This document shows, in pieces, positions 1 through 64,000 of a DNA stretch of 64,000 nt. Below the pieces are notes generated by a model. That model ran no database searches and had not been told where the DNA came from. It saw only the letters and a program-made list of their open reading frames with translations. This DNA is from Rhodococcus qingshengii JCM 15477 (GTDB lineage: Bacteria > Actinomycetota > Actinomycetes > Mycobacteriales > Mycobacteriaceae), in the NCBI RefSeq assembly GCF_023221595.1, contig NZ_CP096563.1, positions 6,195,001-6,259,000 on the forward strand, given 5' to 3'. Made by a program: the position numbers and the translations under genes. Within the stretch, counting starts at the first letter, position 1. Each line of letters opens with the position of its first letter.

Positions 1-411
1 GGCATCGACAAAGCCGCCGCCCTGGTCGAACGGGCACACGGGGTGATCATCTTCCTTGATGCTGCCGGTGCCACGGCAGCGGACAGTGCCCGATTCGAGG
101 CGATGTTCACGGAAGCACGCGAGGACGATTGGGCCGAATTCCTCTCCAACTGCACGAAATACGAAACAGAACTCGACAAGGAAATCCGGATCCGCAAATT
201 CACCCTGGCCGAACTCGAAGAAGAAGACCAGAGCCTGGACCGGTTGCGGCGATGGCATCGAGACTTGAAAGCGCGAGATGTATTCGGCGCCAGCAACTCC
301 GAGCAGGCGACAGCGGCGTTGCGGCAGTGCACGCAGCGGTTCGAGGACTACTCCGAACGTATGATCGCCGCACTGCACGGCCCCTCCAGCGACGAGGGCG
401 ATCGGCCATGA
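1..411 (+). CDS. chrB: Chromate resistance protein ChrB-like, 5' end missing
   Basis: The reading frame is open to the left edge of the window, so this is the C-terminal 136 residues of a longer protein; an internal GTG at 43 is not needed as a start. The visible part has the style of the ChrB N-terminal domain family: a Phe-Leu-Asp strand after a helix, a charged helix pair, and a Leu-Asp-Arg-Leu-Arg-Arg-Trp segment before an Arg-Asp-Val-Phe-Gly-Ala stretch. ChrB proteins are linked to chromate resistance and chromate-responsive control. The stop overlaps the start of the following MFS gene (ATGA), so the two are co-transcribed. The assignment rests on family resemblance recalled from sequence style. 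Confidence 0.7.
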   Translation, partial: GIDKAAALVERAHGVIIFLDAAGATAADSARFEAMFTEAREDDWAEFLSNCTKYETELDKEIRIRKFTLAELEEEDQSLDRLRRWHRDLKARDVFGASNSEQATAALRQCTQRFEDYSERMIAALHGPSSDEGDRP

Positions 412-1604
412 GCACCGCAAAGACGGATCCTGGGGTCGAGCGTTGGCGGATGTGGCCGCTGTACGCAGCCGGGTTCACCACCGCCTTCGGTGCTCACGCG
501 GTCGCGGCGAACCTCGCCTTCGACCTCGACGACATGGCGAACTCGCTGCTCTACCTCGGTCTTCTGCTCGCCCTCTACGACGGCGCCGAAGTACTCCTCA
601 AGCCGGTGTTCGGGACGCTTGCCGACAAGGTCGGGGCGAAACCTGTCCTGCTCGGCGGGTTGATCGGCTTCGCTGCAGCATCAGCGCTGTTCGTCCTCGT
701 CGCCGACACGAACTGGCTGTGGCTCGCTCGCCTCGGCCAAGGCGCCGCAGCATCGGCATTCTCACCCGCTGCCAGTTCGCTGGTCGCCCGGCTGACACCG
801 AGAGAACGGCGCGGCAGCGCATTCGGAACCTACGGGTTCTACAAAAGTCTCGGCTATACCCTCGGGCCGCTACTTGGTGGTGCGGTGATGTGGGCCGGCG
901 GCCTCGGCTTGTTGTTTGCCGTGATGGCCGTCCTCGCCGTGGTCGTCGCGATCTGGGCGTACACGGTCGTACCAGGACTACCGCCGCTCCCTCGGTCACG
1001 GCAGACGGTTGTCGACCTCGCACGACGGTTGAGCGACCGACGATTTCTGCGCCCGACCGCTGCACTCGCCGCTGCGACATCCGCATTGTCGGTCGGAGTC
1101 GGATTCCTCCCGGTCTCCGGCGCCGCCGCAGGTCTCGGACCGGTAGCGACTGGAGCCGCGGTCTCTGTACTCGCGTTGTGCGCCGCGATTACCCAGCCAC
1201 AGGCCGGACGAGCCTTCGACGCGGGCAGGATCTCGGGACCCGTGGGCGTCGCAGCAGGGTTGACGCTGACCGCCGTAGGTCTTGCGTGCGCGATGATCCC
1301 CGGATTGGCAGGTGTCCTCGTTGCCGGTGTCGCGATCGGAATCGGCACCGGAATCATCACCCCACTGGCTTTCGCGACGTTGGCGTCCTCAACCCCCGAG
1401 GAACGGATGGGGCAGACGATGGGAGCCGCCGAACTCGGGCGTGAACTGGGCGATGCCGGAGGACCGCTACTCGTTGCCGGGGTGGCCGCAGCAGCCACGC
1501 TCACAACAGGATTCGGCGCCCTCGCGGTGATTACCTTCCTCGTCGGTGCCGTCACCACGCCGTGGCGTGCACCCACACCGATTGATACGCACAAGCATCA
1601 GTAG
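408..1604 (+). CDS. MFS transporter (drug/metal efflux type)
   Basis: This 398-residue protein is largely hydrophobic with about 12 predicted membrane segments. A typical MFS loop 2-3 signature (Gly-Thr-Leu-Ala-Asp-Lys-Val-Gly) lies near residues 65-72, and a Gly-rich motif-C-like stretch (Lys-Ser-Leu-Gly-Tyr-Thr-Leu-Gly-Pro) near residues 148-156 suggests an exporter. The ATG at 408 overlaps the chrB stop, which fixes the start; a longer in-frame reading upstream runs through chrB in another frame and is not real. The context with ChrB and a PAP2 phosphatase suggests a chromate or oxidative-stress operon. The substrate cannot be told from sequence. Confidence 0.85.
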   Translation: MSTAKTDPGVERWRMWPLYAAGFTTAFGAHAVAANLAFDLDDMANSLLYLGLLLALYDGAEVLLKPVFGTLADKVGAKPVLLGGLIGFAAASALFVLVADTNWLWLARLGQGAAASAFSPAASSLVARLTPRERRGSAFGTYGFYKSLGYTLGPLLGGAVMWAGGLGLLFAVMAVLAVVVAIWAYTVVPGLPPLPRSRQTVVDLARRLSDRRFLRPTAALAAATSALSVGVGFLPVSGAAAGLGPVATGAAVSVLALCAAITQPQAGRAFDAGRISGPVGVAAGLTLTAVGLACAMIPGLAGVLVAGVAIGIGTGIITPLAFATLASSTPEERMGQTMGAAELGRELGDAGGPLLVAGVAAAATLTTGFGALAVITFLVGAVTTPWRAPTPIDTHKHQ

Positions 1605-1627
1605 TCGAGGGAAAGACGAAACACGAG

Positions 1628-2368
1628 ATGATCAGTCACATTGCCGCTCTCAGCGAATCTAGGATCGATGACGCCTGGTACTCCGACGTGACCACGTTCG
1701 CACGGGATACACCCTGGCTCAACACCCCGATGGTGGACTACTCGAGTGCGGGCATGGTGTTGTTCGCAGTCCTCATCCTTACCGCATGGTGGATCGGCCG
1801 GCGGTCCGCGCCATCTGTGATGGCCGCGGCGATTGGTGTCCCGATCGCCGCCGTGAGCGCCTACCTGGTTAATGACGGCATCAAATGGTTGGTCTCGGAA
1901 CAACGTCCCTGTTATGCACTTCCAGGAACATTTCTGCTCGAACCCTGCCCGCCAATCGACGACTACAGCTTTCCCAGCAATCACGCTGCGGTCGCAGCCG
2001 CGATGGCGGCCGCATTCTTCCTGGTAGATCGACGCCTAGGGCTCGTCACTACCGCGGCGGCGGTGATCATGGGTTTCTCCCGCGTCTACGTAGGTGCCCA
2101 CTATCCGCACGACGTCGCCGTGGGTCTCCTCGTCGGGGCTGTTGTCGGTACCGTGACCGTGATCGCGGTCAGCAGGTACGGAACCACGCTGGTCAAACGA
2201 CTTTCACAAGGCCCTGTTCGCCCTCTCCTGACATCGCTGTCGGCGGCCATGAAATTCTGCCCGGAGACGGCCACGAAACTGCCCGCTGGCGGACATGAAA
2301 CCTGCCCGGTGGCGGTCATGGGATCTGCCCGACACGACGTCGTCTGCCTCACCGGCTCCGACGGTTGA
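1628..2368 (+). CDS. PAP2-family phosphatase with C-terminus replaced by IS sequence
   Basis: This is an integral-membrane phosphatidic-acid-phosphatase-type protein. The three PAP2 motifs are present: Lys-x6-Arg-Pro (Lys-Trp-Leu-Val-Ser-Glu-Gln-Arg-Pro), Pro-Ser-Asn-His, and Ser-Arg-Val-Tyr-Val-Gly-Ala-His-Tyr-Pro-His-Asp, so the catalytic core is complete. From codon 204 on, the frame runs into an IS21-family element and gains a tail of about 43 residues encoded by IS terminal repeats. Removing the element and one target duplication restores the frame Thr-Ser-Gln-Arg-Gln-Gly-stop, a 207-residue protein. The insertion therefore cost only the last four native residues, and activity may survive. 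It lies 23 bp after the MFS gene and is probably in the same operon. Confidence 0.85.
   Translation: MISHIAALSESRIDDAWYSDVTTFARDTPWLNTPMVDYSSAGMVLFAVLILTAWWIGRRSAPSVMAAAIGVPIAAVSAYLVNDGIKWLVSEQRPCYALPGTFLLEPCPPIDDYSFPSNHAAVAAAMAAAFFLVDRRLGLVTTAAAVIMGFSRVYVGAHYPHDVAVGLLVGAVVGTVTVIAVSRYGTTLVKRLSQGPVRPLLTSLSAAMKFCPETATKLPAGGHETCPVAVMGSARHDVVCLTGSDG
2232..2237. repeat. Target-site duplication, left copy
   Basis: CATCGC directly precedes the left end of the IS and is repeated exactly at 4891-4896. Six base pairs fits the 4-8 bp duplications made by IS21-family elements. Confidence 0.8.
2257..2330. repeat. Left multiple terminal repeats of the IS
   Basis: CTGCCC occurs at 2257, 2279, 2302 and 2325 within longer related units. 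The outer and inner units match the reverse complement of the right end. They are likely binding sites for the IstA transposase. Confidence 0.8.
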
Positions 2369-2428
2369 GGCCCCTCCTCAGGTGCGATCGGCGGTGCTGA
2401 AGCGCCCGTCGCCCTGAGGAGGGACAAC

Positions 2429-3973
2429 TTGAAGTCTGCCGAGGAGATCATGGAAATCCTGGATGCCTACGACCTGACAGGGTCGTTGCGTGATGCCGGC
2501 GAGCTGGCCGGATGCTCGCACCACACGGTCAAGCACTACGTGGACCGCCGTGCTGCCGGGGGTGAGCTGGACAAGGCCGTGACTCGGCCGCAGTTGATCG
2601 ATGAGTACCTGCCCAAGGTCGAGGAGTGGGTCGAGCGGTCCAAGGGCAAGGTCCGTGCCGACAGAGCGCACGAGAAGCTGCTCGCGATGGGCTACAAGGG
2701 TTCGGAGCGCACCACCCGTCGTGCGGTCGCATCGGTGAAGAAGTCATACCGGTCAGGACATGTGCGGGTCCACCGGCCCTGGGTCACCGAGCCGGGGATG
2801 TGGCTGCAGTACGACTACGGCGACGGACCTGTCGTCGACGGCGTCAAGACGGTTCTGTTCGTGGCGTGGCTGGCGTGGTCGCGGTTCCGGGTCGTGATCG
2901 CGCTGCGCGATAAGACCATGCCGTCCGTGTTCGCCGCGCTGGACCAGACCTTCCGCCGGTTGGGTGGGGTGCCGACCTACGTGCTGACCGACAACGAGAA
3001 GACCGTCACGACCGAGCACATCGCCGGGATCCCGGTCCGCAACGGACAGCTCGTCACCTTCGCCGAGCACTACTCGGTCGTGGTCCACACCTGTGTGCCG
3101 GCGGATCCGGCGTCCAAGGGCGGCACCGAGTCGTCGGTGAAGATCAGCAAGGCCGACCTGGTGCCCAAGGACACCAACCTGCGTGAGGAGTACGCGTCGT
3201 TTAGCGAGCTCGAGGAGGCGTGTGAGGCGTTCTGTCAGAAGGTCAACACCCGGGCTCACCGGACCACGAAGCGGCCACCGGTCGAGATGTTGGCCGAAGA
3301 GCGGACACGGCTACACCCGGTCCCGACACAGCCGCACACAGTCGCGTTCGGCACCACCCGGGTAGTGCCGGGCAACACGCCGATGGTGATGTTCGAGTCC
3401 GGCCAGTACTCGGTGCCACACACCCTGCTCGGCGCCACGGTGTGGGTTCGTGCCCAAGGACTCGGCGACGGCGAGGAGGTCGTCATCGTTCACGTCGGCG
3501 AGGACGGACCCGCCGAGGTCGCCCGCCACGCGCGCGCGACGCCGGGCACGCCGAGGATCAACGACGAGCACTTCCCACCGCAGCCGGAAGGTCCGTTGAA
3601 CCGGCAGCCGCGAGCGAAGAACCCAGCGGAAGCCGAGTTCCTCGACCTGGGCGAGGGCGCCCGCCTGTGGCTGGTCGAGGCCGCTGCGGCGGGCACGCCG
3701 CGGATGAGGGTCAAGATGGCCGAAGCCCTCAGCCTGGCCAAGCTGTTCGACCCCGTCGAGGTCGACTGGGCACTCGGCCACGCCGCCGTCCACGGCCGGT
3801 TCGCCGAGGCCGATCTGTCCTCGATCCTCGACCACCACGCCCGGCAACCCGCTGTTGGCGAGCACCGTGCCGGCGAAGAACGGTCGCTGACCCAGGGCAC
3901 CGCCGGATGGGCACGTCTCGGCCAGCACGACAGCCAGCACGACAGCCGCGAGGGGAACGAGGTGACCCGATGA
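2429..3973 (+). CDS. istA: IS21-family transposase IstA
   Basis: This 514-residue transposase starts at a TTG preceded by a strong GAGGAGGG ribosome site; no better in-frame ATG is close. An N-terminal helix-turn-helix (about residues 12-40) is followed by an rve-type integrase core. The DDE residues are visible as the Asp in Gln-Tyr-Asp-Tyr-Gly-Asp-Gly, the Asp in Val-Leu-Thr-Asp-Asn-Glu-Lys, and the Glu in Lys-Gly-Gly-Thr-Glu-Ser. The C-terminal half is the usual IstA beta-barrel and tail. It cuts and joins the element ends together with the IstB ATPase, with which it overlaps by 4 bp (ATGA). Confidence 0.93.
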   Translation: MKSAEEIMEILDAYDLTGSLRDAGELAGCSHHTVKHYVDRRAAGGELDKAVTRPQLIDEYLPKVEEWVERSKGKVRADRAHEKLLAMGYKGSERTTRRAVASVKKSYRSGHVRVHRPWVTEPGMWLQYDYGDGPVVDGVKTVLFVAWLAWSRFRVVIALRDKTMPSVFAALDQTFRRLGGVPTYVLTDNEKTVTTEHIAGIPVRNGQLVTFAEHYSVVVHTCVPADPASKGGTESSVKISKADLVPKDTNLREEYASFSELEEACEAFCQKVNTRAHRTTKRPPVEMLAEERTRLHPVPTQPHTVAFGTTRVVPGNTPMVMFESGQYSVPHTLLGATVWVRAQGLGDGEEVVIVHVGEDGPAEVARHARATPGTPRINDEHFPPQPEGPLNRQPRAKNPAEAEFLDLGEGARLWLVEAAAAGTPRMRVKMAEALSLAKLFDPVEVDWALGHAAVHGRFAEADLSSILDHHARQPAVGEHRAGEERSLTQGTAGWARLGQHDSQHDSREGNEVTR

Positions 3974-4764
3974 CGACCAAGACCACCACACCATCGATGG
4001 CGTCCGCGCCGCCGTTGCCGGCCGAGTTGGAGGACCTCTTGCGGCGGCTTCGGCTGCCCCACATCCGTCGCCACGCACCGGAGGTCGTCGCGACCGCGAA
4101 GGCCCAACGCTGGGAGCCCGCCGAGGTGCTCAAGGCTCTGTTCGCCGAGGAGGTCGCCGGAAGGGAACGCTCCGCACTGGCCACCCGCAGGGCGGCTGCG
4201 GGGTTCCCGACCGGGAAGACGTTCGATGCGTGGCAGCCCGAGGCATCCTCGATCCCGGCACCGACCCAGCAGGCACTCCGCACCCTGGAATGGGTCCACC
4301 GTCGGGAAAACCTCGTCGTGTGCGGGCCGTCGGGGACCGGGAAGACGTTCCTACTGGAGGCACTCGGTCACCAAGCCGTCGAGGCCGGGTTGAAGGTCGC
4401 CTGGTTCACCCTGGAAGACCTCGGGGTCCTGCTGCGCCGCCATCGTGCCGACGACACGGTGTCCAAGGCCATCGCCCGTGTGCTGCGCGCCGATCTCGTT
4501 GTCGTCGACGACATCGGCCTGTTGCCGGTCGCCCAGGATGCCGCCGAGGGGCTCTACCGGCTCGTCGACGCCGCCTACGAGAAGCGGTCGGTCGCGATCA
4601 GCTCGAACCTGCACCCGTCCGGGTTCGACGAGCTGATGCCCAAGACGCTGGCGACCGCCACCGTCGACCGGCTACTGCACCACGCCCACGTGTGCCAGAC
4701 CAGCGGAGACTCCGTGCGACTTACCCAGGCACTCGCCGGCCGAGGGGTGAGTCCCTTGAGCTGA
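3970..4764 (+). CDS. istB: IS21-family ATPase helper IstB
   Basis: This 264-residue protein is an AAA+ ATPase of the DnaC/IstB family. It has a Walker A motif (Gly-Pro-Ser-Gly-Thr-Gly-Lys-Thr, about residues 118-125), a Walker B motif (Val-Val-Val-Asp-Asp-Ile-Gly), and a later sensor region containing Ser-Ser-Asn. The ATG overlaps the istA stop, which suggests translational coupling. IstB assembles on target DNA and directs IstA to the insertion site. Its length is normal and there is no frameshift. Confidence 0.93.
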   Translation: MTTKTTTPSMASAPPLPAELEDLLRRLRLPHIRRHAPEVVATAKAQRWEPAEVLKALFAEEVAGRERSALATRRAAAGFPTGKTFDAWQPEASSIPAPTQQALRTLEWVHRRENLVVCGPSGTGKTFLLEALGHQAVEAGLKVAWFTLEDLGVLLRRHRADDTVSKAIARVLRADLVVVDDIGLLPVAQDAAEGLYRLVDAAYEKRSVAISSNLHPSGFDELMPKTLATATVDRLLHHAHVCQTSGDSVRLTQALAGRGVSPLS

Positions 4765-4796
4765 GTGCTCTGGTCGGTGGTGGCCGCAAGCCCACT

Positions 4797-4871
4797 GGGC
4801 AGATCCCATGGCCACCACCGGGCAGTTCTCGTGACCGTCAGCGGGCAGGTCTCACGACCGCCCCTGGGCAG
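4797..4871. repeat. Right multiple terminal repeats of the IS
   Basis: GGGCAG occurs at 4797, 4820, 4843 and 4866, spaced exactly 23 bp. These are inverted copies of the CTGCCC units at the left end. Confidence 0.8.
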
Positions 4872-4890
4872 TTCCTACTGTCCCTTGACA

Positions 4891-4896
4891 CATCGC
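4891..4896. repeat. Target-site duplication, right copy
   Basis: CATCGC is identical to 2232-2237. Joining the two flanks at this repeat restores the natural end of the PAP2 reading frame, which stops at 4908-4910. Confidence 0.8.
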
Positions 4897-5189
4897 AACG
4901 ACAAGGATGACCCTAATCCGGTAGAGGAATCTTCTTCCTTGCTTCGTTTTTCACCCATTCGGAGTAGCCGGCAGCGGGAATATTGGCGCGCCGTCTCGCA
5001 GCACTATTTCTGAACGACGGCTCCGATTCCTTCTGAGCACTCCGTGCCGGAATACGCGAAGCGTCTAGCTCAGTCGGCGCGGCGCACAGCTGGTGGCGTC
5101 CAGCCGCCGTCGAGGATCGCGTCGTTGGGGGCGGGTAGTGGAGTGCATGGACCCGACGGGGGGCGGTTAGACGGAAGCGATCAGGGTGA

Positions 5190-5465
5190 GGGATCCGTAG
5201 CCGTTGTAAAGAACGCCACCTCCCCGACATCGGTCGCAGCGATCTGCAACGACCGAGCCTCTCACTCACACTCGCATCATCCACTGCAGGCGACCCCGAA
5301 GAAATCATCCAACTTGCACTCGCCGGCGAAAAGATTGCAGCACTTCGGCTCTGTCGACTCACCGACAGAACCCACTGCAAGCTCGATGGCCAGAACGACG
5401 AAATTCACGGATCACGGGGATCAGTGGACTCAGTCAGAATCACACGAAATCTGTCGAGTAACTAG
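5190..5465 (+). pseudogene. Possible degraded fragment resembling a ribosomal L7/L12 C-terminal domain
   Basis: The frame has no ATG or usual alternative start after the stop at 5187. Between 5289 and 5400 it reads like real protein: Asp-Pro-Glu-Glu-Ile-Ile-Gln-Leu-Ala-Leu-Ala-Gly-Glu-Lys-Ile-Ala-Ala-Leu. That is reminiscent of the small L7/L12-C-terminal-like hypothetical proteins of actinomycetes, whose helix reads roughly Gly-Lys-Lys-Ile-x-Ala-Ile-Lys-Leu. The rest is unremarkable. This is a weak, pattern-based suggestion. Confidence 0.2.
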
Positions 5466-5898
5466 TGATAACAGTCCGCGCGATTGTCATCGAATCGGGC
5501 CACTCTCGTCCAGTGTGACGCCTCTCAGCTTCGAGAGCATCATTGATCCACTCCTCGTGAGCCCATGAGGCTCCCTCGATATCCGGAGACCCACTCCGAT
5601 GTGCACCACGAAGCGTGGCGATCGATAACCGAATATGGGCCCTCCACCACGTCTCCTGCACGCTGAGAACTGTGAGGCTGCCCGCTTGTCCTACAACAGA
5701 TTCGGCGGCTGATGATTCTCCAATTACGTTCTCGCCCTCGTCGACGCTGGGTTGCGACGACAAGTCAATAGCGCCGCGACGAACATTCGAAAATCCGAGC
5801 AGGACTGGCAGATGTTCTCCGGCAGCTTCAAGATAGTTCCCTGGTCGAGGCGAGGCCAAAGCGGGCCCGGACGAGAAAGCCGACGCCGATACAGGCAA
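5440..5898 (-). CDS. Hypothetical protein, doubtful
   Basis: This 152-codon minus-strand frame starts at a TTG and I recognise no family. The C-terminal half has ordinary amino-acid composition (Trp-Ala-His-Glu-Glu-Trp-Ile-Asn-Asp-Ala-Leu-Glu-Ala-Glu) and could be a helical domain. The N-terminal part is low-complexity Ser/Pro/Ala, and no clear ribosome site was seen. It lies between IS-derived sequence and dnaB with no operon partner. It could be a gene remnant or chance. Confidence 0.3.
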   Translation of the reverse strand: MPVSASAFSSGPALASPRPGNYLEAAGEHLPVLLGFSNVRRGAIDLSSQPSVDEGENVIGESSAAESVVGQAGSLTVLSVQETWWRAHIRLSIATLRGAHRSGSPDIEGASWAHEEWINDALEAERRHTGREWPDSMTIARTVITSYSTDFV

Positions 5899-5974
5899 AT
5901 ACGGAACATATAGGCCCGGAATCCCTCATTTAGATCCGGAATCTACAGACGAAGAGAAGCAGCACCGGCAGCAG

Positions 5975-8632
5975 CTATCCCCGCGCCATATCGACGAACT
6001 TCGAGAGATGAAGCTGGTGCGCCACAGTGATTGTCGCGGTCGGGCCGTTACGGTGCTTACCCAGAATCAGGTCGGCTTCACCGCCACGGGGATCGTCTCG
6101 CTCGGTCGCGTCGGGGCGGTACAGCAGAATCACCATGTCGGCGTCCTGCTCGAGTGAACCGGACTCACGAAGGTCGGCGACCTGCGGACGCTTGTCGGTT
6201 CGCTGCTCGGGACCACGGTTGAGCTGACAGATCGCGACAACCGGAACTTCGAGCTCCTTCGCCAAAAGCTTTAGGCTACGGGAGAATTCGGAAACTTCCT
6301 GCTGACGGGACTCGACCTTTTTACCCGAGCTCATCAGCTGGAGGTAGTCGATGACGATCAGGCGAATGTCGTGTTTCTGCTTGAGCCGCCGCGCTTTTGC
6401 GCGAATTTCCATCATGGTGAGGTTGGGGGAGTCATCGATGAATAGCGGCGCCTCACTGATCTCACTCATACGACGCGCGAGCTTGGTCCAGTCGTCGTCG
6501 GTCATCTTTCCGGAGCGCATGTCGCCGAGCTTGATCTTTGCCTCTGCGGACAGCAGACGCATGACGATCTCGGTTTTGCTCATTTCCAACGAGAACATGA
6601 CGCTGGCCATGCCGTGCGTGATGGAACAGGAACGCAGGAAATCCATTCCGAGCGTGGAATTGTGCGTCGGGACCATCGAATGACCGGCCAGGTACATGTG
6701 GTCGGCGTTGTCGACCTCGACGCAGCGAACCGGAACACTCGCAATTGGTCGAACATCGACAATGTAGCGCGATCCGCTGCGCGCAGTGCTTTTACTCGCT
6801 CGACGCTCCTTGTGCAGCATCGCTTTCCGCGTAAGACCGAACACTTCGTCATCAGTCGAGAAGGTCAAGGTGAATGCAGTCGACGAAGCCTCGGTGCGAC
6901 CGTTGACTCGCTTTGTGCTCATTTGGCAGCGATAGCCAAGACTGACCACTAATTCCTGGGCATCGCGGACGAGGCGCTCGTTGGTTACCGAAAACTGAAC
7001 GGAGCCACCGGCAGTCACAGTTCCATCAGTGTCGAGAAGCCCCGCAAGAACCGCACGACGCTGCGCCTCGGACCCACGGAGATACTGGACAGGGATGTGC
7101 TTGTTGCCCAGAACACCGATCGTACGTAGGCGTCCTTGAACCGTGCCGTACTCATTGCGGCACTTCTGGCACAGTCGCAGCCCGATCGAAGGTCCACCAC
7201 AGTGTGAACAGGTTGGCGCAGGTACAGGGTCAGACATGAAACGTGCTTTGCCGCCGCATGATTGACCGCATGTTCGCACCTGACTGGTGAACGGCACGAA
7301 GCTCTTTCCGCACACAACGCAATCGCGCGGAGCGACGGGATCTTCCGGGGCTAATTTAAGGCTGTAGCGCAAATGCGCCGACTTGGACGGAACTGCAACC
7401 AGGCCTTCGGCCTCGATCAACATGATGATCTCAGGATCAGCAGTGGTGAATTGTGCGCAGGCAGTAGAACCGTCACCTAGCCAAGCGCCAAGTGTGTAGG
7501 GCGGGACAAGGAGATCCTGCGTTGGTAGGTCGAGCGGCTTGGCATTCACGACAGAGTGATTAACGCGGTCATCCGCCGTTGCGCATCGCACCGTCGATGC
7601 GATCTCCGCCGTGGTTCGGACCTCGGCGAATGTCTTTTGATTCTTATAGCGGTTGTAACCTGTCTTGGTGTTCTGCGCTGAACGGCGCGAAGCACGCGTC
7701 TCCGTCAACCACTGATGCTGCTCGTCGGCCACCAACACTGTTCCATCGGAAAACTCGACCTCGTAGCAAGGACGGTCAACCATCACGTCGGTAGCGGCAA
7801 CAACCCGCGTCGGCTTGCCGTGGTTGTCGATCAACAGATCGCCGACAGCAACGTCACCCATCGTGGTCCAGCCACTGGGCGTCGCGAGGGGAGTATCGAG
7901 GGCAAGCGCCTTGCCCACACCAGGACGGGCCGCGACGATAATCATCTGACCAGCGTGAAGGCCGTTGGTGATCTCGTCGAGATCCTTGAATCCGGTGGGC
8001 ACACCGAGGGAAATTCCACCGCGGCTGGCGATGGAGTCGATCTCGTCCATCGTGGGCTGGAGGAGCTCGGTGAGGGGTACGAAGTCCTCGGTGGTTCGAC
8101 GCTCGGTGACCTCGAAGATCTCGGCCTGCGCGCGGTCGACAACCTCGGCCACGTCCTGACCCTCGGTGCCGGCGTAGCCGTACTGGACGATGCGAGTACC
8201 GGCGTCGACCAGACGACGCAGCACGGACTTCTCGGCCACGATCTCGGCATAGAAGGCGGCGTTGGCGGCTGTGGGCACTGTCTGGGTCAGCGTCACCAGG
8301 TAGGCAGCACCACCGATACGGCGGAGCTCACCTCGACGGTCGAGCTCGGCGGAGACCGTCACCGGGTCGGCGGGCTCGCCACGGCTGTAGAGGTCCAGGA
8401 TCACGTCGTAGACGGACTGGTGGGCGGGCCGGTAGAAGTCACCCGGACGCAGTACCTCGAGGACGTCAGCGATGGCGTCCTTGCTCAGCAGCATGCCGCC
8501 GAGCACCGACTGCTCGGCAGTCATGTCCTGAGGTGGCTGGCGTCCGAACTCCTGGTCAGGCTCGGCCTCGGGAGGGCCCGGGTAGTCCGGCCCCGAGAAG
8601 TCGGAAGGTCCTCGATCATCTACAACAGCCAC
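5975..8632 (-). CDS. dnaB: Replicative DNA helicase DnaB with an in-frame intein
   Basis: Hexameric replicative helicase, 885 codons including an intein. GTG at 8632 is preferred because it follows GGGAAGG at good spacing and gives the Val-Ala-Val-Val-Asp-Asp start seen in mycobacterial DnaB; a GTG at 8656 adds 8 residues. The N-terminal DnaG-interacting domain is about residues 30-150. The RecA-like core is split: Walker A Gly-Val-Gly-Lys (238-241) is interrupted exactly before Ser-Thr (659-660). Walker B Leu-Ile-Val-Ile-Asp-Tyr and the Arg-Glu-Ser-Gly-Ser-Leu motif lie in the C-extein. Without the intein it is about 468 residues, the normal family size. The helicase works only after protein splicing. 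It sits downstream of the rpsF operon, as in mycobacteria, separated by a gap of nearly 500 bp. Confidence 0.96.
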   Translation of the reverse strand: MAVVDDRGPSDFSGPDYPGPPEAEPDQEFGRQPPQDMTAEQSVLGGMLLSKDAIADVLEVLRPGDFYRPAHQSVYDVILDLYSRGEPADPVTVSAELDRRGELRRIGGAAYLVTLTQTVPTAANAAFYAEIVAEKSVLRRLVDAGTRIVQYGYAGTEGQDVAEVVDRAQAEIFEVTERRTTEDFVPLTELLQPTMDEIDSIASRGGISLGVPTGFKDLDEITNGLHAGQMIIVAARPGVGKALALDTPLATPSGWTTMGDVAVGDLLIDNHGKPTRVVAATDVMVDRPCYEVEFSDGTVLVADEQHQWLTETRASRRSAQNTKTGYNRYKNQKTFAEVRTTAEIASTVRCATADDRVNHSVVNAKPLDLPTQDLLVPPYTLGAWLGDGSTACAQFTTADPEIIMLIEAEGLVAVPSKSAHLRYSLKLAPEDPVAPRDCVVCGKSFVPFTSQVRTCGQSCGGKARFMSDPVPAPTCSHCGGPSIGLRLCQKCRNEYGTVQGRLRTIGVLGNKHIPVQYLRGSEAQRRAVLAGLLDTDGTVTAGGSVQFSVTNERLVRDAQELVVSLGYRCQMSTKRVNGRTEASSTAFTLTFSTDDEVFGLTRKAMLHKERRASKSTARSGSRYIVDVRPIASVPVRCVEVDNADHMYLAGHSMVPTHNSTLGMDFLRSCSITHGMASVMFSLEMSKTEIVMRLLSAEAKIKLGDMRSGKMTDDDWTKLARRMSEISEAPLFIDDSPNLTMMEIRAKARRLKQKHDIRLIVIDYLQLMSSGKKVESRQQEVSEFSRSLKLLAKELEVPVVAICQLNRGPEQRTDKRPQVADLRESGSLEQDADMVILLYRPDATERDDPRGGEADLILGKHRNGPTATITVAHQLHLSKFVDMARG
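6659..7909 (-). other. Class 3 intein with LAGLIDADG homing endonuclease inside dnaB
   Basis: A 417-residue intein (DnaB residues 242-658). It starts with Ala instead of Cys/Ser and ends His-Asn, with Ser as the +1 extein residue. It carries the WCT set that defines class 3 inteins: Trp308 in block B (Asp-Glu-Gln-His-Gln-Trp), Cys637 in block F (Arg-Cys-Val-Glu-Val-Asp), and Thr656 in block G (Val-Pro-Thr-His-Asn). Two dodecapeptide motifs (Leu-Gly-Ala-Trp-Leu-Gly-Asp-Gly and Leu-Ala-Gly-Leu-Leu-Asp-Thr-Asp-Gly) keep their acidic residues, so the nuclease may be active. Between them lies a Cys-rich insert (438, 441, 455, 459, 475, 478, 488, 491) that looks like two zinc ribbons. Confidence 0.92.
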
Positions 8633-8794
8633 AAGCGAGACCTTCCCGTAAAACACTCGACGACACTGCCAGAAACCGCAGCGCCCTCATCATTTGTACC
8701 TGCCCCCACCGACATCCCCTAGCCGCATTCGGCCGGGCTGTAGATAGACGCCGAGATGACGTTAGGGACTAGTAGGTCCGCATACAAACCGGAC

Positions 8795-9039
8795 TGTGGA
8801 TAAACCTGTGGATGCTTTGTGGAAACTCCCGCCCCACGGTGTGCACCGCCTGTGGAGCATTTGGGGACTACTTTGCTCAGTAACTACAAAAGACCAGGTA
8901 GATGGCTATCCACAATTTCACAGGCCTGTTGATGAAAATAGTTTTTCCACAGTCGGCGCGTCGGCGTGTCGGGCGTGTTGCCTCGCCCGATTCGTCACTG
9001 ATCACCAAGTCGAACATCACAGTGTGAGAGTTATCCCCA
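8795..9039. promoter_or_regulatory. Cluster of DnaA-box-like sites upstream of dnaB
   Basis: The 484-bp gap between dnaB and rplI has no gene but holds repeated TGTGGA/TCCACA cores. They are TGTGGATAA at 8795 (exact complement of TTATCCACA), TGTGGATGC at 8807, TGTGGAAAC at 8818, TGTGGAGCA at 8851, CTATCCACA at 8906, TTTTCCACA at 8943, and the weaker TTATCCCCA at 9031. Actinobacterial DnaA boxes are close to TTGTCCACA. The cluster may couple dnaB expression to DnaA or titrate DnaA. The remainder of the gap presumably contains the dnaB promoter. Confidence 0.55.
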
Positions 9040-9092
9040 GGTCCGATTCGGGACGCTGACAGGCGGCACACCGCACCCCGAAACAAAACGTC

Positions 9093-9122
9093 GGGCCCCG
9101 CACACCGAAGTGTGCGGGGCCC
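9093..9122 (-). terminator. Hairpin terminator of the rpsF-rplI operon
   Basis: GGGCCCCGCACAC pairs with GTGTGCGGGGCCC around a CGAA loop, 13 perfect pairs. It lies 18 bp beyond the rplI stop. There is no strong U tract, as is common in actinomycetes. Confidence 0.75.
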
Positions 9123-9140
9123 GGCGAGACGAACAGTCGA

Positions 9141-9596
9141 CTATGCGCCGACGACGTTCAGGTTGAACTTGGCAACCACATCGGGGTGCAGGTTCACGAC
9201 CACGGCGTGCTTGCCCGTGTTCTTGATGTGAGCCTTCGGCAACACGATGGAGCGCTTGTCGACAACCGGTCCACCGGCAGCCTTGATCGCAGCAGCGACG
9301 TCAGCGACGGTAACCGAACCGAAGAGCTTGCCCGAGCCACCGGCGGTCTTGACCGTCAGCGTTACGGACTCGAGGCCCTCGATAGCTGCCTTGAGCTCCT
9401 TGGCGTGATCCAGGCCGCGCACAGCGCGCGCTTCCTGTGCACGACGGATGCCCTCGACCTGCTTCTCGGCGCCACGGGTGGCGACGATTGCCAGTCCGCG
9501 GGGGAGCAGGTAGTTACGGCCGTAGCCGTCCTTGACCTCCACGGTGTCGCCAGGCGCACCGAGGTTGTCCACGTCAGCGGTGAGGATGAGCTTCAT
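9141..9596 (-). CDS. rplI: 50S ribosomal protein L9
   Basis: This 151-residue L9 has the family layout: an N-terminal domain that binds 23S rRNA, with the signature Gly-Asp-x-Val-x-[12 protein letters not shown], a long connecting helix, and a C-terminal domain with Gly-Lys-Leu-Phe-Gly-Ser-Val. Start ATG with GGAGG-like sequence upstream. It is the last gene of the rpsF-ssb-rpsR-rplI operon, 18 bp after rpsR. Nothing unusual. Confidence 0.98.
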
Positions 9597-9614
9597 GTTC
9601 TTTCCTCCCTTTCC

Positions 9615-9857
9615 TTAGCGAGCCACGGTGGCGTAAGGCAGCAGTGCTACCTCACGTGAGTTCTTGACGGCAATGGCAACGTCGCGCTGGTGCTGGACGC
9701 AATTGCCGGTGACACGGCGAGCACGGATCTTTCCGCGATCGCTGACGTACTTACGAAGCAACGTCGTGTCCTTGTAGTTGATCTGCGTGTTCTTCTCTTT
9801 GCAGAAGGTGCAGACCTTCTTCTTCATAACCTTGTCGCGCAAGGGCGGCTTCGGCAT
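9615..9857 (-). CDS. rpsR: 30S ribosomal protein S18
   Basis: This 80-residue S18 has the Cys-x2-Cys pair near the N-terminus (Val-Cys-Thr-Phe-Cys) and a later Cys-Val-Gln-His, so it is the zinc-binding form. The core includes Ile-Asn-Tyr-Lys-Asp and [10 protein letters not shown]. It binds S6 on the small-subunit platform. In mycobacteria a zinc-free paralogue replaces such forms in zinc starvation; this copy sits in the main ribosomal operon. Confidence 0.97.
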
Positions 9858-9896
9858 GTCTTTGCTCTTTTCTGGATGTTCCTGATCAGGTACGGA

Positions 9897-10421
9897 TCAG
9901 AAGGGCGGTTCGTCGCTGCCCGCACCACCGAAGGAGCCCGAAGCCTGAGGCGCACTGCCCCAAGGATCGTCTCCACCCGAAGGTGCAGCGCTCGGACGTC
10001 CGCCACCCGATCCGCCGGAGGAACCGCCGAAGTTGCCGCCTCCACCGCCGCCACCACGGTTGGCCTTGTTGACCTTTGCCGTGGCGTACTTCAGTGAAGG
10101 ACCGATTTCATCGACTTCGAGCTCGACGACAGTTCGCTTTTCGCCCTCGCGAGTTTCGTACGAACGCTGCTTGAGCCGGCCGCTCACGATTACTCGTGAA
10201 CCACGGGTCAAGCTCTCCGCGACGTTCTCGGCTGCTTCGCGCCAGATGTTGCAACGCATGAACAGCGCATCGCCGTCTTTCCATTCATTGGAATTACGGT
10301 CGAAGGTGCGGGGCGTGGAAGCAACCGTGAAGTTTGCAACCGCGGCACCCGCCGGGGTGAAACGAAGTTCAGGATCAGCCGTCAGGTTTCCGATGACGGT
10401 GATGATGGTGTCGCCAGCCAT
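9897..10421 (-). CDS. ssb: Single-stranded DNA-binding protein
   Basis: This 174-residue protein has an OB-fold over residues 1-115 ([14 protein letters not shown] at the start). A Gly/Ser-rich flexible linker follows, ending in the acidic tip Asp-Glu-Pro-Pro-Phe that recruits replication and repair proteins. It forms tetramers on ssDNA. It sits between rpsF and rpsR, as usual in bacteria. Confidence 0.97.
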
Positions 10422-10485
10422 GTGGTTCCTCCTGCATTGATGTAAGACCGTTGGGCGCGAGAGTAGAGCTCGCTACCGACAGTAA

Positions 10486-10773
10486 TTACTTGTTGTGGCG
10501 CAGAACCTTCGTGCGCAGAACCGACTCGTTCAGACCGAGCTGACGATCGAGCTCAGCGACGGTGGCGGGAGTGGCGTTGATGTCGATCACCGCGTAGATA
10601 CCTTCAGCATGCTTCAGGATCTCGTAGGCGAGACGACGCTTACCCCAGACATCGACCTTGTCGATCGTGCCGCCGTGCTGGCGCACAACATTGAGGAACG
10701 TATCCAGTGAAGGAGCGACAGTGCGCTCGTCCAGGCTGGGGTCAAGGATGACCATCAATTCGTAATGACGCAT
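10486..10773 (-). CDS. rpsF: 30S ribosomal protein S6
   Basis: This 95-residue S6 opens with [12 protein letters not shown], the family start, and contains the conserved Trp-Gly-Lys-Arg-Arg-Leu-Ala-Tyr-Glu. The ATG is preceded by an AGGAGGTGATG ribosome site. It is the first gene of the operon and pairs with S18. The 5' leader contains two RNA hairpins listed separately. Confidence 0.98.
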
Positions 10774-10809
10774 AAGACCTCATCACCTCCTGTGGACTAA
10801 GTGAAAACG

Positions 10810-10854
10810 GCCACGGACTATCCGTGGCAGGAGGGTCGTTGCGTCAGCAACCCT
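10810..10854 (-). promoter_or_regulatory. Structured 5' leader of rpsF, possible S6:S18 autoregulatory element
   Basis: Two adjacent hairpins lie 37-81 bp upstream of rpsF. One is GCCACGGA/TCCGTGGC with a 3-nt loop (10810-10828). The other (10832-10854) is AGGGTTGC/GCAAC-GA-CCCT with a 2-nt bulge and a 4-nt loop. rpsF leaders in many bacteria carry an S6:S18-binding structure that represses the operon. I cannot show that this one matches the published consensus. Confidence 0.45.
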
Positions 10855-10983
10855 CGTAGGTTACACGAGGGGCCTTGACCAGGGAAATCGTCCCGGCCCT
10901 CCGGGAAGACCGCCAGGTCGATGCGCGACGCGTGGTGCAGACGCATCACCCCGCGAGCCACTGCGCCCCCTAGGGTGAGAATC

Positions 10984-12339
10984 ATGCGAACAGACCGCAA
11001 GACCCCGGCGTCGATCCTGGCGTTGGTCGTCGGATTGTGCGGGCTGACGATGGCGCTGGGCTATTTCAACAAGGCCAGATGCGGCGGTGCACCGTTCGCG
11101 CCCGACGGACGAAGCCTGAACTTCGACGTCAACAAGAACATCGACGTCTGCTACTCCGACATTCAGTTGCTCTGGCTCGGACGAGGTATCGATCAGCATC
11201 TGTTCCCCTTCGTCACCGGAGGGATAACGCCCGAAGGATTCCTGACCGGCGGAACCGTCGAATACCCGGTGCTCAGCGGAATTCTGATGTGGCTGGGCGG
11301 TATCGGCTCACACACCGACACCGATTTCCTTCTGCACTCGGCCCTGATCCTGGCTCCTTTCGGACTGCTCACGGCGTGGATGCTCGGCAAGATGAGCGGC
11401 GCGTACGCGCTCGTGTGGTCGGCGACTCCGCCCCTGGTTCTGTACGCATTCCACAACTGGGAGCTCCCGGTGGTGGCCACCAGCGTCGGCGCGATCTTCC
11501 TGATGACGTTCGAGCGGATCCCGCTGCGAACTCGCGCGGTTCTGGCGGCCGTCATCCTGGCGATCGGTTTCTGTTTGAAGCTGTACCCGGGAATGTTCGT
11601 GCTGCCGCTCATGGCCTACGTGCTTCTACGCGGCACCGAAGGCAAGCGCTACGACGTTCGTGGAGCGCTGATGACGGCGGGCGCGGCGATCGTCACCGTC
11701 GTCCTCGTCAACCTGCCGTTCGCCCTCATTTCCTACGAAGGCTGGCGCGCGTCGTTCAGCTTCCAGGAGAAGCGAAGCGCGGACATCACCACCAACTCGG
11801 TGTGGTTCTGGGGTTTGCGCCCCTTCTACGGTTTCGGAGTTCGCGAACTCAACGCCGACTACGACGCACTGGTGAGCATCCTGTCTCCGGTGATGATCCT
11901 GTTGTCGTTCGCGCTCGCGATGTATCTGGGTTGGCGCCGCTACGTCCGCGACGGCTACTTTCCGTGGATTGCAGTCAGTGCCGCGATGCTGTGCGGATTC
12001 GTGTTGCTGCACAAGGTCAATTCACCGCAGTACACACTGTGGATCCTGCCTTTCCTCGTACTGTTCAAGATCCGGTGGTTCTGGATCGTCGCCTATCTGA
12101 TCGCCGACGCAGCGTTGGGTATCGGCATCTTCCGGTACTTCTACCAACTGGACATGAATCTCGATCCGAGCAAGTACGAGGCCGTCGTCCAGGCGAGCGT
12201 GTGGGGCCACGTCATCCTGCTCGCCGTGTTCTTCTTCTTGTTCCTGCGAGTCCCGTTGCGGTATCCGCTTGCCGGTGGGACCGATCAGATTGCCAACTCC
12301 GACAACAACCTTCCGACTCACTCACGGGAGCACGCCTGA
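10984..12339 (+). CDS. GT87-family (DUF2029) membrane glycosyltransferase, paralogue A
   Basis: This 451-residue multi-pass membrane protein has the layout of GT87 polyprenyl-phosphomannose-dependent mannosyltransferases, which build phosphatidylinositol mannosides and lipomannan. Motifs shared with the second GT87 protein in this window are Cys-Tyr-Ser-Asp after the first helix, Val-Glu-Tyr-Pro-Val (Met-Glu-Tyr-Pro-Val in the other), Leu-Lys-Leu-Tyr-Pro, and Lys-Val-x-Ser-Pro-Gln-Tyr. ATG at 10984 is preferred; an earlier GTG at 10921 would add a non-conserved Arg-rich stretch. It is followed by a GNAT gene overlapping by 3 bp. The acceptor sugar is unknown. Confidence 0.8.
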   Translation: MRTDRKTPASILALVVGLCGLTMALGYFNKARCGGAPFAPDGRSLNFDVNKNIDVCYSDIQLLWLGRGIDQHLFPFVTGGITPEGFLTGGTVEYPVLSGILMWLGGIGSHTDTDFLLHSALILAPFGLLTAWMLGKMSGAYALVWSATPPLVLYAFHNWELPVVATSVGAIFLMTFERIPLRTRAVLAAVILAIGFCLKLYPGMFVLPLMAYVLLRGTEGKRYDVRGALMTAGAAIVTVVLVNLPFALISYEGWRASFSFQEKRSADITTNSVWFWGLRPFYGFGVRELNADYDALVSILSPVMILLSFALAMYLGWRRYVRDGYFPWIAVSAAMLCGFVLLHKVNSPQYTLWILPFLVLFKIRWFWIVAYLIADAALGIGIFRYFYQLDMNLDPSKYEAVVQASVWGHVILLAVFFFLFLRVPLRYPLAGGTDQIANSDNNLPTHSREHA

Positions 12340-12923
12340 TGACTGCATCATGGTTCGAATCACCGACGCTGACCGGTGATCGTGTCCGACTCGAACCCCT
12401 GGGCGTCGCGCACACCGACGCTCTGCTCGCTGCTGCCGACGACCCGGCGATCTTTCGTTGGACCGCATCGCCCATCACCGATCGGGAACAGGCACAGAAG
12501 TACATCGCTGCAGCAACCGACGACCCTAATCGGATCGCCTTTGCGCAGGTGAACATCGCGACGAACGCCGTGGTCGGCACCACGTCCATGTACCAGATCG
12601 ACCCGGTAAACCGCAGTCTTGCAATCGGGTACACGTGGTTGTCGCGATCGGTTCAGGGAACCGGGATCAATCCCGAATCGAAGCTGCTCCTGCTTCGTCA
12701 CGCCTTCGACCAGCTCGAAGCCGTACGCGTCGAGTGGCACACGGACGAGTTCAACGAACAGTCCAGGGCAGCGATCGCAAAGCTCGGCGCTCAGTTCGAG
12801 GGCCTGCTGCGCAAGCACCGGCGCCGTGTCGACGGCAGCTGGCGTACAACAGCGCTGTTCGCGATGACCGACGACGACTGGCCGACCATCGCACCTCAGC
12901 TCGAGACACGTACCCGAAACTAG
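12339..12923 (+). CDS. GNAT-family N-acetyltransferase (RimJ/RimL type)
   Basis: This 194-residue protein has the Acetyltransf_3 layout: an N-terminal Leu-Thr-Gly-Asp-Arg-Val-Arg-Leu-Glu-Pro-Leu strand, a Gly-Tyr-Thr-Trp-Leu segment, then Gln-Gly-Thr-Gly-Ile-Asn where acetyl-CoA pyrophosphate would bind, and a late Asn-Glu-Gln-Ser-Arg-Ala-Ala helix. The TGATG overlap with the GT87 gene couples the two. These enzymes acetylate protein N-termini or small amines; the substrate is not evident. Confidence 0.85.
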   Translation: MTASWFESPTLTGDRVRLEPLGVAHTDALLAAADDPAIFRWTASPITDREQAQKYIAAATDDPNRIAFAQVNIATNAVVGTTSMYQIDPVNRSLAIGYTWLSRSVQGTGINPESKLLLLRHAFDQLEAVRVEWHTDEFNEQSRAAIAKLGAQFEGLLRKHRRRVDGSWRTTALFAMTDDDWPTIAPQLETRTRN

Positions 12924-12968
12924 CCATCACCTGCACTCTTCGACGAAGTCCATGCCAAGATTCACCTC

Positions 12969-13748
12969 ATGAGCGATCAGGGTGGGTACGGGTACCAGGG
13001 CAATCAGAATTGGCAACCGGCTCCGTACGGGCAGCCCGATCCGTACGGCAGGCGCCCGACGAACACACTCGCGGTACTCGCCCTCGTCTTCGCGTTCCTC
13101 ATCGCGCCGTTGGGGATCGTCTTCGGGCACATCGCTCGCGGCCAGATCAAACGGACCGGCGAAGAAGGCGACGGACTCGCCCTTGCCGGACTGATCATCG
13201 GCTACATCTTCACCGCACTCGGCATCCTGGCCGTGATCGTGTGGATCGCGTTCTTCGGGCTGCTCGCCGCCGCTTTCGGCAACGCCGCCAATGAAGCGAG
13301 TTCGCGGAGTCTCACCTATACGACGCCGTACTCGTACTCCACGACCACGACTCGGGCGCCGAGTGCACCCACCACAGCGCCGAAAACGACGACGCCCCCA
13401 CGCGTCACAACCTCGATCGGACCAGCGCCGACCGTCTCGGGCACCAACCGTCAGGGCTTCATCTCCGGCGGCCCCAGTTGCAACTCCACCAATCCTGCCG
13501 TCGCCATCGCCGTCACGACCGGATCACGAATCGTCATCTGCGAAACCGGAGTCGGGCGTTACTACTACAAGGGTCAACGGCTGAGCGACGGCGCCACCAT
13601 CGAACTCGACGATCCGACGCCCACCGGCAACGGATTCACCGTCACCAACAAGGACGTGACGTACAAGCTCACCTCCGCCGGACTGGTGATCACCGGCAGC
13701 GGAGGCGAGCTGGGTCGGGAACCGGCGCTCGAGTTCTGGATGAACTGA
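12969..13748 (+). CDS. DUF4190 membrane protein with extracytoplasmic C-terminal domain
   Basis: This 259-residue protein has a Gly/Tyr/Pro/Gln-rich cytoplasmic start (residues 1-30) and a DUF4190 unit with two membrane helices (about 33-100) containing Gly-His-Ile-Ala-Arg-Gly-Gln-Ile-Lys and Gly-Leu-Ala-Leu-Ala-Gly-Leu-Ile-Ile-Gly-Tyr. A Thr/Pro/Ser-rich spacer (105-155) and a small outer domain with a Cys pair (Ser-Cys-Asn and Ile-Cys-Glu) follow. The domain could form a disulphide-stabilised fold. The function of DUF4190 proteins is unknown. It ends 6 bp from the convergent STAND gene. Confidence 0.75.
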   Translation: MSDQGGYGYQGNQNWQPAPYGQPDPYGRRPTNTLAVLALVFAFLIAPLGIVFGHIARGQIKRTGEEGDGLALAGLIIGYIFTALGILAVIVWIAFFGLLAAAFGNAANEASSRSLTYTTPYSYSTTTTRAPSAPTTAPKTTTPPRVTTSIGPAPTVSGTNRQGFISGGPSCNSTNPAVAIAVTTGSRIVICETGVGRYYYKGQRLSDGATIELDDPTPTGNGFTVTNKDVTYKLTSAGLVITGSGGELGREPALEFWMN

Positions 13749-13754
13749 CCCACG

Positions 13755-16700
13755 TCAGCCGGCACACGGATCCTGATAGGGAACACCGGGCAGGTACCGC
13801 TCCCATTCGGCTTCCGTGATGGGAGATCCTGCGGTGCGGCACAATCGATCAACGACGCCGTCGGGGTCGATTCCCCACAAGCGAACGGTCTTGTCCGACC
13901 CGCTACCCGCGATCATGTCACTCTCGCCGGCGAACTGAGCGTCGTTGACGCGACCCGGGTAGGCGGACAGCGTCGCAAATCGTGTTGCCTGCGAGGGAGT
14001 CTCGATGTCCCAGAGCCAGACGGTTCCGTCGCCGACACCGGCAGCGAGCCGATCACCGGCGCGGTTGAACGAGATCGAATAGATTGCGCCCTCGGGGCCG
14101 ACGAGACGAGCGAGTTCCTCGGGTGCCGACGGTGTGCGTACGTCCCACACGGCGACACCGTGATCCGCACTTCCAGCGGCCAACAGCGTTCCGTCGGCGC
14201 TGAAAGACACTGCTAATGCGTAGCTTTCGAATCCACCCACCGTCGCCGCCACCCGGGGCGACGCTGCGTTCGACACGTCCCACAGATCCACTTCGTTCTT
14301 GGCGTTCGCGATCGCCAAGATGTCGGTACCTGGCTGAAAGGCCATCATCTGCGGGTAGGAGCCGACATCGGTCGACGACAACAGTTTCGGAGCCGACGGG
14401 TCGGAAACGTCGACCAACGCAATACTGTTGTCGTCCTGCGAGGACACCGCCAGCAGATCTCCGGCGGGATTCAGCGCGACAACCGCCACGATGCCCTTCA
14501 CATATACCGCAGGCTCGCCGTAGATACGTGGCGACGCCGGATCACTCAGGTCCCAAAGATATGCACCGCCGCCGCCGGTGCCGCTCACAGCCAGGTTCCC
14601 GTCTGCCGACACCGCCGACGCACCGCTGAAAGAGTCGTCCCCTTGCGGTTTCAACTCCGGCATCACCGCGGGGCGATCGAGATCCTCGGTGTTCCACGCC
14701 AACATCGCGCCACCCCTGGCACCGACGCCGGCCACCAGACGCGAGCCGTCCGCGGCAAAGGGACTGGTGAAGATCGTGTCCCGAGCTCCCGCCCAGACCG
14801 GACCCGGAAGAGCCCACACGCGAGTCACACCGTTGAGTCCCCCGGTGACCAGATTGCGGCCGTCATCGCTGTAGTCGACGGTGGTCACCGCCCCACTGTC
14901 CGGAAGTGTTTCGATCAATGCCCCGGTTCGGGGGTCCCACACGCGCACGGAGTTGTCGGAACTTCCTGCGGCAAGACGTGTTCCGTCTTTGCCGTAGTTG
15001 AGTTCGTTGACGTAGCTGGAAAATCCCGTCAGTGCCGGCAGGGGAGTGGGGCGCGCCGGATCGCTCATGTCCCACCGAACCACCTCCCTGCCAGTGGTTC
15101 CCGCCGCGAGCTCGCGTCCGTCCGGACTGAAGGCGACGCCGAGGTAGTGGACGGTGGTGCCGTTGGGCTCGGTCGCGAAGATCGGCGCCGATTCCTCACC
15201 CCACTTCGCGACGTCCCACACGCGCAGAGTCGCTTGACGCCCGCCCGCCACGAGGAAACGTCCGTCGGGGCTGAACGTCGCGGTGACAATGCCGTCAGCT
15301 GGATGCGGAAGAGCAGGCAAAGCAACGGCATTCGTGGAGGTGTCGATGTTCCATCGCAGAACGTCGGGCGTCGAGGTACCGGCGACCAGCTTGGTTCCGT
15401 CTGGGCTGAACTCCATGTCCTGCACTACGCGTTCACCGTCGACGGGAAGTGTTCCACGGACCGGATTCTTCGGGTCCGACACATCCCAGAGTGCAGCGCC
15501 GCCGGCACCACCGGTCGCAAGGAGCCGTCCGTCCGGGCTGTAGGCGACGGCAAAGAGGGCCGTGCCCTCCGAGACTCCGAGAAACTCCGCCTGCGGAACG
15601 GCTGAGGCAACACCGTCCACCATCGGATAAAGTCTGACCTTCCCATCCGAACCCCCCACCGCCACAACAGTTCCGGCTGGGTTTATCCGGGCCTTCATCG
15701 CGCCGGGCGGTCCGATGATGCGAGTAGCCGAATGAACGCCCGACGCATCCAGCAATGCCGAGCGGGCTTCGGTCGTTTCGTTGACCGCAAATGCCGCCAG
15801 AGCAAGCTGCGACGCCAGCGACGGATCCCGCTCGCGCATCCTGATCGACTCGGTGGCCACCTGACGCGACATCGCCTCGTCTCGCGCGGTATCTGCTTGG
15901 ACACGTTGACGATTGGCTCCGATACCGGCGACGGTCGCAACCACCGCCAACACCAGAGCGATCACCGACGCGGCTGCCAACGCAGTCACGAGTCGCCGCA
16001 GAACGCGTGTACGTCGGCGATCGGCAAATTCCTGCTGATCACGATGCTCGATACTCGCGGCGAGGTACTCCCGCTCGGTGGCATTGAGGTCGGCGGCGCG
16101 GGTCCGACTCGGTTCCAGTGGGAGACCGAGTTCACCCGAGTTCAGCCATTCTTCCGTCAGGTGAAGACGTGCGGGTCCGAGCAGCGCGCCGGGGTCGCGT
16201 CCACTGTCTTCCCATACCTGCGCCGCGTAGGTGAACCGGCGATGCACCGCCAGGCCGGCGCGGTCCGAGTCGATCCAATCGCGAAGCCGACTCCACGCGG
16301 ACAGCAAGACCTCGTGCGAAACCTCGACGGTCTCCTCGTCGACGGTGAGAAGGCGGCGTAAGGCGAACCGGTCGATGACGGTATTCACGTCGTCGACGTC
16401 GTCACCGAGGAAGAGTTCGGTGCGCGGTGCCCGCCGACGCGTCTGCGTCACTTCGTCGACGTTGACCAATCGCAGGAAGATCCTGCGCGCCAACTGCTGC
16501 TGCCTCTCTGTGAGCTCGCCGTACACTTCCTCCGCGCTTTGCTGGACGGCTCCGGCGATCCCGTCGGTGGCGTAGTAATCCGAGACGGTCAGAGTTTTAC
16601 GCGTCGACCGTTGCCAGGTCCCCAACAGTGCGTGTGACAGCAAAGGCAAAGCTCCGGGGTCGCTCGCCGTGCGCGAGCCGCGTGGTGTCAGCTCGCCGAC

Positions 16701-17597
16701 CAGAACCTGAACCAACTCGCTCTGCACGGTCATCCCGGCCTTGACCGCCGGCTCGACGATCACCTCGCGCAATTGTTCGTCGGTCAGTGGCCCGACCACC
16801 ATCGGCGAATCGTCGAGCAGCGGCACCAAAAGTGGTTCCTCCGCCGCGAGCCCGTAGAAGTCGGCGCGCATTCCGATGACTGCGATGGTGTTCTCACCGA
16901 GGTCCGCGAGAGTCCGCAGTATTTCCTCGCGCCGATCACCGTCGCACTGCGTCCACAGTTCCTCGAACTGGTCGAGGATCAAGACAGTTGGTTCGTCGGA
17001 AATCGACGACGGGATTCCTCCTGTACCCGGCTGCAGGGTTTCCACCCGCCAGCCGTCGAACCGTGAATCGCCCTCGGCAACCTTGGGGGCGAGCCCGGCC
17101 CGCAGCAACGACGACTTACCCGATCCGGAAGCACCGATCACCATGAACTGACGGCGACCTTCACCTCGTATCGCCGACGCCACCCGTTCGACCAAGTTGG
17201 CAGTGAGTTCGTCTCGACCGAAGAACCACTCGGCGTCCTCCTGCCGGAACGACTCGAGACCTCGATACGGAACGGTGGCGTCGCCGCGTCGTCTGGCCGT
17301 CAGCTGTCTCACTCGTTGCACCGCACTGATCCAGCGCTCTCGCTCATCCTCGGAATCGACGCCGCAGGCCTCGAGGAGCGCAAAAAACATCGGGGTACTC
17401 GCCGGCGTCGGCAGGTGTTGGCCGGCAAACCATCCGCTGACGGTTCCGTGCAAACCACCCGAACGCTCTACGGCTTCGCGGACCGTCAGTCCGGCTGCGT
17501 TCCGCAGTGCAGTGAGCGTCTCAGCAAACTGACCACGCGACTCGATCCGGGCGGGGTCGACCTGATTGTGCGTACCGGCTTCCGCCTTCGAGTTCAT
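13755..17597 (-). CDS. HTH-nSTAND1 NTPase-WD40 repeat membrane protein
   Basis: A 1280-residue multidomain protein. An XRE-like helix-turn-helix (about 22-66) comes first. A STAND-type P-loop NTPase follows, with Walker A Gly-Ala-Ser-Gly-Ser-Gly-Lys-Ser (155-162) and Walker B Val-Leu-Ile-Leu-Asp-Gln-Phe-Glu-Glu (205-213). After a helical region there is one membrane helix (about 535-561), then roughly a dozen WD40 repeats (620-1270) with repeated Phe-Ser-Pro-Asp-Gly and Leu-Trp-Asp-x-Ser motifs, so a beta-propeller platform probably lies across the membrane. ATG at 17597 is chosen; an upstream GTG would add 29 non-conserved residues. STAND proteins are switches that oligomerise on ligand binding, and many act in signalling or immunity. 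It is divergent from a small LuxR-type gene. Confidence 0.85.
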   Translation of the reverse strand: MNSKAEAGTHNQVDPARIESRGQFAETLTALRNAAGLTVREAVERSGGLHGTVSGWFAGQHLPTPASTPMFFALLEACGVDSEDERERWISAVQRVRQLTARRRGDATVPYRGLESFRQEDAEWFFGRDELTANLVERVASAIRGEGRRQFMVIGASGSGKSSLLRAGLAPKVAEGDSRFDGWRVETLQPGTGGIPSSISDEPTVLILDQFEELWTQCDGDRREEILRTLADLGENTIAVIGMRADFYGLAAEEPLLVPLLDDSPMVVGPLTDEQLREVIVEPAVKAGMTVQSELVQVLVGELTPRGSRTASDPGALPLLSHALLGTWQRSTRKTLTVSDYYATDGIAGAVQQSAEEVYGELTERQQQLARRIFLRLVNVDEVTQTRRRAPRTELFLGDDVDDVNTVIDRFALRRLLTVDEETVEVSHEVLLSAWSRLRDWIDSDRAGLAVHRRFTYAAQVWEDSGRDPGALLGPARLHLTEEWLNSGELGLPLEPSRTRAADLNATEREYLAASIEHRDQQEFADRRRTRVLRRLVTALAAASVIALVLAVVATVAGIGANRQRVQADTARDEAMSRQVATESIRMRERDPSLASQLALAAFAVNETTEARSALLDASGVHSATRIIGPPGAMKARINPAGTVVAVGGSDGKVRLYPMVDGVASAVPQAEFLGVSEGTALFAVAYSPDGRLLATGGAGGAALWDVSDPKNPVRGTLPVDGERVVQDMEFSPDGTKLVAGTSTPDVLRWNIDTSTNAVALPALPHPADGIVTATFSPDGRFLVAGGRQATLRVWDVAKWGEESAPIFATEPNGTTVHYLGVAFSPDGRELAAGTTGREVVRWDMSDPARPTPLPALTGFSSYVNELNYGKDGTRLAAGSSDNSVRVWDPRTGALIETLPDSGAVTTVDYSDDGRNLVTGGLNGVTRVWALPGPVWAGARDTIFTSPFAADGSRLVAGVGARGGAMLAWNTEDLDRPAVMPELKPQGDDSFSGASAVSADGNLAVSGTGGGGAYLWDLSDPASPRIYGEPAVYVKGIVAVVALNPAGDLLAVSSQDDNSIALVDVSDPSAPKLLSSTDVGSYPQMMAFQPGTDILAIANAKNEVDLWDVSNAASPRVAATVGGFESYALAVSFSADGTLLAAGSADHGVAVWDVRTPSAPEELARLVGPEGAIYSISFNRAGDRLAAGVGDGTVWLWDIETPSQATRFATLSAYPGRVNDAQFAGESDMIAGSGSDKTVRLWGIDPDGVVDRLCRTAGSPITEAEWERYLPGVPYQDPCAG

Positions 17598-17783
17598 AGC
17601 GACGCACTCTATCGGAGCAGGTAGGGGATTTGTCCGTTGTATGGACTCTGTATCGAGAGAGTTGCACCCGTTCCACTGAGACACCTCGATCGAAATACTC
17701 GTCTCAGTCGAGCCTCGAGCCAGCAGCCCTTCTGCAAATACGGCAGTCGGCGCCCATCCCCTCCGTCGAAAGGCGCTACTCGC

Positions 17784-18083
17784 ATGTCTTCAATCGGCAT
17801 TTCTCCGAAGATCGAGGCAAACGTGTCCCGAGTCGGCAACCCCAAGCACGGCAAGCACAAGCCGAAGCTGAGCGTCCGCGAGATCGAAGTACTTCTTGCC
17901 TGGCTACGTTCGGATTCCAAGTCCGAGGTCGCCGAGACACTCGGCCTACGCGTCTGCACCGTCAACACACACATCACTCGGGTACGCACGAAGTACAGCG
18001 ACGTCGGGCGGCCGGCTCCCACGAAGGCAGCGTTGTTCGCCCGCGCGGTCCAGGACGGGTACACCACCCTCGACGAGTGGTGA
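17784..18083 (+). CDS. Small LuxR-type helix-turn-helix regulator
   Basis: This 99-residue protein is essentially one LuxR C-terminal DNA-binding domain. It has Leu-Ser-Val-Arg-Glu-Ile-Glu-Val-Leu-Leu-Ala-Trp (start of the domain), Ser-Glu-Val-Ala-Glu-Thr-Leu-Gly-Leu, and Val-Asn-Thr-His-Ile-Thr-Arg-Val-Arg-Thr-Lys-Tyr (recognition helix). There is no receiver or sensor domain. ATG at 17784 follows GAAAGG. It may pair functionally with the divergent STAND protein, or be a partner of a distant sensor; neither can be shown here. It ends 2 bp from a convergent GT87 gene. Confidence 0.8.
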   Translation: MSSIGISPKIEANVSRVGNPKHGKHKPKLSVREIEVLLAWLRSDSKSEVAETLGLRVCTVNTHITRVRTKYSDVGRPAPTKAALFARAVQDGYTTLDEW

Positions 18084-18085
18084 CC

Positions 18086-19663
18086 TCAGACCGCGACGGG
18101 TTCCGGTTCCTTCGCCTTGGACGGCTTCAACCAACCGGGTAGCCAGGCAGGTTGTTTGTCCGGTGCTTGATCGAGAACACCGCCCGCCGGATCGTCGATG
18201 AACCCGTACCGCACGAGATCCTCCGACGGCCGGTAGATCTGCCGGAGCACCAGCGCGCACAGAACGAGTACCGCGATGTCCCGGATCACGACCGTTCCGG
18301 TGAACCACTGCTCGGGCAGCCCCTTGTTGGACACCCCGAGGTAATACATCATTCGTGGAACCCAGACCAGGGCGTCGATGGTCATCCACGCGAGCAGGAG
18401 TCTGCGGTGCGGCAAGGCCAACACGGCCAGCGGCACCAGCCACAGAGAATACTGCGGGCTCCACACCTTGTTCGTGAGCAGGAAGCCCGCCACCAACAGG
18501 AAGCACAGCTGCGCAACTCGCGGACGACGCTGCGCCGTCAGGGCGACGTATCCGACACCGATGCAGACGGCCACGAACAAAAGCAGAGAGACGGCGTTGA
18601 GATTCGACGGCGACTCACCCTGTGCGAGAGGACCGTCGAGGCCCTTCCACGACGTGAACGACGCGATCACGTTGTAGAGCGAATCCGGATCGGCCCCGCG
18701 TTCGGAGTTGAGCCGGAAGAACTCGTACCAACCATGGGGGTACAGCGCGGCAATGGGCAGGTTCACCGCAAGCCATGCCGCGACCGCGCTGAGAGCGGTC
18801 ACCAGCCAGTCCCTCGTCTTGCCCGCGCGCAGACACAGGACCAAGAGCGGTCCCAGTAGGAGCAGCGGGTAGAGCTTTGCGGCGCCGCCCAGGCCGAGCA
18901 GGATTCCCGCGAGCACGGGCCGCTTGCGTGCCCACGCCAACAACCCACCCGCCGCGAACGCCGTCGCCAGAGGATCGAAGTTCGTGAACACGTGCACGAT
19001 CACCAACGGGGAACACGCGATGAGAGCGCCGTCCCACACTCGTCGTCCGGCCAGCAGGGTGCTCGCCCACACGGTGACCAGCCACGCCAACGCCAACCCG
19101 AACGCCACGACGTTGAAATAGAGCGCCACCTGAATCGCGCCTGGCAGCCAGGTGATCGAATCCCACGCCTTCGCGACTTTCATTGCGCCGTACTGGTAGA
19201 GCCCCGAGATGACCGGATACTCCATGTACCGCATCTGGATCGAACCGTCGCCGCGTACTTCTTCCCACGACGTCTTGTACGGGAATGCTCCCTGATCGAG
19301 GCGTTCGGCTCCGTACAGCGGAACGGTATCGGAGTAACACATCGCCACGTACTGGCGGCTGCCACTCCAATCGAGGCCGACCTGCCCGCTCTCGCCGACC
19401 GGCGCCTGCTGAATACAGCCCGCCTTGGCGAACCAGCCGAAAGCCAAGAACACCACGGCGAGCAGAAGGATCACTCGCATCGGTGTGAAGAAGCGAGTGC
19501 GCCCGATCAGTGCGTGACGACCTACCGGACCGCCGACGGTTCCCGACAGCGCAGACACCATCGCGTCGTTGCGACTGGGAACGTCCCGCCAATCCGCCGA
19601 ACGAAGATCTTCGGCCAGCGGAGCGGGGGAGGTCGGTTCGGCATCATCAGCATTCGCGGCCAC
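18086..19663 (-). CDS. GT87-family membrane mannosyltransferase, paralogue B (Rv0051-type)
   Basis: This 525-residue polytopic protein has about 10-12 helices after a 60-residue soluble start. GT87 traits include Cys-Tyr-Ser-Asp, Met-Glu-Tyr-Pro-Val-Ile-Ser-Gly, Ala-Lys-Leu-Tyr-Pro-Leu and Lys-Val-Trp-Ser-Pro-Gln-Tyr-Ser-Leu-Trp. It lies directly downstream of the penicillin-binding protein on the same strand, the position of Rv0051 in M. tuberculosis, so this is the core copy and the gene at 10984 is the extra one. It probably uses polyprenyl-phosphomannose on the outer face of the membrane to extend a lipoglycan. Confidence 0.85.
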   Translation of the reverse strand: MAANADDAEPTSPAPLAEDLRSADWRDVPSRNDAMVSALSGTVGGPVGRHALIGRTRFFTPMRVILLLAVVFLAFGWFAKAGCIQQAPVGESGQVGLDWSGSRQYVAMCYSDTVPLYGAERLDQGAFPYKTSWEEVRGDGSIQMRYMEYPVISGLYQYGAMKVAKAWDSITWLPGAIQVALYFNVVAFGLALAWLVTVWASTLLAGRRVWDGALIACSPLVIVHVFTNFDPLATAFAAGGLLAWARKRPVLAGILLGLGGAAKLYPLLLLGPLLVLCLRAGKTRDWLVTALSAVAAWLAVNLPIAALYPHGWYEFFRLNSERGADPDSLYNVIASFTSWKGLDGPLAQGESPSNLNAVSLLLFVAVCIGVGYVALTAQRRPRVAQLCFLLVAGFLLTNKVWSPQYSLWLVPLAVLALPHRRLLLAWMTIDALVWVPRMMYYLGVSNKGLPEQWFTGTVVIRDIAVLVLCALVLRQIYRPSEDLVRYGFIDDPAGGVLDQAPDKQPAWLPGWLKPSKAKEPEPVAV

Positions 19664-19702
19664 TCCGCGAGGTTACCGTCTTTCGAACCGACCACCCTCC
19701 AA

Positions 19703-22363
<2,661 letters not shown>

Positions 22364-22430
22364 TCAAATCTCCAGTGGTCACGGACCGATCACGTGCAGA
22401 CTTCGATCGGGCCCTTCTTCGGGTGTGGCG

Positions 22431-22850
22431 TTACTCGCTGGCGGTGCGCCGGCTTGGTGGGCGTGCTCGCCGCGGTCGCGGCGGCGCAGGTACTGCGCCG
22501 AGCACATAGGACTGCACCAAGTGGTTCCAACTGCAGGTACGGCACACCTCTACAACGTGCACCGTGAACTCCTCTGCTGTTTCCGCAAGCCGAGCGAGCT
22601 CGTCCGAGGTTCGGGCCGATCCCGAAACCTGACCGAGCTTGTCGCCGAACACCCAGGACACGAGCGTCAACTGTTCCTTGCGGCAAATGGGGCAGACGAC
22701 GTCGCTGCCCCGGCCGTGGAACTTCGCGGCTCTGAGTAGGTACGGATCGGCGTCACACACCTGCTTGACGTCGGTCCGACCCGCAGACACTTCGGCCAGC
22801 ACAGACCGACGCGCGAGCGCGTAGTCCACAACTTGCCGCTGTATCCGCAC
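22431..22850 (-). CDS. DUF5318 family protein (Rv0049-type)
   Basis: This 139-residue soluble protein has two zinc-ribbon-like Cys pairs: Val-Cys-Pro-Ile-Cys-Arg-Lys-Glu-Gln and Val-Cys-Arg-Thr-Cys-Ser-Trp-Asn-His. GTG at 22850 gives the conserved start Val-Arg-Ile-Gln-Arg-Gln-Val-Val-Asp-Tyr; an upstream ATG would add about 30 non-conserved residues running into the divergent promoter region. It sits upstream of ponA1 as in mycobacteria, so a role in envelope synthesis is possible. The function is unknown. Confidence 0.85.
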   Translation of the reverse strand: MRIQRQVVDYALARRSVLAEVSAGRTDVKQVCDADPYLLRAAKFHGRGSDVVCPICRKEQLTLVSWVFGDKLGQVSGSARTSDELARLAETAEEFTVHVVEVCRTCSWNHLVQSYVLGAVPAPPRPRRARPPSRRTASE

Positions 22851-22957
22851 CTGACCAGCGTACGTGCGTCCGTGCCGCGACGGACGGTTCGGGAGGGTCA
22901 CGATGAACACATTTCGGGGGCTGGGGGCATGGCGACCAGCCATTACGATCACTTCCT

Positions 22958-23818
22958 GTGAAGTCTTCTCGTTCTCCGATGACGCGCGCTCGTGATCTTG
23001 ATCGCGTCGAAACGTGCAATGTGTTGGACGCCGCGTACGCCGAAGGGCAGTTGAGCGCGGAGGACTACTTCGACCGGACCGAGAAGGCGAAGTCCGCGAA
23101 GACCCTGCTCGCACTCGCACGCCTGGTCAACGATCTGCAGGTGCCGAAGATCGAGACCAAAACGGTGCCTCGGACGTCGACGGCACGAAAGGCCGTGTTC
23201 GTCGGTGCTGCTGCTCTGATCGTCGTCGGCGCGATCGCAGCAGTGGCGTGGAGTCGGTCACCGTTGACGCCCTCGGAAGACATCACAGCCAGTTATGCCA
23301 GCACTACTTCCCTCGCTCCGCCGTTGCCGACCACCACCCCGGTGCCGGAGCCGACCGTCGAACCGATCCTGATCGCACACATCGACACGTTGACGCCGGA
23401 AGGAATCGGCGCATTCATCGAGAGGTATCGAGAAGAGTTCGGTGACATGTTCGTAGACGACGCCAGCTTCCACGGCGACTACTCATCAGTGAGCCGGGCG
23501 GTCCCCGATGCTCCCGCTCTCACCGAGTCCATCAGTTTTCGCGACGGCTTCGAGAGGGAAGTGACGTCCATTCCGCGGCGAACGGGCCAGCCGACCTTCG
23601 ACCTCGGTTCCATCCAGATCGACAAGCTCGCGCCGTACATGGTGAACATCGGCGACTATGTCAATGTTTCGGACGCCGCGATCACCCACTTGATCGTGGA
23701 CGCGAACTACGGCGTCCCGGAGATCGCGATCTATGCAGAGAACGGACTCGGCCACCAAGGACGCATCGAGGTCACGCCGTGGGGCGAGATCTCTCGTTCC
23801 TACCCGTACGGGAGCTAG
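22958..23818 (+). CDS. DUF1707 membrane protein, tandem copy 1
   Basis: 286 residues. The N-terminal DUF1707 domain (about 8-65) contains Ala-Arg-Asp-Leu-Asp-Arg-Val-Glu-Thr-Cys and Ala-Tyr-Ala-Glu-Gly-Gln-Leu-Ser-Ala-Glu-Asp-Tyr. One membrane helix follows (about 75-97), then a Pro/Thr linker and an extracytoplasmic domain of about 160 residues. The start is a GTG. It begins a three-gene tandem array of paralogues with the same layout; M. tuberculosis appears to have one gene, Rv0048c, at this position. The function is unknown; DUF1707 is a short helical domain often found in SHOCT-like or signalling proteins. Confidence 0.8.
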   Translation: MKSSRSPMTRARDLDRVETCNVLDAAYAEGQLSAEDYFDRTEKAKSAKTLLALARLVNDLQVPKIETKTVPRTSTARKAVFVGAAALIVVGAIAAVAWSRSPLTPSEDITASYASTTSLAPPLPTTTPVPEPTVEPILIAHIDTLTPEGIGAFIERYREEFGDMFVDDASFHGDYSSVSRAVPDAPALTESISFRDGFEREVTSIPRRTGQPTFDLGSIQIDKLAPYMVNIGDYVNVSDAAITHLIVDANYGVPEIAIYAENGLGHQGRIEVTPWGEISRSYPYGS

Positions 23819-23827
23819 GGTGAGCCG

Positions 23828-24649
23828 GTGAGTGGGTCCCCGACTACTACCTCTACGCGCACCCGTGCGCGCGACGTCGACCGTTCCGATACCTGCGCCG
23901 TTCTCGATACGGCTCTGTCCGACGGCCAGATCACGGTCGACGAGCACGCGAACCGGACGGCTGCGGCCATGACCGCGACCACGCTCGGACAGCTCGATCT
24001 GCTGGTCCGCGATCTGCAGAAAGCAACGCTGCGCAACGCCGTCGCCAAAGTTCGCCGTATCGACAAGATCTGGTACCTCGCAGCCGCATCGACTATCTTC
24101 GCCGGCCTGATCGGGTACCTCACCTTGTCCGCCGACCCTTCACCCCCACCGCCTCCACCGGCGGCAGCCGAAAACGTCGAACCGCTTGCCCCCATTGTGA
24201 GTTCGACGTTGAACACGGTCACCGCAAGCGGGATCGGGGAATTCATCACCAGATACAGCGCCAAGTATGGCACGACGATAATCGATTCCGCCAACTTCTA
24301 CGACGGCTATGCAAGCGTCACTCGCGCCGCCGCTGTCTCGCCGAACCTGGAGGAAGACATCGACTTTCGAGGCGGTTTCACACCACGCGACAGCACGTCG
24401 ACTCGAGCAGCCAGCACCGTCACCTTCGACCTCGCTGCCGTCGACATCGACAAACTCGCCGGATATCTGGCAGGAGTGTCCGCAAATCTCAACGTCCCCG
24501 ACGCCGAGATCACACACATCAGCATGAGTTCGTCGAGCGACGATCCACGCGTCTCCATCTACGCCAGCAACAACCTCGGCGCGAGCGGCTCAATGGATTT
24601 GACCCCGGATGGCCGCCCGATCCGCTTGTCTCCCTTCACTCCTCGATAG
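23828..24649 (+). CDS. DUF1707 membrane protein, tandem copy 2
   Basis: 273 residues and clearly a paralogue of the preceding gene. It has the DUF1707 domain with Ala-Arg-Asp-Val-Asp-Arg-Ser-Asp-Thr-Cys and Leu-Ser-Asp-Gly-Gln-Ile-Thr-Val-Asp-Glu-His, a single membrane helix (about 82-103), a Pro-rich linker, and an outer domain with the shared Gly-Ile-Gly-Glu-Phe-Ile and Asp-Ile-Asp-Lys-Leu-Ala motifs. The start is a GTG 9 bp after the previous stop, so they form an operon. Confidence 0.8.
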   Translation: MSGSPTTTSTRTRARDVDRSDTCAVLDTALSDGQITVDEHANRTAAAMTATTLGQLDLLVRDLQKATLRNAVAKVRRIDKIWYLAAASTIFAGLIGYLTLSADPSPPPPPPAAAENVEPLAPIVSSTLNTVTASGIGEFITRYSAKYGTTIIDSANFYDGYASVTRAAAVSPNLEEDIDFRGGFTPRDSTSTRAASTVTFDLAAVDIDKLAGYLAGVSANLNVPDAEITHISMSSSSDDPRVSIYASNNLGASGSMDLTPDGRPIRLSPFTPR

Positions 24650-24658
24650 GCCCCGGAC

Positions 24659-25429
24659 ATGCCGAACGATCTGACCAGGACCACCCGCGCTCGCAATGCC
24701 GATCGCGAGGCTACCTGCGCAGTGCTGGACTCCGCCTTCGCCGACGGACAACTCACGGCGACCGAGCACGACGAATTGACCGAACTCGCCGCGGTGGCAG
24801 TCACTCTCGGCGATCTCGAAGATTTGACGTCCGATCTGCAGACCGAGGCGTCCCTACCCATTCTTCGGAAAGAACCTTCGCTCGACACGCGTTGGATCGC
24901 CGTTGTGATCATCGCGCTGTCACTGGTCTCGGCTGTCGGTTTCGGAATCAAATACGCCGCGTCCGACGTCACGATCTTCTCGAGCCCCGAGCCACAGTTA
25001 CACACCGTCGACGGCCTGGGGGCGATGTTCCATGCCATCGAAACGGAGTACGGCAGCGGACTGGTCGACGAGATGACCATCTATCCCACTTATGCACGCG
25101 TAACGCGCGCCGATCCTGCCGCGCCGCGCAAGAGCCTGGACAGCTACTACCGAGGCGACCTCGAGGACACGACTTCAGGAGGATCACGCGAACCCGACGT
25201 GACCCAGATCGACGTCAGACAGCTCGATCCTCGCATCGTGATCGCCCTGCTCGACGGCGCCGGAACAACGACGTCGGTGCAAAATCCGACCACTCGGTAC
25301 GTCTCTGTCGATAGCACCGAAAATGTTCCGACCATCCAGATTCACGTCGGCAACGACCTCGACGAGAGCGGGTACCTGACCGCTGCCCTCGATGGCGAAA
25401 TCATGTCGATTTACCCGTTCACCCCCTGA
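24659..25429 (+). CDS. DUF1707 membrane protein, tandem copy 3
   Basis: 256 residues, third paralogue. The DUF1707 domain reads Ala-Arg-Asn-Ala-Asp-Arg-Glu-Ala-Thr-Cys and Phe-Ala-Asp-Gly-Gln-Leu-Thr-Ala-Thr-Glu-His. One membrane helix (about 78-100) and a shorter outer domain follow, with the matching Asp-Val-Arg-Gln-Leu-Asp-Pro and final Ile-Tyr-Pro-Phe-Thr-Pro. The ATG starts 9 bp after copy 2. It is the most diverged of the three. Confidence 0.8.
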   Translation: MPNDLTRTTRARNADREATCAVLDSAFADGQLTATEHDELTELAAVAVTLGDLEDLTSDLQTEASLPILRKEPSLDTRWIAVVIIALSLVSAVGFGIKYAASDVTIFSSPEPQLHTVDGLGAMFHAIETEYGSGLVDEMTIYPTYARVTRADPAAPRKSLDSYYRGDLEDTTSGGSREPDVTQIDVRQLDPRIVIALLDGAGTTTSVQNPTTRYVSVDSTENVPTIQIHVGNDLDESGYLTAALDGEIMSIYPFTP

Positions 25430-25477
25430 TCTAGCCGTGACACCTTGGTACACGTATCGGGCCGCAGTGTGGTTTTA

Positions 25478-25494
25478 TATATCGGCGCGATATA
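25478..25494. promoter_or_regulatory. Palindromic operator candidate for PadR
   Basis: TATATC-GGCGC-GATATA is a perfect 6-bp inverted repeat centred about 60 bp upstream of padR, in an AT-rich island that also looks like a promoter. PadR-type repressors commonly autoregulate through AT-rich palindromes, so this is a natural site for control of padR-ino1. Confidence 0.55.
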
Positions 25495-25545
25495 GTTGGT
25501 TATCGCATCAAGCGGTTAGGTTCAACGACTCGGGAGGTTTGTCAG

Positions 25546-26109
25546 TTGCTCGAACTCGCAATCCTCGGGCTGCTCCTCGAGTCACCGATGCACGGATACG
25601 AGCTGCGTAAGCGGCTCACTGGTCTGCTCGGCGCATTCCGCGCGTTCTCGTACGGATCGCTGTACCCGGCACTGCGGCGCATGCAAGCCGACGGATTGAT
25701 CTCGGAAGACGTCGACACTGCCACCGGCACGCTCAAGCGTCGGGCGCGTCGCGTCTACCAGCTCACTCCGGAAGGTCGGCAACGGTTCACCGAACTGGTC
25801 GCCGACACCGGGCCGCAGAACTACACCGACGACGGTTTCGGCGTTCACCTCGCCTTCTTCAGCCGCACCCCCGCAGAAGCGCGGATGCGGATCCTCGAAG
25901 GCAGGCGACGTCAGGTCGAGGAGCGCCGTGAGGGGCTCCGCGAGGCCGTCGGTCGGGCCAGCGGATCGCTGGACCGCTATACCCGTCAGCTCCATCAGCT
26001 CGGACTCGAATCGAGTGAACGCGAAGTGCGTTGGCTCAACGAATTGATCGCAGCCGAGCAATCGACAACAGGAACATCCCGGAAAGAAGGAGAACCCGAC
26101 CATGGGTGA
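25546..26109 (+). CDS. PadR-family transcriptional regulator (Rv0047c-type)
   Basis: This 187-residue regulator starts at a TTG behind a strong GGGAGG site; the resulting Leu-Glu-Leu-Ala-Ile-Leu-Gly-Leu-Leu start is the family norm. The winged helix (residues 1-80) has Pro-Met-His-Gly-Tyr-Glu-Leu and [10 protein letters not shown]. A long C-terminal coiled dimerisation region follows. Its end overlaps the ino1 start by 8 bp, so regulator and enzyme are translationally coupled, as in mycobacteria. It probably controls inositol synthesis or itself. Confidence 0.9.
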
Positions 26110-27205
26110 GAACAGCACCGCGGTGCGCGTAGCCATTGTGGGCGTGGGTAACTGCGCCTCGTCCCTGGTTCAGGGCGTCCACTACTACAAGGATGCCGAC
26201 GAGACCCAGACGGTCCCCGGCCTCATGCACGTCAAGTTCGGTAAGTACCACGTCCGCGACGTGCAGTTCGTCGCTGCGTTCGACGTCGACGCCAAGAAGG
26301 TCGGCTTCGACCTCTCCGAGGCGATCCTCGCGAGCGAGAACAACACCATCAAGATCGCCGACGTCCCGCCCCTGGACGTTCCCGTTCAGCGTGGCCCGAC
26401 CCTCGACGGCATCGGCAAGTACTACGCCGAGACCATCGAGCTGTCCGACGCCGAGCCCGTCGACGTCGTCAAGGCACTCAAGGACGCTCAGGTCGACGTC
26501 CTCGTCTCCTACCTGCCCGTCGGTTCCGACGACGCTGACAAGTTCTACGCACAGTGCGCGATCGACGCAGGCGTGGCATTCGTCAACGCTCTGCCCGTCT
26601 TCATCGCTTCCGACCCGGAGTGGGCTGCCAAGTTCAAGGACGCCGGCGTCCCGATCGTCGGTGACGACATCAAGAGCCAGGTCGGCGCCACCATCACCCA
26701 CCGCGTGATGGCGAAGCTGTTCGAAGACCGCGGCGTCGTGCTGGACCGCACCTACCAGCTCAACGTCGGTGGAAACATGGACTTCAAGAACATGCTCGAG
26801 CGTGATCGCCTGGAGTCCAAGAAGGTTTCCAAGACCCAGGCCGTGACGTCCAACCTGACCGGCGCACTTGCCGGCAAGGTTCACGACCGCAACGTCCACA
26901 TCGGTCCCTCGGACTACGTGGAGTGGCTCGACGACCGCAAGTGGGCATACGTCCGCCTCGAAGGCCGCGCCTTCGGTGACGCTCCCCTGAACCTGGAGTA
27001 CAAGCTCGAGGTCTGGGATTCGCCCAACTCTGCCGGCATCATCATCGACGCCGTCCGCGCAGCCAAGATCGCCAAGGACCGCGGCATCGGTGGACCGGTT
27101 TACCCGGCTTCCGCTTACCTGATGAAGTCCCCGCCGGTCCAGATGGCCGACGACAAGGCTCGCATCGAGCTCGAAGCGTTCATCATCGGCGCTGACGAAG
27201 CTTAA
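26102..27205 (+). CDS. ino1: Inositol-3-phosphate synthase
   Basis: This 367-residue enzyme converts glucose 6-phosphate to myo-inositol 3-phosphate using NAD, the entry step to phosphatidylinositol, mannosides and mycothiol. The nucleotide-binding [10 protein letters not shown] lies at 13-22. Later motifs include [10 protein letters not shown] and Leu-Asn-Val-Gly-Gly-Asn-Met-Asp-Phe, holding the active-site lysines and asparagines. The length fits the short actinobacterial form. It supplies inositol to lipid products acted on by the GT87 enzymes nearby. Confidence 0.96.
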
Positions 27206-27221
27206 TTCGACTCACACTGAT

Positions 27222-27254
27222 TCGGGGTCTTGCGCCAATGGCGCAAGGCCCCGA
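27222..27254 (+). terminator. Terminator after ino1
   Basis: A hairpin pairs TCGGGG-(T)-CTTGCGCC with GGCGCAAG-(G)-CCCCGA, 17 bp after the ino1 stop, followed by TTCTGTT. Confidence 0.8.
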
Positions 27255-27387
27255 TTCTGTTATCCGCAGGGTGTTTCCGCATCCGCGCGGGTAATCACGC
27301 CTGCGGCTGCCGAATTGCCGTGCGGGTCCGGGTGCCGCTCAGCGTGGAATGATGGACATCAGAACCATCACACGGATCGAGGACCCC

Positions 27388-28407
27388 ATGTCGATTACGT
27401 CGCTGCCAGTGCTCGATCTGTCGCTTGCGCAGAACCCCGACACCGCCGAGCAGTTCCGCACTCAGCTCCGCGAGGCCACCCACGAGGTCGGATTCTTCTA
27501 CCTGGTCGGCCACGGAATTCCCGACGAACTGCAGCGCCGCCTCCTCGCCGTCGCCCGCGAGTTCTTCGCGCTGCCGACTGCCGAGAAGCTCGCGATCGAG
27601 AACGTCCGCAGCCCGCACTTCCGTGGGTACACCCGGCTCGGCGGCGAACTGACCGAAGGCAAGCAGGACTGGCGCGAGCAGATCGACATCGGGGCCGAAC
27701 AGCCCGCGGCCGAGCGCACCGACACCTCACCGGCCTGGGAGATCCTGCAGGGCCCCAACCAGTGGCCCGACGCCCTTCCCGAACTTCGCGACGTCATCAC
27801 CGAGTGGAACGACACGCTCACCTCGATCGCATTGAGCCTCTTACGCGAATGGGCGGTAGCCCTGGGCCAGGATGCGAACATCTTCGACGACGCGTTCGCT
27901 CACGATCCGTCGATCCTCATCAAGGTGGTGCGTTACCCGGGCCGCCCGAAAGGTGCCGGCTCCCAGGGCGTCGGCGGACACAAGGACGCGGGTGTGCTGA
28001 CTCTGCTCTATGTCGAACCGGGCAAAGGCGGTCTGCAGGTCGAGCACGACGGCGACTGGATCGACGCGCCGCCGATCGACGGGGCGCTGGTGGTCAACAT
28101 CGGCGAACTGCTCGAGGTCGCTACCGGCGGCTACTTGAAAGCGACTGTGCACCGGGTAGTTTCACCCGAGGGCGACGGTGAACGTATCTCGGTGCCGTTC
28201 TTCTTCAACCCGAACTACGCAGCGCAGATCCCGGAGTTCGACCTACCTCCCGAGCTGGCGGCGCGCGCCACCGGCGTCACCGTGGACGCGAACAACCCGA
28301 TCCACGATTCCTACGGGGCGAATGCCCTCAAGAGTCGACTACGTGCGCACCCCGATGTCGCGGCCCGCTGGTGGCCGGACATCGTTGCGGCACAAAGCGC
28401 TACCTGA
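27388..28407 (+). CDS. 2-oxoglutarate/Fe(II)-dependent oxygenase, isopenicillin N synthase-like
   Basis: 339 residues. An N-terminal DIOX_N domain has Glu-Val-Gly-Phe-Phe-Tyr-Leu-Val-Gly-His-Gly-Ile-Pro. The double-stranded beta-helix core has the iron ligands His-Lys-Asp (in Gly-Gly-His-Lys-Asp-Ala-Gly) and a distal His (Ala-Thr-Val-His-Arg-Val-Val). Arg-x-Ser for 2-oxoglutarate is in Glu-Arg-Ile-Ser-Val-Pro-Phe-Phe. ATG at 27388 follows GAGGA; an ATG at 27349 would add 13 residues. These enzymes hydroxylate or cyclise small molecules. The substrate is unknown and the gene stands alone. Confidence 0.85.
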   Translation: MSITSLPVLDLSLAQNPDTAEQFRTQLREATHEVGFFYLVGHGIPDELQRRLLAVAREFFALPTAEKLAIENVRSPHFRGYTRLGGELTEGKQDWREQIDIGAEQPAAERTDTSPAWEILQGPNQWPDALPELRDVITEWNDTLTSIALSLLREWAVALGQDANIFDDAFAHDPSILIKVVRYPGRPKGAGSQGVGGHKDAGVLTLLYVEPGKGGLQVEHDGDWIDAPPIDGALVVNIGELLEVATGGYLKATVHRVVSPEGDGERISVPFFFNPNYAAQIPEFDLPPELAARATGVTVDANNPIHDSYGANALKSRLRAHPDVAARWWPDIVAAQSAT

Positions 28408-28414
28408 TGCTGAA

Positions 28415-30532
28415 CTACAGATCCATCGCGACTTTCCACGCCGTGTGCATCGCGCCCTCGATGTAGTCGACGTTCACCGCGTCACCGACCACGTGCACGT
28501 CGGAGACGACGCCGATCAGAGAATCGGCCAGTGGCGCCTGCGCCGACACTCCCGAGGCGACGACAACCATGTCGGCCGGAGCGGTCAGTGTCTTGTCACC
28601 GGAACGGAATTCGACGTGCTCCTTGGTGATGCGCTGCACCGTTGAATTGCGGTGAATGTTCACACCGACATGCTTGGCGTGGCGCACCGCCGTCCAGCGG
28701 CGCGGCATCGCCATCGGAATGCCCAACTGCTGGCCTTCTTCGATCAGCGTCACAGTGCGACCTCGCTCGGCCAGGAACTCCGCAAGCTCGAGTCCGACAA
28801 GCGAACCACCGATCACGACAACGTCCTTACCCATGGGCAGGAACTTGCGGGTCACAGCTCGGATCGCCGCGGGGCTCTTGGTGATACCGGACAGCTTGCC
28901 CAACTTGGCCATCGTCCGCAGGAACGGCGGTACCTGTGAGACGTCTCCCGCTCCGGTCATCAACGCGCGCAACGAATCACCGGTGTGCACGTGCGGGAGA
29001 TCACCGCCCGGAACGCTAGGCCGCTCACGAACCGCACCGGTGGCCACGACTACGGCGTCGGGGTTCAGTGCCCGGATCGAGGCAACCGAGGCTTCGGTCT
29101 TCAGTCGAACATCGACACCGAGACGCTCGATTTCCACTTTCAACCAGCTGAGCAGACGCCCGTTGTCCGGGGTAGTGAGGCTCGAGAACCACAGGGTGCC
29201 GCCGAGGCGATCGGATTTGTCCAACACCGTGACTCGGTGCCCACGTTCAGCGGCCACGCGAGCCGTTTCGAGACCACCGGGGCCCGCTCCGACCACAACA
29301 ACGTGTTTCGGAGTGCTGGTCCGAACGAAGGGGAGCAGCGCTTCGTTGCCCAGGGCAGGGTTCACCGCGCACAGCGGGGTCTCGTCCCAGAAGTTCTCCT
29401 GCACGCAGACGTAGCAATTGATGCAAGGCCGAACCCGCTCGGGTACACCGTCTTTGAGTTTGTTCACCAGCTGTGGATCGGCCAGGAGCTGACGGCCCAT
29501 TGCGGCGAAGTCCGTGCGACCTTCCGCGATCATCTTCTCGCCGACCTCGGGGAGCATACGTCCGACGGTGATCACGGGGATCGATATCGCCTGCTTGATT
29601 CGCGTTGCATTGTCGGTGTAGTAGCCGACCTTGTCGGGCAGTGGTCCGTCGGTGAAGTTGGCAAAAGCATTCAGCGCGGTACCGGTGACATGAATGGCGT
29701 CAGCTCCGGCCTCTTCGAACATCTTCGCGGCCGCAGCAGCCTCGTCGACCGTCAGCCCGTCGGTTTCGCCGTACTCTTGACCGGCCAGACGCACGATGAC
29801 GGCAAGCGCACCACCGACCTCCTCCTTGACCGCCCGAATGACCTCACAAGCGAGGCGAGCACGGTTCTCCATGGAACCTCCGTACTCGTCGCCGCGCTGA
29901 TTCGTGTACCGACTCAGGAACGCTCCGAGGACGTAGTTGTGGGCACAGTGAATCTCGACGGCGTCGCCGCCCGCCGCCTTCACCCGTCCGGCAGCCTCGG
30001 CGAACATGCGAACCAGCCAATCAAGATCTTCCTTGGTTGCCTCGTGGTACGTAGCCCTCTTGCCCTCGTTGATGGCAGCCATCTTGCCCAGTTCTTCTGG
30101 CGTGCAATCGGCCATCGCGCTCATGTCACCCGGCGGCTTCGGCGTGGACGGGACCAACTGCGGTCGGCCGTCGAGGGTATCGATGCGCGCCACCTTGCCG
30201 TGGTGTGTCATCTGCACACAGAGCTTGCTGCCTGCGTCGTGGACTGCGTCGGCCAACGCCTTGAGACCGGGGATGAACCGGTCTTCCGAAAGCCCCGGTT
30301 CCTTGCGGCTGGTGCAGCCCAGCGGATACGCAACAGCGCAGCAACCGGTGATGATCAGACCCGTTCCACCAGCTGCACGCGCCACGAAGTGGTCGATGTC
30401 GCCCTTTTCGATTTCCCCGTCTTCACACAGGTTCATGTCCATCGCAGGGAGAACCACGCGATTAGGCACGGTCATCGGGCCGATGGTGCCTGGTGCGAGC
30501 AGGTGCGGAAAGGTCTGGCTTCGGATCGTCAC
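28415..30532 (-). CDS. Old yellow enzyme/2,4-dienoyl-CoA reductase-type NADH:flavin oxidoreductase
   Basis: This 705-residue protein has two halves. Residues 1-370 form the FMN-binding TIM barrel of the OYE family (Gln-Met-Thr-His-His-Gly-Lys and His-Cys-Ala-His-Asn-Tyr motifs). A Cys-Ile-Asn-Cys-Tyr-Val-Cys segment plus a later Cys follows, a 4Fe-4S site. The rest is a pyridine nucleotide-disulphide-type domain with FAD-binding Val-Gly-Ala-Gly-Pro-Gly-Gly-Leu-Glu and NAD-binding Ile-Gly-Gly-Ser-Leu-Val-Gly. This is the FadH/trimethylamine-dehydrogenase layout. It likely reduces an unsaturated acyl-CoA or enone; the exact substrate is unknown. Confidence 0.9.
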
Positions 30533-30591
30533 GAGCAGACGCTAGAACTGGACCACGCCCATCCGTTGCCGCACTCCCGATCAACGAGACT

Positions 30592-31977
30592 TCACGCGCT
30601 GTGACGTGCGAGGCACTCGGCTATCACCTCGAGCGCATATTCGAGGTCCGCGGATTCCACCCGTCCGTAGCCGATGACCAATCCGCCGGGGTCTCCGTGC
30701 GTTCGGGTGGACTCGACCAGGGTGGGCACTTCGACGCCGTGTTCAAGTGCCTCGCGAGCGACGGCGGCTGCCAGATCCGCGTCGAGCATGAGCGTCGTGT
30801 GCATGCCGGCGCCGAGACCCCGCAGTTCACCGAACGATGACAGCGCTTCCTCGACCGCCCGATCACGCTCCCGGTACCTGCGCCGGGCGGTACGCACCGC
30901 TCGATCCCATTCGCCGTCACGGAGCAGGGACAGGAGTGCTTGCTGCAGCGGAACCGACGGGAAGTCGCCGATTCGCTTGCGGTGTACTGCTATGCGGTCG
31001 ACCAGGTCGAGGGGAGCCACCAACCAGCCCAATCGAATTCCGGCGCCGAGCGTCTTGGCAACTGTTCCGAGATACACCACCCGATCAGGAGCCAACTGGG
31101 CAAGCGCAGGCAAAGGCGCTACGTCGTAACGGAATTCGGAGTCGTAGTCGTCCTCGAACAGGACGACGTCGCGGACGCGGGCGAACTCGATCAACTGGTT
31201 GCGCCGACCTACCGGAAGCAGCCCACCCGTCGGATACTGATGGGACGGTGTCACATACACGCCACGGACGCTCTCCGACGCAGTTTCGAGTTGGTCGACA
31301 CAGAGACCATGAGCGTCGACGGGCACGTCGAGCAGCGACCATCCACAGGCTGTAGCGGCCGAGGACGCATACCGGTATCCGGGATCTTCCATCGCCAGAA
31401 CAGCACCACGGGTACGCAGAGCCGACAGGGCGAGGCCGAGACCATGCGTGGCACCTGAGGTGATCAGGATTCTCTCGGGTTCAACCGACATTCCGCGGGC
31501 TCTTGCCAGTAATTCCGATAGTGCCGAACGCAATTCGTAGTCACCCGCAGGATCGGGATCCTCGAAAGGTGGCGGTTTGGACCCGACGTCACGCCACGCC
31601 CGCCGCCACGCTGCCGATGCACGCGGTGGCGTCCACGGCACGCCCGGCCGGAGCTGCACCCTGGGTGACATCTTGTCGGCGGCCTTCTTCGGTGTAGTCG
31701 TGGGAGTGACCATGGGGGAGGGCGCCTCGGCAACGAAGGTGCCTGAGCCGTGCACAGCGACAAGCCAACCCTCGGCGATCAACTGCTCATACGCCCGTTC
31801 CACGACGCCCCGCGCCACCTCGAGCTCCGCCGCCAGCTTCCGGGAACTGGGTAACCTCAGACCCACTGCCGCCTTACCACTGCGGATATCAGCTCTGAGG
31901 TGGTCGGCAATCTGGACCGGGAGCGCCCGCCGATCTGTCCGGTCGAGGACGACGGCTACCGCCGAAGGCAGAAACAT
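30592..31977 (-). CDS. MocR/PdxR-type GntR regulator with aminotransferase domain
   Basis: 461 residues. The N-terminal GntR winged helix (about 15-80) has Leu-Arg-Ala-Asp-Ile-Arg-Ser-Gly and Leu-Pro-Ser-Ser-Arg-Lys-Leu-Ala. A linker leads to a type I aminotransferase fold. Asp-Asp-Tyr-Asp-Ser-Glu-Phe-Arg-Tyr and the PLP lysine in Gly-Thr-Val-Ala-Lys-Thr-Leu-Gly-Ala-Gly-Ile-Arg-Leu-Gly-Trp are visible. Such proteins sense PLP or a PLP adduct. It is divergent from an FMN-binding PNPOx-like gene, the classic context for MocR proteins controlling vitamin B6-related genes. Three direct repeats in the shared promoter are likely its binding sites. Confidence 0.92.
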   Translation of the reverse strand: MFLPSAVAVVLDRTDRRALPVQIADHLRADIRSGKAAVGLRLPSSRKLAAELEVARGVVERAYEQLIAEGWLVAVHGSGTFVAEAPSPMVTPTTTPKKAADKMSPRVQLRPGVPWTPPRASAAWRRAWRDVGSKPPPFEDPDPAGDYELRSALSELLARARGMSVEPERILITSGATHGLGLALSALRTRGAVLAMEDPGYRYASSAATACGWSLLDVPVDAHGLCVDQLETASESVRGVYVTPSHQYPTGGLLPVGRRNQLIEFARVRDVVLFEDDYDSEFRYDVAPLPALAQLAPDRVVYLGTVAKTLGAGIRLGWLVAPLDLVDRIAVHRKRIGDFPSVPLQQALLSLLRDGEWDRAVRTARRRYRERDRAVEEALSSFGELRGLGAGMHTTLMLDADLAAAVAREALEHGVEVPTLVESTRTHGDPGGLVIGYGRVESADLEYALEVIAECLARHSA

Positions 31978-31990
31978 TCAGAACCCTCCC

Positions 31991-32029
31991 GGAAGTGGCA
32001 AATCGAAGTGGCCTATCGAAGTCTCCACT
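31991..32029. promoter_or_regulatory. Three 13-bp direct repeats, likely MocR operator
   Basis: GGAAGTGGCAAAT, CGAAGTGGCCTAT and CGAAGTCTCCACT lie head to tail in the 97-bp gap between the divergent MocR gene and the PNPOx-like gene. MocR/GabR-type regulators are known to bind direct repeats. Confidence 0.65.
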
Positions 32030-32074
32030 GATTGGACCATGACTTGAAGCCATTTTGCCACCAGCATTGTCTGC

Positions 32075-32782
32075 ATGACAGATTCCGTTGTCTTTGCTGC
32101 CCCTGCTCCTGCCCCCACTGCACCTATTCCGCTGTCCCCGACAGCACGTACGACGCACAAGCGCGCCCGCCACCACGGCGTCGCAGAACGCGCGGCACTC
32201 GTCGACGTCTTGCAGTCCGCGAAGCTGTGCCACATGGGTGTGACCGTCGGCGGAGTTCCCATGGTGTTTCCCACCGCCTACGGGTTCGACCTCGACGGCC
32301 CCGACCGCGGCGGATCTATTTATGTTCACGGTTCAGTCGCTTCACGGAGCTTGGCTCCCGACAGCGAAATCTGCATCACCATCACGATCCTCGACGGGCT
32401 CGTGTTGGCTCGGTCGGGCTTCCACCACTCGATGAACTACCGCAGCGGCGTCATCATCGGATCACCTCGAGTCGTGACCGACGGCGACGAGCGCGTGAAG
32501 GCTTTGAATCTGATCGTCGACCAGGTGGTTCCCGGACGTTCCCAACACCTTCGGGATCACACGCGCAAGGAAATGGCGGCAACCATCGTTCTTGCACTGC
32601 CGTTGTACGAGGCTTCCGTCAAGGCCCGCACCGGCGGCCCCGGCGACGATGCCGCCGACATTGGTGTCGAAACCGTTTGGGCTGGAGTAGTTCCCGCAGC
32701 TACGCACTTCGGTGAACCGATCCCGTCCGAGGATCTCGACTCCGGTGTCGCGCTGCCGGACCATATCTCGACGATGCTCTGA
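32075..32782 (+). CDS. Pyridoxamine 5'-phosphate oxidase-fold FMN-binding protein
   Basis: 235 residues. After a Pro/Ala-rich start of about 30 residues comes a split-barrel flavin fold similar to the NimA/PNPOx-like group: Val-Pro-Met-Val-Phe-Pro-Thr-Ala-Tyr-Gly-Phe, Tyr-Val-His-Gly-Ser-Val-Ala-Ser-Arg-Ser, and Ser-Met-Asn-Tyr-Arg-Ser-Gly-Val-Ile-Ile-Gly. Members bind FMN or related cofactors and some detoxify nitroimidazoles. It is controlled, by position, by the divergent MocR regulator. A role in B6 salvage is possible but not shown. Confidence 0.85.
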   Translation: MTDSVVFAAPAPAPTAPIPLSPTARTTHKRARHHGVAERAALVDVLQSAKLCHMGVTVGGVPMVFPTAYGFDLDGPDRGGSIYVHGSVASRSLAPDSEICITITILDGLVLARSGFHHSMNYRSGVIIGSPRVVTDGDERVKALNLIVDQVVPGRSQHLRDHTRKEMAATIVLALPLYEASVKARTGGPGDDAADIGVETVWAGVVPAATHFGEPIPSEDLDSGVALPDHISTML

Positions 32783-32793
32783 CCGCACACGCC

Positions 32794-32829
32794 GTACACA
32801 CCGGGGCATGGCTAAGCCCCGGTGTGTAC
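32794..32829. terminator. Bidirectional terminator
   Basis: GTACACACCGGGGC pairs perfectly with GCCCCGGTGTGTAC around an 8-nt loop. It lies between two convergent genes and serves both. Confidence 0.85.
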
Positions 32830-32847
32830 GTATTCAGTTGCGCCCGT

Positions 32848-34086
32848 TCAGGCTGCTGTAGGTGGGCTGTTCCCGCCGATCGGCTGTTGATACGGATCGA
32901 TCGACATCGGTGGATAGAACACCGTTTTTCGATCCGGTCCGATCTCCACCCGCCACTCCGTGTGATGCAGCGTCCGATGATGATGACCACACAACAAGAC
33001 CAGATTATCGAGATCCGTTGGGCCACCATCACCCCAGTGAACAATATGATGAGCATCGCACCACCCCGACGGAGTCCCGCACCCCGGAAACGCACACCCA
33101 CCATCACGAACCGCCAACGCCCGCCGCTGCGGCACCGTCGCCGTTCTCGCTTCCTTACCGCAGTCGAGCGGAACACCATTCTCATCCAACAAAATCCGCG
33201 TGACCGTGCAGTCGCACGCCAACATCCGCGCAGTATCGATACTGATCGGACCCACCCAATCCGCCCACGCAAACCCGAGTTCCTCCGTCGACGGCAGTAG
33301 ATCCTTCAATGCTTTGAGGTCGGTCATGTCTTTTGCACTGGCGATGACCGTGATGTGCGGTTTCACCCCGCCCTCGACCGGACCCAACCCCGCCCACTCG
33401 TACCGCCGCAACAACTCGCAAAACCCATCCGCCCGCCGCAGCGCCGGCGTACGCGTGTCCTTGACGCCGTCCTTCTCCGGCGTCGGCGCAGACAGACTCG
33501 ACAACAACGTGATCAACCGGGCCCCGTTCACCGCATCCAGATCACCCTTCACCGACACCCGCCCGTACAAGCCTTTCGAGGCGTAGAACTCGTTACGCTC
33601 CGAATCCTCACCCACCGGAACGCCGTCCTCACGGTTTCCGTACTGCTTCTCGATCCGCCGGATCGCCGCCCGCACCGCATCACAATCAGCGATGTTCTTC
33701 GACGCCAACCCGAGCAAGATCCCGCGAGCCTTGTCCACATCCGCCAGGGTCATGTTCTTCGGCGGATGCTGACAAAACGACGCCACCTGCCGCGCCTTCA
33801 ACGCATCCACGTCACCGCGATGAAACGCATCCGCGACAACAGGTTCGAGCATCAACAACCGCGCCAACCCGACCAGCAGACTGCACTCACCGATCTCCAA
33901 ATTCGTCGAACCATGCAACCACTGAGCGATCGCCCGAAAACCCTTCCCACCGAGAACCTCACGGGAAAACATCTCCACGATCAGCAACACCAACCGCGAC
34001 TGCAACTCGTGCCGGACACGCACCAGATCCAGAACCTCACCCTTGAGGTCCTCGCCATCCAGCTGCCACGCATCCCGACTGTCCAT
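32848..34086 (-). CDS. DUF222/13E12-repeat family protein with HNH endonuclease domain
   Basis: 412 residues from ATG 34086 (a TTG two codons upstream is possible). DUF222 occupies most of the protein. The C-terminus has an HNH nuclease with zinc-binding Cys-Ala-Phe-Pro-Gly-Cys, the His-His of Cys-Asp-Ala-His-His-Ile-Val-His-Trp, Asn in Asp-Leu-Asp-Asn-Leu-Val-Leu-Leu-Cys, and His-His-His-Arg. Actinomycetes carry many copies, often called REP13E12-like, and some are linked to mobile or phage-like DNA. No flanking repeats were seen here. The function is unknown. Confidence 0.88.
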   Translation of the reverse strand: MDSRDAWQLDGEDLKGEVLDLVRVRHELQSRLVLLIVEMFSREVLGGKGFRAIAQWLHGSTNLEIGECSLLVGLARLLMLEPVVADAFHRGDVDALKARQVASFCQHPPKNMTLADVDKARGILLGLASKNIADCDAVRAAIRRIEKQYGNREDGVPVGEDSERNEFYASKGLYGRVSVKGDLDAVNGARLITLLSSLSAPTPEKDGVKDTRTPALRRADGFCELLRRYEWAGLGPVEGGVKPHITVIASAKDMTDLKALKDLLPSTEELGFAWADWVGPISIDTARMLACDCTVTRILLDENGVPLDCGKEARTATVPQRRALAVRDGGCAFPGCGTPSGWCDAHHIVHWGDGGPTDLDNLVLLCGHHHRTLHHTEWRVEIGPDRKTVFYPPMSIDPYQQPIGGNSPPTAA

Positions 34087-34144
34087 GCCCAAAGTTTAAT
34101 CGAACACAGTTTCGAACACAAGGGATGGTAACCGAAACTAGATG

Positions 34145-34960
34145 CTAATCAACAACTTTCGCATTCCAGACGAAACGGGCAGGTTCTTGGGTCGCGGGAG
34201 TTGCCGCAACTCCGCCACCGATAAAGGGCCGGACAAGATCCAGCGGCAAGGGGAAGACAACGGTGGAGTTGTTCTCACTACCGATCTCGTGAAGCGTCTG
34301 TAGATAACGCAACTGCAGGGTGGTCGGATTGCGGCTGATCACCTCGGCCGCCTCGGCGAGCTTGGCCGAAGCCTGAAACTCGGCGTCGGCGTTGATGATC
34401 TTGGCTCGCCGCTCTCGTTCGGCCTCTGCTTGCCTGGCGATGGCGCGCTGCATGTTGGCCGGAATCTCGACGTCCTTGATCTCGACGGTCGTGACCTTGA
34501 CTCCCCACGGCTCGGTCTGCTGATCGATTACCTTCTGCAAGTCCTCGTTGAGCCGTTCACGTTCGGAGAGCAGCGAGTCCAACTCAGCTTTACCGAGAAT
34601 GGAGCGCAGTGTGGTCTGGGCGATCTGTGAGGTGGCGGCCAGAAAATCCTCGACCTCGACTATCGAACGGTCAGCGTCGACGACCCGAAAGTACGTGACG
34701 GCGGTGACCTTCACAGGAACGTTGTCGCGGGTAATCACTTCTTGGACCGGTATTTTCAGCGTAACGGTTCGCAGACTGACCCGCTCCATACGATCGATCG
34801 CCGGCACCAGAATCACCAGACCAGGACCCTTCAAGGTGATCAGTCGACCGAGGCGGAACACCACCGCGCGCTCGTACTCGCGCAGAACTCTCACCGACAT
34901 GCCCACAAGGACTGCAATCAGCACGACAAACACGGACAACACGACAAGCACGGTGGTCAT
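34145..34960 (-). CDS. Slipin (stomatin/SPFH-domain) membrane protein
   Basis: 271 residues from ATG 34960, preceded by GGGAG. One N-terminal membrane segment is followed by the SPFH/band 7 domain: [16 protein letters not shown], and [12 protein letters not shown]. A Glu/Ala-rich coiled-coil (about 160-210) comes last. Slipins oligomerise at the membrane and pair with NfeD partners. The start overlaps the stop of the upstream NfeD gene (ATGA), the usual operon. Confidence 0.92.
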
Positions 34961-35427
34961 AGCGGCAGCTCCCACGGTTCACGACGGCGCACTTTCAGAG
35001 TCAGGCCTCGAACCTGCTCTACGACGACGGATTCGCCCACGGCGGGCACAGAATCGTCGTACCCGAATTCCATTCGAGCACGCCATAATCCGCCGTCGAG
35101 CTCGACCTGACCCTGCGCACCGGTCCAACTGCGAACGGTCGCGTCCGAGCCGACAAGAGATTCCGTCCCCGTACGCACGGGAGCGCGGCGCGCGGTAAGC
35201 GCTTTTCGACTCGCTACCGCCACCACGCCCAGGCCGACTACCGCGACCCCCGCCGTCACCGGGATCGCGATCAATTGCCCGATACCGTCGGACGTGAAGA
35301 GCATCCACACGCCGGCACCGATCATGAGTGCTCCAAGCGCACCGAGCACCCCCGCGGTTGGGGCATGCGCCTCGACCACGATCAACAGGACGCCCAGCAA
35401 CAGGGCAACGACACCGATCGTCGTCAT
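34957..35427 (-). CDS. NfeD-family membrane protein, short form
   Basis: 156 residues from ATG 35427 behind GGAG; a TTG at 35529 would add a doubtful N-terminal extension of 34 residues. It has about four hydrophobic helices (residues 1-75) and then a small OB-fold soluble domain (about 85-150) with [12 protein letters not shown]. There is no ClpP-like protease domain, so this is the NfeD1b-type. It partners the slipin encoded next, and the pair is thought to affect membrane quality control. Confidence 0.85.
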
Positions 35428-35545
35428 CACTCGTCTCCACGCTCGCGAGGACGCGGTCACGTCGCGTAGCCATTGTGCGATCGCGCCCTCGACTTCAACG
35501 GTAATCACGTTCGGCCGGATCTGCCACAAGCGCTTTCACATCACG

Positions 35546-36295
35546 TCAGAGAAGAACCTCACCGATCTGTCGTGCAGTCACCTTGGCAAGATCCGCGAGG
35601 AACGGAATCCGTTCGTCGATCATCAGCTCGACCGGACCACGAAGCCCGAGAGCGTAACGCACAGTGCCGGATCCATCGATGATCGGAATTCCGATCGTTC
35701 GAAAATCCGGGGTCAACTCCTCGTCGTTGAATCCGTATCCTCGCTCACGAGTCAGTTCCAGTTCCCGGCGGATACCGGCGACATCGGTGATCGCACGCTG
35801 AGTGGTCGCTTCACGTGGCAACGCAGCCAGCTCGGAATCGTCGACATCGGACCAAGCCAGAAAGGCTTTCCCCAGTGCGCTCGCATGCAAGGGAAGGCGG
35901 ACACCCTGCAGCACGTGCCCGTCGGCCTCGCGCCACCGACTGAATCCGAGCAACACCACCTCACTTCCGCTTCGCACTGCCAGGGAGGCGGATGCTCCTG
36001 TCGTCGCGGCCAATTGCTCCAAATAGGGCTCGGACAGATAGATCCGATGCTGCCGGTAGGAGACCTGTCCGTAAGCCGCCAGCGCCGCGCCGATGCGATA
36101 CCGACTGGTTGCGTCGTCCTTCTCGAGAAATCCCGCGTCGACGAGCGACTGCAGCAATCGATGCGTGGTGCTGACCGCAAGCTCTTGTCGCCGCGCAACT
36201 TCCGAGACTCCCAGTTCTTCGCCACTGCGAAAACATGTGAGCATGGTCAGGGCACGGGTTACCGTCTGAACTCCCGCGCCGCGTGCGTCCGTCAC
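35546..36295 (-). CDS. IclR-family regulator, likely controller of the organosulfur operon
   Basis: 249 residues from GTG 36295, which follows AAAGGA at good spacing; a further in-frame start at 36346 exists. The winged helix has Leu-Gly-Val-Ser-Glu-Val-Ala-Arg-Arg and Ser-Thr-Thr-His-Arg-Leu-Leu-Gln-Ser-Leu. The effector-binding domain follows, with Leu-Pro-Leu-His-Ala-Ser-Ala-Leu-Gly-Lys-Ala-Phe. It is divergent from the ABC/desulfinase operon, with a perfect palindrome in the shared promoter. The effector is unknown and is probably the transported sulfur compound or its product. Confidence 0.88.
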   Translation of the reverse strand: MTDARGAGVQTVTRALTMLTCFRSGEELGVSEVARRQELAVSTTHRLLQSLVDAGFLEKDDATSRYRIGAALAAYGQVSYRQHRIYLSEPYLEQLAATTGASASLAVRSGSEVVLLGFSRWREADGHVLQGVRLPLHASALGKAFLAWSDVDDSELAALPREATTQRAITDVAGIRRELELTRERGYGFNDEELTPDFRTIGIPIIDGSGTVRYALGLRGPVELMIDERIPFLADLAKVTARQIGEVLL

Positions 36296-36366
36296 GAACG
36301 ATCCTTTCGCTGTGGCCTGATCGACCTGAGAATCGGACGCTAACACGGACCCAGCAGTCCGGCCAT

Positions 36367-36387
36367 CCTTTCCATCAGATGGAAAGG
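36367..36387. promoter_or_regulatory. Perfect palindrome, likely IclR operator
   Basis: CCTTTCCATC and GATGGAAAGG are exact inverted 10-mers with one base between them. The site is in the divergent promoter of the IclR gene and the organosulfur operon. Confidence 0.7.
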
Positions 36388-36542
36388 AACCGAACGTGGA
36401 CCTGCAAAAGGCCAGATGAACAGACTTCCGATGTTGTCAAGATTTCCAATCTCCAGAAAACAAACGGGGGTAAAACGGACAGGCACCCAATAGCGTCATC
36501 GTCGTCAGTTCTGACGATTCAACGCCTGAAGGAGCCACATAC

Positions 36543-37595
36543 ATGTCCCGCTTCCGCCGACTGCCACGAGCTGCCGCTGCGCTCGCCATGATCCCGCTGG
36601 CCGGGTTGGCGGTGGCGTGTGGGTCTTCCGATTCCGACAGCGCCGCAGGCAATTCCAGCGCAGACTTCACGCTCAAGGTCTTCGATCCCGGAAACTCCGG
36701 TGCCATCGCCGTCGGCAAGCGTGACGGAACCTACGACGAGGCTCTGGCACCGCTGGGCGCAAAGATCGAATGGGTCAAGACCACACCGGGATTCAGCTCC
36801 AACCTCAAACTCTTCAACAGCGGTGAACTTGACATCCAAACCGGCGCATACAGTCCCGTCGTCGGCGCACTGTCCAAGGACGTGGGTGTCCGCATCTTCG
36901 CCACGTCCGACCCGTACAACAAGGACCAGGCCGGCATCATCGCCACTCCGGAGTCCGGCATCAAGACCGTCACAGATCTGGCCGGCAAGCGCATTGCCGT
37001 CAACCCTGCAGGCAAGGGCGAGTACATCACGCTCAAGGCCCTGACGCAGGCCGGAGTGCCGATCGATTCCGTCGAACGTGTTCCGCTGCAACAGGCTGAC
37101 GCGGCGTCGGCGTTCTCCACCGGGCAGGTCGACGCGTGGGCATCGTTCCTGATTCCGTATCAGGAGGCCAAGGCCAAGGGCGCGGTCGAGATCGCAACCG
37201 AGGCGAGCATCGACTCCGTGGACAGCACCATCATCGCCGGCCGCACCGTAGTACTCGAAGAGCATCCCGAAGTGGTCCAGAAGTTCCTCGAGGTCACCCA
37301 GGAACTCACCGCGAAGCAGCAGGCCGACCCGGCAGCATTCGAGAACGTCTTCGAACAGACCGGTCCGCGCGCACTCTCCGGACAGCGACTCGACGACGCG
37401 ATCACCCTGGGCGGCCAGATCACCAACTTCCGCTACCCGACTGCAGCCGACGCTACCGACCTCGAATCGATCTCCACGTTGTTCGCCGACAACAAGGTGA
37501 TCCAGCAGCCGATCAAAGGCAGTGACGTGATCTTCGACCTCCAGGGTGCTGTGGCAGGTTCGGCAGCGGCAGCACCCACCACTGAGGGGAAGTGA
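36543..37595 (+). CDS. ABC transporter substrate-binding lipoprotein (SsuA/TauA type)
   Basis: 350 residues. A Sec signal with lipobox Leu-Ala-Val-Ala-Cys anchors it at about Cys26. The mature part is a NMT1/SsuA-like periplasmic fold: Asn-Ser-Gly-Ala-Ile-Ala-Val-Gly-Lys, Gly-Glu-Leu-Asp-Ile-Gln-Thr-Gly-Ala-Tyr-Ser-Pro, and Leu-Ala-Gly-Lys-Arg-Ile-Ala-Val-Asn-Pro-Ala. It binds an anionic ligand, probably a sulfonate-like compound given the downstream genes. It is the first gene of the operon. Confidence 0.9.
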   Translation: MSRFRRLPRAAAALAMIPLAGLAVACGSSDSDSAAGNSSADFTLKVFDPGNSGAIAVGKRDGTYDEALAPLGAKIEWVKTTPGFSSNLKLFNSGELDIQTGAYSPVVGALSKDVGVRIFATSDPYNKDQAGIIATPESGIKTVTDLAGKRIAVNPAGKGEYITLKALTQAGVPIDSVERVPLQQADAASAFSTGQVDAWASFLIPYQEAKAKGAVEIATEASIDSVDSTIIAGRTVVLEEHPEVVQKFLEVTQELTAKQQADPAAFENVFEQTGPRALSGQRLDDAITLGGQITNFRYPTAADATDLESISTLFADNKVIQQPIKGSDVIFDLQGAVAGSAAAAPTTEGK

Positions 37596-37599
37596 CCCG

Positions 37600-38457
37600 A
37601 TGGTGACGCTGACCCGGCCCGCACGAACTGCGTCGCCGTCAGTGGAGCATCCGCAACTCGAAACGCCCCGCTACCGCCGCAATCGCAGCAGGCCCAAGTG
37701 GGTCTCGATCCCACTCCGCTTCCTCGTACCCGCGCTGCTGGTTGCCGGATGGTGGATCGGATCCGCTACCGGACTGATCCGCGAAGAGATCCTGGCCGGA
37801 CCTCCGGCGGTGTGGACGGCATTCGCCGAGCTGTACCAGTCGGGTCAGTTGGTCGACTTCGGTCTCGCGTCGCTTCAACGTGCTGCACTCGGTGTTTCGG
37901 TCGGTGTGATCGTCGGATTGGTGCTCGGGGTTCTGTCCGGTCTCTCCTCGCTCGGCGAAGAACTGATCGACTCGACCATGCAGATCAACCGCGCGGTTCC
38001 GTTCCTCGCGCTCGTTCCGTTGTTCATCGCCTGGTTCGGTATCGACGAAACCTTCAAGGTAGTCCTGATCGCCGTCGCGACCGTCGCCCCCATGTACGCG
38101 TACACCTACCTGGGAGTGCGCGGAGTCGATCGCAAGATGGTGGAAGCGGCACAAGGTTTCGGCCTGACGGGTTGGCGACTGGTGTTCGGAGCGATTCTTC
38201 CGACCGCCCTCCCCGGTGTTCTGATGGGGCTTCGAATCTGCCTGTCGCTCAGCATCACCGGATTGATCGCCGCCGAGCAGGTCGGCACACGTGAGGGCAT
38301 CGGATATCTGGTCACCCTGGCGCAGGAATACAACCGCACCGACTACATGGTTCTGTGCATCGTCATGTACGCGGCACTGGGACTCATCTTCGACGCAATC
38401 GTCAGACTGATCGAGCGGTACTCCATGCCGTGGCGGAGATTGTCGGTGGCGCGATGA
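37600..38457 (+). CDS. ABC transporter permease (SsuC/TauC type)
   Basis: 285 residues from ATG 37600, 4 bp after the lipoprotein gene. It has about six membrane helices and a BPD-type permease domain with the cytoplasmic coupling loop Glu-Ala-Ala-Gln-Gly-Phe-Gly-Leu-Thr-Gly-Trp-Arg-Leu-Val. Its stop overlaps the ATPase start. It forms a homodimeric channel with the ATPase. Confidence 0.92.
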   Translation: MVTLTRPARTASPSVEHPQLETPRYRRNRSRPKWVSIPLRFLVPALLVAGWWIGSATGLIREEILAGPPAVWTAFAELYQSGQLVDFGLASLQRAALGVSVGVIVGLVLGVLSGLSSLGEELIDSTMQINRAVPFLALVPLFIAWFGIDETFKVVLIAVATVAPMYAYTYLGVRGVDRKMVEAAQGFGLTGWRLVFGAILPTALPGVLMGLRICLSLSITGLIAAEQVGTREGIGYLVTLAQEYNRTDYMVLCIVMYAALGLIFDAIVRLIERYSMPWRRLSVAR

Positions 38458-39296
38458 CGAATACAACCATCGGCTCGCTGCCATCCACCGAAGCACCTCT
38501 GCCGCCGTTGGCAGCCCGTGAGCGGACCGGCACCACCGCGGCCGAGCGACGTGCCGGATCACCGGTAGCGGTCTCGCTCACCGGAGTGCGTAAGTCGTTC
38601 GGCGACAAGACTGTTCTAGGTGGTATCGACCTCGAGATCACGCGCGGCGAGTTCGTCGTTCTCCTCGGCCCCAGCGGTACCGGCAAGACAACCCTGCTGC
38701 GAGTGCTTTCCGGTTTGGAAGCACCGGACAGCGGTGAGGTGCTGGTTCCGCGCGACCGCACGGTCGTCTACCAGGAACCGCGATTGATCCCGTCGAAGCG
38801 AGTTCTGGCCAATGTCACAGTCGGACAGAAACGGTCACGTCAGGTGACCGACAATGCACGCAACGCACTCGCCGAGGTCAACCTCGCGGACAAGCACCGC
38901 GCCTGGCCGGCCACCCTCTCCGGCGGCGAGGCCCAACGCGTCGCATTGGCTCGCGCTCTCGTTCGCGAACCTGAACTATTACTGCTCGACGAACCGTTCG
39001 CGGCCCTCGACGCTTTGACCAGGCTCCAAATGCAAGACTTGGTAGGCGATCTGGTCGCCCGCCACCGTCCGGCAGTACTGCTCGTCACGCACGACGTCGA
39101 CGAAGCCGTACGACTTGCCGACCGTGTGCTCATCCTCGACAAGGGCGGGTTTGCCGTGGACGTCGACATCGACCTGCCACGCCCCCGCGATCGGAACGAT
39201 CCCGAATCTCTGCGCTACCGAGCGAGTTTCCTGAAGGAACTCGGCGTCGGTCGCACCTTCCCCGACGGACAGGACAGTCATGACATTGATCGCTGA
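38454..39296 (+). CDS. ABC transporter ATPase (SsuB/TauB type)
   Basis: 280 residues from ATG 38454 (ATGA overlap). Walker A is Gly-Pro-Ser-Gly-Thr-Gly-Lys-Thr-Thr, the signature is Leu-Ser-Gly-Gly-Glu-Ala-Gln-Arg, Walker B is Leu-Leu-Leu-Leu-Asp-Glu-Pro, and the switch is Thr-His-Asp-Val-Asp-Glu-Ala. A non-conserved N-terminal stretch of about 40 residues precedes the domain. It powers import. The 3' end overlaps the desulfinase gene by 17 bp. Confidence 0.93.
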   Translation: MTNTTIGSLPSTEAPLPPLAARERTGTTAAERRAGSPVAVSLTGVRKSFGDKTVLGGIDLEITRGEFVVLLGPSGTGKTTLLRVLSGLEAPDSGEVLVPRDRTVVYQEPRLIPSKRVLANVTVGQKRSRQVTDNARNALAEVNLADKHRAWPATLSGGEAQRVALARALVREPELLLLDEPFAALDALTRLQMQDLVGDLVARHRPAVLLVTHDVDEAVRLADRVLILDKGGFAVDVDIDLPRPRDRNDPESLRYRASFLKELGVGRTFPDGQDSHDIDR

Positions 39297-40320
39297 TTCC
39301 GCAATCGACACACTCTGGTACACCCGCTGCCCCGTTCCCACCGCCAGCGGCCTCGCCAACAGTCTCGGTTGGCTCGACCGGACGGCAAACGAATCCGGAG
39401 TGCGTTTCGGCGTACTGCAAGATGCCGGACCGGAATTGGCAGTGCGCCATTTCGATCACCACCTCTCCGGACTCATTCGCGAAGGCGGCAACGTCCCCGC
39501 ACTGGCCGCGCGTGCCAGTGGTTCTCCGACGAGGCTCATCGGGCTCACCTGGATCGACGAGGCCCAGGCAATCCTGGTGCGCGGAGACTCCGACATCCGA
39601 GAAGCCGGTCTTCTGGCAGGCGCTCGGATCGGCATCCCGGCCTGGGCGGCAGATCAGGCCAGGAGCTTCCCCCGTGCCATGGCCCTGCACGGCTTCGCCT
39701 CCGCACTTCGACTCGGCGAGTTGAGTTTTGCCGACGTCACTCTCGTCGAGGTTGCGACGACGGCAGCCCCCGAGGTCCGCACCGCCTCGTCCACCCGCAA
39801 CACGACGTGGGGCGTCGAATCCCTGCTACGCGGCGACGTCGACGCCATCTACGTCAAGGGTGCCCGCGCCCAGGAAGTTGCCCGCGAACATGGCCTCGCC
39901 GTTGCCGTCGATCTCGATTCCACTGCATCGCTACGTGATCGCGTCAACAACGGCACCCCACGACCGATCACAGTTCATGCCGACCTACTCGAACAACGCC
40001 CGGACATCGTCGTGGGTTTCCTCGCCGAGAGCCTGAGAGCGGCGGACTGGGCCGCAGCCAACATCGACGAGGTCCGAGCCGTTCTGCAGACCGAAACACA
40101 GTCGGGGCCCGAAGGTGTGGTGGCAGCGTACGGCGAGAACTTCCACACCGGACTGCATTTGAGCCTGTCTGACGAGCGTGTGGACCTGCTCGGCGTGCAG
40201 AAACAATTCCTGTATGCGCACGGCTTCCTTGCCGCCGACTTCGACCTGCAGTCCTGGGTGGCGCACGAACCACTGGAACAGGCACGCAACCTTGTTGCGC
40301 AGAAGGGCACAGCAGAATGA
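39280..40320 (+). CDS. DszB-like sulfinate desulfinase
   Basis: 346 residues without a signal peptide, so cytosolic, although the fold is that of a periplasmic binding protein. It aligns with 2'-hydroxybiphenyl-2-sulfinate desulfinase DszB around the active site. It has Thr-Leu-x-Tyr-x-x-Cys-Pro-Val-Pro with Cys17 (DszB Cys27). His57-Phe and Arg67-x-Gly-Gly-x-Val-Pro-x-Leu (DszB His60 and Arg70) keep the same 10-residue spacing. DszB releases sulfite from an aromatic sulfinate. Overall similarity is modest, so the substrate is probably different. It is followed, with a 4-bp overlap, by two flavin monooxygenases that could produce the sulfinate. Confidence 0.8.
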   Translation: MTLIADSAIDTLWYTRCPVPTASGLANSLGWLDRTANESGVRFGVLQDAGPELAVRHFDHHLSGLIREGGNVPALAARASGSPTRLIGLTWIDEAQAILVRGDSDIREAGLLAGARIGIPAWAADQARSFPRAMALHGFASALRLGELSFADVTLVEVATTAAPEVRTASSTRNTTWGVESLLRGDVDAIYVKGARAQEVAREHGLAVAVDLDSTASLRDRVNNGTPRPITVHADLLEQRPDIVVGFLAESLRAADWAAANIDEVRAVLQTETQSGPEGVVAAYGENFHTGLHLSLSDERVDLLGVQKQFLYAHGFLAADFDLQSWVAHEPLEQARNLVAQKGTAE

Positions 40321-41426
40321 CGGACGTCTACTGGGAGCTACCGTCTCGCGGTGACGGACGCCGGGCGGTGGCCGCACTGAACAGTCGCGGCGGCTTCGGG
40401 CCGCAGCGACCGACTACCGTTGCGACCGATGTTCGTCCCGGAAACTTCGGGCCCTTCGACGAAGTGGCACAGATCGTTCTCGCAGCCGAACTATCGGGCG
40501 TCGACGGCGTTGTCGCACCGTACGATCCGAATGGCGAAGAATCCTGGATCGTTGCTGCCGCCGCCCTACGTCAGACGCGTCATTCGCGAGTGGTCGTGGA
40601 GTTTCACCCCACTTTCGGCACCCCCGTCTACGCCGCCAAAATGTCGGCGACACTTCAGCGCCTGTCGGCAGGTCGTCTCGAATGGCGAGTGAAGGTAGAG
40701 ACGGACCCCGAAGACGCCGCTGCTCGCGGCGACGTGGTTCGAGGAGCCGACCGCTACGCGCGCGCCGCGGAGTTCCTGACCGTCGCCCGTGGCGTATGGA
40801 ACGAGGAGCAAATTCTCCCTGGCGGATTCGGCGGCACGGGTTACGACTTCGACGGCGAATACTACGACGTACTCGGCGGCGGATTCCGAGGCATCTTGTC
40901 GGGACTCCGTTTTCCCCGAGTACATCTGACCGGGGACTCACCGGAAGCTCTGGAACTCTCGGCCCACCATGCCGATGTCCATCAGTTCACCCTTGCCGGC
41001 GACGAGTTGTCGACACGGATCACCACCCTCGACGACCGAGCATCCGAACTCGGCAGGACCGTCGAGAAGGTCCTGCGCATCCCGATCATCGCGAGGGAAA
41101 CAGCGGACGAAGCCTGGGCTCGTGTCGAACGGCAACTGAGAGAAGCCGATTCCGCTGCACTCGAGATCGATCGGGGCGGCATCCTGTGGTCCGGATTCGA
41201 CCGCATCGGCTACGAGCACAGTATCGGCCTCGTCGGAAGCTACGAGGAGGTGGCCCAACGATTGTCGTCGTATCGCGATATCGGCTTCGACGGTTTCGTC
41301 TTGTCCGGTCGACCCCACATCGAAGAGCTGCACCGGGCGGGCGAGCATCTCCTGCACCTGGTCGATCCCGAGGGTCGGATCCGCAAGGAAGAGAAGGCCA
41401 CCACAGAAGAGAAGGCCACCGCATGA
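40317..41426 (+). CDS. LLM-class FMNH2-dependent monooxygenase (SsuD-related), first copy
   Basis: 369 residues. The luciferase-like TIM barrel has Ser-Ala-Thr-Leu-Gln-Arg-Leu-Ser-Ala-Gly-Arg, Tyr-Asp-Phe-Asp-Gly-Glu-Tyr-Tyr and the late Leu-Val-Gly-Ser-Tyr-Glu-Glu-Val-Ala-Gln-Arg and Gly-Arg-Pro-His-Ile-Glu-Glu. It oxidises a C-S bond or a sulfur atom using reduced flavin. It is more diverged from SsuD than the next gene. A Lys/Glu-rich repeat tail ends the protein. No flavin reductase gene lies in the operon. Confidence 0.88.
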   Translation: MTDVYWELPSRGDGRRAVAALNSRGGFGPQRPTTVATDVRPGNFGPFDEVAQIVLAAELSGVDGVVAPYDPNGEESWIVAAAALRQTRHSRVVVEFHPTFGTPVYAAKMSATLQRLSAGRLEWRVKVETDPEDAAARGDVVRGADRYARAAEFLTVARGVWNEEQILPGGFGGTGYDFDGEYYDVLGGGFRGILSGLRFPRVHLTGDSPEALELSAHHADVHQFTLAGDELSTRITTLDDRASELGRTVEKVLRIPIIARETADEAWARVERQLREADSAALEIDRGGILWSGFDRIGYEHSIGLVGSYEEVAQRLSSYRDIGFDGFVLSGRPHIEELHRAGEHLLHLVDPEGRIRKEEKATTEEKATA

Positions 41427-42577
41427 GCATCGATTTCTATTGGCGGATCGGGATGGAAGGCGACCACGCGTCGCTGCGTACTCCGCGTCGCTACAACCGC
41501 GGCGATGCCGGTGGATACGGGCCGGGCAACATTGCTCCCGCGATCCGCGGCGGCGAATTGGACGGATACAGCTACATCGACCACATGGCAGCGGTGGCAA
41601 AGGCTTCCGAGTCCGCAGGGTTCCTCGGTGGACTTCTGCCGTCTTTCCCGATGACCGAGGATCCGTGGGCGACCGCAGCAGCGTTGGCCGCCGAGACCAC
41701 CACCTACCGTTTCATGGTCGCGTTCCAACCGGGGTTCCTTCACCCGGTACAGGCAGCGCGAATGTCGGCCAGTCTGCAGCGCGCAACCGGTGGACGTCTG
41801 GTCTACAACATCATCAGCGGCGGAGGTGGAGCGCCTCAGCTGTGGTGGGGCGACAAGGTCGACCACGACGATCGCTACACCAGGACATCCGAATTCCTCG
41901 ATGTCCTCAAGGGTGTGTGGGACGGTGAACCTTTCGACTTCGACGGTCGCTTCTTCCAGACCCACGGCGCCGCACTGCCAACCGGACTGGCCGGCCAACC
42001 GTTTCCCGAGGTGTACTTCTCCGGATCTTCGGCCGCAGCCGTCGCCGCCGCCGGACTGCACTCCGATTACTACCTTTCCTGGCTGGAACCGTACGCCGAT
42101 CTGAGAGCCAAGATCGACGGGGTGCGGGAGAACTCGGCCAAGCTGGGACGCACGCCGAAATTCGCCGTACGCATCGACGTCGTAGCCCGGCACACCGAAG
42201 AAGCCGCGTGGGCCGAGATCGAGAAAGGCTGGGCCTTCGTCGACAAGGGGGCCGCCGACCGTGCAGCCCAGGGTGACTCGGTGGGCGCCGCCCGCATCAA
42301 AGGCTGGGTACCCGAACACATCACCGGCTACCGAGATCTGGAAGTGCAACCCAACGTGTGGTGCGGCTTCAGCCTCATCCGCGGCGGACCGGCGTTCGGG
42401 CTGGTCGGCAGTTACGAGCAGGTCGCCGAAAGACTCGACGAGCTGCGCGAACTGGGCGTCGACGCCTTCATCCTCGCCGGTAACCCGCATCTCGAAGAGG
42501 CATACCGCGTCGGCGAAGAAGTTCTTCCCCTCCTGCAGCGCACCCCGATCACACCTTCTGGACTGGAGACTCGATGA
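41423..42577 (+). CDS. LLM-class FMNH2-dependent alkanesulfonate monooxygenase-like (SsuD), second copy
   Basis: 384 residues, ATGA overlap with the preceding gene. It matches SsuD layout well: Phe-Tyr-Trp near the start, Arg-Met-Ser-Ala-Ser-Leu-Gln-Arg-Ala-Thr-Gly-Gly-Arg, Tyr-Phe-Ser-Gly-Ser-Ser, Gly-Phe-Ser-Leu-Ile-Arg-Gly-Gly, and Ala-Gly-Asn-Pro-His-Leu-Glu-Glu-Ala-Tyr-Arg-Val-Gly-Glu. SsuD-type enzymes cleave sulfonates to an aldehyde and sulfite. Two unlike monooxygenases in one operon suggest sequential oxidation, as DszC and DszA do for dibenzothiophene. Confidence 0.9.
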   Translation: MSIDFYWRIGMEGDHASLRTPRRYNRGDAGGYGPGNIAPAIRGGELDGYSYIDHMAAVAKASESAGFLGGLLPSFPMTEDPWATAAALAAETTTYRFMVAFQPGFLHPVQAARMSASLQRATGGRLVYNIISGGGGAPQLWWGDKVDHDDRYTRTSEFLDVLKGVWDGEPFDFDGRFFQTHGAALPTGLAGQPFPEVYFSGSSAAAVAAAGLHSDYYLSWLEPYADLRAKIDGVRENSAKLGRTPKFAVRIDVVARHTEEAAWAEIEKGWAFVDKGAADRAAQGDSVGAARIKGWVPEHITGYRDLEVQPNVWCGFSLIRGGPAFGLVGSYEQVAERLDELRELGVDAFILAGNPHLEEAYRVGEEVLPLLQRTPITPSGLETR

Positions 42578-43293
42578 CCACCACCGAAACTCGACTCGAC
42601 ACCGATACCGATACCGATACCGCAGCATTCGTCGAAGAAGCTCGCAAAGCAGCAGACAAAGCATTCGACGTCTTCCGCAAGACCGGAACCGTTGCAGCCA
42701 ACGGGACCGTCAACTTCGTCGAACGAGTACCCGGCACCGAAATCGCGGTCGCCCTGAACGATCCGGGACCGTGGGCGAACGATCCGTCGGTGTCACCGGT
42801 TGTCGCCACCTTCGATGGAGAGGTGCTGTCCGGCAACGGATCGGCCGGATTTGTCACCGGCTACGCATCGGTCTTCCGTCAGCATCCGGAAATCACCAGC
42901 GTTGTCCACATCCACACACCGTGGCTCGGCGGTTGGGCACAGACACATCGGACGCTACCCATCCGCTATGCGGCTTCGCAGAGGCTGACGCTCTCCCGAG
43001 AGATTCCGCCGCACATCGATCGGGCCCGTTCTGCAGGCGATTTCATTCTCGAGCGTCTCGAACACGATCCCGATCTGGTGGCGATCTTCGAAGCCAACGG
43101 CGGGGTCAACGTCATCGGCCGCAGCGGGTTGCTCGACCTCGCGAAGTTCGTCGTCCTCCTCGAGGAGGGCGCACAGTTCCAGGCGATCGCCGAATCCCTC
43201 GGCGGTTCGGTCGAATTCGATCCGTCCAACCTCGCCGTGCAGTGGGGCCGCAGCGGACTCGCCGACGAGGCGCGTCGACGCGGCCTCATCTAG
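42574..43293 (+). CDS. Class II aldolase/adducin-family protein
   Basis: 239 residues, overlapping the previous gene by 4 bp. Residues 8-14 are an odd Asp-Thr repeat (Asp-Thr-Asp-Thr-Asp-Thr) before the domain. The zinc site is visible as His-Ile-His in Val-Val-His-Ile-His-Thr-Pro-Trp, with Gly-Asn-Gly-Ser-Ala-Gly-Phe upstream; a distal third His is not obvious (Ala-Asn-Gly-Gly-Val-Asn-Val). Family members cleave or isomerise sugar phosphates or act as decarboxylases. Here it could process the carbon product left after desulfonation. Confidence 0.85.
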   Translation: MTTTETRLDTDTDTDTAAFVEEARKAADKAFDVFRKTGTVAANGTVNFVERVPGTEIAVALNDPGPWANDPSVSPVVATFDGEVLSGNGSAGFVTGYASVFRQHPEITSVVHIHTPWLGGWAQTHRTLPIRYAASQRLTLSREIPPHIDRARSAGDFILERLEHDPDLVAIFEANGGVNVIGRSGLLDLAKFVVLLEEGAQFQAIAESLGGSVEFDPSNLAVQWGRSGLADEARRRGLI

Positions 43294-43334
43294 ACACCCC
43301 CATCACTGATTCAGAACAGGAAACCGTAGATCTC

Positions 43335-44276
43335 ATGACCGTTCGCGTCGGATACTTCCCACACAACAATTCGCTGTTCGTACTGCGCCACACCGGAATC
43401 CTCGAACGCCGTCTCCCCGATGTCGAGTGGGTGGACCTGCGTGAGCTTCCCGCCAAGCCTGCAGTGAACCCGGAAAACGCCTTGCCGACCCTGCACTCGG
43501 ACTGGCTGTTCGAGGAGGGCGGATACGACGTGATCGGAACCGGATTCACGCCGCCCGTCACCGGATTGGCCCAGGGCCGCGATCTCGTCTACATCGGAAT
43601 CTCCGGCCCCCGCGTGGAGAACGGGCGCCTGGTAGTCAAGGCAGAGTCCGAGATCAACACGGTTGAGGACCTGCGTGGCAAGCGCGTCGGCATCGCGCAC
43701 GGATCGTGGCAGACCACACTTCTGTTGTTCGCCTTGGATCAGGCGGGGCTGACCTGGTCCGACATCGTCCCTGTCGACACCGACGTACGCGGTGGTGGAG
43801 CGGACCTCGTCGACGGCACCATCGATGCCTGGGTTGGCGCGTACCCGGGGCTGACGGACATCGAAGCGAACCACGAACTGCGCACGCTGATCGCCACCGA
43901 CGGACTCTTCAGCCACCCCTCACTGTGGTTCACCCGGCGCGATTTCGCGGATACCAACCCGGAGGCCCTCCAGGCGATCATCGAGGCCCTGCAGGAATCC
44001 GACGCCTGGATCGAAGCCAACCCCCGCGAAGCCGCCCAGGTCTTCGTCGACGACGTCGAGAAGCGTGGCGGGTCCGCGAGCCTCGATGCCTGGGAAGCTG
44101 CACTGCGCGGACGTCCTTTCGGTGTCAACCCTGTCACCGACGAGTTCCTGGACGAGCAGCAGCGCGCGGCCGATCTCCTGCTGAGCAACGGACTACTGCC
44201 GAAAGCGGTCACCGTCCGCGAAGCAGTCGTGCCGTGGATCAGCGAGTTCGTCGGTTCGGATCGTTCGTCGATCTGA
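43335..44276 (+). CDS. Cytosolic SsuA/DszB-fold protein lacking signal peptide
   Basis: 313 residues. It starts directly with Met-Thr-Val-Arg-Val-Gly-Tyr-Phe-Pro and has no signal or lipobox. The body is an NMT1/SsuA-type binding fold (Leu-Arg-Gly-Lys-Arg-Val-Gly-Ile-Ala-His-Gly-Ser-Trp and Val-Asp-Gly-Thr-Ile-Asp-Ala-Trp-Val-Gly). It lacks the Cys of DszB at the equivalent place (Phe-Pro-His-Asn-Asn). It could be a divergent enzyme, a ligand sensor, or a binding protein that has lost export. It is the last gene of the organosulfur operon, 41 bp after the aldolase gene. Confidence 0.75.
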   Translation: MTVRVGYFPHNNSLFVLRHTGILERRLPDVEWVDLRELPAKPAVNPENALPTLHSDWLFEEGGYDVIGTGFTPPVTGLAQGRDLVYIGISGPRVENGRLVVKAESEINTVEDLRGKRVGIAHGSWQTTLLLFALDQAGLTWSDIVPVDTDVRGGGADLVDGTIDAWVGAYPGLTDIEANHELRTLIATDGLFSHPSLWFTRRDFADTNPEALQAIIEALQESDAWIEANPREAAQVFVDDVEKRGGSASLDAWEAALRGRPFGVNPVTDEFLDEQQRAADLLLSNGLLPKAVTVREAVVPWISEFVGSDRSSI

Positions 44277-44298
44277 GGACCCACTCCTGACAGATCCG

Positions 44299-44339
44299 CT
44301 TCACACGTGACAGATACCGAACGGTCTGCCATTGTGAAG
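44299..44339 (+). terminator. Imperfect hairpin between the sulfur operon and the RT locus
   Basis: CTTCACA pairs with TGTGAAG around an inner CAGA-TA-CC/GG-TCTG hairpin. It may end the sulfur operon, or belong to the promoter of the RT locus. The motif TGACAGAT is also repeated directly at 44288 and 44308. No U tract is present. Confidence 0.4.
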
Positions 44340-44341
44340 GA

Positions 44342-44502
44342 ATGCGGCGGCGCGTGGGTGAGAGTTGGTCCACGCGACCAGTCTCAGGGGTAACCCCTGG
44401 GTCGGCCAGAAGAATTGGATACTGCGTCCACCGGCGTTCGGCACGCTCCGCGTGCTTGCCGCCGCACCGGACAAAGGATTTGGTCACCCCGCCCCGTCGC
44501 AT
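44342..44502 (+). ncRNA. Candidate retron msr-msd non-coding RNA
   Basis: Hand folding of the RT leader gives a nested structure. A closing stem pairs 44342-44361 with 44484-44502: 18 pairs in blocks of 9, 3 and 6, with one C-C mismatch, one bulged U and one G-U. Inside are hairpin 1 (44362-44385: GAG-TGGTC-CACGC-GACCA-CTC core), hairpin 2 (44385-44399: CAGGGG-TAA-CCCCTG), a 26-nt linker, and a long hairpin 3 (44426-44472: GTCC, CGGCG and GGCACGC arms, TCC loop, about 17 pairs). Flanking complementary repeats, short msr hairpins, one long msd hairpin, and an RT start 15 nt downstream are the retron plan. The priming G cannot be identified; the G residues at 44360-44364 just after the closing stem are candidates. 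Confidence 0.6.
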
Positions 44503-44516
44503 CCCGGAGTCGAATC

Positions 44517-45767
44517 ATGCGTGACTTCGAGCTCGATCCCGAGTTGGCGCGTCGTCTGGCCGTTGCGGCCGCTGACGCTCCGTGGACCCTCAGCGGCCTC
44601 GAGGAGGCATTCGGAACCGTCTTCGGCGTTTCCCCGACGCTCCTGGCCGTGCGCGTTCTCGACCTCATGCCCGCTCCACCGTTCGAACCGCAGACTCTGT
44701 ATCGATTGCTTCGCGAACTACCTCGCCTGCGGCCTGTTCCTCTCTCACTGGACACCAATGAAACCTCGGTGTGGCGGTTCGACGTTCCCCGCTACAACAC
44801 CAGTGTGGACCTGGCTCGTTCACTGGATCTGACGATCTCCGAACTCGAGTGGTTCGCCGACCGAGGGGAATGGCTCCGCACGAAACCCCGACCGCTACGC
44901 CACTACCGGCCGATGCAGATCAGCAAGAAGGCCGGCGCTCGCCTCCTCGAGGTACCGAAACCCCGATTGCGCGAAATTCAGCGGAAGATCCTGCGCCGCA
45001 TCCTAGACCTGGTGCCCCCGCACGACGCGGCACACGGATTTGTCCGTGGTCGAAGCCCTCTGACTTTTGCAGCGCCGCACGCACAGTCGGAAATCGTGAT
45101 CGGCGCGGACCTCGCGCAGTTCTTCCCTTCGATCAGCGGCAGCCGCGTTCATGCCGTCTTCGCCGCCCTCGGCTATCCACCCGCAGTGGCAGGCGTTCTC
45201 ACCGGATTGTGCACTGTTGCAACACCTGCCGATACCCTGCGCGGCCTACCGTATGCACAGGCATCACAGCTACGCACCGCGCATCTTCCGCAAGGCGCAC
45301 CCACTTCTCCTGCACTGGCGAATCTCGTCGCACGCAAACTCGACATCCGCTTGAGTGGACTCGCACAAGCGAACTGGCTCACCTACACCCGATACGCCGA
45401 CGACCTCGCGTTCTCCGGAATCGAAGTAGCCGACGTCGGCACCCTCCTCTGGACGGTCGAGCAGATCGCCAGAGACGAAGGGTTTGCCATCCATCCACGA
45501 AAGACCAAGGTGATGCGCCCTCATCGACGCCAACACCTCACCGGGCTGGTGATCAACGACCAACCCTCGTATCCGCGCGACGACTACGATCGCTTGCGCG
45601 CCCTGCTGCACAATGCCGCCAATACCTCGGCGCAGGAACAGAATCGGGACGGTATCGAGAACTTCCGCGCCCACATCTACGGCCGGATCGCGCACATCGG
45701 CGAAACCAGCACGACACGCCGACGCACATTGTTGCGCCTGGCTGAACGTGTGGATTGGGACGGTTAG
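44517..45767 (+). CDS. Retron-type reverse transcriptase
   Basis: 416 residues from ATG 44517, preceded by GGAG. RT motifs in order: Lys-Pro-Arg-Leu-Arg-Glu-Ile-Gln-Arg-Lys-Ile-Leu (149-160), His-Gly-Phe-Val-Arg-Gly-Arg-Ser (173-180), motif A Ala-Asp-Leu-Ala-Gln-Phe-Phe-Pro-Ser-Ile with Asp198, Leu-Pro-Gln-Gly-Ala-Pro-Thr-Ser-Pro (257-265), and the catalytic Tyr-Ala-Asp-Asp (293-296). Retron marks are Phe-Ala-Ala-Pro-His at 184-188, in place of Asn-Ala-x-x-His, and Leu-Thr-Gly at 341-343, in place of Val-Thr-Gly. There is no maturase or HNH domain, so it is not a group II intron. Residues 1-100 are an extra N-terminal region of unknown role. No effector gene follows; the next gene is convergent. 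Confidence 0.88.
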   Translation: MRDFELDPELARRLAVAAADAPWTLSGLEEAFGTVFGVSPTLLAVRVLDLMPAPPFEPQTLYRLLRELPRLRPVPLSLDTNETSVWRFDVPRYNTSVDLARSLDLTISELEWFADRGEWLRTKPRPLRHYRPMQISKKAGARLLEVPKPRLREIQRKILRRILDLVPPHDAAHGFVRGRSPLTFAAPHAQSEIVIGADLAQFFPSISGSRVHAVFAALGYPPAVAGVLTGLCTVATPADTLRGLPYAQASQLRTAHLPQGAPTSPALANLVARKLDIRLSGLAQANWLTYTRYADDLAFSGIEVADVGTLLWTVEQIARDEGFAIHPRKTKVMRPHRRQHLTGLVINDQPSYPRDDYDRLRALLHNAANTSAQEQNRDGIENFRAHIYGRIAHIGETSTTRRRTLLRLAERVDWDG

Positions 45768-45780
45768 TGCCCGCGAGCAG

Positions 45781-46167
45781 TCAGACCCGCGGGGTGTAGG
45801 CCATGCATTCGACCTCCATGTGCGCACCCAGTGCCAGTCCGTCTGTTCCGAACGCACTGCGGGCCGGCAGTCTCGACGCCGGGAAGTACTCGAGGTAGAC
45901 CTTGTTGAACTCCTGCCAACGAGACATGTCGTCAAGCATGACAGTACATTTGAAGATTGCTTCGACGCCGGAACCGTAAGCGATCAACGAAGCCACGATG
46001 TTCTCCATGGTCTGACGAGCCTGCGCTTCGAAGCCGTCGGCCAAAGTCCCGTCCGGGAGCATGCCGATCTGACCCGACAGATACAGAACGTCTCCGACGC
46101 GCACTCCGGTGGAGAACGGCGTATCGAAAGCGGGTGGGATGAACTCGACGGTCTGAGATGAATCCAT
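45781..46167 (-). CDS. RidA/YjgF-family protein
   Basis: 128 residues. Val-Gly-Asp-Val-Leu-Tyr-Leu-Ser-Gly-Gln-Ile-Gly, Ala-Arg-Gln-Thr-Met-Glu-Asn-Ile and the Pro-Ala-Arg-Ser-Ala-Phe-Gly segment with the key Arg are present, as is the late Val-Glu-Cys-Met-Ala-Tyr. RidA proteins hydrolyse reactive enamines or imines; RutC-like members act in pyrimidine breakdown. It lies in a minus-strand set with an alpha/beta hydrolase and an IclR regulator, suggesting breakdown of a nitrogen compound imported by the divergent ABC system. Confidence 0.9.
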   Translation of the reverse strand: MDSSQTVEFIPPAFDTPFSTGVRVGDVLYLSGQIGMLPDGTLADGFEAQARQTMENIVASLIAYGSGVEAIFKCTVMLDDMSRWQEFNKVYLEYFPASRLPARSAFGTDGLALGAHMEVECMAYTPRV

Positions 46168-46209
46168 TAGATCTCCTCGGAGTTGGAATATGCGTGACGA
46201 GTTGGCGTT

Positions 46210-47022
46210 TCAGCGCACTGGGCGCGCACGAACATCGGCCAGGAAGTGCGCCACCAACTCGTTCCACGCGTGTGGGTCCTCGAAATAGGGGGAGTGGCCG
46301 CGGTCGGCAAGTTCGACCACTTCGGCGTGGGGCAGGAACTCGGCGGCGCTGCGAATCCGCTCGGGTGTCATCAAATCGTCCAGCTCGCCCGCGATCAGCA
46401 GAACCGGCGCCGTCACCGCGGCAAGATCGCTCGGCGAGTAGTTGTGGGCCTTGAGAATTCGGAAGAACTCGGTGTCAGGTGGGCGATGACCGAAGGTGCC
46501 GAGAGCTTGGTACAGGTATGCCCTCGCCATGTCCAAGCTCGGCAACCGTCCGCCCACAGCGGGATGCTCCCCCAGGGGCCGCGCGGTGACGGGTGCTGCG
46601 GTGAGGGGAGGTGCGCTGTCCGGACCGAATCCGACGGGAATGCCGCCGGTCGTGCAGGCCAGGACTACCGACTCCACCCGGTCCGGAACAGCGATCGCGG
46701 TCCCCAATGCGGCCCAACCGCCCATCGACTGGCCGACCACGTGCGCTCGATCAACCGCCAACAGGTCCATGATTTCGATCAGATCAGAGACTGCCGCTAC
46801 CGGGCCGTGGTTGCCGTTCTCGTTGGTAGAGCGGCCGAATCCTCGCTGATCCCAGCTGATCACCCGATAGTGCTGAGCGAAGTAGGGCACCTGCTGGTAC
46901 CAGACGGCCGCATTTCCGCCGAGACCGTGCGTGAGAATCAGATCCGGGCCCTCGCCGGCAGTCTCGTACCAGACCCGTTCGCCGTCTGCGACGGTGATGA
47001 AGCCCTCGGTCCGTGAAATCAT
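46210..47022 (-). CDS. Alpha/beta-fold hydrolase
   Basis: 270 residues with the catalytic triad visible: nucleophile Ser in Gly-Gln-Ser-Met-Gly-Gly, Asp in Gly-Glu-Leu-Asp-Asp-Leu, and His in Asp-Arg-Gly-His-Ser-Pro-Tyr. The oxyanion loop is Thr-His-Gly-Leu-Gly-Gly-Asn. It resembles carboxylesterase, lactonase and RutD-like enzymes. It is 2 bp from the IclR gene and 42 bp from ridA, so one operon. The substrate is unknown. Confidence 0.9.
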   Translation of the reverse strand: MISRTEGFITVADGERVWYETAGEGPDLILTHGLGGNAAVWYQQVPYFAQHYRVISWDQRGFGRSTNENGNHGPVAAVSDLIEIMDLLAVDRAHVVGQSMGGWAALGTAIAVPDRVESVVLACTTGGIPVGFGPDSAPPLTAAPVTARPLGEHPAVGGRLPSLDMARAYLYQALGTFGHRPPDTEFFRILKAHNYSPSDLAAVTAPVLLIAGELDDLMTPERIRSAAEFLPHAEVVELADRGHSPYFEDPHAWNELVAHFLADVRARPVR

Positions 47023-47024
47023 CC

Positions 47025-47801
47025 TTATTCTCCTGTGTCGGACGGGCGCTTGCCCGAAGTGTGGTCAGTGAGGAGTTGCTGCACTTCATCGGTGGCCCGC
47101 AGCAGGTGTTCTTCGACCATTCGCGTCGTTTTCGCATCGAAGTCGGTATCGAAACCGATCACCGTCAACGCACAGAGCGGAGACCCCTTGCGGGAAGACA
47201 CTGCACGCGAGACCGAACCGATGATGTCCTGAGATCGTTTGTGGACAACGGCGAATCCGGTTTTCTGCGTCTCGGCGATGTCGGCGAGAAAGCCGGTGGG
47301 TCCTTCCAGTGGATAGCCACTCTTCTCCACCATCGCCAGGTAGGGCGCCCGGGTGTTGTCCTCGAGTGCCGCCACCAACGCGAGCGGACCCGCGAACCGG
47401 TGCGGCGGAAGCAGATCCCCGAGCATACGAGTGATCATCTTGAGTCGCTCGGGACGCAGCGCCGCGATGATCCGCGTCCCGCCGCTCTCGAGAACCTGCA
47501 GATTCACCATCATGTCCGTGCTCTCGGACAGCACCCGCATGGTCGGATCGCACAAGGCCGCCAACGAATGCGCTGCCGCTTCGTGGGAAACCTGCAGTGC
47601 AGCCGGGCCGGGGAGATAGCGACCGTCGTAGCGGAAGACCCAACCACGGTTCGCGAGTTCTCCGAGCACTCGGTGCGCAGTCGGGCGGAGCATCCCGACT
47701 TCTTCTGCCAGTTCGCTGAGCTTCATCGGCGTGGTCGAGCGCGCGATGGCCTCGAGTAGATCCAACGCTTTGTCGACGGCGGACGCAGAACCCTTCGTCA
47801 T
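47025..47801 (-). CDS. IclR-family regulator of the second ABC locus
   Basis: 258 residues. The N-terminal winged helix has Leu-Ser-Glu-Leu-Ala-Glu-Glu-Val-Gly-Met and Pro-Thr-Ala-His-Arg-Val-Leu. The C-terminal effector domain has a Thr-Gly-Phe-Leu-Ala-Asp-Ile and Gly-Phe-Ala-Val-Val-His-Lys stretch. It is divergent from the ABC operon at 47997 and heads the hydrolase-ridA operon, so it probably controls both. A TTCCG-CGGAA palindrome lies in the shared promoter. Confidence 0.88.
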   Translation of the reverse strand: MTKGSASAVDKALDLLEAIARSTTPMKLSELAEEVGMLRPTAHRVLGELANRGWVFRYDGRYLPGPAALQVSHEAAAHSLAALCDPTMRVLSESTDMMVNLQVLESGGTRIIAALRPERLKMITRMLGDLLPPHRFAGPLALVAALEDNTRAPYLAMVEKSGYPLEGPTGFLADIAETQKTGFAVVHKRSQDIIGSVSRAVSSRKGSPLCALTVIGFDTDFDAKTTRMVEEHLLRATDEVQQLLTDHTSGKRPSDTGE

Positions 47802-47905
47802 CCGATCCCCTCCCGGTGCCGTGGATGTACCCGGCGATCCGAAATCTCGTGTTCTTGGAAAACCCTTGGCATTCGCCTAGGAAATTACTATAGTCACAAC
47901 AATCG

Positions 47906-47920
47906 TTCCGGCGTACGGAA
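47906..47920. promoter_or_regulatory. Palindrome, possible IclR operator
   Basis: TTCCG-GCGTA-CGGAA is an exact 5-bp inverted repeat in the 195-bp divergent promoter between the IclR gene and the second ABC operon. Confidence 0.5.
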
Positions 47921-47996
47921 TTCTTTGAGCGTCTTCACCTTCCCACCGGATTACCGGCAAGGAAGTCATATCTTTCCCAGCGAGAGGTTTTCGGAC

Positions 47997-49001
47997 ATGA
48001 CGGTTGGACTTACCCTTCGGTCGACACCACGGTTCAGAGTTGTTGCCCTAGCCGCGGTCGCGACCGCGGCATTGGCACTGACAGGCTGTTCGAGCGACGC
48101 CACGGCCTCCGACGGCGGGGGCACCCAGACCACCACGATTCGAATCGCACCTCAGCCGATCGCGGACTTCGCACCGATTTGGCTCGGCATGGAGCAGGGG
48201 TACTTCACCGATGAGGGACTCGACATCCAACTCGTGGAGGGCGGCGCTAGTTCCTCGGCTCAAATTCCGTTGCTGCTCAGCGGAAATGCAGATATGGCAG
48301 CCACGACTGCCGCTGCCGCAATTCAGGCACGGAGCCAGAACATGCCCGTCACCATTGTCGGCGGGCTCACGAATTTTGCCGCAAATGACAGCGTCGACCA
48401 GTCCGGTCTCGTGGTCGCCAAGGACAGTTCCATCAGCGGCTTCCGTGACCTCGAAGGCAAGACCGTCGCGATCAGCGGTTTGAAGTCCGTCAGCGAAGCA
48501 GTCATCTCTGCCGCGGTGGAGAAATCCGGCGGAGCAGCGAACAAGGTCTCGTTCATTCAGGCGCCCATGCCCAACCTCGGCGACCTGGTTTCCACCGGCG
48601 GGGCCGACGCGGCATTCCTCATCGATCCGTTCCTGAGTAAAGCAACCGACTCGGGGCTGAAGATCCTCGGCCACCCCTTCCCCTTGGCCGCGCCCGGTGT
48701 ACCGGGGACCTCGCTGGTCGCTTCGGAATCGTTTGTCAATGCGAACCCTGACTCACTCGCGAAATTCCGTACCGCGCTTGCCAAATCAGTTGACTACGCC
48801 AATCAGAATCCGGGCGCGGTCAAGGCTGCACTCTCGACACAAGCCAAGATTCCGCTCGAAATGCTGGCCAACAGCAAGAATCCTCAGTTCGTCGCAGTAG
48901 TGGAACCGGGTGCTCTCGGCACGGAGATCGAACTGCTGGTCAAGTACGGGGAACTGACGGATTCGGTCGAGGCCGAATCCCTGCTGACCCCGGCCAACTG
49001 A
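47997..49001 (+). CDS. ABC transporter substrate-binding lipoprotein (NitT/TauT family)
   Basis: 334 residues from ATG 47997 behind GAGAGG; a longer frame from 47925 would place extra residues before the signal peptide. Lipobox Leu-Ala-Leu-Thr-Gly-Cys. The mature domain has the NMT1-like Trp-Leu-Gly-Met-Glu-Gln-Gly-Tyr-Phe-Thr-Asp-Glu-Gly-Leu and Gly-Gly-Ala-Ser-Ser-Ser-Ala-Gln. Ligands of the family include taurine, nitrate, sulfonates, phthalate and pyrimidine precursors. Neighbours favour a nitrogenous compound. Confidence 0.9.
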   Translation: MTVGLTLRSTPRFRVVALAAVATAALALTGCSSDATASDGGGTQTTTIRIAPQPIADFAPIWLGMEQGYFTDEGLDIQLVEGGASSSAQIPLLLSGNADMAATTAAAAIQARSQNMPVTIVGGLTNFAANDSVDQSGLVVAKDSSISGFRDLEGKTVAISGLKSVSEAVISAAVEKSGGAANKVSFIQAPMPNLGDLVSTGGADAAFLIDPFLSKATDSGLKILGHPFPLAAPGVPGTSLVASESFVNANPDSLAKFRTALAKSVDYANQNPGAVKAALSTQAKIPLEMLANSKNPQFVAVVEPGALGTEIELLVKYGELTDSVEAESLLTPAN

Positions 49002-49002
49002 G

Positions 49003-49794
49003 TTGTCCGCCTTGACAACCCTGCAGACTCGCCGCAGGCAGGTTCTGCTCGGTCGGCTGCTGACGCTCTTCGCGTTGGCAGCCGCCTGGCAGATCTTCGG
49101 AATGCTCGGCGACGAGGACGTCAAAGGTATTCCGAAGTTCAGCGACGTGGCAGTGGCCTTTGTGAACGAGCTCGGCACGTCCTCGTTGTGGACATCACTG
49201 GGACAAACGGTGACCACCACGGCGATCGGATTGGCGCTGTGCCTGGTGATCGGAATCCCGGCAGGGCTGCTGCTCGCCGCGCACCCGTTCCTGACGGTCT
49301 CCTCCCGCTTCGTCATCGACTTCTGCCGAACCGTTCCGCCGCTCGCAATCATTCCGCTCTTTCTGCTGATCATGGGCCCGACGCAACGGATGGCGGTGGC
49401 ACTGATCGTGGCAGTAAGTGTGTGGCCGATTCTGCTCCAGACGATTCACGGTGTGCGCAACGTCGACCCGGAACTGCTGGCCACCGCACGATCCTTCCGA
49501 CTTCCACTGTGGCGCAGGCTCGCTCTCGTCGTCGCACCGGCGTCGATGCCCTACATCTTCACCGGGATTCGCATCTCGGCAACACTGAGATTGCTGCTGA
49601 CCATCGGTGCAGAATTGATCGCCGGCGTGCCGGGACTCGGTAAGGAGATCCTGCTGAGCCAATCCGTTCCCGATCGAATGTTCGCACTGATCATCGTCGC
49701 CGGACTACTCGGAATGCTGCTCGCCTTCGCCGTGATGGCGATCGAGAATCGTTTACTTGCTTGGCATTACATCCCGAGGAGGATGACGACGTGA
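49003..49794 (+). CDS. ABC transporter permease, first of two
   Basis: 263 residues with six membrane helices and a BPD permease fold. The coupling loop is Ala-Thr-Ala-Arg-Ser-Phe-Arg-Leu-Pro-Leu-Trp-Arg-Arg. It starts at TTG 49003, 1 bp after the previous stop; a second TTG at 49012 is possible. Its stop overlaps the next permease start. Confidence 0.88.
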   Translation: MSALTTLQTRRRQVLLGRLLTLFALAAAWQIFGMLGDEDVKGIPKFSDVAVAFVNELGTSSLWTSLGQTVTTTAIGLALCLVIGIPAGLLLAAHPFLTVSSRFVIDFCRTVPPLAIIPLFLLIMGPTQRMAVALIVAVSVWPILLQTIHGVRNVDPELLATARSFRLPLWRRLALVVAPASMPYIFTGIRISATLRLLLTIGAELIAGVPGLGKEILLSQSVPDRMFALIIVAGLLGMLLAFAVMAIENRLLAWHYIPRRMTT

Positions 49795-50579
49795 AGATGA
49801 TGTCAGGACTTCGACTCCTCGTGTGGGAGTTGTGGCTGCCGATCTTGATCGTCGTCGTATGGTACTTCGGTTCGGAGTCGAGCAAGTCGCCTTACTTCCC
49901 GCCGCTGTCGCGTATCTGGAAAGCGTTTGTGGACAACTGGTTCGGTCCGGGATTCGTCCACGACGTCGTACCGAGCTTGACCAACCTTGCCTTCGGTCTC
50001 GCCGTGGCACTGGTGGTCGGCGTCGGTGCCGGTCTCCTGCTGGCACTGTTCCCGCTGGCTGCCGACATTGCCGATCCGTTTCTCCAGTTCTTCCGCGCTA
50101 TTCCGGCGCTGGCCGTATTACCCGCACTTTTCATCGTTTTCGGAACCGGTTCGACGGGTAACGTTGCCGCCATCGCCTTCGGCGCGGTCTGGCCGATACT
50201 CCTCAACACCCTCGACGGCATTCGCTCCATCGACCCGAGTATCCGATTGGTGGCGCGCAGCTACCGGATCCGTACACCCCTCCTGGTGACGCAGGTACTC
50301 CTCCCCGGAGCGATGCCGCAGATAACAGTCGGTATCCGCACCAGTCTCGCGATCGGTGTCGTCATCATGGTCGGAAGCGAAATGTACGTCTCCACTGCAG
50401 GAATCGGTCACTTCGTGATCGTCGCGCAACAGACCTTCGCGATCGCCGACATGTGGTCCGGAATTCTCCTGCTGGGAATCATCGGATACGTGCTCAACCT
50501 CGGATACGGCGTGATCGAACGATGGTTGCTCAGATGGCAGCCGCGGACCCACGACGCTCTCGCAGTGAAAGGAAACTGA
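49791..50579 (+). CDS. ABC transporter permease, second of two
   Basis: 262 residues from GTG 49791 (GTGA overlap) with a GAGGAGG site 9 bp upstream; ATG 49797 is an alternative. Six helices with coupling loop Val-Ala-Arg-Ser-Tyr-Arg-Ile-Arg-Thr-Pro. The two permeases probably form a heterodimer, whereas the sulfur operon at 36.5 kb encodes a single homodimeric one. Confidence 0.88.
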   Translation: MKMMSGLRLLVWELWLPILIVVVWYFGSESSKSPYFPPLSRIWKAFVDNWFGPGFVHDVVPSLTNLAFGLAVALVVGVGAGLLLALFPLAADIADPFLQFFRAIPALAVLPALFIVFGTGSTGNVAAIAFGAVWPILLNTLDGIRSIDPSIRLVARSYRIRTPLLVTQVLLPGAMPQITVGIRTSLAIGVVIMVGSEMYVSTAGIGHFVIVAQQTFAIADMWSGILLLGIIGYVLNLGYGVIERWLLRWQPRTHDALAVKGN

Positions 50580-51388
50580 TGTCATCCACAGAATCTGCGG
50601 CATCGATACCCGCAGTCGAACTGAGCGGCCTCGGGGTGACCTACGGCGGTCCCACCGGCCGCGAAGTGCTCCGCGGCATCGATCTGTCCGTTGCACCCGG
50701 AGAAATCGTCTGCATCGTCGGCCATTCCGGCATCGGCAAGAGCACGCTGATTCGTTGCATCGCCGGTCTGCAGAAGCCGACCACTGGTGAGGTCCGCATC
50801 GCCGGGATCGCGATCGATGCACCGCCGGCCACGCTGGCTCTCGTGTCACAGGACTACGGACGCACACTGATGCCGTGGCTTCGAGTGGGCGAGAACGTTC
50901 GCCTGCCGCTACGGGGCAACGGTCTGGCGCGGAAGGTTCAGAACGAGAGGGTTAGCGATGCACTTGCCGTTGTCGGTCTAGGCGGTGCTGCGCGTTCCTA
51001 CCCCTGGCAGTTGTCCGGCGGAATGCAGCAGAGAGTGGCGATAGCTCGCGCTCTCGCCTATCGGCCGCAGGTACTCCTCATGGACGAACCCTTCGCGTCG
51101 GTCGATGCGCAGACCCGCGCGGAACTCGAAGACCTCCTGCTGACGCTTCAGCGTGATCTTGGCATCACCGTCCTCCTCGTCACCCACGACGTCGACGAAT
51201 CGGTGTACCTGTCCGATCGAGTGGTCGTACTCGGCGGAACTCCGGCATTGACGCAGGACATCGTCGACGTCCCGTTGACCGGAGCTCGAGATCAACTGAC
51301 CACCAAGGCAGACCCACTGTTCATCGAGTGCCGTACCAGGGTCCTGTCCGCGATCCAGCAGTCGAAGGTGGTGGCGCCCGTGTCGTAA
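50579..51388 (+). CDS. ABC transporter ATPase (NitT/TauT family)
   Basis: 269 residues from ATG 50579 (TGATG overlap). Walker A is Gly-His-Ser-Gly-Ile-Gly-Lys-Ser-Thr, the signature Leu-Ser-Gly-Gly-Met-Gln-Gln-Arg, Walker B Leu-Leu-Met-Asp-Glu-Pro, and the switch Thr-His-Asp-Val-Asp-Glu. It completes the importer. Confidence 0.93.
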   Translation: MSSTESAASIPAVELSGLGVTYGGPTGREVLRGIDLSVAPGEIVCIVGHSGIGKSTLIRCIAGLQKPTTGEVRIAGIAIDAPPATLALVSQDYGRTLMPWLRVGENVRLPLRGNGLARKVQNERVSDALAVVGLGGAARSYPWQLSGGMQQRVAIARALAYRPQVLLMDEPFASVDAQTRAELEDLLLTLQRDLGITVLLVTHDVDESVYLSDRVVVLGGTPALTQDIVDVPLTGARDQLTTKADPLFIECRTRVLSAIQQSKVVAPVS

Positions 51389-51410
51389 GCGCCTCGCCTA
51401 GGCTGGCTCC

Positions 51411-52421
51411 GTGATCCTTCTCCTCATCGGCCTCGCGCTGCTCGGATTCTGCGGCTACCGGTTCAGGCAGGATCGACGGAGGCTGAGCAACGGCGTCTAC
51501 CTACTTCTCGGACTGATCTTCACCGGTCTGTGGATGTTGCAGTCGGGTGCGCCGGGAACCGAGGTCCCGTCGTTCGTCATCGCGACGATCGCTCTGCTCT
51601 CGCCGTTGCTGGTGCTCATGCTTGCAGGATTCCTGATCGTCAACGGAGTCACGATGCTGCGGCGCGAGGGATTCAGCGTCGCGAATCTGCTCTCACTCGT
51701 CGCCGGACTCGGCCTGCTCGTTCCCTACGTGTTGCTCGCATCAGCGCTGCTGACGCAGAGATATTGGCTCGCAGTCGTTCTCGGATCGTTCAGCCTGGTC
51801 GCGTCGTACCTGGGGTTTCTGTTCACGAGCTTTCTGCTCTACTCCTACGTCTACGGACGCCAGAAGTACCAGCCCGGGATGGACGCGATAGTGGTTCACG
51901 GCGCCGGGCTTTCGGGCGCCGACGTGACGCCCCTGCTTGCCAGCCGTCTGGACAAGGCGGCCGACGTCTTTCGCGCCGAGGTCCGCGAAGGACGTTCACC
52001 ACTGTTGGTCGTGAGCGGCGGGAAGGGTTCGGACGAGGTGGTCAGCGAGGCGGAGGCAATGTGCGTCTACCTCGTCGATCACGGGATACCGCGCGAGAGC
52101 GTGATTCTCGAGGACCGCTCGACCACCACGCTCGAGAACCTCGAGTACACCAGGGACCTTCTCCGTGCCAACACCACGAAGCCTCGAATGGTGCTGGTCA
52201 CCAGCAACTTCCACATCCTCCGAACTGCGACGTTTGCCCGAAGCCTCGATCTGGATGCGGAAGTCATCGGTTCCCACACCGCCCGGTACTACCTGCCGAG
52301 CGCCATTCTGCGCGAGTTCGCCGCCGTCACGGTGGAGCACAAGTGGCTCAACGGAACGGTCTGCCTGATCCTGGCCGCCCTGCCCCCACTGGTGGTCTGG
52401 GCGGTCGGTGGCATTTCGTAG
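51411..52421 (+). CDS. YdcF/SanA-like (DUF218) membrane protein
   Basis: 336 residues. About five N-terminal membrane helices (1-145) are followed by a DUF218 domain (about 155-300) with Asp-Ala-Ile-Val-Val-His-Gly-Ala-Gly, Val-Ser-Gly-Gly-Lys-Gly-Ser-Asp-Glu and Leu-Val-Thr-Ser-Asn-Phe-His. One last helix ends the protein. Relatives affect envelope integrity and vancomycin tolerance. It starts at a GTG 22 bp after the ABC operon and may be read through from it, but a functional link is unlikely. Confidence 0.85.
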   Translation: MILLLIGLALLGFCGYRFRQDRRRLSNGVYLLLGLIFTGLWMLQSGAPGTEVPSFVIATIALLSPLLVLMLAGFLIVNGVTMLRREGFSVANLLSLVAGLGLLVPYVLLASALLTQRYWLAVVLGSFSLVASYLGFLFTSFLLYSYVYGRQKYQPGMDAIVVHGAGLSGADVTPLLASRLDKAADVFRAEVREGRSPLLVVSGGKGSDEVVSEAEAMCVYLVDHGIPRESVILEDRSTTTLENLEYTRDLLRANTTKPRMVLVTSNFHILRTATFARSLDLDAEVIGSHTARYYLPSAILREFAAVTVEHKWLNGTVCLILAALPPLVVWAVGGIS

Positions 52422-52427
52422 CCGGAT

Positions 52428-53261
52428 TCAGCGAATCAGGCTCTCGACGGCCATCGGTCGGCGACCCAGAAGCAGTTCGACGGCCGCGCTGCCGGCAAGA
52501 AAATCGTGGTGGTTGTAGAACTCGAACATCGCCGCCAGACGCGAGCTGGCGTTGACGTCAAGGCTGCTGCCGATCTGTTCGCGCCATTGATCCACGCTGA
52601 TCTGATCTATCGCGACGGTCCGTGACGTCTGCTTTTCCACCATCTGTGCCACCTCCATGACGCTCAGAGCTTGCGGGCCGCCCACCTCGTACGTCGCTCC
52701 GTGATGTTCACCCGAGCCCTCGCTCAGTACGACCGCGGCAACAGCCGCCACGTCCGCCAGACTCACGAACGAGAACTTCGTTTCCGCGCTGTACGGCAGG
52801 ACGATGGTGTCAGATCGGCCCGTGAGTACCGCCTCGAAATTCTGCGCGTACGCACACGGTTGCAGCACAGTCCATTTCAAGGGTGAACGATGCAGCTCGT
52901 CCTCACACCTGGCTTTGTCCAGGTGATGCGGCATGGACGGGCTGAACGGCCACGCGACGGAGTGATAGACAAAGTGCTCCACTCCCGCCGATGCCGCTGC
53001 CGTCAGCGCATTGCGAAGCAGTGCGGGCTCGTCGGGATGGACGTTCGGGGCAATGAAGTACACGCCTCGGCACCCGGCGAGCGCCTTGCGCAGTCCGCTT
53101 CCGGTTTCCAGTTCTACCTCGAAGTCCCCGTCGACACGCGCCTTTCGCACCAGTCGCCGAACTGTCACGCTCGGCGGCAGTGCGGCGACGACGGCCTCAC
53201 CGGTCTTACCCGCGGCGCCGATCACCGCGATGTCGGCGCCGCGAGCAATTCCGTTCTCCAT
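52428..53261 (-). CDS. NmrA-like NAD(P)-binding protein
   Basis: 277 residues. The Rossmann start is Ile-Ala-Val-Ile-Gly-Ala-Ala-Gly-Lys-Thr-Gly, an atypical short-chain dehydrogenase/NmrA pattern. Phe-Val-Tyr-His-Ser-Val-Ala and Asp-Lys-Ala-Arg-Cys-Glu stand where SDR catalytic residues would be, without a canonical Tyr-x3-Lys. It may be a redox sensor or an isomerase or reductase. It is 14 bp downstream of the hydantoinase subunit B gene, so it could be the last gene of the catabolic cluster. Confidence 0.85.
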   Translation of the reverse strand: MENGIARGADIAVIGAAGKTGEAVVAALPPSVTVRRLVRKARVDGDFEVELETGSGLRKALAGCRGVYFIAPNVHPDEPALLRNALTAAASAGVEHFVYHSVAWPFSPSMPHHLDKARCEDELHRSPLKWTVLQPCAYAQNFEAVLTGRSDTIVLPYSAETKFSFVSLADVAAVAAVVLSEGSGEHHGATYEVGGPQALSVMEVAQMVEKQTSRTVAIDQISVDQWREQIGSSLDVNASSRLAAMFEFYNHHDFLAGSAAVELLLGRRPMAVESLIR

Positions 53262-53275
53262 GAGAGTTTTCCGTC

Positions 53276-55219
53276 CTAGACGTAGTCGTAGACCGCTGAG
53301 GTGGCGCCACCGGAAAGCTGCGCGTAGCCCGGACCCCGATCGAAGAAGGGTTCGTTCTCACCGCGCTCCGAGCGCAACTGATCCCGTAGCTCCGTGGTCG
53401 CAGCCTCGTCGACCGACGGCTCGTCACCCTCGATCACGACGACAACACCGTAGTCGTCGCGTGCACCCTCTACGGAAACCTTGCGCCACTGAATGTCTCG
53501 CAAGACCTCCTCGATCGGGCGCTCCAGTGGATCTCCCCAACCGCCACCACCGGTGGTGCGAATCCGTACGACCTCGCCGGCCTTGATCGGCTCGGCATCG
53601 GTCAGCGCGTCGAACTCACGCTCGTTCGGTCCACCCGGATCCAGGACCACGGAGAACGGCCGACCGGCCTTGCCGCCCTTGACTCCCCAGCAGGCGAGGA
53701 TCGAACGATCCGCAATGGACATGAAGTGCGCATCCTTGAGCATCCGGATGTGCTTCTCGTATCCCAGACCGCCGCGGTAGCGTCCGGCTCCGCCGGAATC
53801 CATGGCCAGACCGAGCTTCTCGACGATGAAGGGGAAACGGCTCTCGGTGAATTCGGTCGGCAGGTTCCGCGAATCGGGAACGACGTGAATCGTGTCCTCA
53901 CCGTCGGCGTAGTAGCGTCCGCCCGAACCGCCGCCGAGCACCTCACGCATGAGGTACGAGTGACCCTCGAAGTCCTCACCGTAAACGCCGGTGTACCTGA
54001 TGGTCTCCTGATCGGCGGGCATGTTGCCGTCCACAGCCTTGGCGACGACGCCGGCCAGCACTCCGAGCAGACGGAGGATGACAAACGTGCGCGCGTTGGT
54101 GGGGGCGGGGAAGATCGGGGTGATCAGTGTTCCCTTCTCGGGGAACTTCATCTCGATCAGCGGTACGACGCCCTCGTTGACATCCAGTTCGGCCATGCGC
54201 TCCGGGGTGTCCGCGAGGTTACGCAGAATCGGGGCCAACCACTTGATGAGGAAGTTTCCGTCCGCGTAGTCACCACAGTGGTTGATCGGGCCCTTTGCCT
54301 GCGGTCCGGTTCCGTTGAAGTCCAGGATGAGTCGCTCGCCGCCCTCGTCCTCCGGTCGCGTCTTCGTGAGCGTGATGCGCTGGATGTGGAGCATCGGTTC
54401 GTCGACGCCGTCGTGCTCGGCGTAGTCCTCCCACGTGTACTCACCGACCGGGATCTTGCTGAGGATCTCGCGACGGTACGTCTCGGTGGTCGCGTCCATC
54501 ATCGCGTCGAAGCACGACTCGACGGTGTCGACGCCGTAGCGCTCGAACAGTTCGGTGAGTCGACGCGCACCCATCAGGCACGCCGAGCACTCGGCGTCGA
54601 GGTCAGCTGCCAACGCATCCGGCATGCGGGAGTTACGCGTCATGATGCGCAGCGCCGCCTCGTTGGGAACTCCCTGGTCCCACAGTTTGATCGGCGGAAC
54701 CATCAGTCCCTCTTCGTACACCGTGGTGGCGCCGGACGGCATGGAGCCGGGGCAGCAACCGCCGATGTCGTCGTGGTGACCGAATGCCTGAACGAACGCA
54801 ACAACTTTCGGCTCGGCATCGGGGGTGACGCGGGCGAAGACAGGCACCGTGACGCAGAGGTCGGGGAGATGGCCGATGCCACCTTCGGACAGGTAGACGT
54901 CGTTGTGGAAGTACACGTCTCCCGGCTTCATCGTCTCGAGTGGGAAGTCCCGGGCGATCGGATGAACCAGGGCGGAATACGAACGGCCCGTGAGCTTGCG
55001 GAGGTTCCGGTCGTGAATACCGGCGCGGAAGTCGTGAGCGTCACGGATCATCGGTGAGCGCGAGGTGCGCGAAATGGAGGTCTCCACCTCCATTTCCACG
55101 CTGGCGAGGTAACCGGCGACGATCTCGACCAGAATCGGGTCAGGTGACGCGCCGTCGGTAGCGGTGAGTCGGTACGGCTTGGCCGCGGTGGCAGCAGCAG
55201 CATCGAGAATGGCGGTCAT
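53276..55219 (-). CDS. Hydantoinase B/oxoprolinase-family subunit
   Basis: 647 residues from ATG 55219, overlapping the HyuA stop (TGATG). Family features: Phe-His-Asn-Asp-Val-Tyr-Leu near residue 105, a His-His-Asp-Asp-Ile-Gly-Gly, Asp-Phe-Asn-Gly-Thr-Gly-Pro-Gln, Gly-Gly-Gly-Ser-Gly-Gly-Arg and a late Gly-Gly-Gly-Gly-Trp-Gly-Asp-Pro. With the HyuA-type subunit it forms an ATP-dependent lactamase such as N-methylhydantoinase or 5-oxoprolinase, or a carboxylase related to acetone or acetophenone carboxylase. Confidence 0.92.
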   Translation of the reverse strand: MTAILDAAAATAAKPYRLTATDGASPDPILVEIVAGYLASVEMEVETSISRTSRSPMIRDAHDFRAGIHDRNLRKLTGRSYSALVHPIARDFPLETMKPGDVYFHNDVYLSEGGIGHLPDLCVTVPVFARVTPDAEPKVVAFVQAFGHHDDIGGCCPGSMPSGATTVYEEGLMVPPIKLWDQGVPNEAALRIMTRNSRMPDALAADLDAECSACLMGARRLTELFERYGVDTVESCFDAMMDATTETYRREILSKIPVGEYTWEDYAEHDGVDEPMLHIQRITLTKTRPEDEGGERLILDFNGTGPQAKGPINHCGDYADGNFLIKWLAPILRNLADTPERMAELDVNEGVVPLIEMKFPEKGTLITPIFPAPTNARTFVILRLLGVLAGVVAKAVDGNMPADQETIRYTGVYGEDFEGHSYLMREVLGGGSGGRYYADGEDTIHVVPDSRNLPTEFTESRFPFIVEKLGLAMDSGGAGRYRGGLGYEKHIRMLKDAHFMSIADRSILACWGVKGGKAGRPFSVVLDPGGPNEREFDALTDAEPIKAGEVVRIRTTGGGGWGDPLERPIEEVLRDIQWRKVSVEGARDDYGVVVVIEGDEPSVDEAATTELRDQLRSERGENEPFFDRGPGYAQLSGGATSAVYDYV

Positions 55220-57318
55220 CACTTCACTCCGTTCGAGTCGGAAGACTTCGAGATACGAATGTTCCCGAAGGTGTCGATACGTGCCGAGAATCCGGGATGG
55301 ATCGGGACAGTCGAGCTGAACTCCTCGATCACGGCCGGTCCTTCGATGACGTCACCCGCACCGAGCAGTGTGCGATCGTAGGTGGCCGTCTCGACCCAGC
55401 TGTCGAAATAGGATTGGCGCGAACCGGTTCGGGCGGTCTCGGCACCGTTTCCGGCGGGGATTTCCTTGAGCGTCGGACGCTTGATCGGGCCGATGCCGCT
55501 CACGCGCAGGTTGACCCATTCCACGTGCTGCGACGGGTCTCCCCGGAAGTCGTAGCCGTACAGTTCACGGTGTGCCTGGTGGAACGCCTCGGCCGCGTCG
55601 TCCATGATCTGCGCCGTGACGGTACCTTCCGCCACCGGGACGCGCACCTCGAATGCCTGACCGAGGTAGCGCAGATCCGCAGTACGAGAGTACTTGCGCT
55701 GCGTCTCGTCGAAACCCTCTTCGGCGAGCGCGATCTCGGCTTCGCCGGCCAGCGCGTCGAACTGGCTCTGCAGGTCTTCAGCCTTCAACCGGTCGTGACG
55801 ACTGACATGCGTCTGGACGTAGTCGTTGCGGACATCGACCGTCAGCAGACCGAACGCGGAGACGTTACCCGGATTGAGCGGGACGAGAACGTCTTTCAGA
55901 CCCAGGATGTCGACGAGACGGCAGGCGAGCAGGGAGCCGGAGCCGCCGAACGTCACGAGGGTGAAGTCGCGAACGTCGAGGCCACGCTTGACGGTGATCT
56001 GACGCAGGGCGTTGGCCTGGTTCCACGCCGAGACCTCGAGGACGCCGACCGCGCACTCCTCGAAGCCCAGACTGAGCTGTGTTGCAAGCTCTTCGAGGCC
56101 CTTGCGTGCCAATTCCGTGTCGAGAGGAATCTCGCCACCGAGCAGGTGGGGTGGGATGCGACCGAGCAGGACGTGCGCGTCGGTGATGGTCGGTTCGCTG
56201 CCGCCCTTGCCGTAGCACAACGGTCCGGGATCGGCGCCGGCCGACTGAGGGCCGACTCGGAGGGTGTGTTCCGGCGTCATCCACGCGATCGACCCACCAC
56301 CGGCGCCGACGGTCACGACGTCGATCATCGGGATCTTCGACGGGTAGTTGCCCACTCGCCCTTCGGTGGTCAGCGCGGGCTCGCCGCGAACCACGACGGT
56401 GACATCCGTCGACGTTCCGCCGCCGTCACAGGTCAACACCTGCTCGACGCCGGCGGCGTCGGCGATCAGCGCAGCACCGAGGGCTCCGGCGGCCGGTCCC
56501 GACAGGACTGTCGTAATAGGCTGGTGAACAACCTCTTTGGCCGACAGGACACCGCCGTTGGACTTCATGACGTAGAACGGGATGTCGCGGGGTTCACCGT
56601 CGGTGGTCGAGAACTCACGCAGACGATTCGCGATGTTGTTCACGTAGTTGCGGATGTTCGGCTTGACCGCGGCGTCCACGAGTGTGGTGATGGACCGCTC
56701 GTATTCGCGGTACTCACGCAGCACCTGGCTCGAGATGCTCACCGTCGCATCGGGGAAAACTTCGAAGAGGATGTCGCGTACGCGCTCCTCGTGCGTCGGA
56801 TCGGCGTACGAGTGCATGAGGCAGACGCCGATGGTCCGGATCCCGCGGTCCTTGAAGAACTGCGCTGCGCTGCGAACGCTCTCTTCGTCGAGCGGACGAA
56901 TCTCGCTGCCGTCGAAGGAAAGGCGTCCACCGACGGTGCGTACACGATCGGCGGGGACGATGCGTTCGGGCTTGACCCAGAAGTACGAGTTGCCGTAACC
57001 GTCCGGCACCGACTGACGAGCGATCTCGAGAACGTGCTCGTAGCCCTCGGTGGTGATGAAGCCGAGGTTCTCGACCTTGCCTTCGAGCAGCTTGTTCGTC
57101 GCTACGGTCGTGCCGTGGCTGACCGCACCGATGGAGTCGCCACTCTCACCGAGCTTGGCGAGTACCTTCTCGATACCGGCGAGAAAGCCCTCGGCGGGGT
57201 CCGCCGGGGTGGACGGGGTCTTGGTGGTGACGATGGCGCCGGTTTCGTCGTCCACTGCCACGATGTCGGTGAACGTTCCGCCGGTATCGATACCGACCCG
57301 AATCTTCCTGGGTTCCAC
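55219..57318 (-). CDS. Hydantoinase A/oxoprolinase-family subunit
   Basis: 699 residues. The actin-like ATPase fold has Gly-Ile-Asp-Thr-Gly-Gly-Thr-Phe-Thr-Asp (phosphate loop) near the start, Ser-His-Gly-Thr-Thr-Val-Ala-Thr-Asn, Ser-Gly-Pro-Ala-Ala-Gly-Ala-Leu-Gly, Cys-Asp-Gly-Gly-Gly-Thr-Ser-Thr-Asp, and Gly-Ala-Gly-Gly-Gly-Ser-Ile-Ala. It activates the substrate with ATP for ring opening or carboxylation by the B subunit. It starts 281 bp after the CoxG-like gene, with a terminator in the gap, so it has its own promoter. Confidence 0.93.
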   Translation of the reverse strand: MEPRKIRVGIDTGGTFTDIVAVDDETGAIVTTKTPSTPADPAEGFLAGIEKVLAKLGESGDSIGAVSHGTTVATNKLLEGKVENLGFITTEGYEHVLEIARQSVPDGYGNSYFWVKPERIVPADRVRTVGGRLSFDGSEIRPLDEESVRSAAQFFKDRGIRTIGVCLMHSYADPTHEERVRDILFEVFPDATVSISSQVLREYREYERSITTLVDAAVKPNIRNYVNNIANRLREFSTTDGEPRDIPFYVMKSNGGVLSAKEVVHQPITTVLSGPAAGALGAALIADAAGVEQVLTCDGGGTSTDVTVVVRGEPALTTEGRVGNYPSKIPMIDVVTVGAGGGSIAWMTPEHTLRVGPQSAGADPGPLCYGKGGSEPTITDAHVLLGRIPPHLLGGEIPLDTELARKGLEELATQLSLGFEECAVGVLEVSAWNQANALRQITVKRGLDVRDFTLVTFGGSGSLLACRLVDILGLKDVLVPLNPGNVSAFGLLTVDVRNDYVQTHVSRHDRLKAEDLQSQFDALAGEAEIALAEEGFDETQRKYSRTADLRYLGQAFEVRVPVAEGTVTAQIMDDAAEAFHQAHRELYGYDFRGDPSQHVEWVNLRVSGIGPIKRPTLKEIPAGNGAETARTGSRQSYFDSWVETATYDRTLLGAGDVIEGPAVIEEFSSTVPIHPGFSARIDTFGNIRISKSSDSNGVK

Positions 57319-57530
57319 GCTTCCTCCTGAGATCTTTGGCTCGTCTCGTCTGGTACCGATCGACGGTTGCGGCCTAGCCGGTAAGTGGCTCGTACCTGAC
57401 GTGTAGAGCTATTCCACAGGTTCGGAAGAGCGGATTCTTTGTCACAATTCGCCGAATCGGGGGACCAAGGTTCGGCGCACGATCACGAGCGGATCTTCGC
57501 CGGCGCCTCCATGGGTTACGCGGACGTGAA

Positions 57531-57563
57531 AAACGCCCCGAACCTGGTCGGTTCGGGGCGTTT
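57531..57563 (-). terminator. Terminator after the molybdenum hydroxylase operon
   Basis: AAACGCCCCGAACC pairs with GGTTCGGGGCGTTT (14 perfect pairs, 5-nt loop), with an A-rich flank that becomes a U tract on the minus strand. The remaining 57319-57530 shows no gene and should hold the hyuA promoter. Confidence 0.9.
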
Positions 57564-57599
57564 CCCTCATCGCAAATCAGCTGTTGACACCTGAGTGAA

Positions 57600-58271
57600 C
57601 TACTCGCGACAACCAGAACGCGCCAGGAATCCGCCTATAGCAACACCTGACAAAGCAATGGCTGCGCCGACGACGGCGCTGACCATCACCGTGCGAGCAT
57701 CTGTGCCGCCCGCTGTCGGTGCAGCGGCCGGAAGAACCGCCGGTGCCGCGACAGCTCCGGAAACTACCGGCGCGCCTTCGACCGCCACTGCCGGTACCGC
57801 CGCCGCCACGGCGGCAGTGACCTTCTCGGGAATGCCGTTGGCAATGACGCCGTCGATGCTCTTGAAGAACACCCCGGCCATCTTCTTGGCTACACCGGTG
57901 ATCATGCGCTGCCCGACGCCGCCGACCATCCCGCCGACCACGGCGTCGGCGTCATACGAAAGCAGCGTGCCACCCTCGTTCTCCGTCAAGGTGACCGTGA
58001 CGTCCGCCTTCACCGTGCCGGGAGCACCCGCCCCCGAAGCCGTCATGACAAACGAATTGGGCCGATTCTGTTGCGACAGAACAACCTCGCCGTCGTAGAC
58101 GCCCTTGATCGACGCAACTCCCGCCATGATGGAGAGCTTGTAGTGATTGTCCGTGAGCTGCTCGAGCGACTGCACACCGGGAATGGTCGCGGCCAGTACA
58201 CGACCGTCCTGGAGCTTGTCGTAGACCTCTTCGCGAGGTGCCGTCAGCTGCGCGGTGCCGGCGATTCTCAT
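57600..58271 (-). CDS. CoxG-like SRPBCC protein with C-terminal membrane anchor
   Basis: 223 residues. The SRPBCC domain (1-145) starts Gly-Thr-Ala-Gln-Leu-Thr-Ala-Pro-Arg-Glu-Glu-Val-Tyr and contains Ile-Pro-Gly-Val-Gln-Ser-Leu. An Ala/Pro/Val-rich linker and a single C-terminal membrane helix (about 197-215) follow. CoxG proteins help recruit molybdenum hydroxylases to the membrane and handle quinones. It overlaps the large-subunit gene by 4 bp. Confidence 0.9.
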   Translation of the reverse strand: MRIAGTAQLTAPREEVYDKLQDGRVLAATIPGVQSLEQLTDNHYKLSIMAGVASIKGVYDGEVVLSQQNRPNSFVMTASGAGAPGTVKADVTVTLTENEGGTLLSYDADAVVGGMVGGVGQRMITGVAKKMAGVFFKSIDGVIANGIPEKVTAAVAAAVPAVAVEGAPVVSGAVAAPAVLPAAAPTAGGTDARTVMVSAVVGAAIALSGVAIGGFLARSGCRE

Positions 58272-60790
58272 GCATTCTCCTCTGATGACGAACCCGCGTG
58301 TGCGAGTCGAAGTTCGAACAGTTCGGACGGTGAAATGGGCATGGACGTGATCGAGATTCCTTCGGCGTCCTCGATGGCAGCCGCGATGACGGCGCTGGTG
58401 GGGATCACACCGGCCTCACCGGCACCCTTCATTCCGAGTGGGTTGAGTCCCGACGGCGTGACGGTGTGATCCATCTCGAGCGAATCCGGCATCTCGGTGA
58501 CGAACGGCATCAAGAAGTCCATGTACGACGCGTTGAGCATCTGCCCGTGCTCGTCGTAGACGATCCGCTCGTAGAGTGCGCCGCCGATACCTTGCGCGAC
58601 GGCGCCCATGACCTGACCTTCGACGATGCGGGGGTTGATCACGTTTCCGCAGTCGTGGATGACAACGTAACGACGGACCGTGATCTCGGCTGTCACGGGA
58701 TCGGTTTCGACGATCGCCGCGTGCACTCCCGAAGCGAAGGTGGAACTGGGCGGCGAGTAGTAGCCGGTTGCTTCCAGACCGGGCTGCTCACCCTCGGGAA
58801 TCGGCGGCTTCGACATGTCCGTGTCGGTCTTGGCGAAACCGGTGGCCAGCTTCGACTCACGGTCGAACGCATATCGTAGCGGGTTCGACAGCACGGCAAC
58901 AACACTCAGCGGTACGGACGTACCCTCCACTCCGGCTTCGGTGCCGATCTTGCACACGTGGCCTTCCCGGAGTTCCAGTTCGGTTTCCGGCAGATCCAAG
59001 ATTCCGGACGCGATCTTCTTCGCCTTCTCCGCGACCATCTGCGCCGCGACATGGAAGGCCGAACCCGACATGACCGCCCCACGCGAGGCGAAAGTGCCGA
59101 CGGCATAACCGAACCGGCGGGTATCACCCGTGACGATCTCGACGTCGGAGACCTTGACTCCGAGGTCGTCCGCAACGATCTGGGCGAACGCGGTCTGGTG
59201 GCCCTGACCCTGCGTCGTCAAGCCTGTTGCGGCCTTGACCTTTCCGGACGTCTCGACGACGACGTGCGCACCCTCGTACGGTCCGGGTCCGGTTCCCTCG
59301 ACGTACGCGCCGATACCGATGCCGACCGACCGACCTTCGGCGCGAGCCTTCCTCTGGTACTCGGGAAATCCGTCCCAGTCGATGAGCTTCTTGAGCTTGT
59401 CGATGCCCGCCTGGTAGTCGCCCGTGTCGTAGATCAACGGGCGTCCGTCCTGGAACATCAGGCCGAAGTCGTACGGCATGTCCTCGGGGCGAATGAAGTT
59501 CGCCTCCCGCACCGCGATCTTGTCCTTTTTCAGGTACTTGGCGATGGCGTCCATGGATCGCTCCATCGCGAACACGGCCTGCGGACGTCCGGCGCCGCGG
59601 TACGGGGTCACGATCACGGTGTTGGTGTACAGCGAATAGGCGTTGACCCGGAACGACTTCGGCTTGTACGGCCCGAGAACCTGCGTCGCGGTGTTGATCA
59701 TGACGATGATCCCGTACGGCAGGTAGGCACCGTTGTCGTGCCAGAACGTGAAGTCGAACGCCAACAGACGACCCTCGTCGTCGAATCCGATGTCGACCTT
59801 CTGGATCTGCCCGCGCTCGTGTGCGCTCGAGATGAAGTGCTCACGGCGATCCTCGACCCACTTCACCTCACAGGAGATGCCGGCCTGGCCGAGTCGTCGA
59901 GCGGCCCACGTGATCATGACTTCTTCGGGCCACGGGTGAACGATCTTGACGCCGAATCCGCCGCCGACGTCAGGAGCGATGCAGTGAACCTTGTTCAGCG
60001 CCATCCCCAATCGCGCTGCGATTGCGGCGCGGGCAGACGTGGACGTCTGGGTGGAGGTCCAGAACGTGAGGGTGTTCTCGTCACCGTCCCAACGTGCGTA
60101 GACGCCCTTGCCCTCCATCGGCATGGAAGCCGAACGCTCGATTTCGAGATCCAGCGTCAGTCGGTGCGGCGCGGCGGCCAGTTCGGCATCCAGATCTCCG
60201 AACCCGTGCTGCAGGTGAGCGGCGACGTTGTCCGGAACGTCGGCGTGGACGGCGTTGGCGGCGGTGCGAGCGACGTCGATCCCCACTACAGGCTTCAGCG
60301 CCTCGTAGGTGACGTCGATCTTCGCGCAAGCGTCCTCGGCGATGTACCGGTTGTCGGCGACCACCATGGCGATGGCTTCGCCGACATGCTTCACCTCGTC
60401 CTTCGCGAGGGGATACCCGTTGCGCGGAGCGATGATTCCCGGATGCGGAATGAGCAGTGGCAGGTTCTCCGCCATTTCCGGCGTGTCCGCGAGGAGATCT
60501 TCGTAGGTGTAGATGGCATGTACGCCAGGCACTTCCAGCGCCTGATCGATGTCGATGTCGATGATTCGCGCATGAGCGTGCGGCGACCTGACGAATGCCG
60601 CGATCAGCGCGTTGTGGCCCAGATCGTCGAGGTATCGCCCCTGACCGCTGAGCAGACGCGTATCTTCCTCGCGCGGAATCGGTTTACCGAAGAACTTGCC
60701 GTCGTCGGCAACCGAATGATCGGCCGTCGAATGATCGGAAGCGGGATGCTTCGCCCCGTTGCGCTTTGCTGGTTTGACCGGAGTACTCAT
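58268..60790 (-). CDS. Molybdenum hydroxylase large subunit (xanthine dehydrogenase family, CoxL form II-like)
   Basis: 840 residues. After a 35-residue Ser/Asp/His-rich start come Arg-Glu-Asp-Thr-Arg-Leu-Leu-Ser-Gly-Gln-Gly-Arg-Tyr and the molybdopterin-binding domains. The active-site loop reads Pro-Tyr-Arg-Gly-Ala-Gly-Arg. It is therefore not a form I CO dehydrogenase, which has Ala-Tyr-Arg-Cys-Ser-Phe-Arg. The catalytic Glu is in Lys-Gly-Ala-Gly-Glu-Ala-Gly. It hydroxylates a carbon next to nitrogen in a heterocycle, or oxidises an aldehyde. Neighbours favour an N-heterocycle. Overlaps of 4 bp with both neighbours mark a tight operon. Confidence 0.93.
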   Translation of the reverse strand: MSTPVKPAKRNGAKHPASDHSTADHSVADDGKFFGKPIPREEDTRLLSGQGRYLDDLGHNALIAAFVRSPHAHARIIDIDIDQALEVPGVHAIYTYEDLLADTPEMAENLPLLIPHPGIIAPRNGYPLAKDEVKHVGEAIAMVVADNRYIAEDACAKIDVTYEALKPVVGIDVARTAANAVHADVPDNVAAHLQHGFGDLDAELAAAPHRLTLDLEIERSASMPMEGKGVYARWDGDENTLTFWTSTQTSTSARAAIAARLGMALNKVHCIAPDVGGGFGVKIVHPWPEEVMITWAARRLGQAGISCEVKWVEDRREHFISSAHERGQIQKVDIGFDDEGRLLAFDFTFWHDNGAYLPYGIIVMINTATQVLGPYKPKSFRVNAYSLYTNTVIVTPYRGAGRPQAVFAMERSMDAIAKYLKKDKIAVREANFIRPEDMPYDFGLMFQDGRPLIYDTGDYQAGIDKLKKLIDWDGFPEYQRKARAEGRSVGIGIGAYVEGTGPGPYEGAHVVVETSGKVKAATGLTTQGQGHQTAFAQIVADDLGVKVSDVEIVTGDTRRFGYAVGTFASRGAVMSGSAFHVAAQMVAEKAKKIASGILDLPETELELREGHVCKIGTEAGVEGTSVPLSVVAVLSNPLRYAFDRESKLATGFAKTDTDMSKPPIPEGEQPGLEATGYYSPPSSTFASGVHAAIVETDPVTAEITVRRYVVIHDCGNVINPRIVEGQVMGAVAQGIGGALYERIVYDEHGQMLNASYMDFLMPFVTEMPDSLEMDHTVTPSGLNPLGMKGAGEAGVIPTSAVIAAAIEDAEGISITSMPISPSELFELRLAHAGSSSEENA

Positions 60791-61431
60791 GCCTTACCCG
60801 CCCGTCCTCCGACGGGATTCGTCGTTCCCCGCACCTTGCGATCCAACGCCTCCCGAGTGGACGCGTCGTCGATTCCGAGCGGGAACTGCCCGGCCCGTTC
60901 ACGCTTGATCTCGGCCGCGCGCAGAACCGACGCCCTGATGTTCTGGTACCCCGTACAACGGCAGAGGTTTCCCGCTATCGCGTCGGTAGCTTCCTCCCGC
61001 GTGGGGTTGGGGTTCTCCTCGAGAAATGCCGCGATGGTCGTCACGAATCCCGGAGTGCAGAATCCGCACTGCAGACCGTGACAATCCTTGAACGCCTGCT
61101 GAACCGGATGCAAAGTGCCGTCCGGCTCGACGAGGCCTTCGACGGTGGTGATCGATCGACCTTCGAGGCTGGCCGCGAGGACGAGACAGGACCGAACCGG
61201 CTTTCCGTCGAGCAGCACGGTGCACGCACCACACACGCCGTGTTCACAACCCACGTGCGTGCCCGTCTTACGGAGGTGGTGACGAATGGCATCCGAAGCC
61301 AGAGTGCGGGAGGGAAGAACGACGGTGTTCGTCACCTCGTTGAGCGTGAACGTGACAGCTACATGGTGCTCACCGGTGTCTGCTGCCAGCTCGGCAAGTT
61401 GATCATCGATGGAGCGATCGTTTTTGGACAT
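60787..61431 (-). CDS. Molybdenum hydroxylase 2Fe-2S subunit (CoxS-like)
   Basis: 214 residues from ATG 61431; GTG 61437 or 61440, closer to AGGAAAG, are alternatives. The plant-type ferredoxin cluster has Gly-Cys-Glu-His-Gly-Val-Cys-Gly-Ala-Cys. The second cluster domain has Cys-Gly-Phe-Cys-Thr-Pro-Gly and Cys-Arg-Cys-Thr-Gly-Tyr-Gln. N- and C-terminal extensions of about 25 and 35 residues exceed the usual 160-residue size. It passes electrons from Mo to FAD. Confidence 0.94.
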   Translation of the reverse strand: MSKNDRSIDDQLAELAADTGEHHVAVTFTLNEVTNTVVLPSRTLASDAIRHHLRKTGTHVGCEHGVCGACTVLLDGKPVRSCLVLAASLEGRSITTVEGLVEPDGTLHPVQQAFKDCHGLQCGFCTPGFVTTIAAFLEENPNPTREEATDAIAGNLCRCTGYQNIRASVLRAAEIKRERAGQFPLGIDDASTREALDRKVRGTTNPVGGRAGKA

Positions 61432-61433
61432 TG

Positions 61434-62336
61434 TCACCACTTTCCTGCCAGTACTGCGTTCTCACTGAGAGCATCCGTTGCCGCCGCGAAGCCGACCCGC
61501 GCCGTGAGCGCGGACACCAACTGCGAGCGGTACGCCGCCGTCCCGTGAATGTCTGCCTCGGTATCTATCTGCGCGCGGGCGCATTCCCCGAGGGTGCGCC
61601 ACCGCGGGTCTCGCTGATCCGTCGCGGACGCCCCCGCCAACACGTTCGTGTAGTCCACGACCTGCCCCAGCTCTCCGGCGGACACGTACGTCATGTGCGC
61701 TTCGGCCACCAGACCGTCGACCACACGAATCCGGGCGACGACGCCGACCAGTGCATAGTCACCGTGACGACGCGCGATCTCGTCGATGGCGGTTCCCACG
61801 CCGGGTTCGGCGGCGGGCACCGACACCGACACCGCGATCTCGTCTGATTCCAGGCTCGACTCGAGAGGGCCGGCGAAGAGATCCGTCGACGCGATCTCGC
61901 GGGTGCCACGCACCGACTGGACGGTCACGCTGCCCCCGAGCAGCGTCAGGACTGCCGGCATCTCCGCCGACGGATCGGCGTGGACGATGGAGCCGACGCT
62001 CGTCCCGCGGTTACGGATCGTGGGGTGCGCTACCAACTGCAGAGCACGGTTCAGCAGAGGCTGGACTCGACGAGCACCTTCGTCGGCCGCCAGCACCGAG
62101 TGCGTGGCCAGGGCCTGGAACCGCACTCCTTCGTCTTCGGACGAGGTCACCGAAGCGAGGTTCGGGATCGATCCGATGTCGACGATGTGGGCGGGCGCGG
62201 CGAGGCGCATGGACAGCAGCGGCACAAGCGATTGCCCACCGGCGAGCACCTTCCCCTCGTGAGAGACCTCGGAGAGGATTCGGCACGCGTCCTCGACCGA
62301 GGACGGTCGGTGATAAGTCAGCGGCGACGGTTTCAT
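61434..62336 (-). CDS. Molybdenum hydroxylase FAD-binding subunit (CoxM-like)
   Basis: 300 residues. FAD motifs are Ala-Gly-Gly-Gln-Ser-Leu-Val-Pro near residue 32 and Thr-Ile-Arg-Asn-Arg-Gly-Thr-Ser-Val-Gly-Ser near 106, followed by Ala-Asp-Pro-Ser-Ala-Glu-Met-Pro. The C-terminal CO-dehydrogenase flavoprotein domain is complete. It is the first gene of the M-S-L-G operon, 89 bp after the permease gene. Confidence 0.94.
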   Translation of the reverse strand: MKPSPLTYHRPSSVEDACRILSEVSHEGKVLAGGQSLVPLLSMRLAAPAHIVDIGSIPNLASVTSSEDEGVRFQALATHSVLAADEGARRVQPLLNRALQLVAHPTIRNRGTSVGSIVHADPSAEMPAVLTLLGGSVTVQSVRGTREIASTDLFAGPLESSLESDEIAVSVSVPAAEPGVGTAIDEIARRHGDYALVGVVARIRVVDGLVAEAHMTYVSAGELGQVVDYTNVLAGASATDQRDPRWRTLGECARAQIDTEADIHGTAAYRSQLVSALTARVGFAAATDALSENAVLAGKW

Positions 62337-62425
62337 TACTTAATCCTGCCTCTATGAGTCACTTCACGTTTTGTGCAGATGTGACAACGGTCACGGGTCA
62401 TACCTGGCATACATTCAACTTGGCA

Positions 62426-63865
62426 TCACGTGAGCTGCGCCACGGGCTCTTCGCGTTCGTCATCTGACGCATTCGCCCCCGGCGTTGCGCCCGGCCGCCT
62501 GCCGGACTTCGGCCTGTTCAGTTCAGGGTTCCAGGACCCCACGAGCCGGCAGAGGTGGTACATCACGATCAAGACGATGGTGCCGAGCGCGATACCTCCG
62601 AGCGAGAACGTGTCACTGAACTTCAGCGCCGTGTCGCCGATACCGATGATCAGACCGGCGGCAATCGGCATCAGATTCAGCGGGTTCCCGAAGTCGACGC
62701 CGTTCTCTTTCCAGATCTTGGCGCCGAGCAGACCGATCATGCCGAACAGAACCACAAGAATTCCGCCCAGGACGCCGCCGGGCGTCGCCGCCATGACTGC
62801 TCCGAACTTGGGCGAGAAGCCGAGCAGGATCGCGATGAAACCCGCAATCACGTACGCGGCGGTCGAGTACACCCGCGTGGCAGCCATGACACCGATGTTC
62901 TCGGCATGCGTCGTCGTAGGGGAGCCGCCTACTGCGCTGGCGATGGCGGTGGCAAAACCGTCACCGGCAATGGCGCGTCCGATGTACGGGTCGAGATCGT
63001 CGCCCGTGATCTCGGCGACGGCCTTGACGTGTCCGGCGTTTTCCGCGACCAGTGCGATGACACCGGGAAGCACCAGAACGATGAACGTGAGGCTGAACGA
63101 GGGAGCGTGGATACCGACGATCCCGTTGGCTTCGTCCGAGAACGGCGGCAACCCGAACCAGGACGCCGAGTGCACCGAATCCCAGTTGACACGAAAGTGC
63201 TCGGTGGGTGCGCCACTACCACTGGCGGACGTGATCGGACCGGAGAGCCGGTCGAGGACCCACGAGAAGATGTAGCCGAAAACCAGCGCGACGAGAATGG
63301 CGATACGTCCCAGGAAGCCGCGTAGCGCAACGCTCATCACGATCAGTGCAACCATCACGATCAGTGCCACCCACTGATCCTGCGGCCAGTACAACCCCGC
63401 GACAACGGGCGCCAGGTTGAAGCCGATCAACATCACCACAGCGCCGGTGACCACCGGCGGTAGCGCTTTACTGATGACGCCACCGCCGAGAAAGTGGATG
63501 GCGATGCCGACGAATCCCAGAACCAACCCCGACACCAGAATCGCACCGGTCACTTCGGCCGTCGTTCCACCTTGGGCACGAATGGCGGCAACGCCACCGA
63601 CAAAAGCTGCGGATGTTCCGAGGTAGCTAGGGACGTGCCCCTTGACCACCAGCAGGAAGAAGAGCGTACAAAAGCCTGACATCATCACGGCAAGTTGAGG
63701 ATTGAGGCCCATGATGATCGGGAAGACGAACGTCGCGCCGAACATCGACACGACATGCTGGCCGCCCAACCCGATGGTTCTCGCCCAACTGAGTCGCTCG
63801 CCGGGAGCGACCACTTCACCGGCTCCGATGTTCTTTCCGTCTCCGTGCAACGTCCAGATCGGCAT
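62426..63865 (-). CDS. NCS2-family nucleobase permease (UraA/xanthine type)
   Basis: 479 residues from ATG 63865 with AAAGG upstream; a longer reading from 63994 lacks membrane character. It has about 14 membrane segments. NCS2 motifs are Gln-His-Val-Val-Ser-Met-Phe-Gly-Ala-Thr, Glu-Asn-Ala-Gly-His-Val-Lys, and Gly-Gly-Ser-Pro-Thr-Thr-Thr-His-Ala-Glu-Asn-Ile-Gly-Val-Met-Ala. The last is closest to the uracil-permease branch. It likely imports the heterocycle oxidised by the following enzymes. A hydrophilic C-terminal tail of about 35 residues is extra. Confidence 0.92.
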   Translation of the reverse strand: MPIWTLHGDGKNIGAGEVVAPGERLSWARTIGLGGQHVVSMFGATFVFPIIMGLNPQLAVMMSGFCTLFFLLVVKGHVPSYLGTSAAFVGGVAAIRAQGGTTAEVTGAILVSGLVLGFVGIAIHFLGGGVISKALPPVVTGAVVMLIGFNLAPVVAGLYWPQDQWVALIVMVALIVMSVALRGFLGRIAILVALVFGYIFSWVLDRLSGPITSASGSGAPTEHFRVNWDSVHSASWFGLPPFSDEANGIVGIHAPSFSLTFIVLVLPGVIALVAENAGHVKAVAEITGDDLDPYIGRAIAGDGFATAIASAVGGSPTTTHAENIGVMAATRVYSTAAYVIAGFIAILLGFSPKFGAVMAATPGGVLGGILVVLFGMIGLLGAKIWKENGVDFGNPLNLMPIAAGLIIGIGDTALKFSDTFSLGGIALGTIVLIVMYHLCRLVGSWNPELNRPKSGRRPGATPGANASDDEREEPVAQLT

Positions 63866-64000
63866 GACGAGACCTTTCGCAAAGGAGGAAGGTGTTCGAA
63901 ATGCTTTGTGCCCCAGCCCACAAACACCGTGTCTGGAGTGAAACGCTAATGCAGGACCGAGATTCGGACGTGATGACAATCTGCCAGAACCCACTCACCG

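Follow-up and report, generated by a model that had tools for sequence, protein, structure and literature searches.

Does the reverse transcriptase (RT) gene at 44517-45767 belong to a retron and, if so, is that retron a conventional phage defence system? The gene lies in a 64,000-nt stretch of Rhodococcus qingshengii JCM 15477 (NZ_CP096563.1, 6,195,001-6,259,000), hereafter the window, and the coordinates below are window positions. A preliminary description, drawn from the letters of this DNA, had proposed a candidate unannotated retron with an msr-msd-like RNA in front of the RT gene.

The window RT is closest to retron RTs

44506..44509, + strand: Shine-Dalgarno-like GGAG, read from the sequence
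44517..45767, + strand: retron-type reverse transcriptase of 416 amino acids (ATG at 44517, stop at 45767, YADD at 45393-45404)
44517..44762, + strand: four-helix extension at the N-terminus of the RT (about residues 1-82), from AlphaFold2 models

By profile, sequence and structure, the nearest kin of the window RT are retron RTs. It scores 585 bits with PADLOC RT_other (PDLC02949), 551 with RT_outgroup [retron] (PDLC03740) and 329 with RT_XIII (PDLC02956), retron profiles as a whole range from 156 to 585 bits, and the structural matches ranked 1-14 are all retron RTs. The protein has the YADD of a retron-type RT at residues 293-296, and it falls under the NCBIfam retron cut-offs. Region Y of retron RTs carries a VTG triplet; at this position the window RT has LTG, and the consensus of 92 relatives picked by hand (alignment A2) is LAG, which most of them share. 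The weak matches to group II (48.7 bits), Drt2 (30.2) and Drt3a (22.2) profiles might point to a non-retron bacterial RT, either group II-derived or a DRT, standing beside an unrelated structured leader, but given the far higher retron scores, the structural ranking and the retron-type RNA described below, the chance of this is close to negligible.

No Pfam domain other than RVT_1 was found in the window RT. The N-terminal extension, modelled alone with AlphaFold2, is predicted to form four helices (mean pLDDT 74.8), and conservation is lower in residues 1-80 than in the core (1.8 vs about 3 bits per column). Homologues of the extension occur across phyla (alignment A3 holds 54 N-termini, after removal of near-duplicates and of three fragments from broken RTs), and comparisons of the window's own extension gave no clear match.

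A conserved msr-msd RNA precedes the RT gene

44342..44361, + strand: a1, 5' arm of the closing stem, from the fold; covariation is seen in its six inner pairs (44356-44361 with 44484-44489) and in the whole arms
44362, + strand: probable branching (priming) guanosine, an invariant G after the YGA that ends a1; role suggested by motifs in part of PMC6868368
44366..44380, + strand: msr hairpin 1, of varying length between genera (helix 2, double changes in 4 of 5 pairs)
44383..44401, + strand: msr hairpin 2, CUCAGGGG-YAA-CCCCUGGG (helix 3, 100% paired, double changes in 4 of 8 pairs)
44422..44429, + strand: unpaired conserved CUGCGUCC element, its CGTC invariant in 66 leaders; probably where msr and msd overlap and the msDNA has its 3' end
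44432..44464, + strand: conserved core of the msd hairpin (helices 4 and 5), with its tip at 44441-44455 and the loop TCC at 44447-44449
44484..44502, + strand: a2, 3' arm of the closing stem, on the same basis as a1 (fold, pair and arm covariation)

A structured RNA in the order a1-msr-msd-a2, with a closing stem, lies just 5' of the RT gene, and 14 nt separate 44502 from the RT start codon. The minimum free energy fold of 44335-44516 (-83.8 kcal/mol) holds the closing stem (44342-44361 with 44484-44502), the hairpins at 44366-44380 and 44383-44401, and a long hairpin. These elements had first been folded by hand; the outer GUCC/GGAC pairing of the long hairpin is absent from the consensus structure. 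The complementarity had also been judged unlikely to arise by chance. By folding alone the case is modest, the leader being moderately unusual (z -2.44, with 3 of 200 shuffles equally good); covariation makes it strongly.

For this analysis, 66 of the 71 distinct leaders that a script found at homologous RT loci were aligned (A1), leaving aside L101, L103 and L104, which are 33 nt longer, and L078 and L079, whose RTs are broken. RNAalifold derived 30 consensus pairs in five helices. In the 66 leaders, 98.2% of cells are paired; the figure is 87.4% after shuffling and 36-47% once partners are displaced by 1-3 columns. Both sides change in 18 of the 30 pairs, with 188 double-change cells vs 42.4 in shuffles (0/500 shuffles reached this), although these counts lean toward structure because the rows are related and the structure was derived from the same alignment. 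A lack of compensatory changes in the closing stem or the msd hairpin had been named beforehand as grounds for refutation; double changes were found in 4 of the 6 counted closing-stem pairs and 6 of the 11 msd-hairpin pairs.

A covariance model also recovered 22 leaders outside its training, in which 95.2% of cells are paired and 17 pairs double-changed (0/500 shuffles), in an alignment fitted to that model. Cognate arms of the outer closing stem pair at -26.4 kcal/mol, vs -18.7 for arms exchanged between loci, with 420 of 4192 exchanges as good; for the whole a1/a2 arms, 159 of 4150 exchanges pair as well as the cognate ones. Compensatory changes keep the structure of the leader, a conserved msr-msd RNA, and the proposal of a candidate retron is borne out by both the RT and its covarying leader. 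The word "unannotated" holds for the RNA, which has no match in Rfam; it does not hold for the protein, since such proteins already bear the NCBI name "reverse transcriptase family protein".

Among the script-found leaders, a1 ends in YGA followed by G, and a G precedes a2; both (G27 and G148) are invariant in the 66-leader alignment. Judging from sequence, the conserved G at the end of a1 appears to be of the priming type found in retrons, for which branch motifs TAGC, CAGA, CAGC, GAGC and ACGC are listed in part of PMC6868368. Many leaders of other phyla carry hairpins resembling msr hairpin 2. In L101, L103 and L104 the distance from the branch G to a2 is 155 nt, vs 122 in close relatives, apparently through an insertion of 33 nt between msr hairpins 1 and 2.

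The msd tip is a further conserved element. Its loop is TNC in 66/66 leaders, within GC-TNC-GC in 65, and all four bases are seen in the middle position; in the further set, TNC is present in all 21 rows that keep the msd, while the closing C-G pair is not kept in six. For the DNA copy, a GNA triloop is encoded in 87/87 family leaders that keep the msd, and in other phyla the tip loop is not invariably GNA. PMC4686876 describes mini-hairpins of the GNA type, given two or more G-C pairs, as exceptionally stable (Tm 78 C for GCGAAGC) and resistant to nucleases, and this stability may explain the conservation of the tip loop.

Structured leaders can be regulatory and a2 lies close to the RT start, as would suit a cis-regulatory RNA that is never reverse-transcribed, such as an autoregulatory site to which the RT binds. 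However, the retron order of elements with its closing stem and conserved priming-type G, the free middle base of the TNC loop, which fits a GNA constraint at the DNA level, and the retention of YADD and the retron fold in the RT all make such a leader very improbable.

Promoter and predicted product

44307..44335, + strand: probable promoter, GTGACA at 44307-44312, a 17-nt spacer and an extended -10 TGC-CATTGT at 44327-44335, read from sequence, with a start expected near 44342
44408..44482, - strand: predicted msDNA copy, approximate, by analogy with known retrons; 5' end opposite 44482, 3' end uncertain, at about 44405-44425

A generic sigma-70 scan found nothing. The pattern TGNYANNNT, chosen after the alignment had been viewed and counted over rows related to each other, occurs 35-37 nt upstream of the branch G at 54 of 68 loci (0.018 expected per locus) and is absent from the other 14. 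Taken together, we hypothesize a solo retron, with a probability of about 0.85, in which one transcript carries a1-msr-msd-a2 and then the RT and leads to msDNA. Transcription would start about at a1 and run on into the RT, a1 would pair with a2, and the msr hairpins would presumably be bound by the RT. The RT may then prime from the 2'-OH of G44362, begin copying at G44482 and stop near 44405-44425, and the product would be a branched RNA-DNA molecule with roughly 58-78 nt of DNA, forming a hairpin that ends in the GNA triloop. Folded as DNA, 44408-44482 reaches -15 kcal/mol (z -1.09, 31 of 200 shuffles equally good).

RT and RNA occur together and are probably inherited mostly vertically

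Among 401 genomes of the family, the RT was found in 113 (E <= 1e-30) and the RNA in 114 (E <= 1e-5), with one RNA match each, and comparison of the two lists places the RNA in 113/113 RT genomes. In the single extra RNA genome (G038, E 8.6e-6), pieces of an RT adjoin the RNA, and the window's genome has one RT of the clade and one RNA. In 70 of the 71 script-found leaders, a2 begins 24-168 nt before the RT start as extrapolated; the extrapolation fails in L184. The script gave no acceptable leader at 70 loci with strong RT matches, mostly from other phyla, and 23 family loci among them were recovered with the RNA model. Full-length RNA matches (E <= 0.01) were obtained at 15 of 53 distant loci (Planctomycetota, Myxococcota, Pseudomonadota and other Actinomycetota); these share the strand of the RT and extend no further than the start of the RT match, except in L016, where the first 12 nt of the RT match are overlapped. 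A search of 396 genomes of the phylum gave the RT in four (E <= 1e-60), three of them from the window's family. One degenerate copy (G288, L208) has an RNA without msd about 10 kb from an RT remnant whose N-terminus was not found.

The RT is dispensable, since matches are confined to 113 of the 401 family genomes and 17 of the 28 genus genomes, and some of the matching copies are broken. In a quick tree, a branch supported at SH-aLRT 100 sets the 86 family RTs apart from the other 34. Genus labels change 23 times on the RT tree (minimum possible 20, shuffled mean 84), an outcome that near-copies and genus-rich sampling favour. The labels are NCBI genus names or codes, and therefore one genus can count as two groups; L005, a Rhodococcus, bore the label Gloeocapsa. 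This tree omits L091 as well as broken or duplicate copies and rows shorter than 250 aa. Sorting by genus, together with genus-specific locations, fits mainly vertical inheritance with losses, and the best reading is that the retron family is mostly vertically inherited.

The RT is under purifying selection. In six comparisons within the window's group, dN/dS is 0.06-0.09, and leader identity is 89-99% where third codon positions are 65-92% identical. These values, together with the single copy per genome in the RNA search, the genus-sorted tree and the fact that no adjoining mobile gene was noted, speak against a remnant, selfish or decaying, that does nothing for the cell, a reading that we regard as quite improbable even though the system is missing from 288 of 401 family genomes, an early stop interrupts the RT in 4 or more of the 93 distinct family loci and others match in pieces.

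No common effector was found in the neighbourhood

43335-44276: NMT1-like binding protein gene, upstream of the leader, apparently metabolic
45781-46167: RidA-family gene, downstream and convergent to the RT, apparently metabolic

Well-studied retrons read as an RT, an RNA and a toxin. A tripartite defence retron of this kind would have a dedicated effector gene or a fused effector domain; neither was found, the gene being sought in the neighbourhoods and the domain by a Pfam search of the window RT. In the 87 family loci compared, no effector gene common to the neighbourhoods was found, and the genes downstream belong to 58 different families, with at most 6 occurrences of any one. The standard antiphage role implied at the outset thus gains no support from the neighbourhood, and the lack of the killer gene usual in retrons is a hint that this one may do something else than defend against phages in the standard way.

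A conventional defence retron might still have escaped notice if its effector were the neighbouring gene of each genus, replaced from one genus to the next, and a same-strand gene does lie within about 100 nt downstream in 25 of the 87 loci, while a 139-aa ORF without Pfam match directly follows the RT in 6 of 8 g11 loci (L148:5520-5936, - strand). However, both window neighbours look metabolic, the downstream families are as scattered as described, and the same procedure does recover a common upstream gene (about 555 aa) in another RT clade (7 loci, three phyla; the one RT tested there scores RT_XIII), which together make a genus-by-genus effector unlikely.

The most widespread upstream neighbour is a DNA polymerase (16 loci, four genera), the copy tested being dnaE2-like: an error-prone DnaE2-like gene lies on the RT strand at L150:2237-5521 and 15 further loci (g11, g19, g17 and g9). 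PolA lies upstream on the RT strand at L168:2633-5377 and 4 further loci (g30 and Tsukamurella); both arrangements may be due to chance. Two large genes without Pfam match (L048:3414-5261 and L048:655-3612) stand in front of a type-XIII-like RT and are seen again at similar loci.

Relation to known retrons

PADLOC already recognises the window RT as retron-like, without a type: RT_other and RT_outgroup [retron] match it over nearly its full length, N-terminal extension included, but both are RT models only, with no type, RNA or effector attached. Type XIII is the second-nearest profile clade, and an assignment to it was rejected (329 bits with RT_XIII vs 585 with RT_other). Two Myxococcus RTs, L200 (485 aa) and L196 (427 aa), have the lengths of the Mx162 and Mx65 RTs. 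These show the reverse preference, with 514 and 439 bits for RT_XIII vs 303 and 310 for RT_other, so that the window's clade is distinct from them, and the RNA model (R1) found no match above 10 bits beside either. Passages of PMC6868368 also describe an extended N-terminus in myxobacterial retron RTs and vertical inheritance of Mx162/Sa163. A third Myxococcus retron-type RT belongs to the window's clade (L035, leader 3143-3328, RT 3370-4677; also P0121 from M. xanthus); its leader has a similar msr hairpin, and it is possibly an unnamed retron beside the RTs of Mx162/Mx65 length.

The match to the Ec86 (Eco1) RT starts at model residue 82, leaving the N-terminal extension of the window RT outside it, and Ec86 has a dedicated effector in its solved complex, according to the title of the structure entry. 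Our literature search returned no account of the leader RNA or of this solo family, which may overlap unassigned clades of the main classification (Mestre 2020); a retron-type polymerase gene of R. ruber is marked in one figure legend of PMC6498646. Some retrons without a clear nearby effector, perhaps recruited for other functions, are mentioned in part of a review (PMC8867640).

Possible roles of a solo retron

How might a solo retron act? Tentatively, and at somewhat less than even odds, the RT-msDNA particle may work via a partner whose gene lies elsewhere and for which the N-terminal domain would provide a docking surface, either as a phage or stress guard or as a housekeeping factor. A more specific and doubtful version is that the effector-less retron is a vertically inherited cell component, in which a nuclease-resistant, GNA-tipped msDNA and a chromosomal partner on the four-helix domain might serve genome maintenance or stress sensing, rather than a self-contained toxin system.

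The conserved GNA tip would represent a natural use of a very stable DNA mini-hairpin. With one copy per genome in our sample, no common effector, and RNA and protein kept together in easily grown soil bacteria, the family offers a clean test case, and an actinobacterial retron might serve for DNA delivery in actinobacterial hosts.
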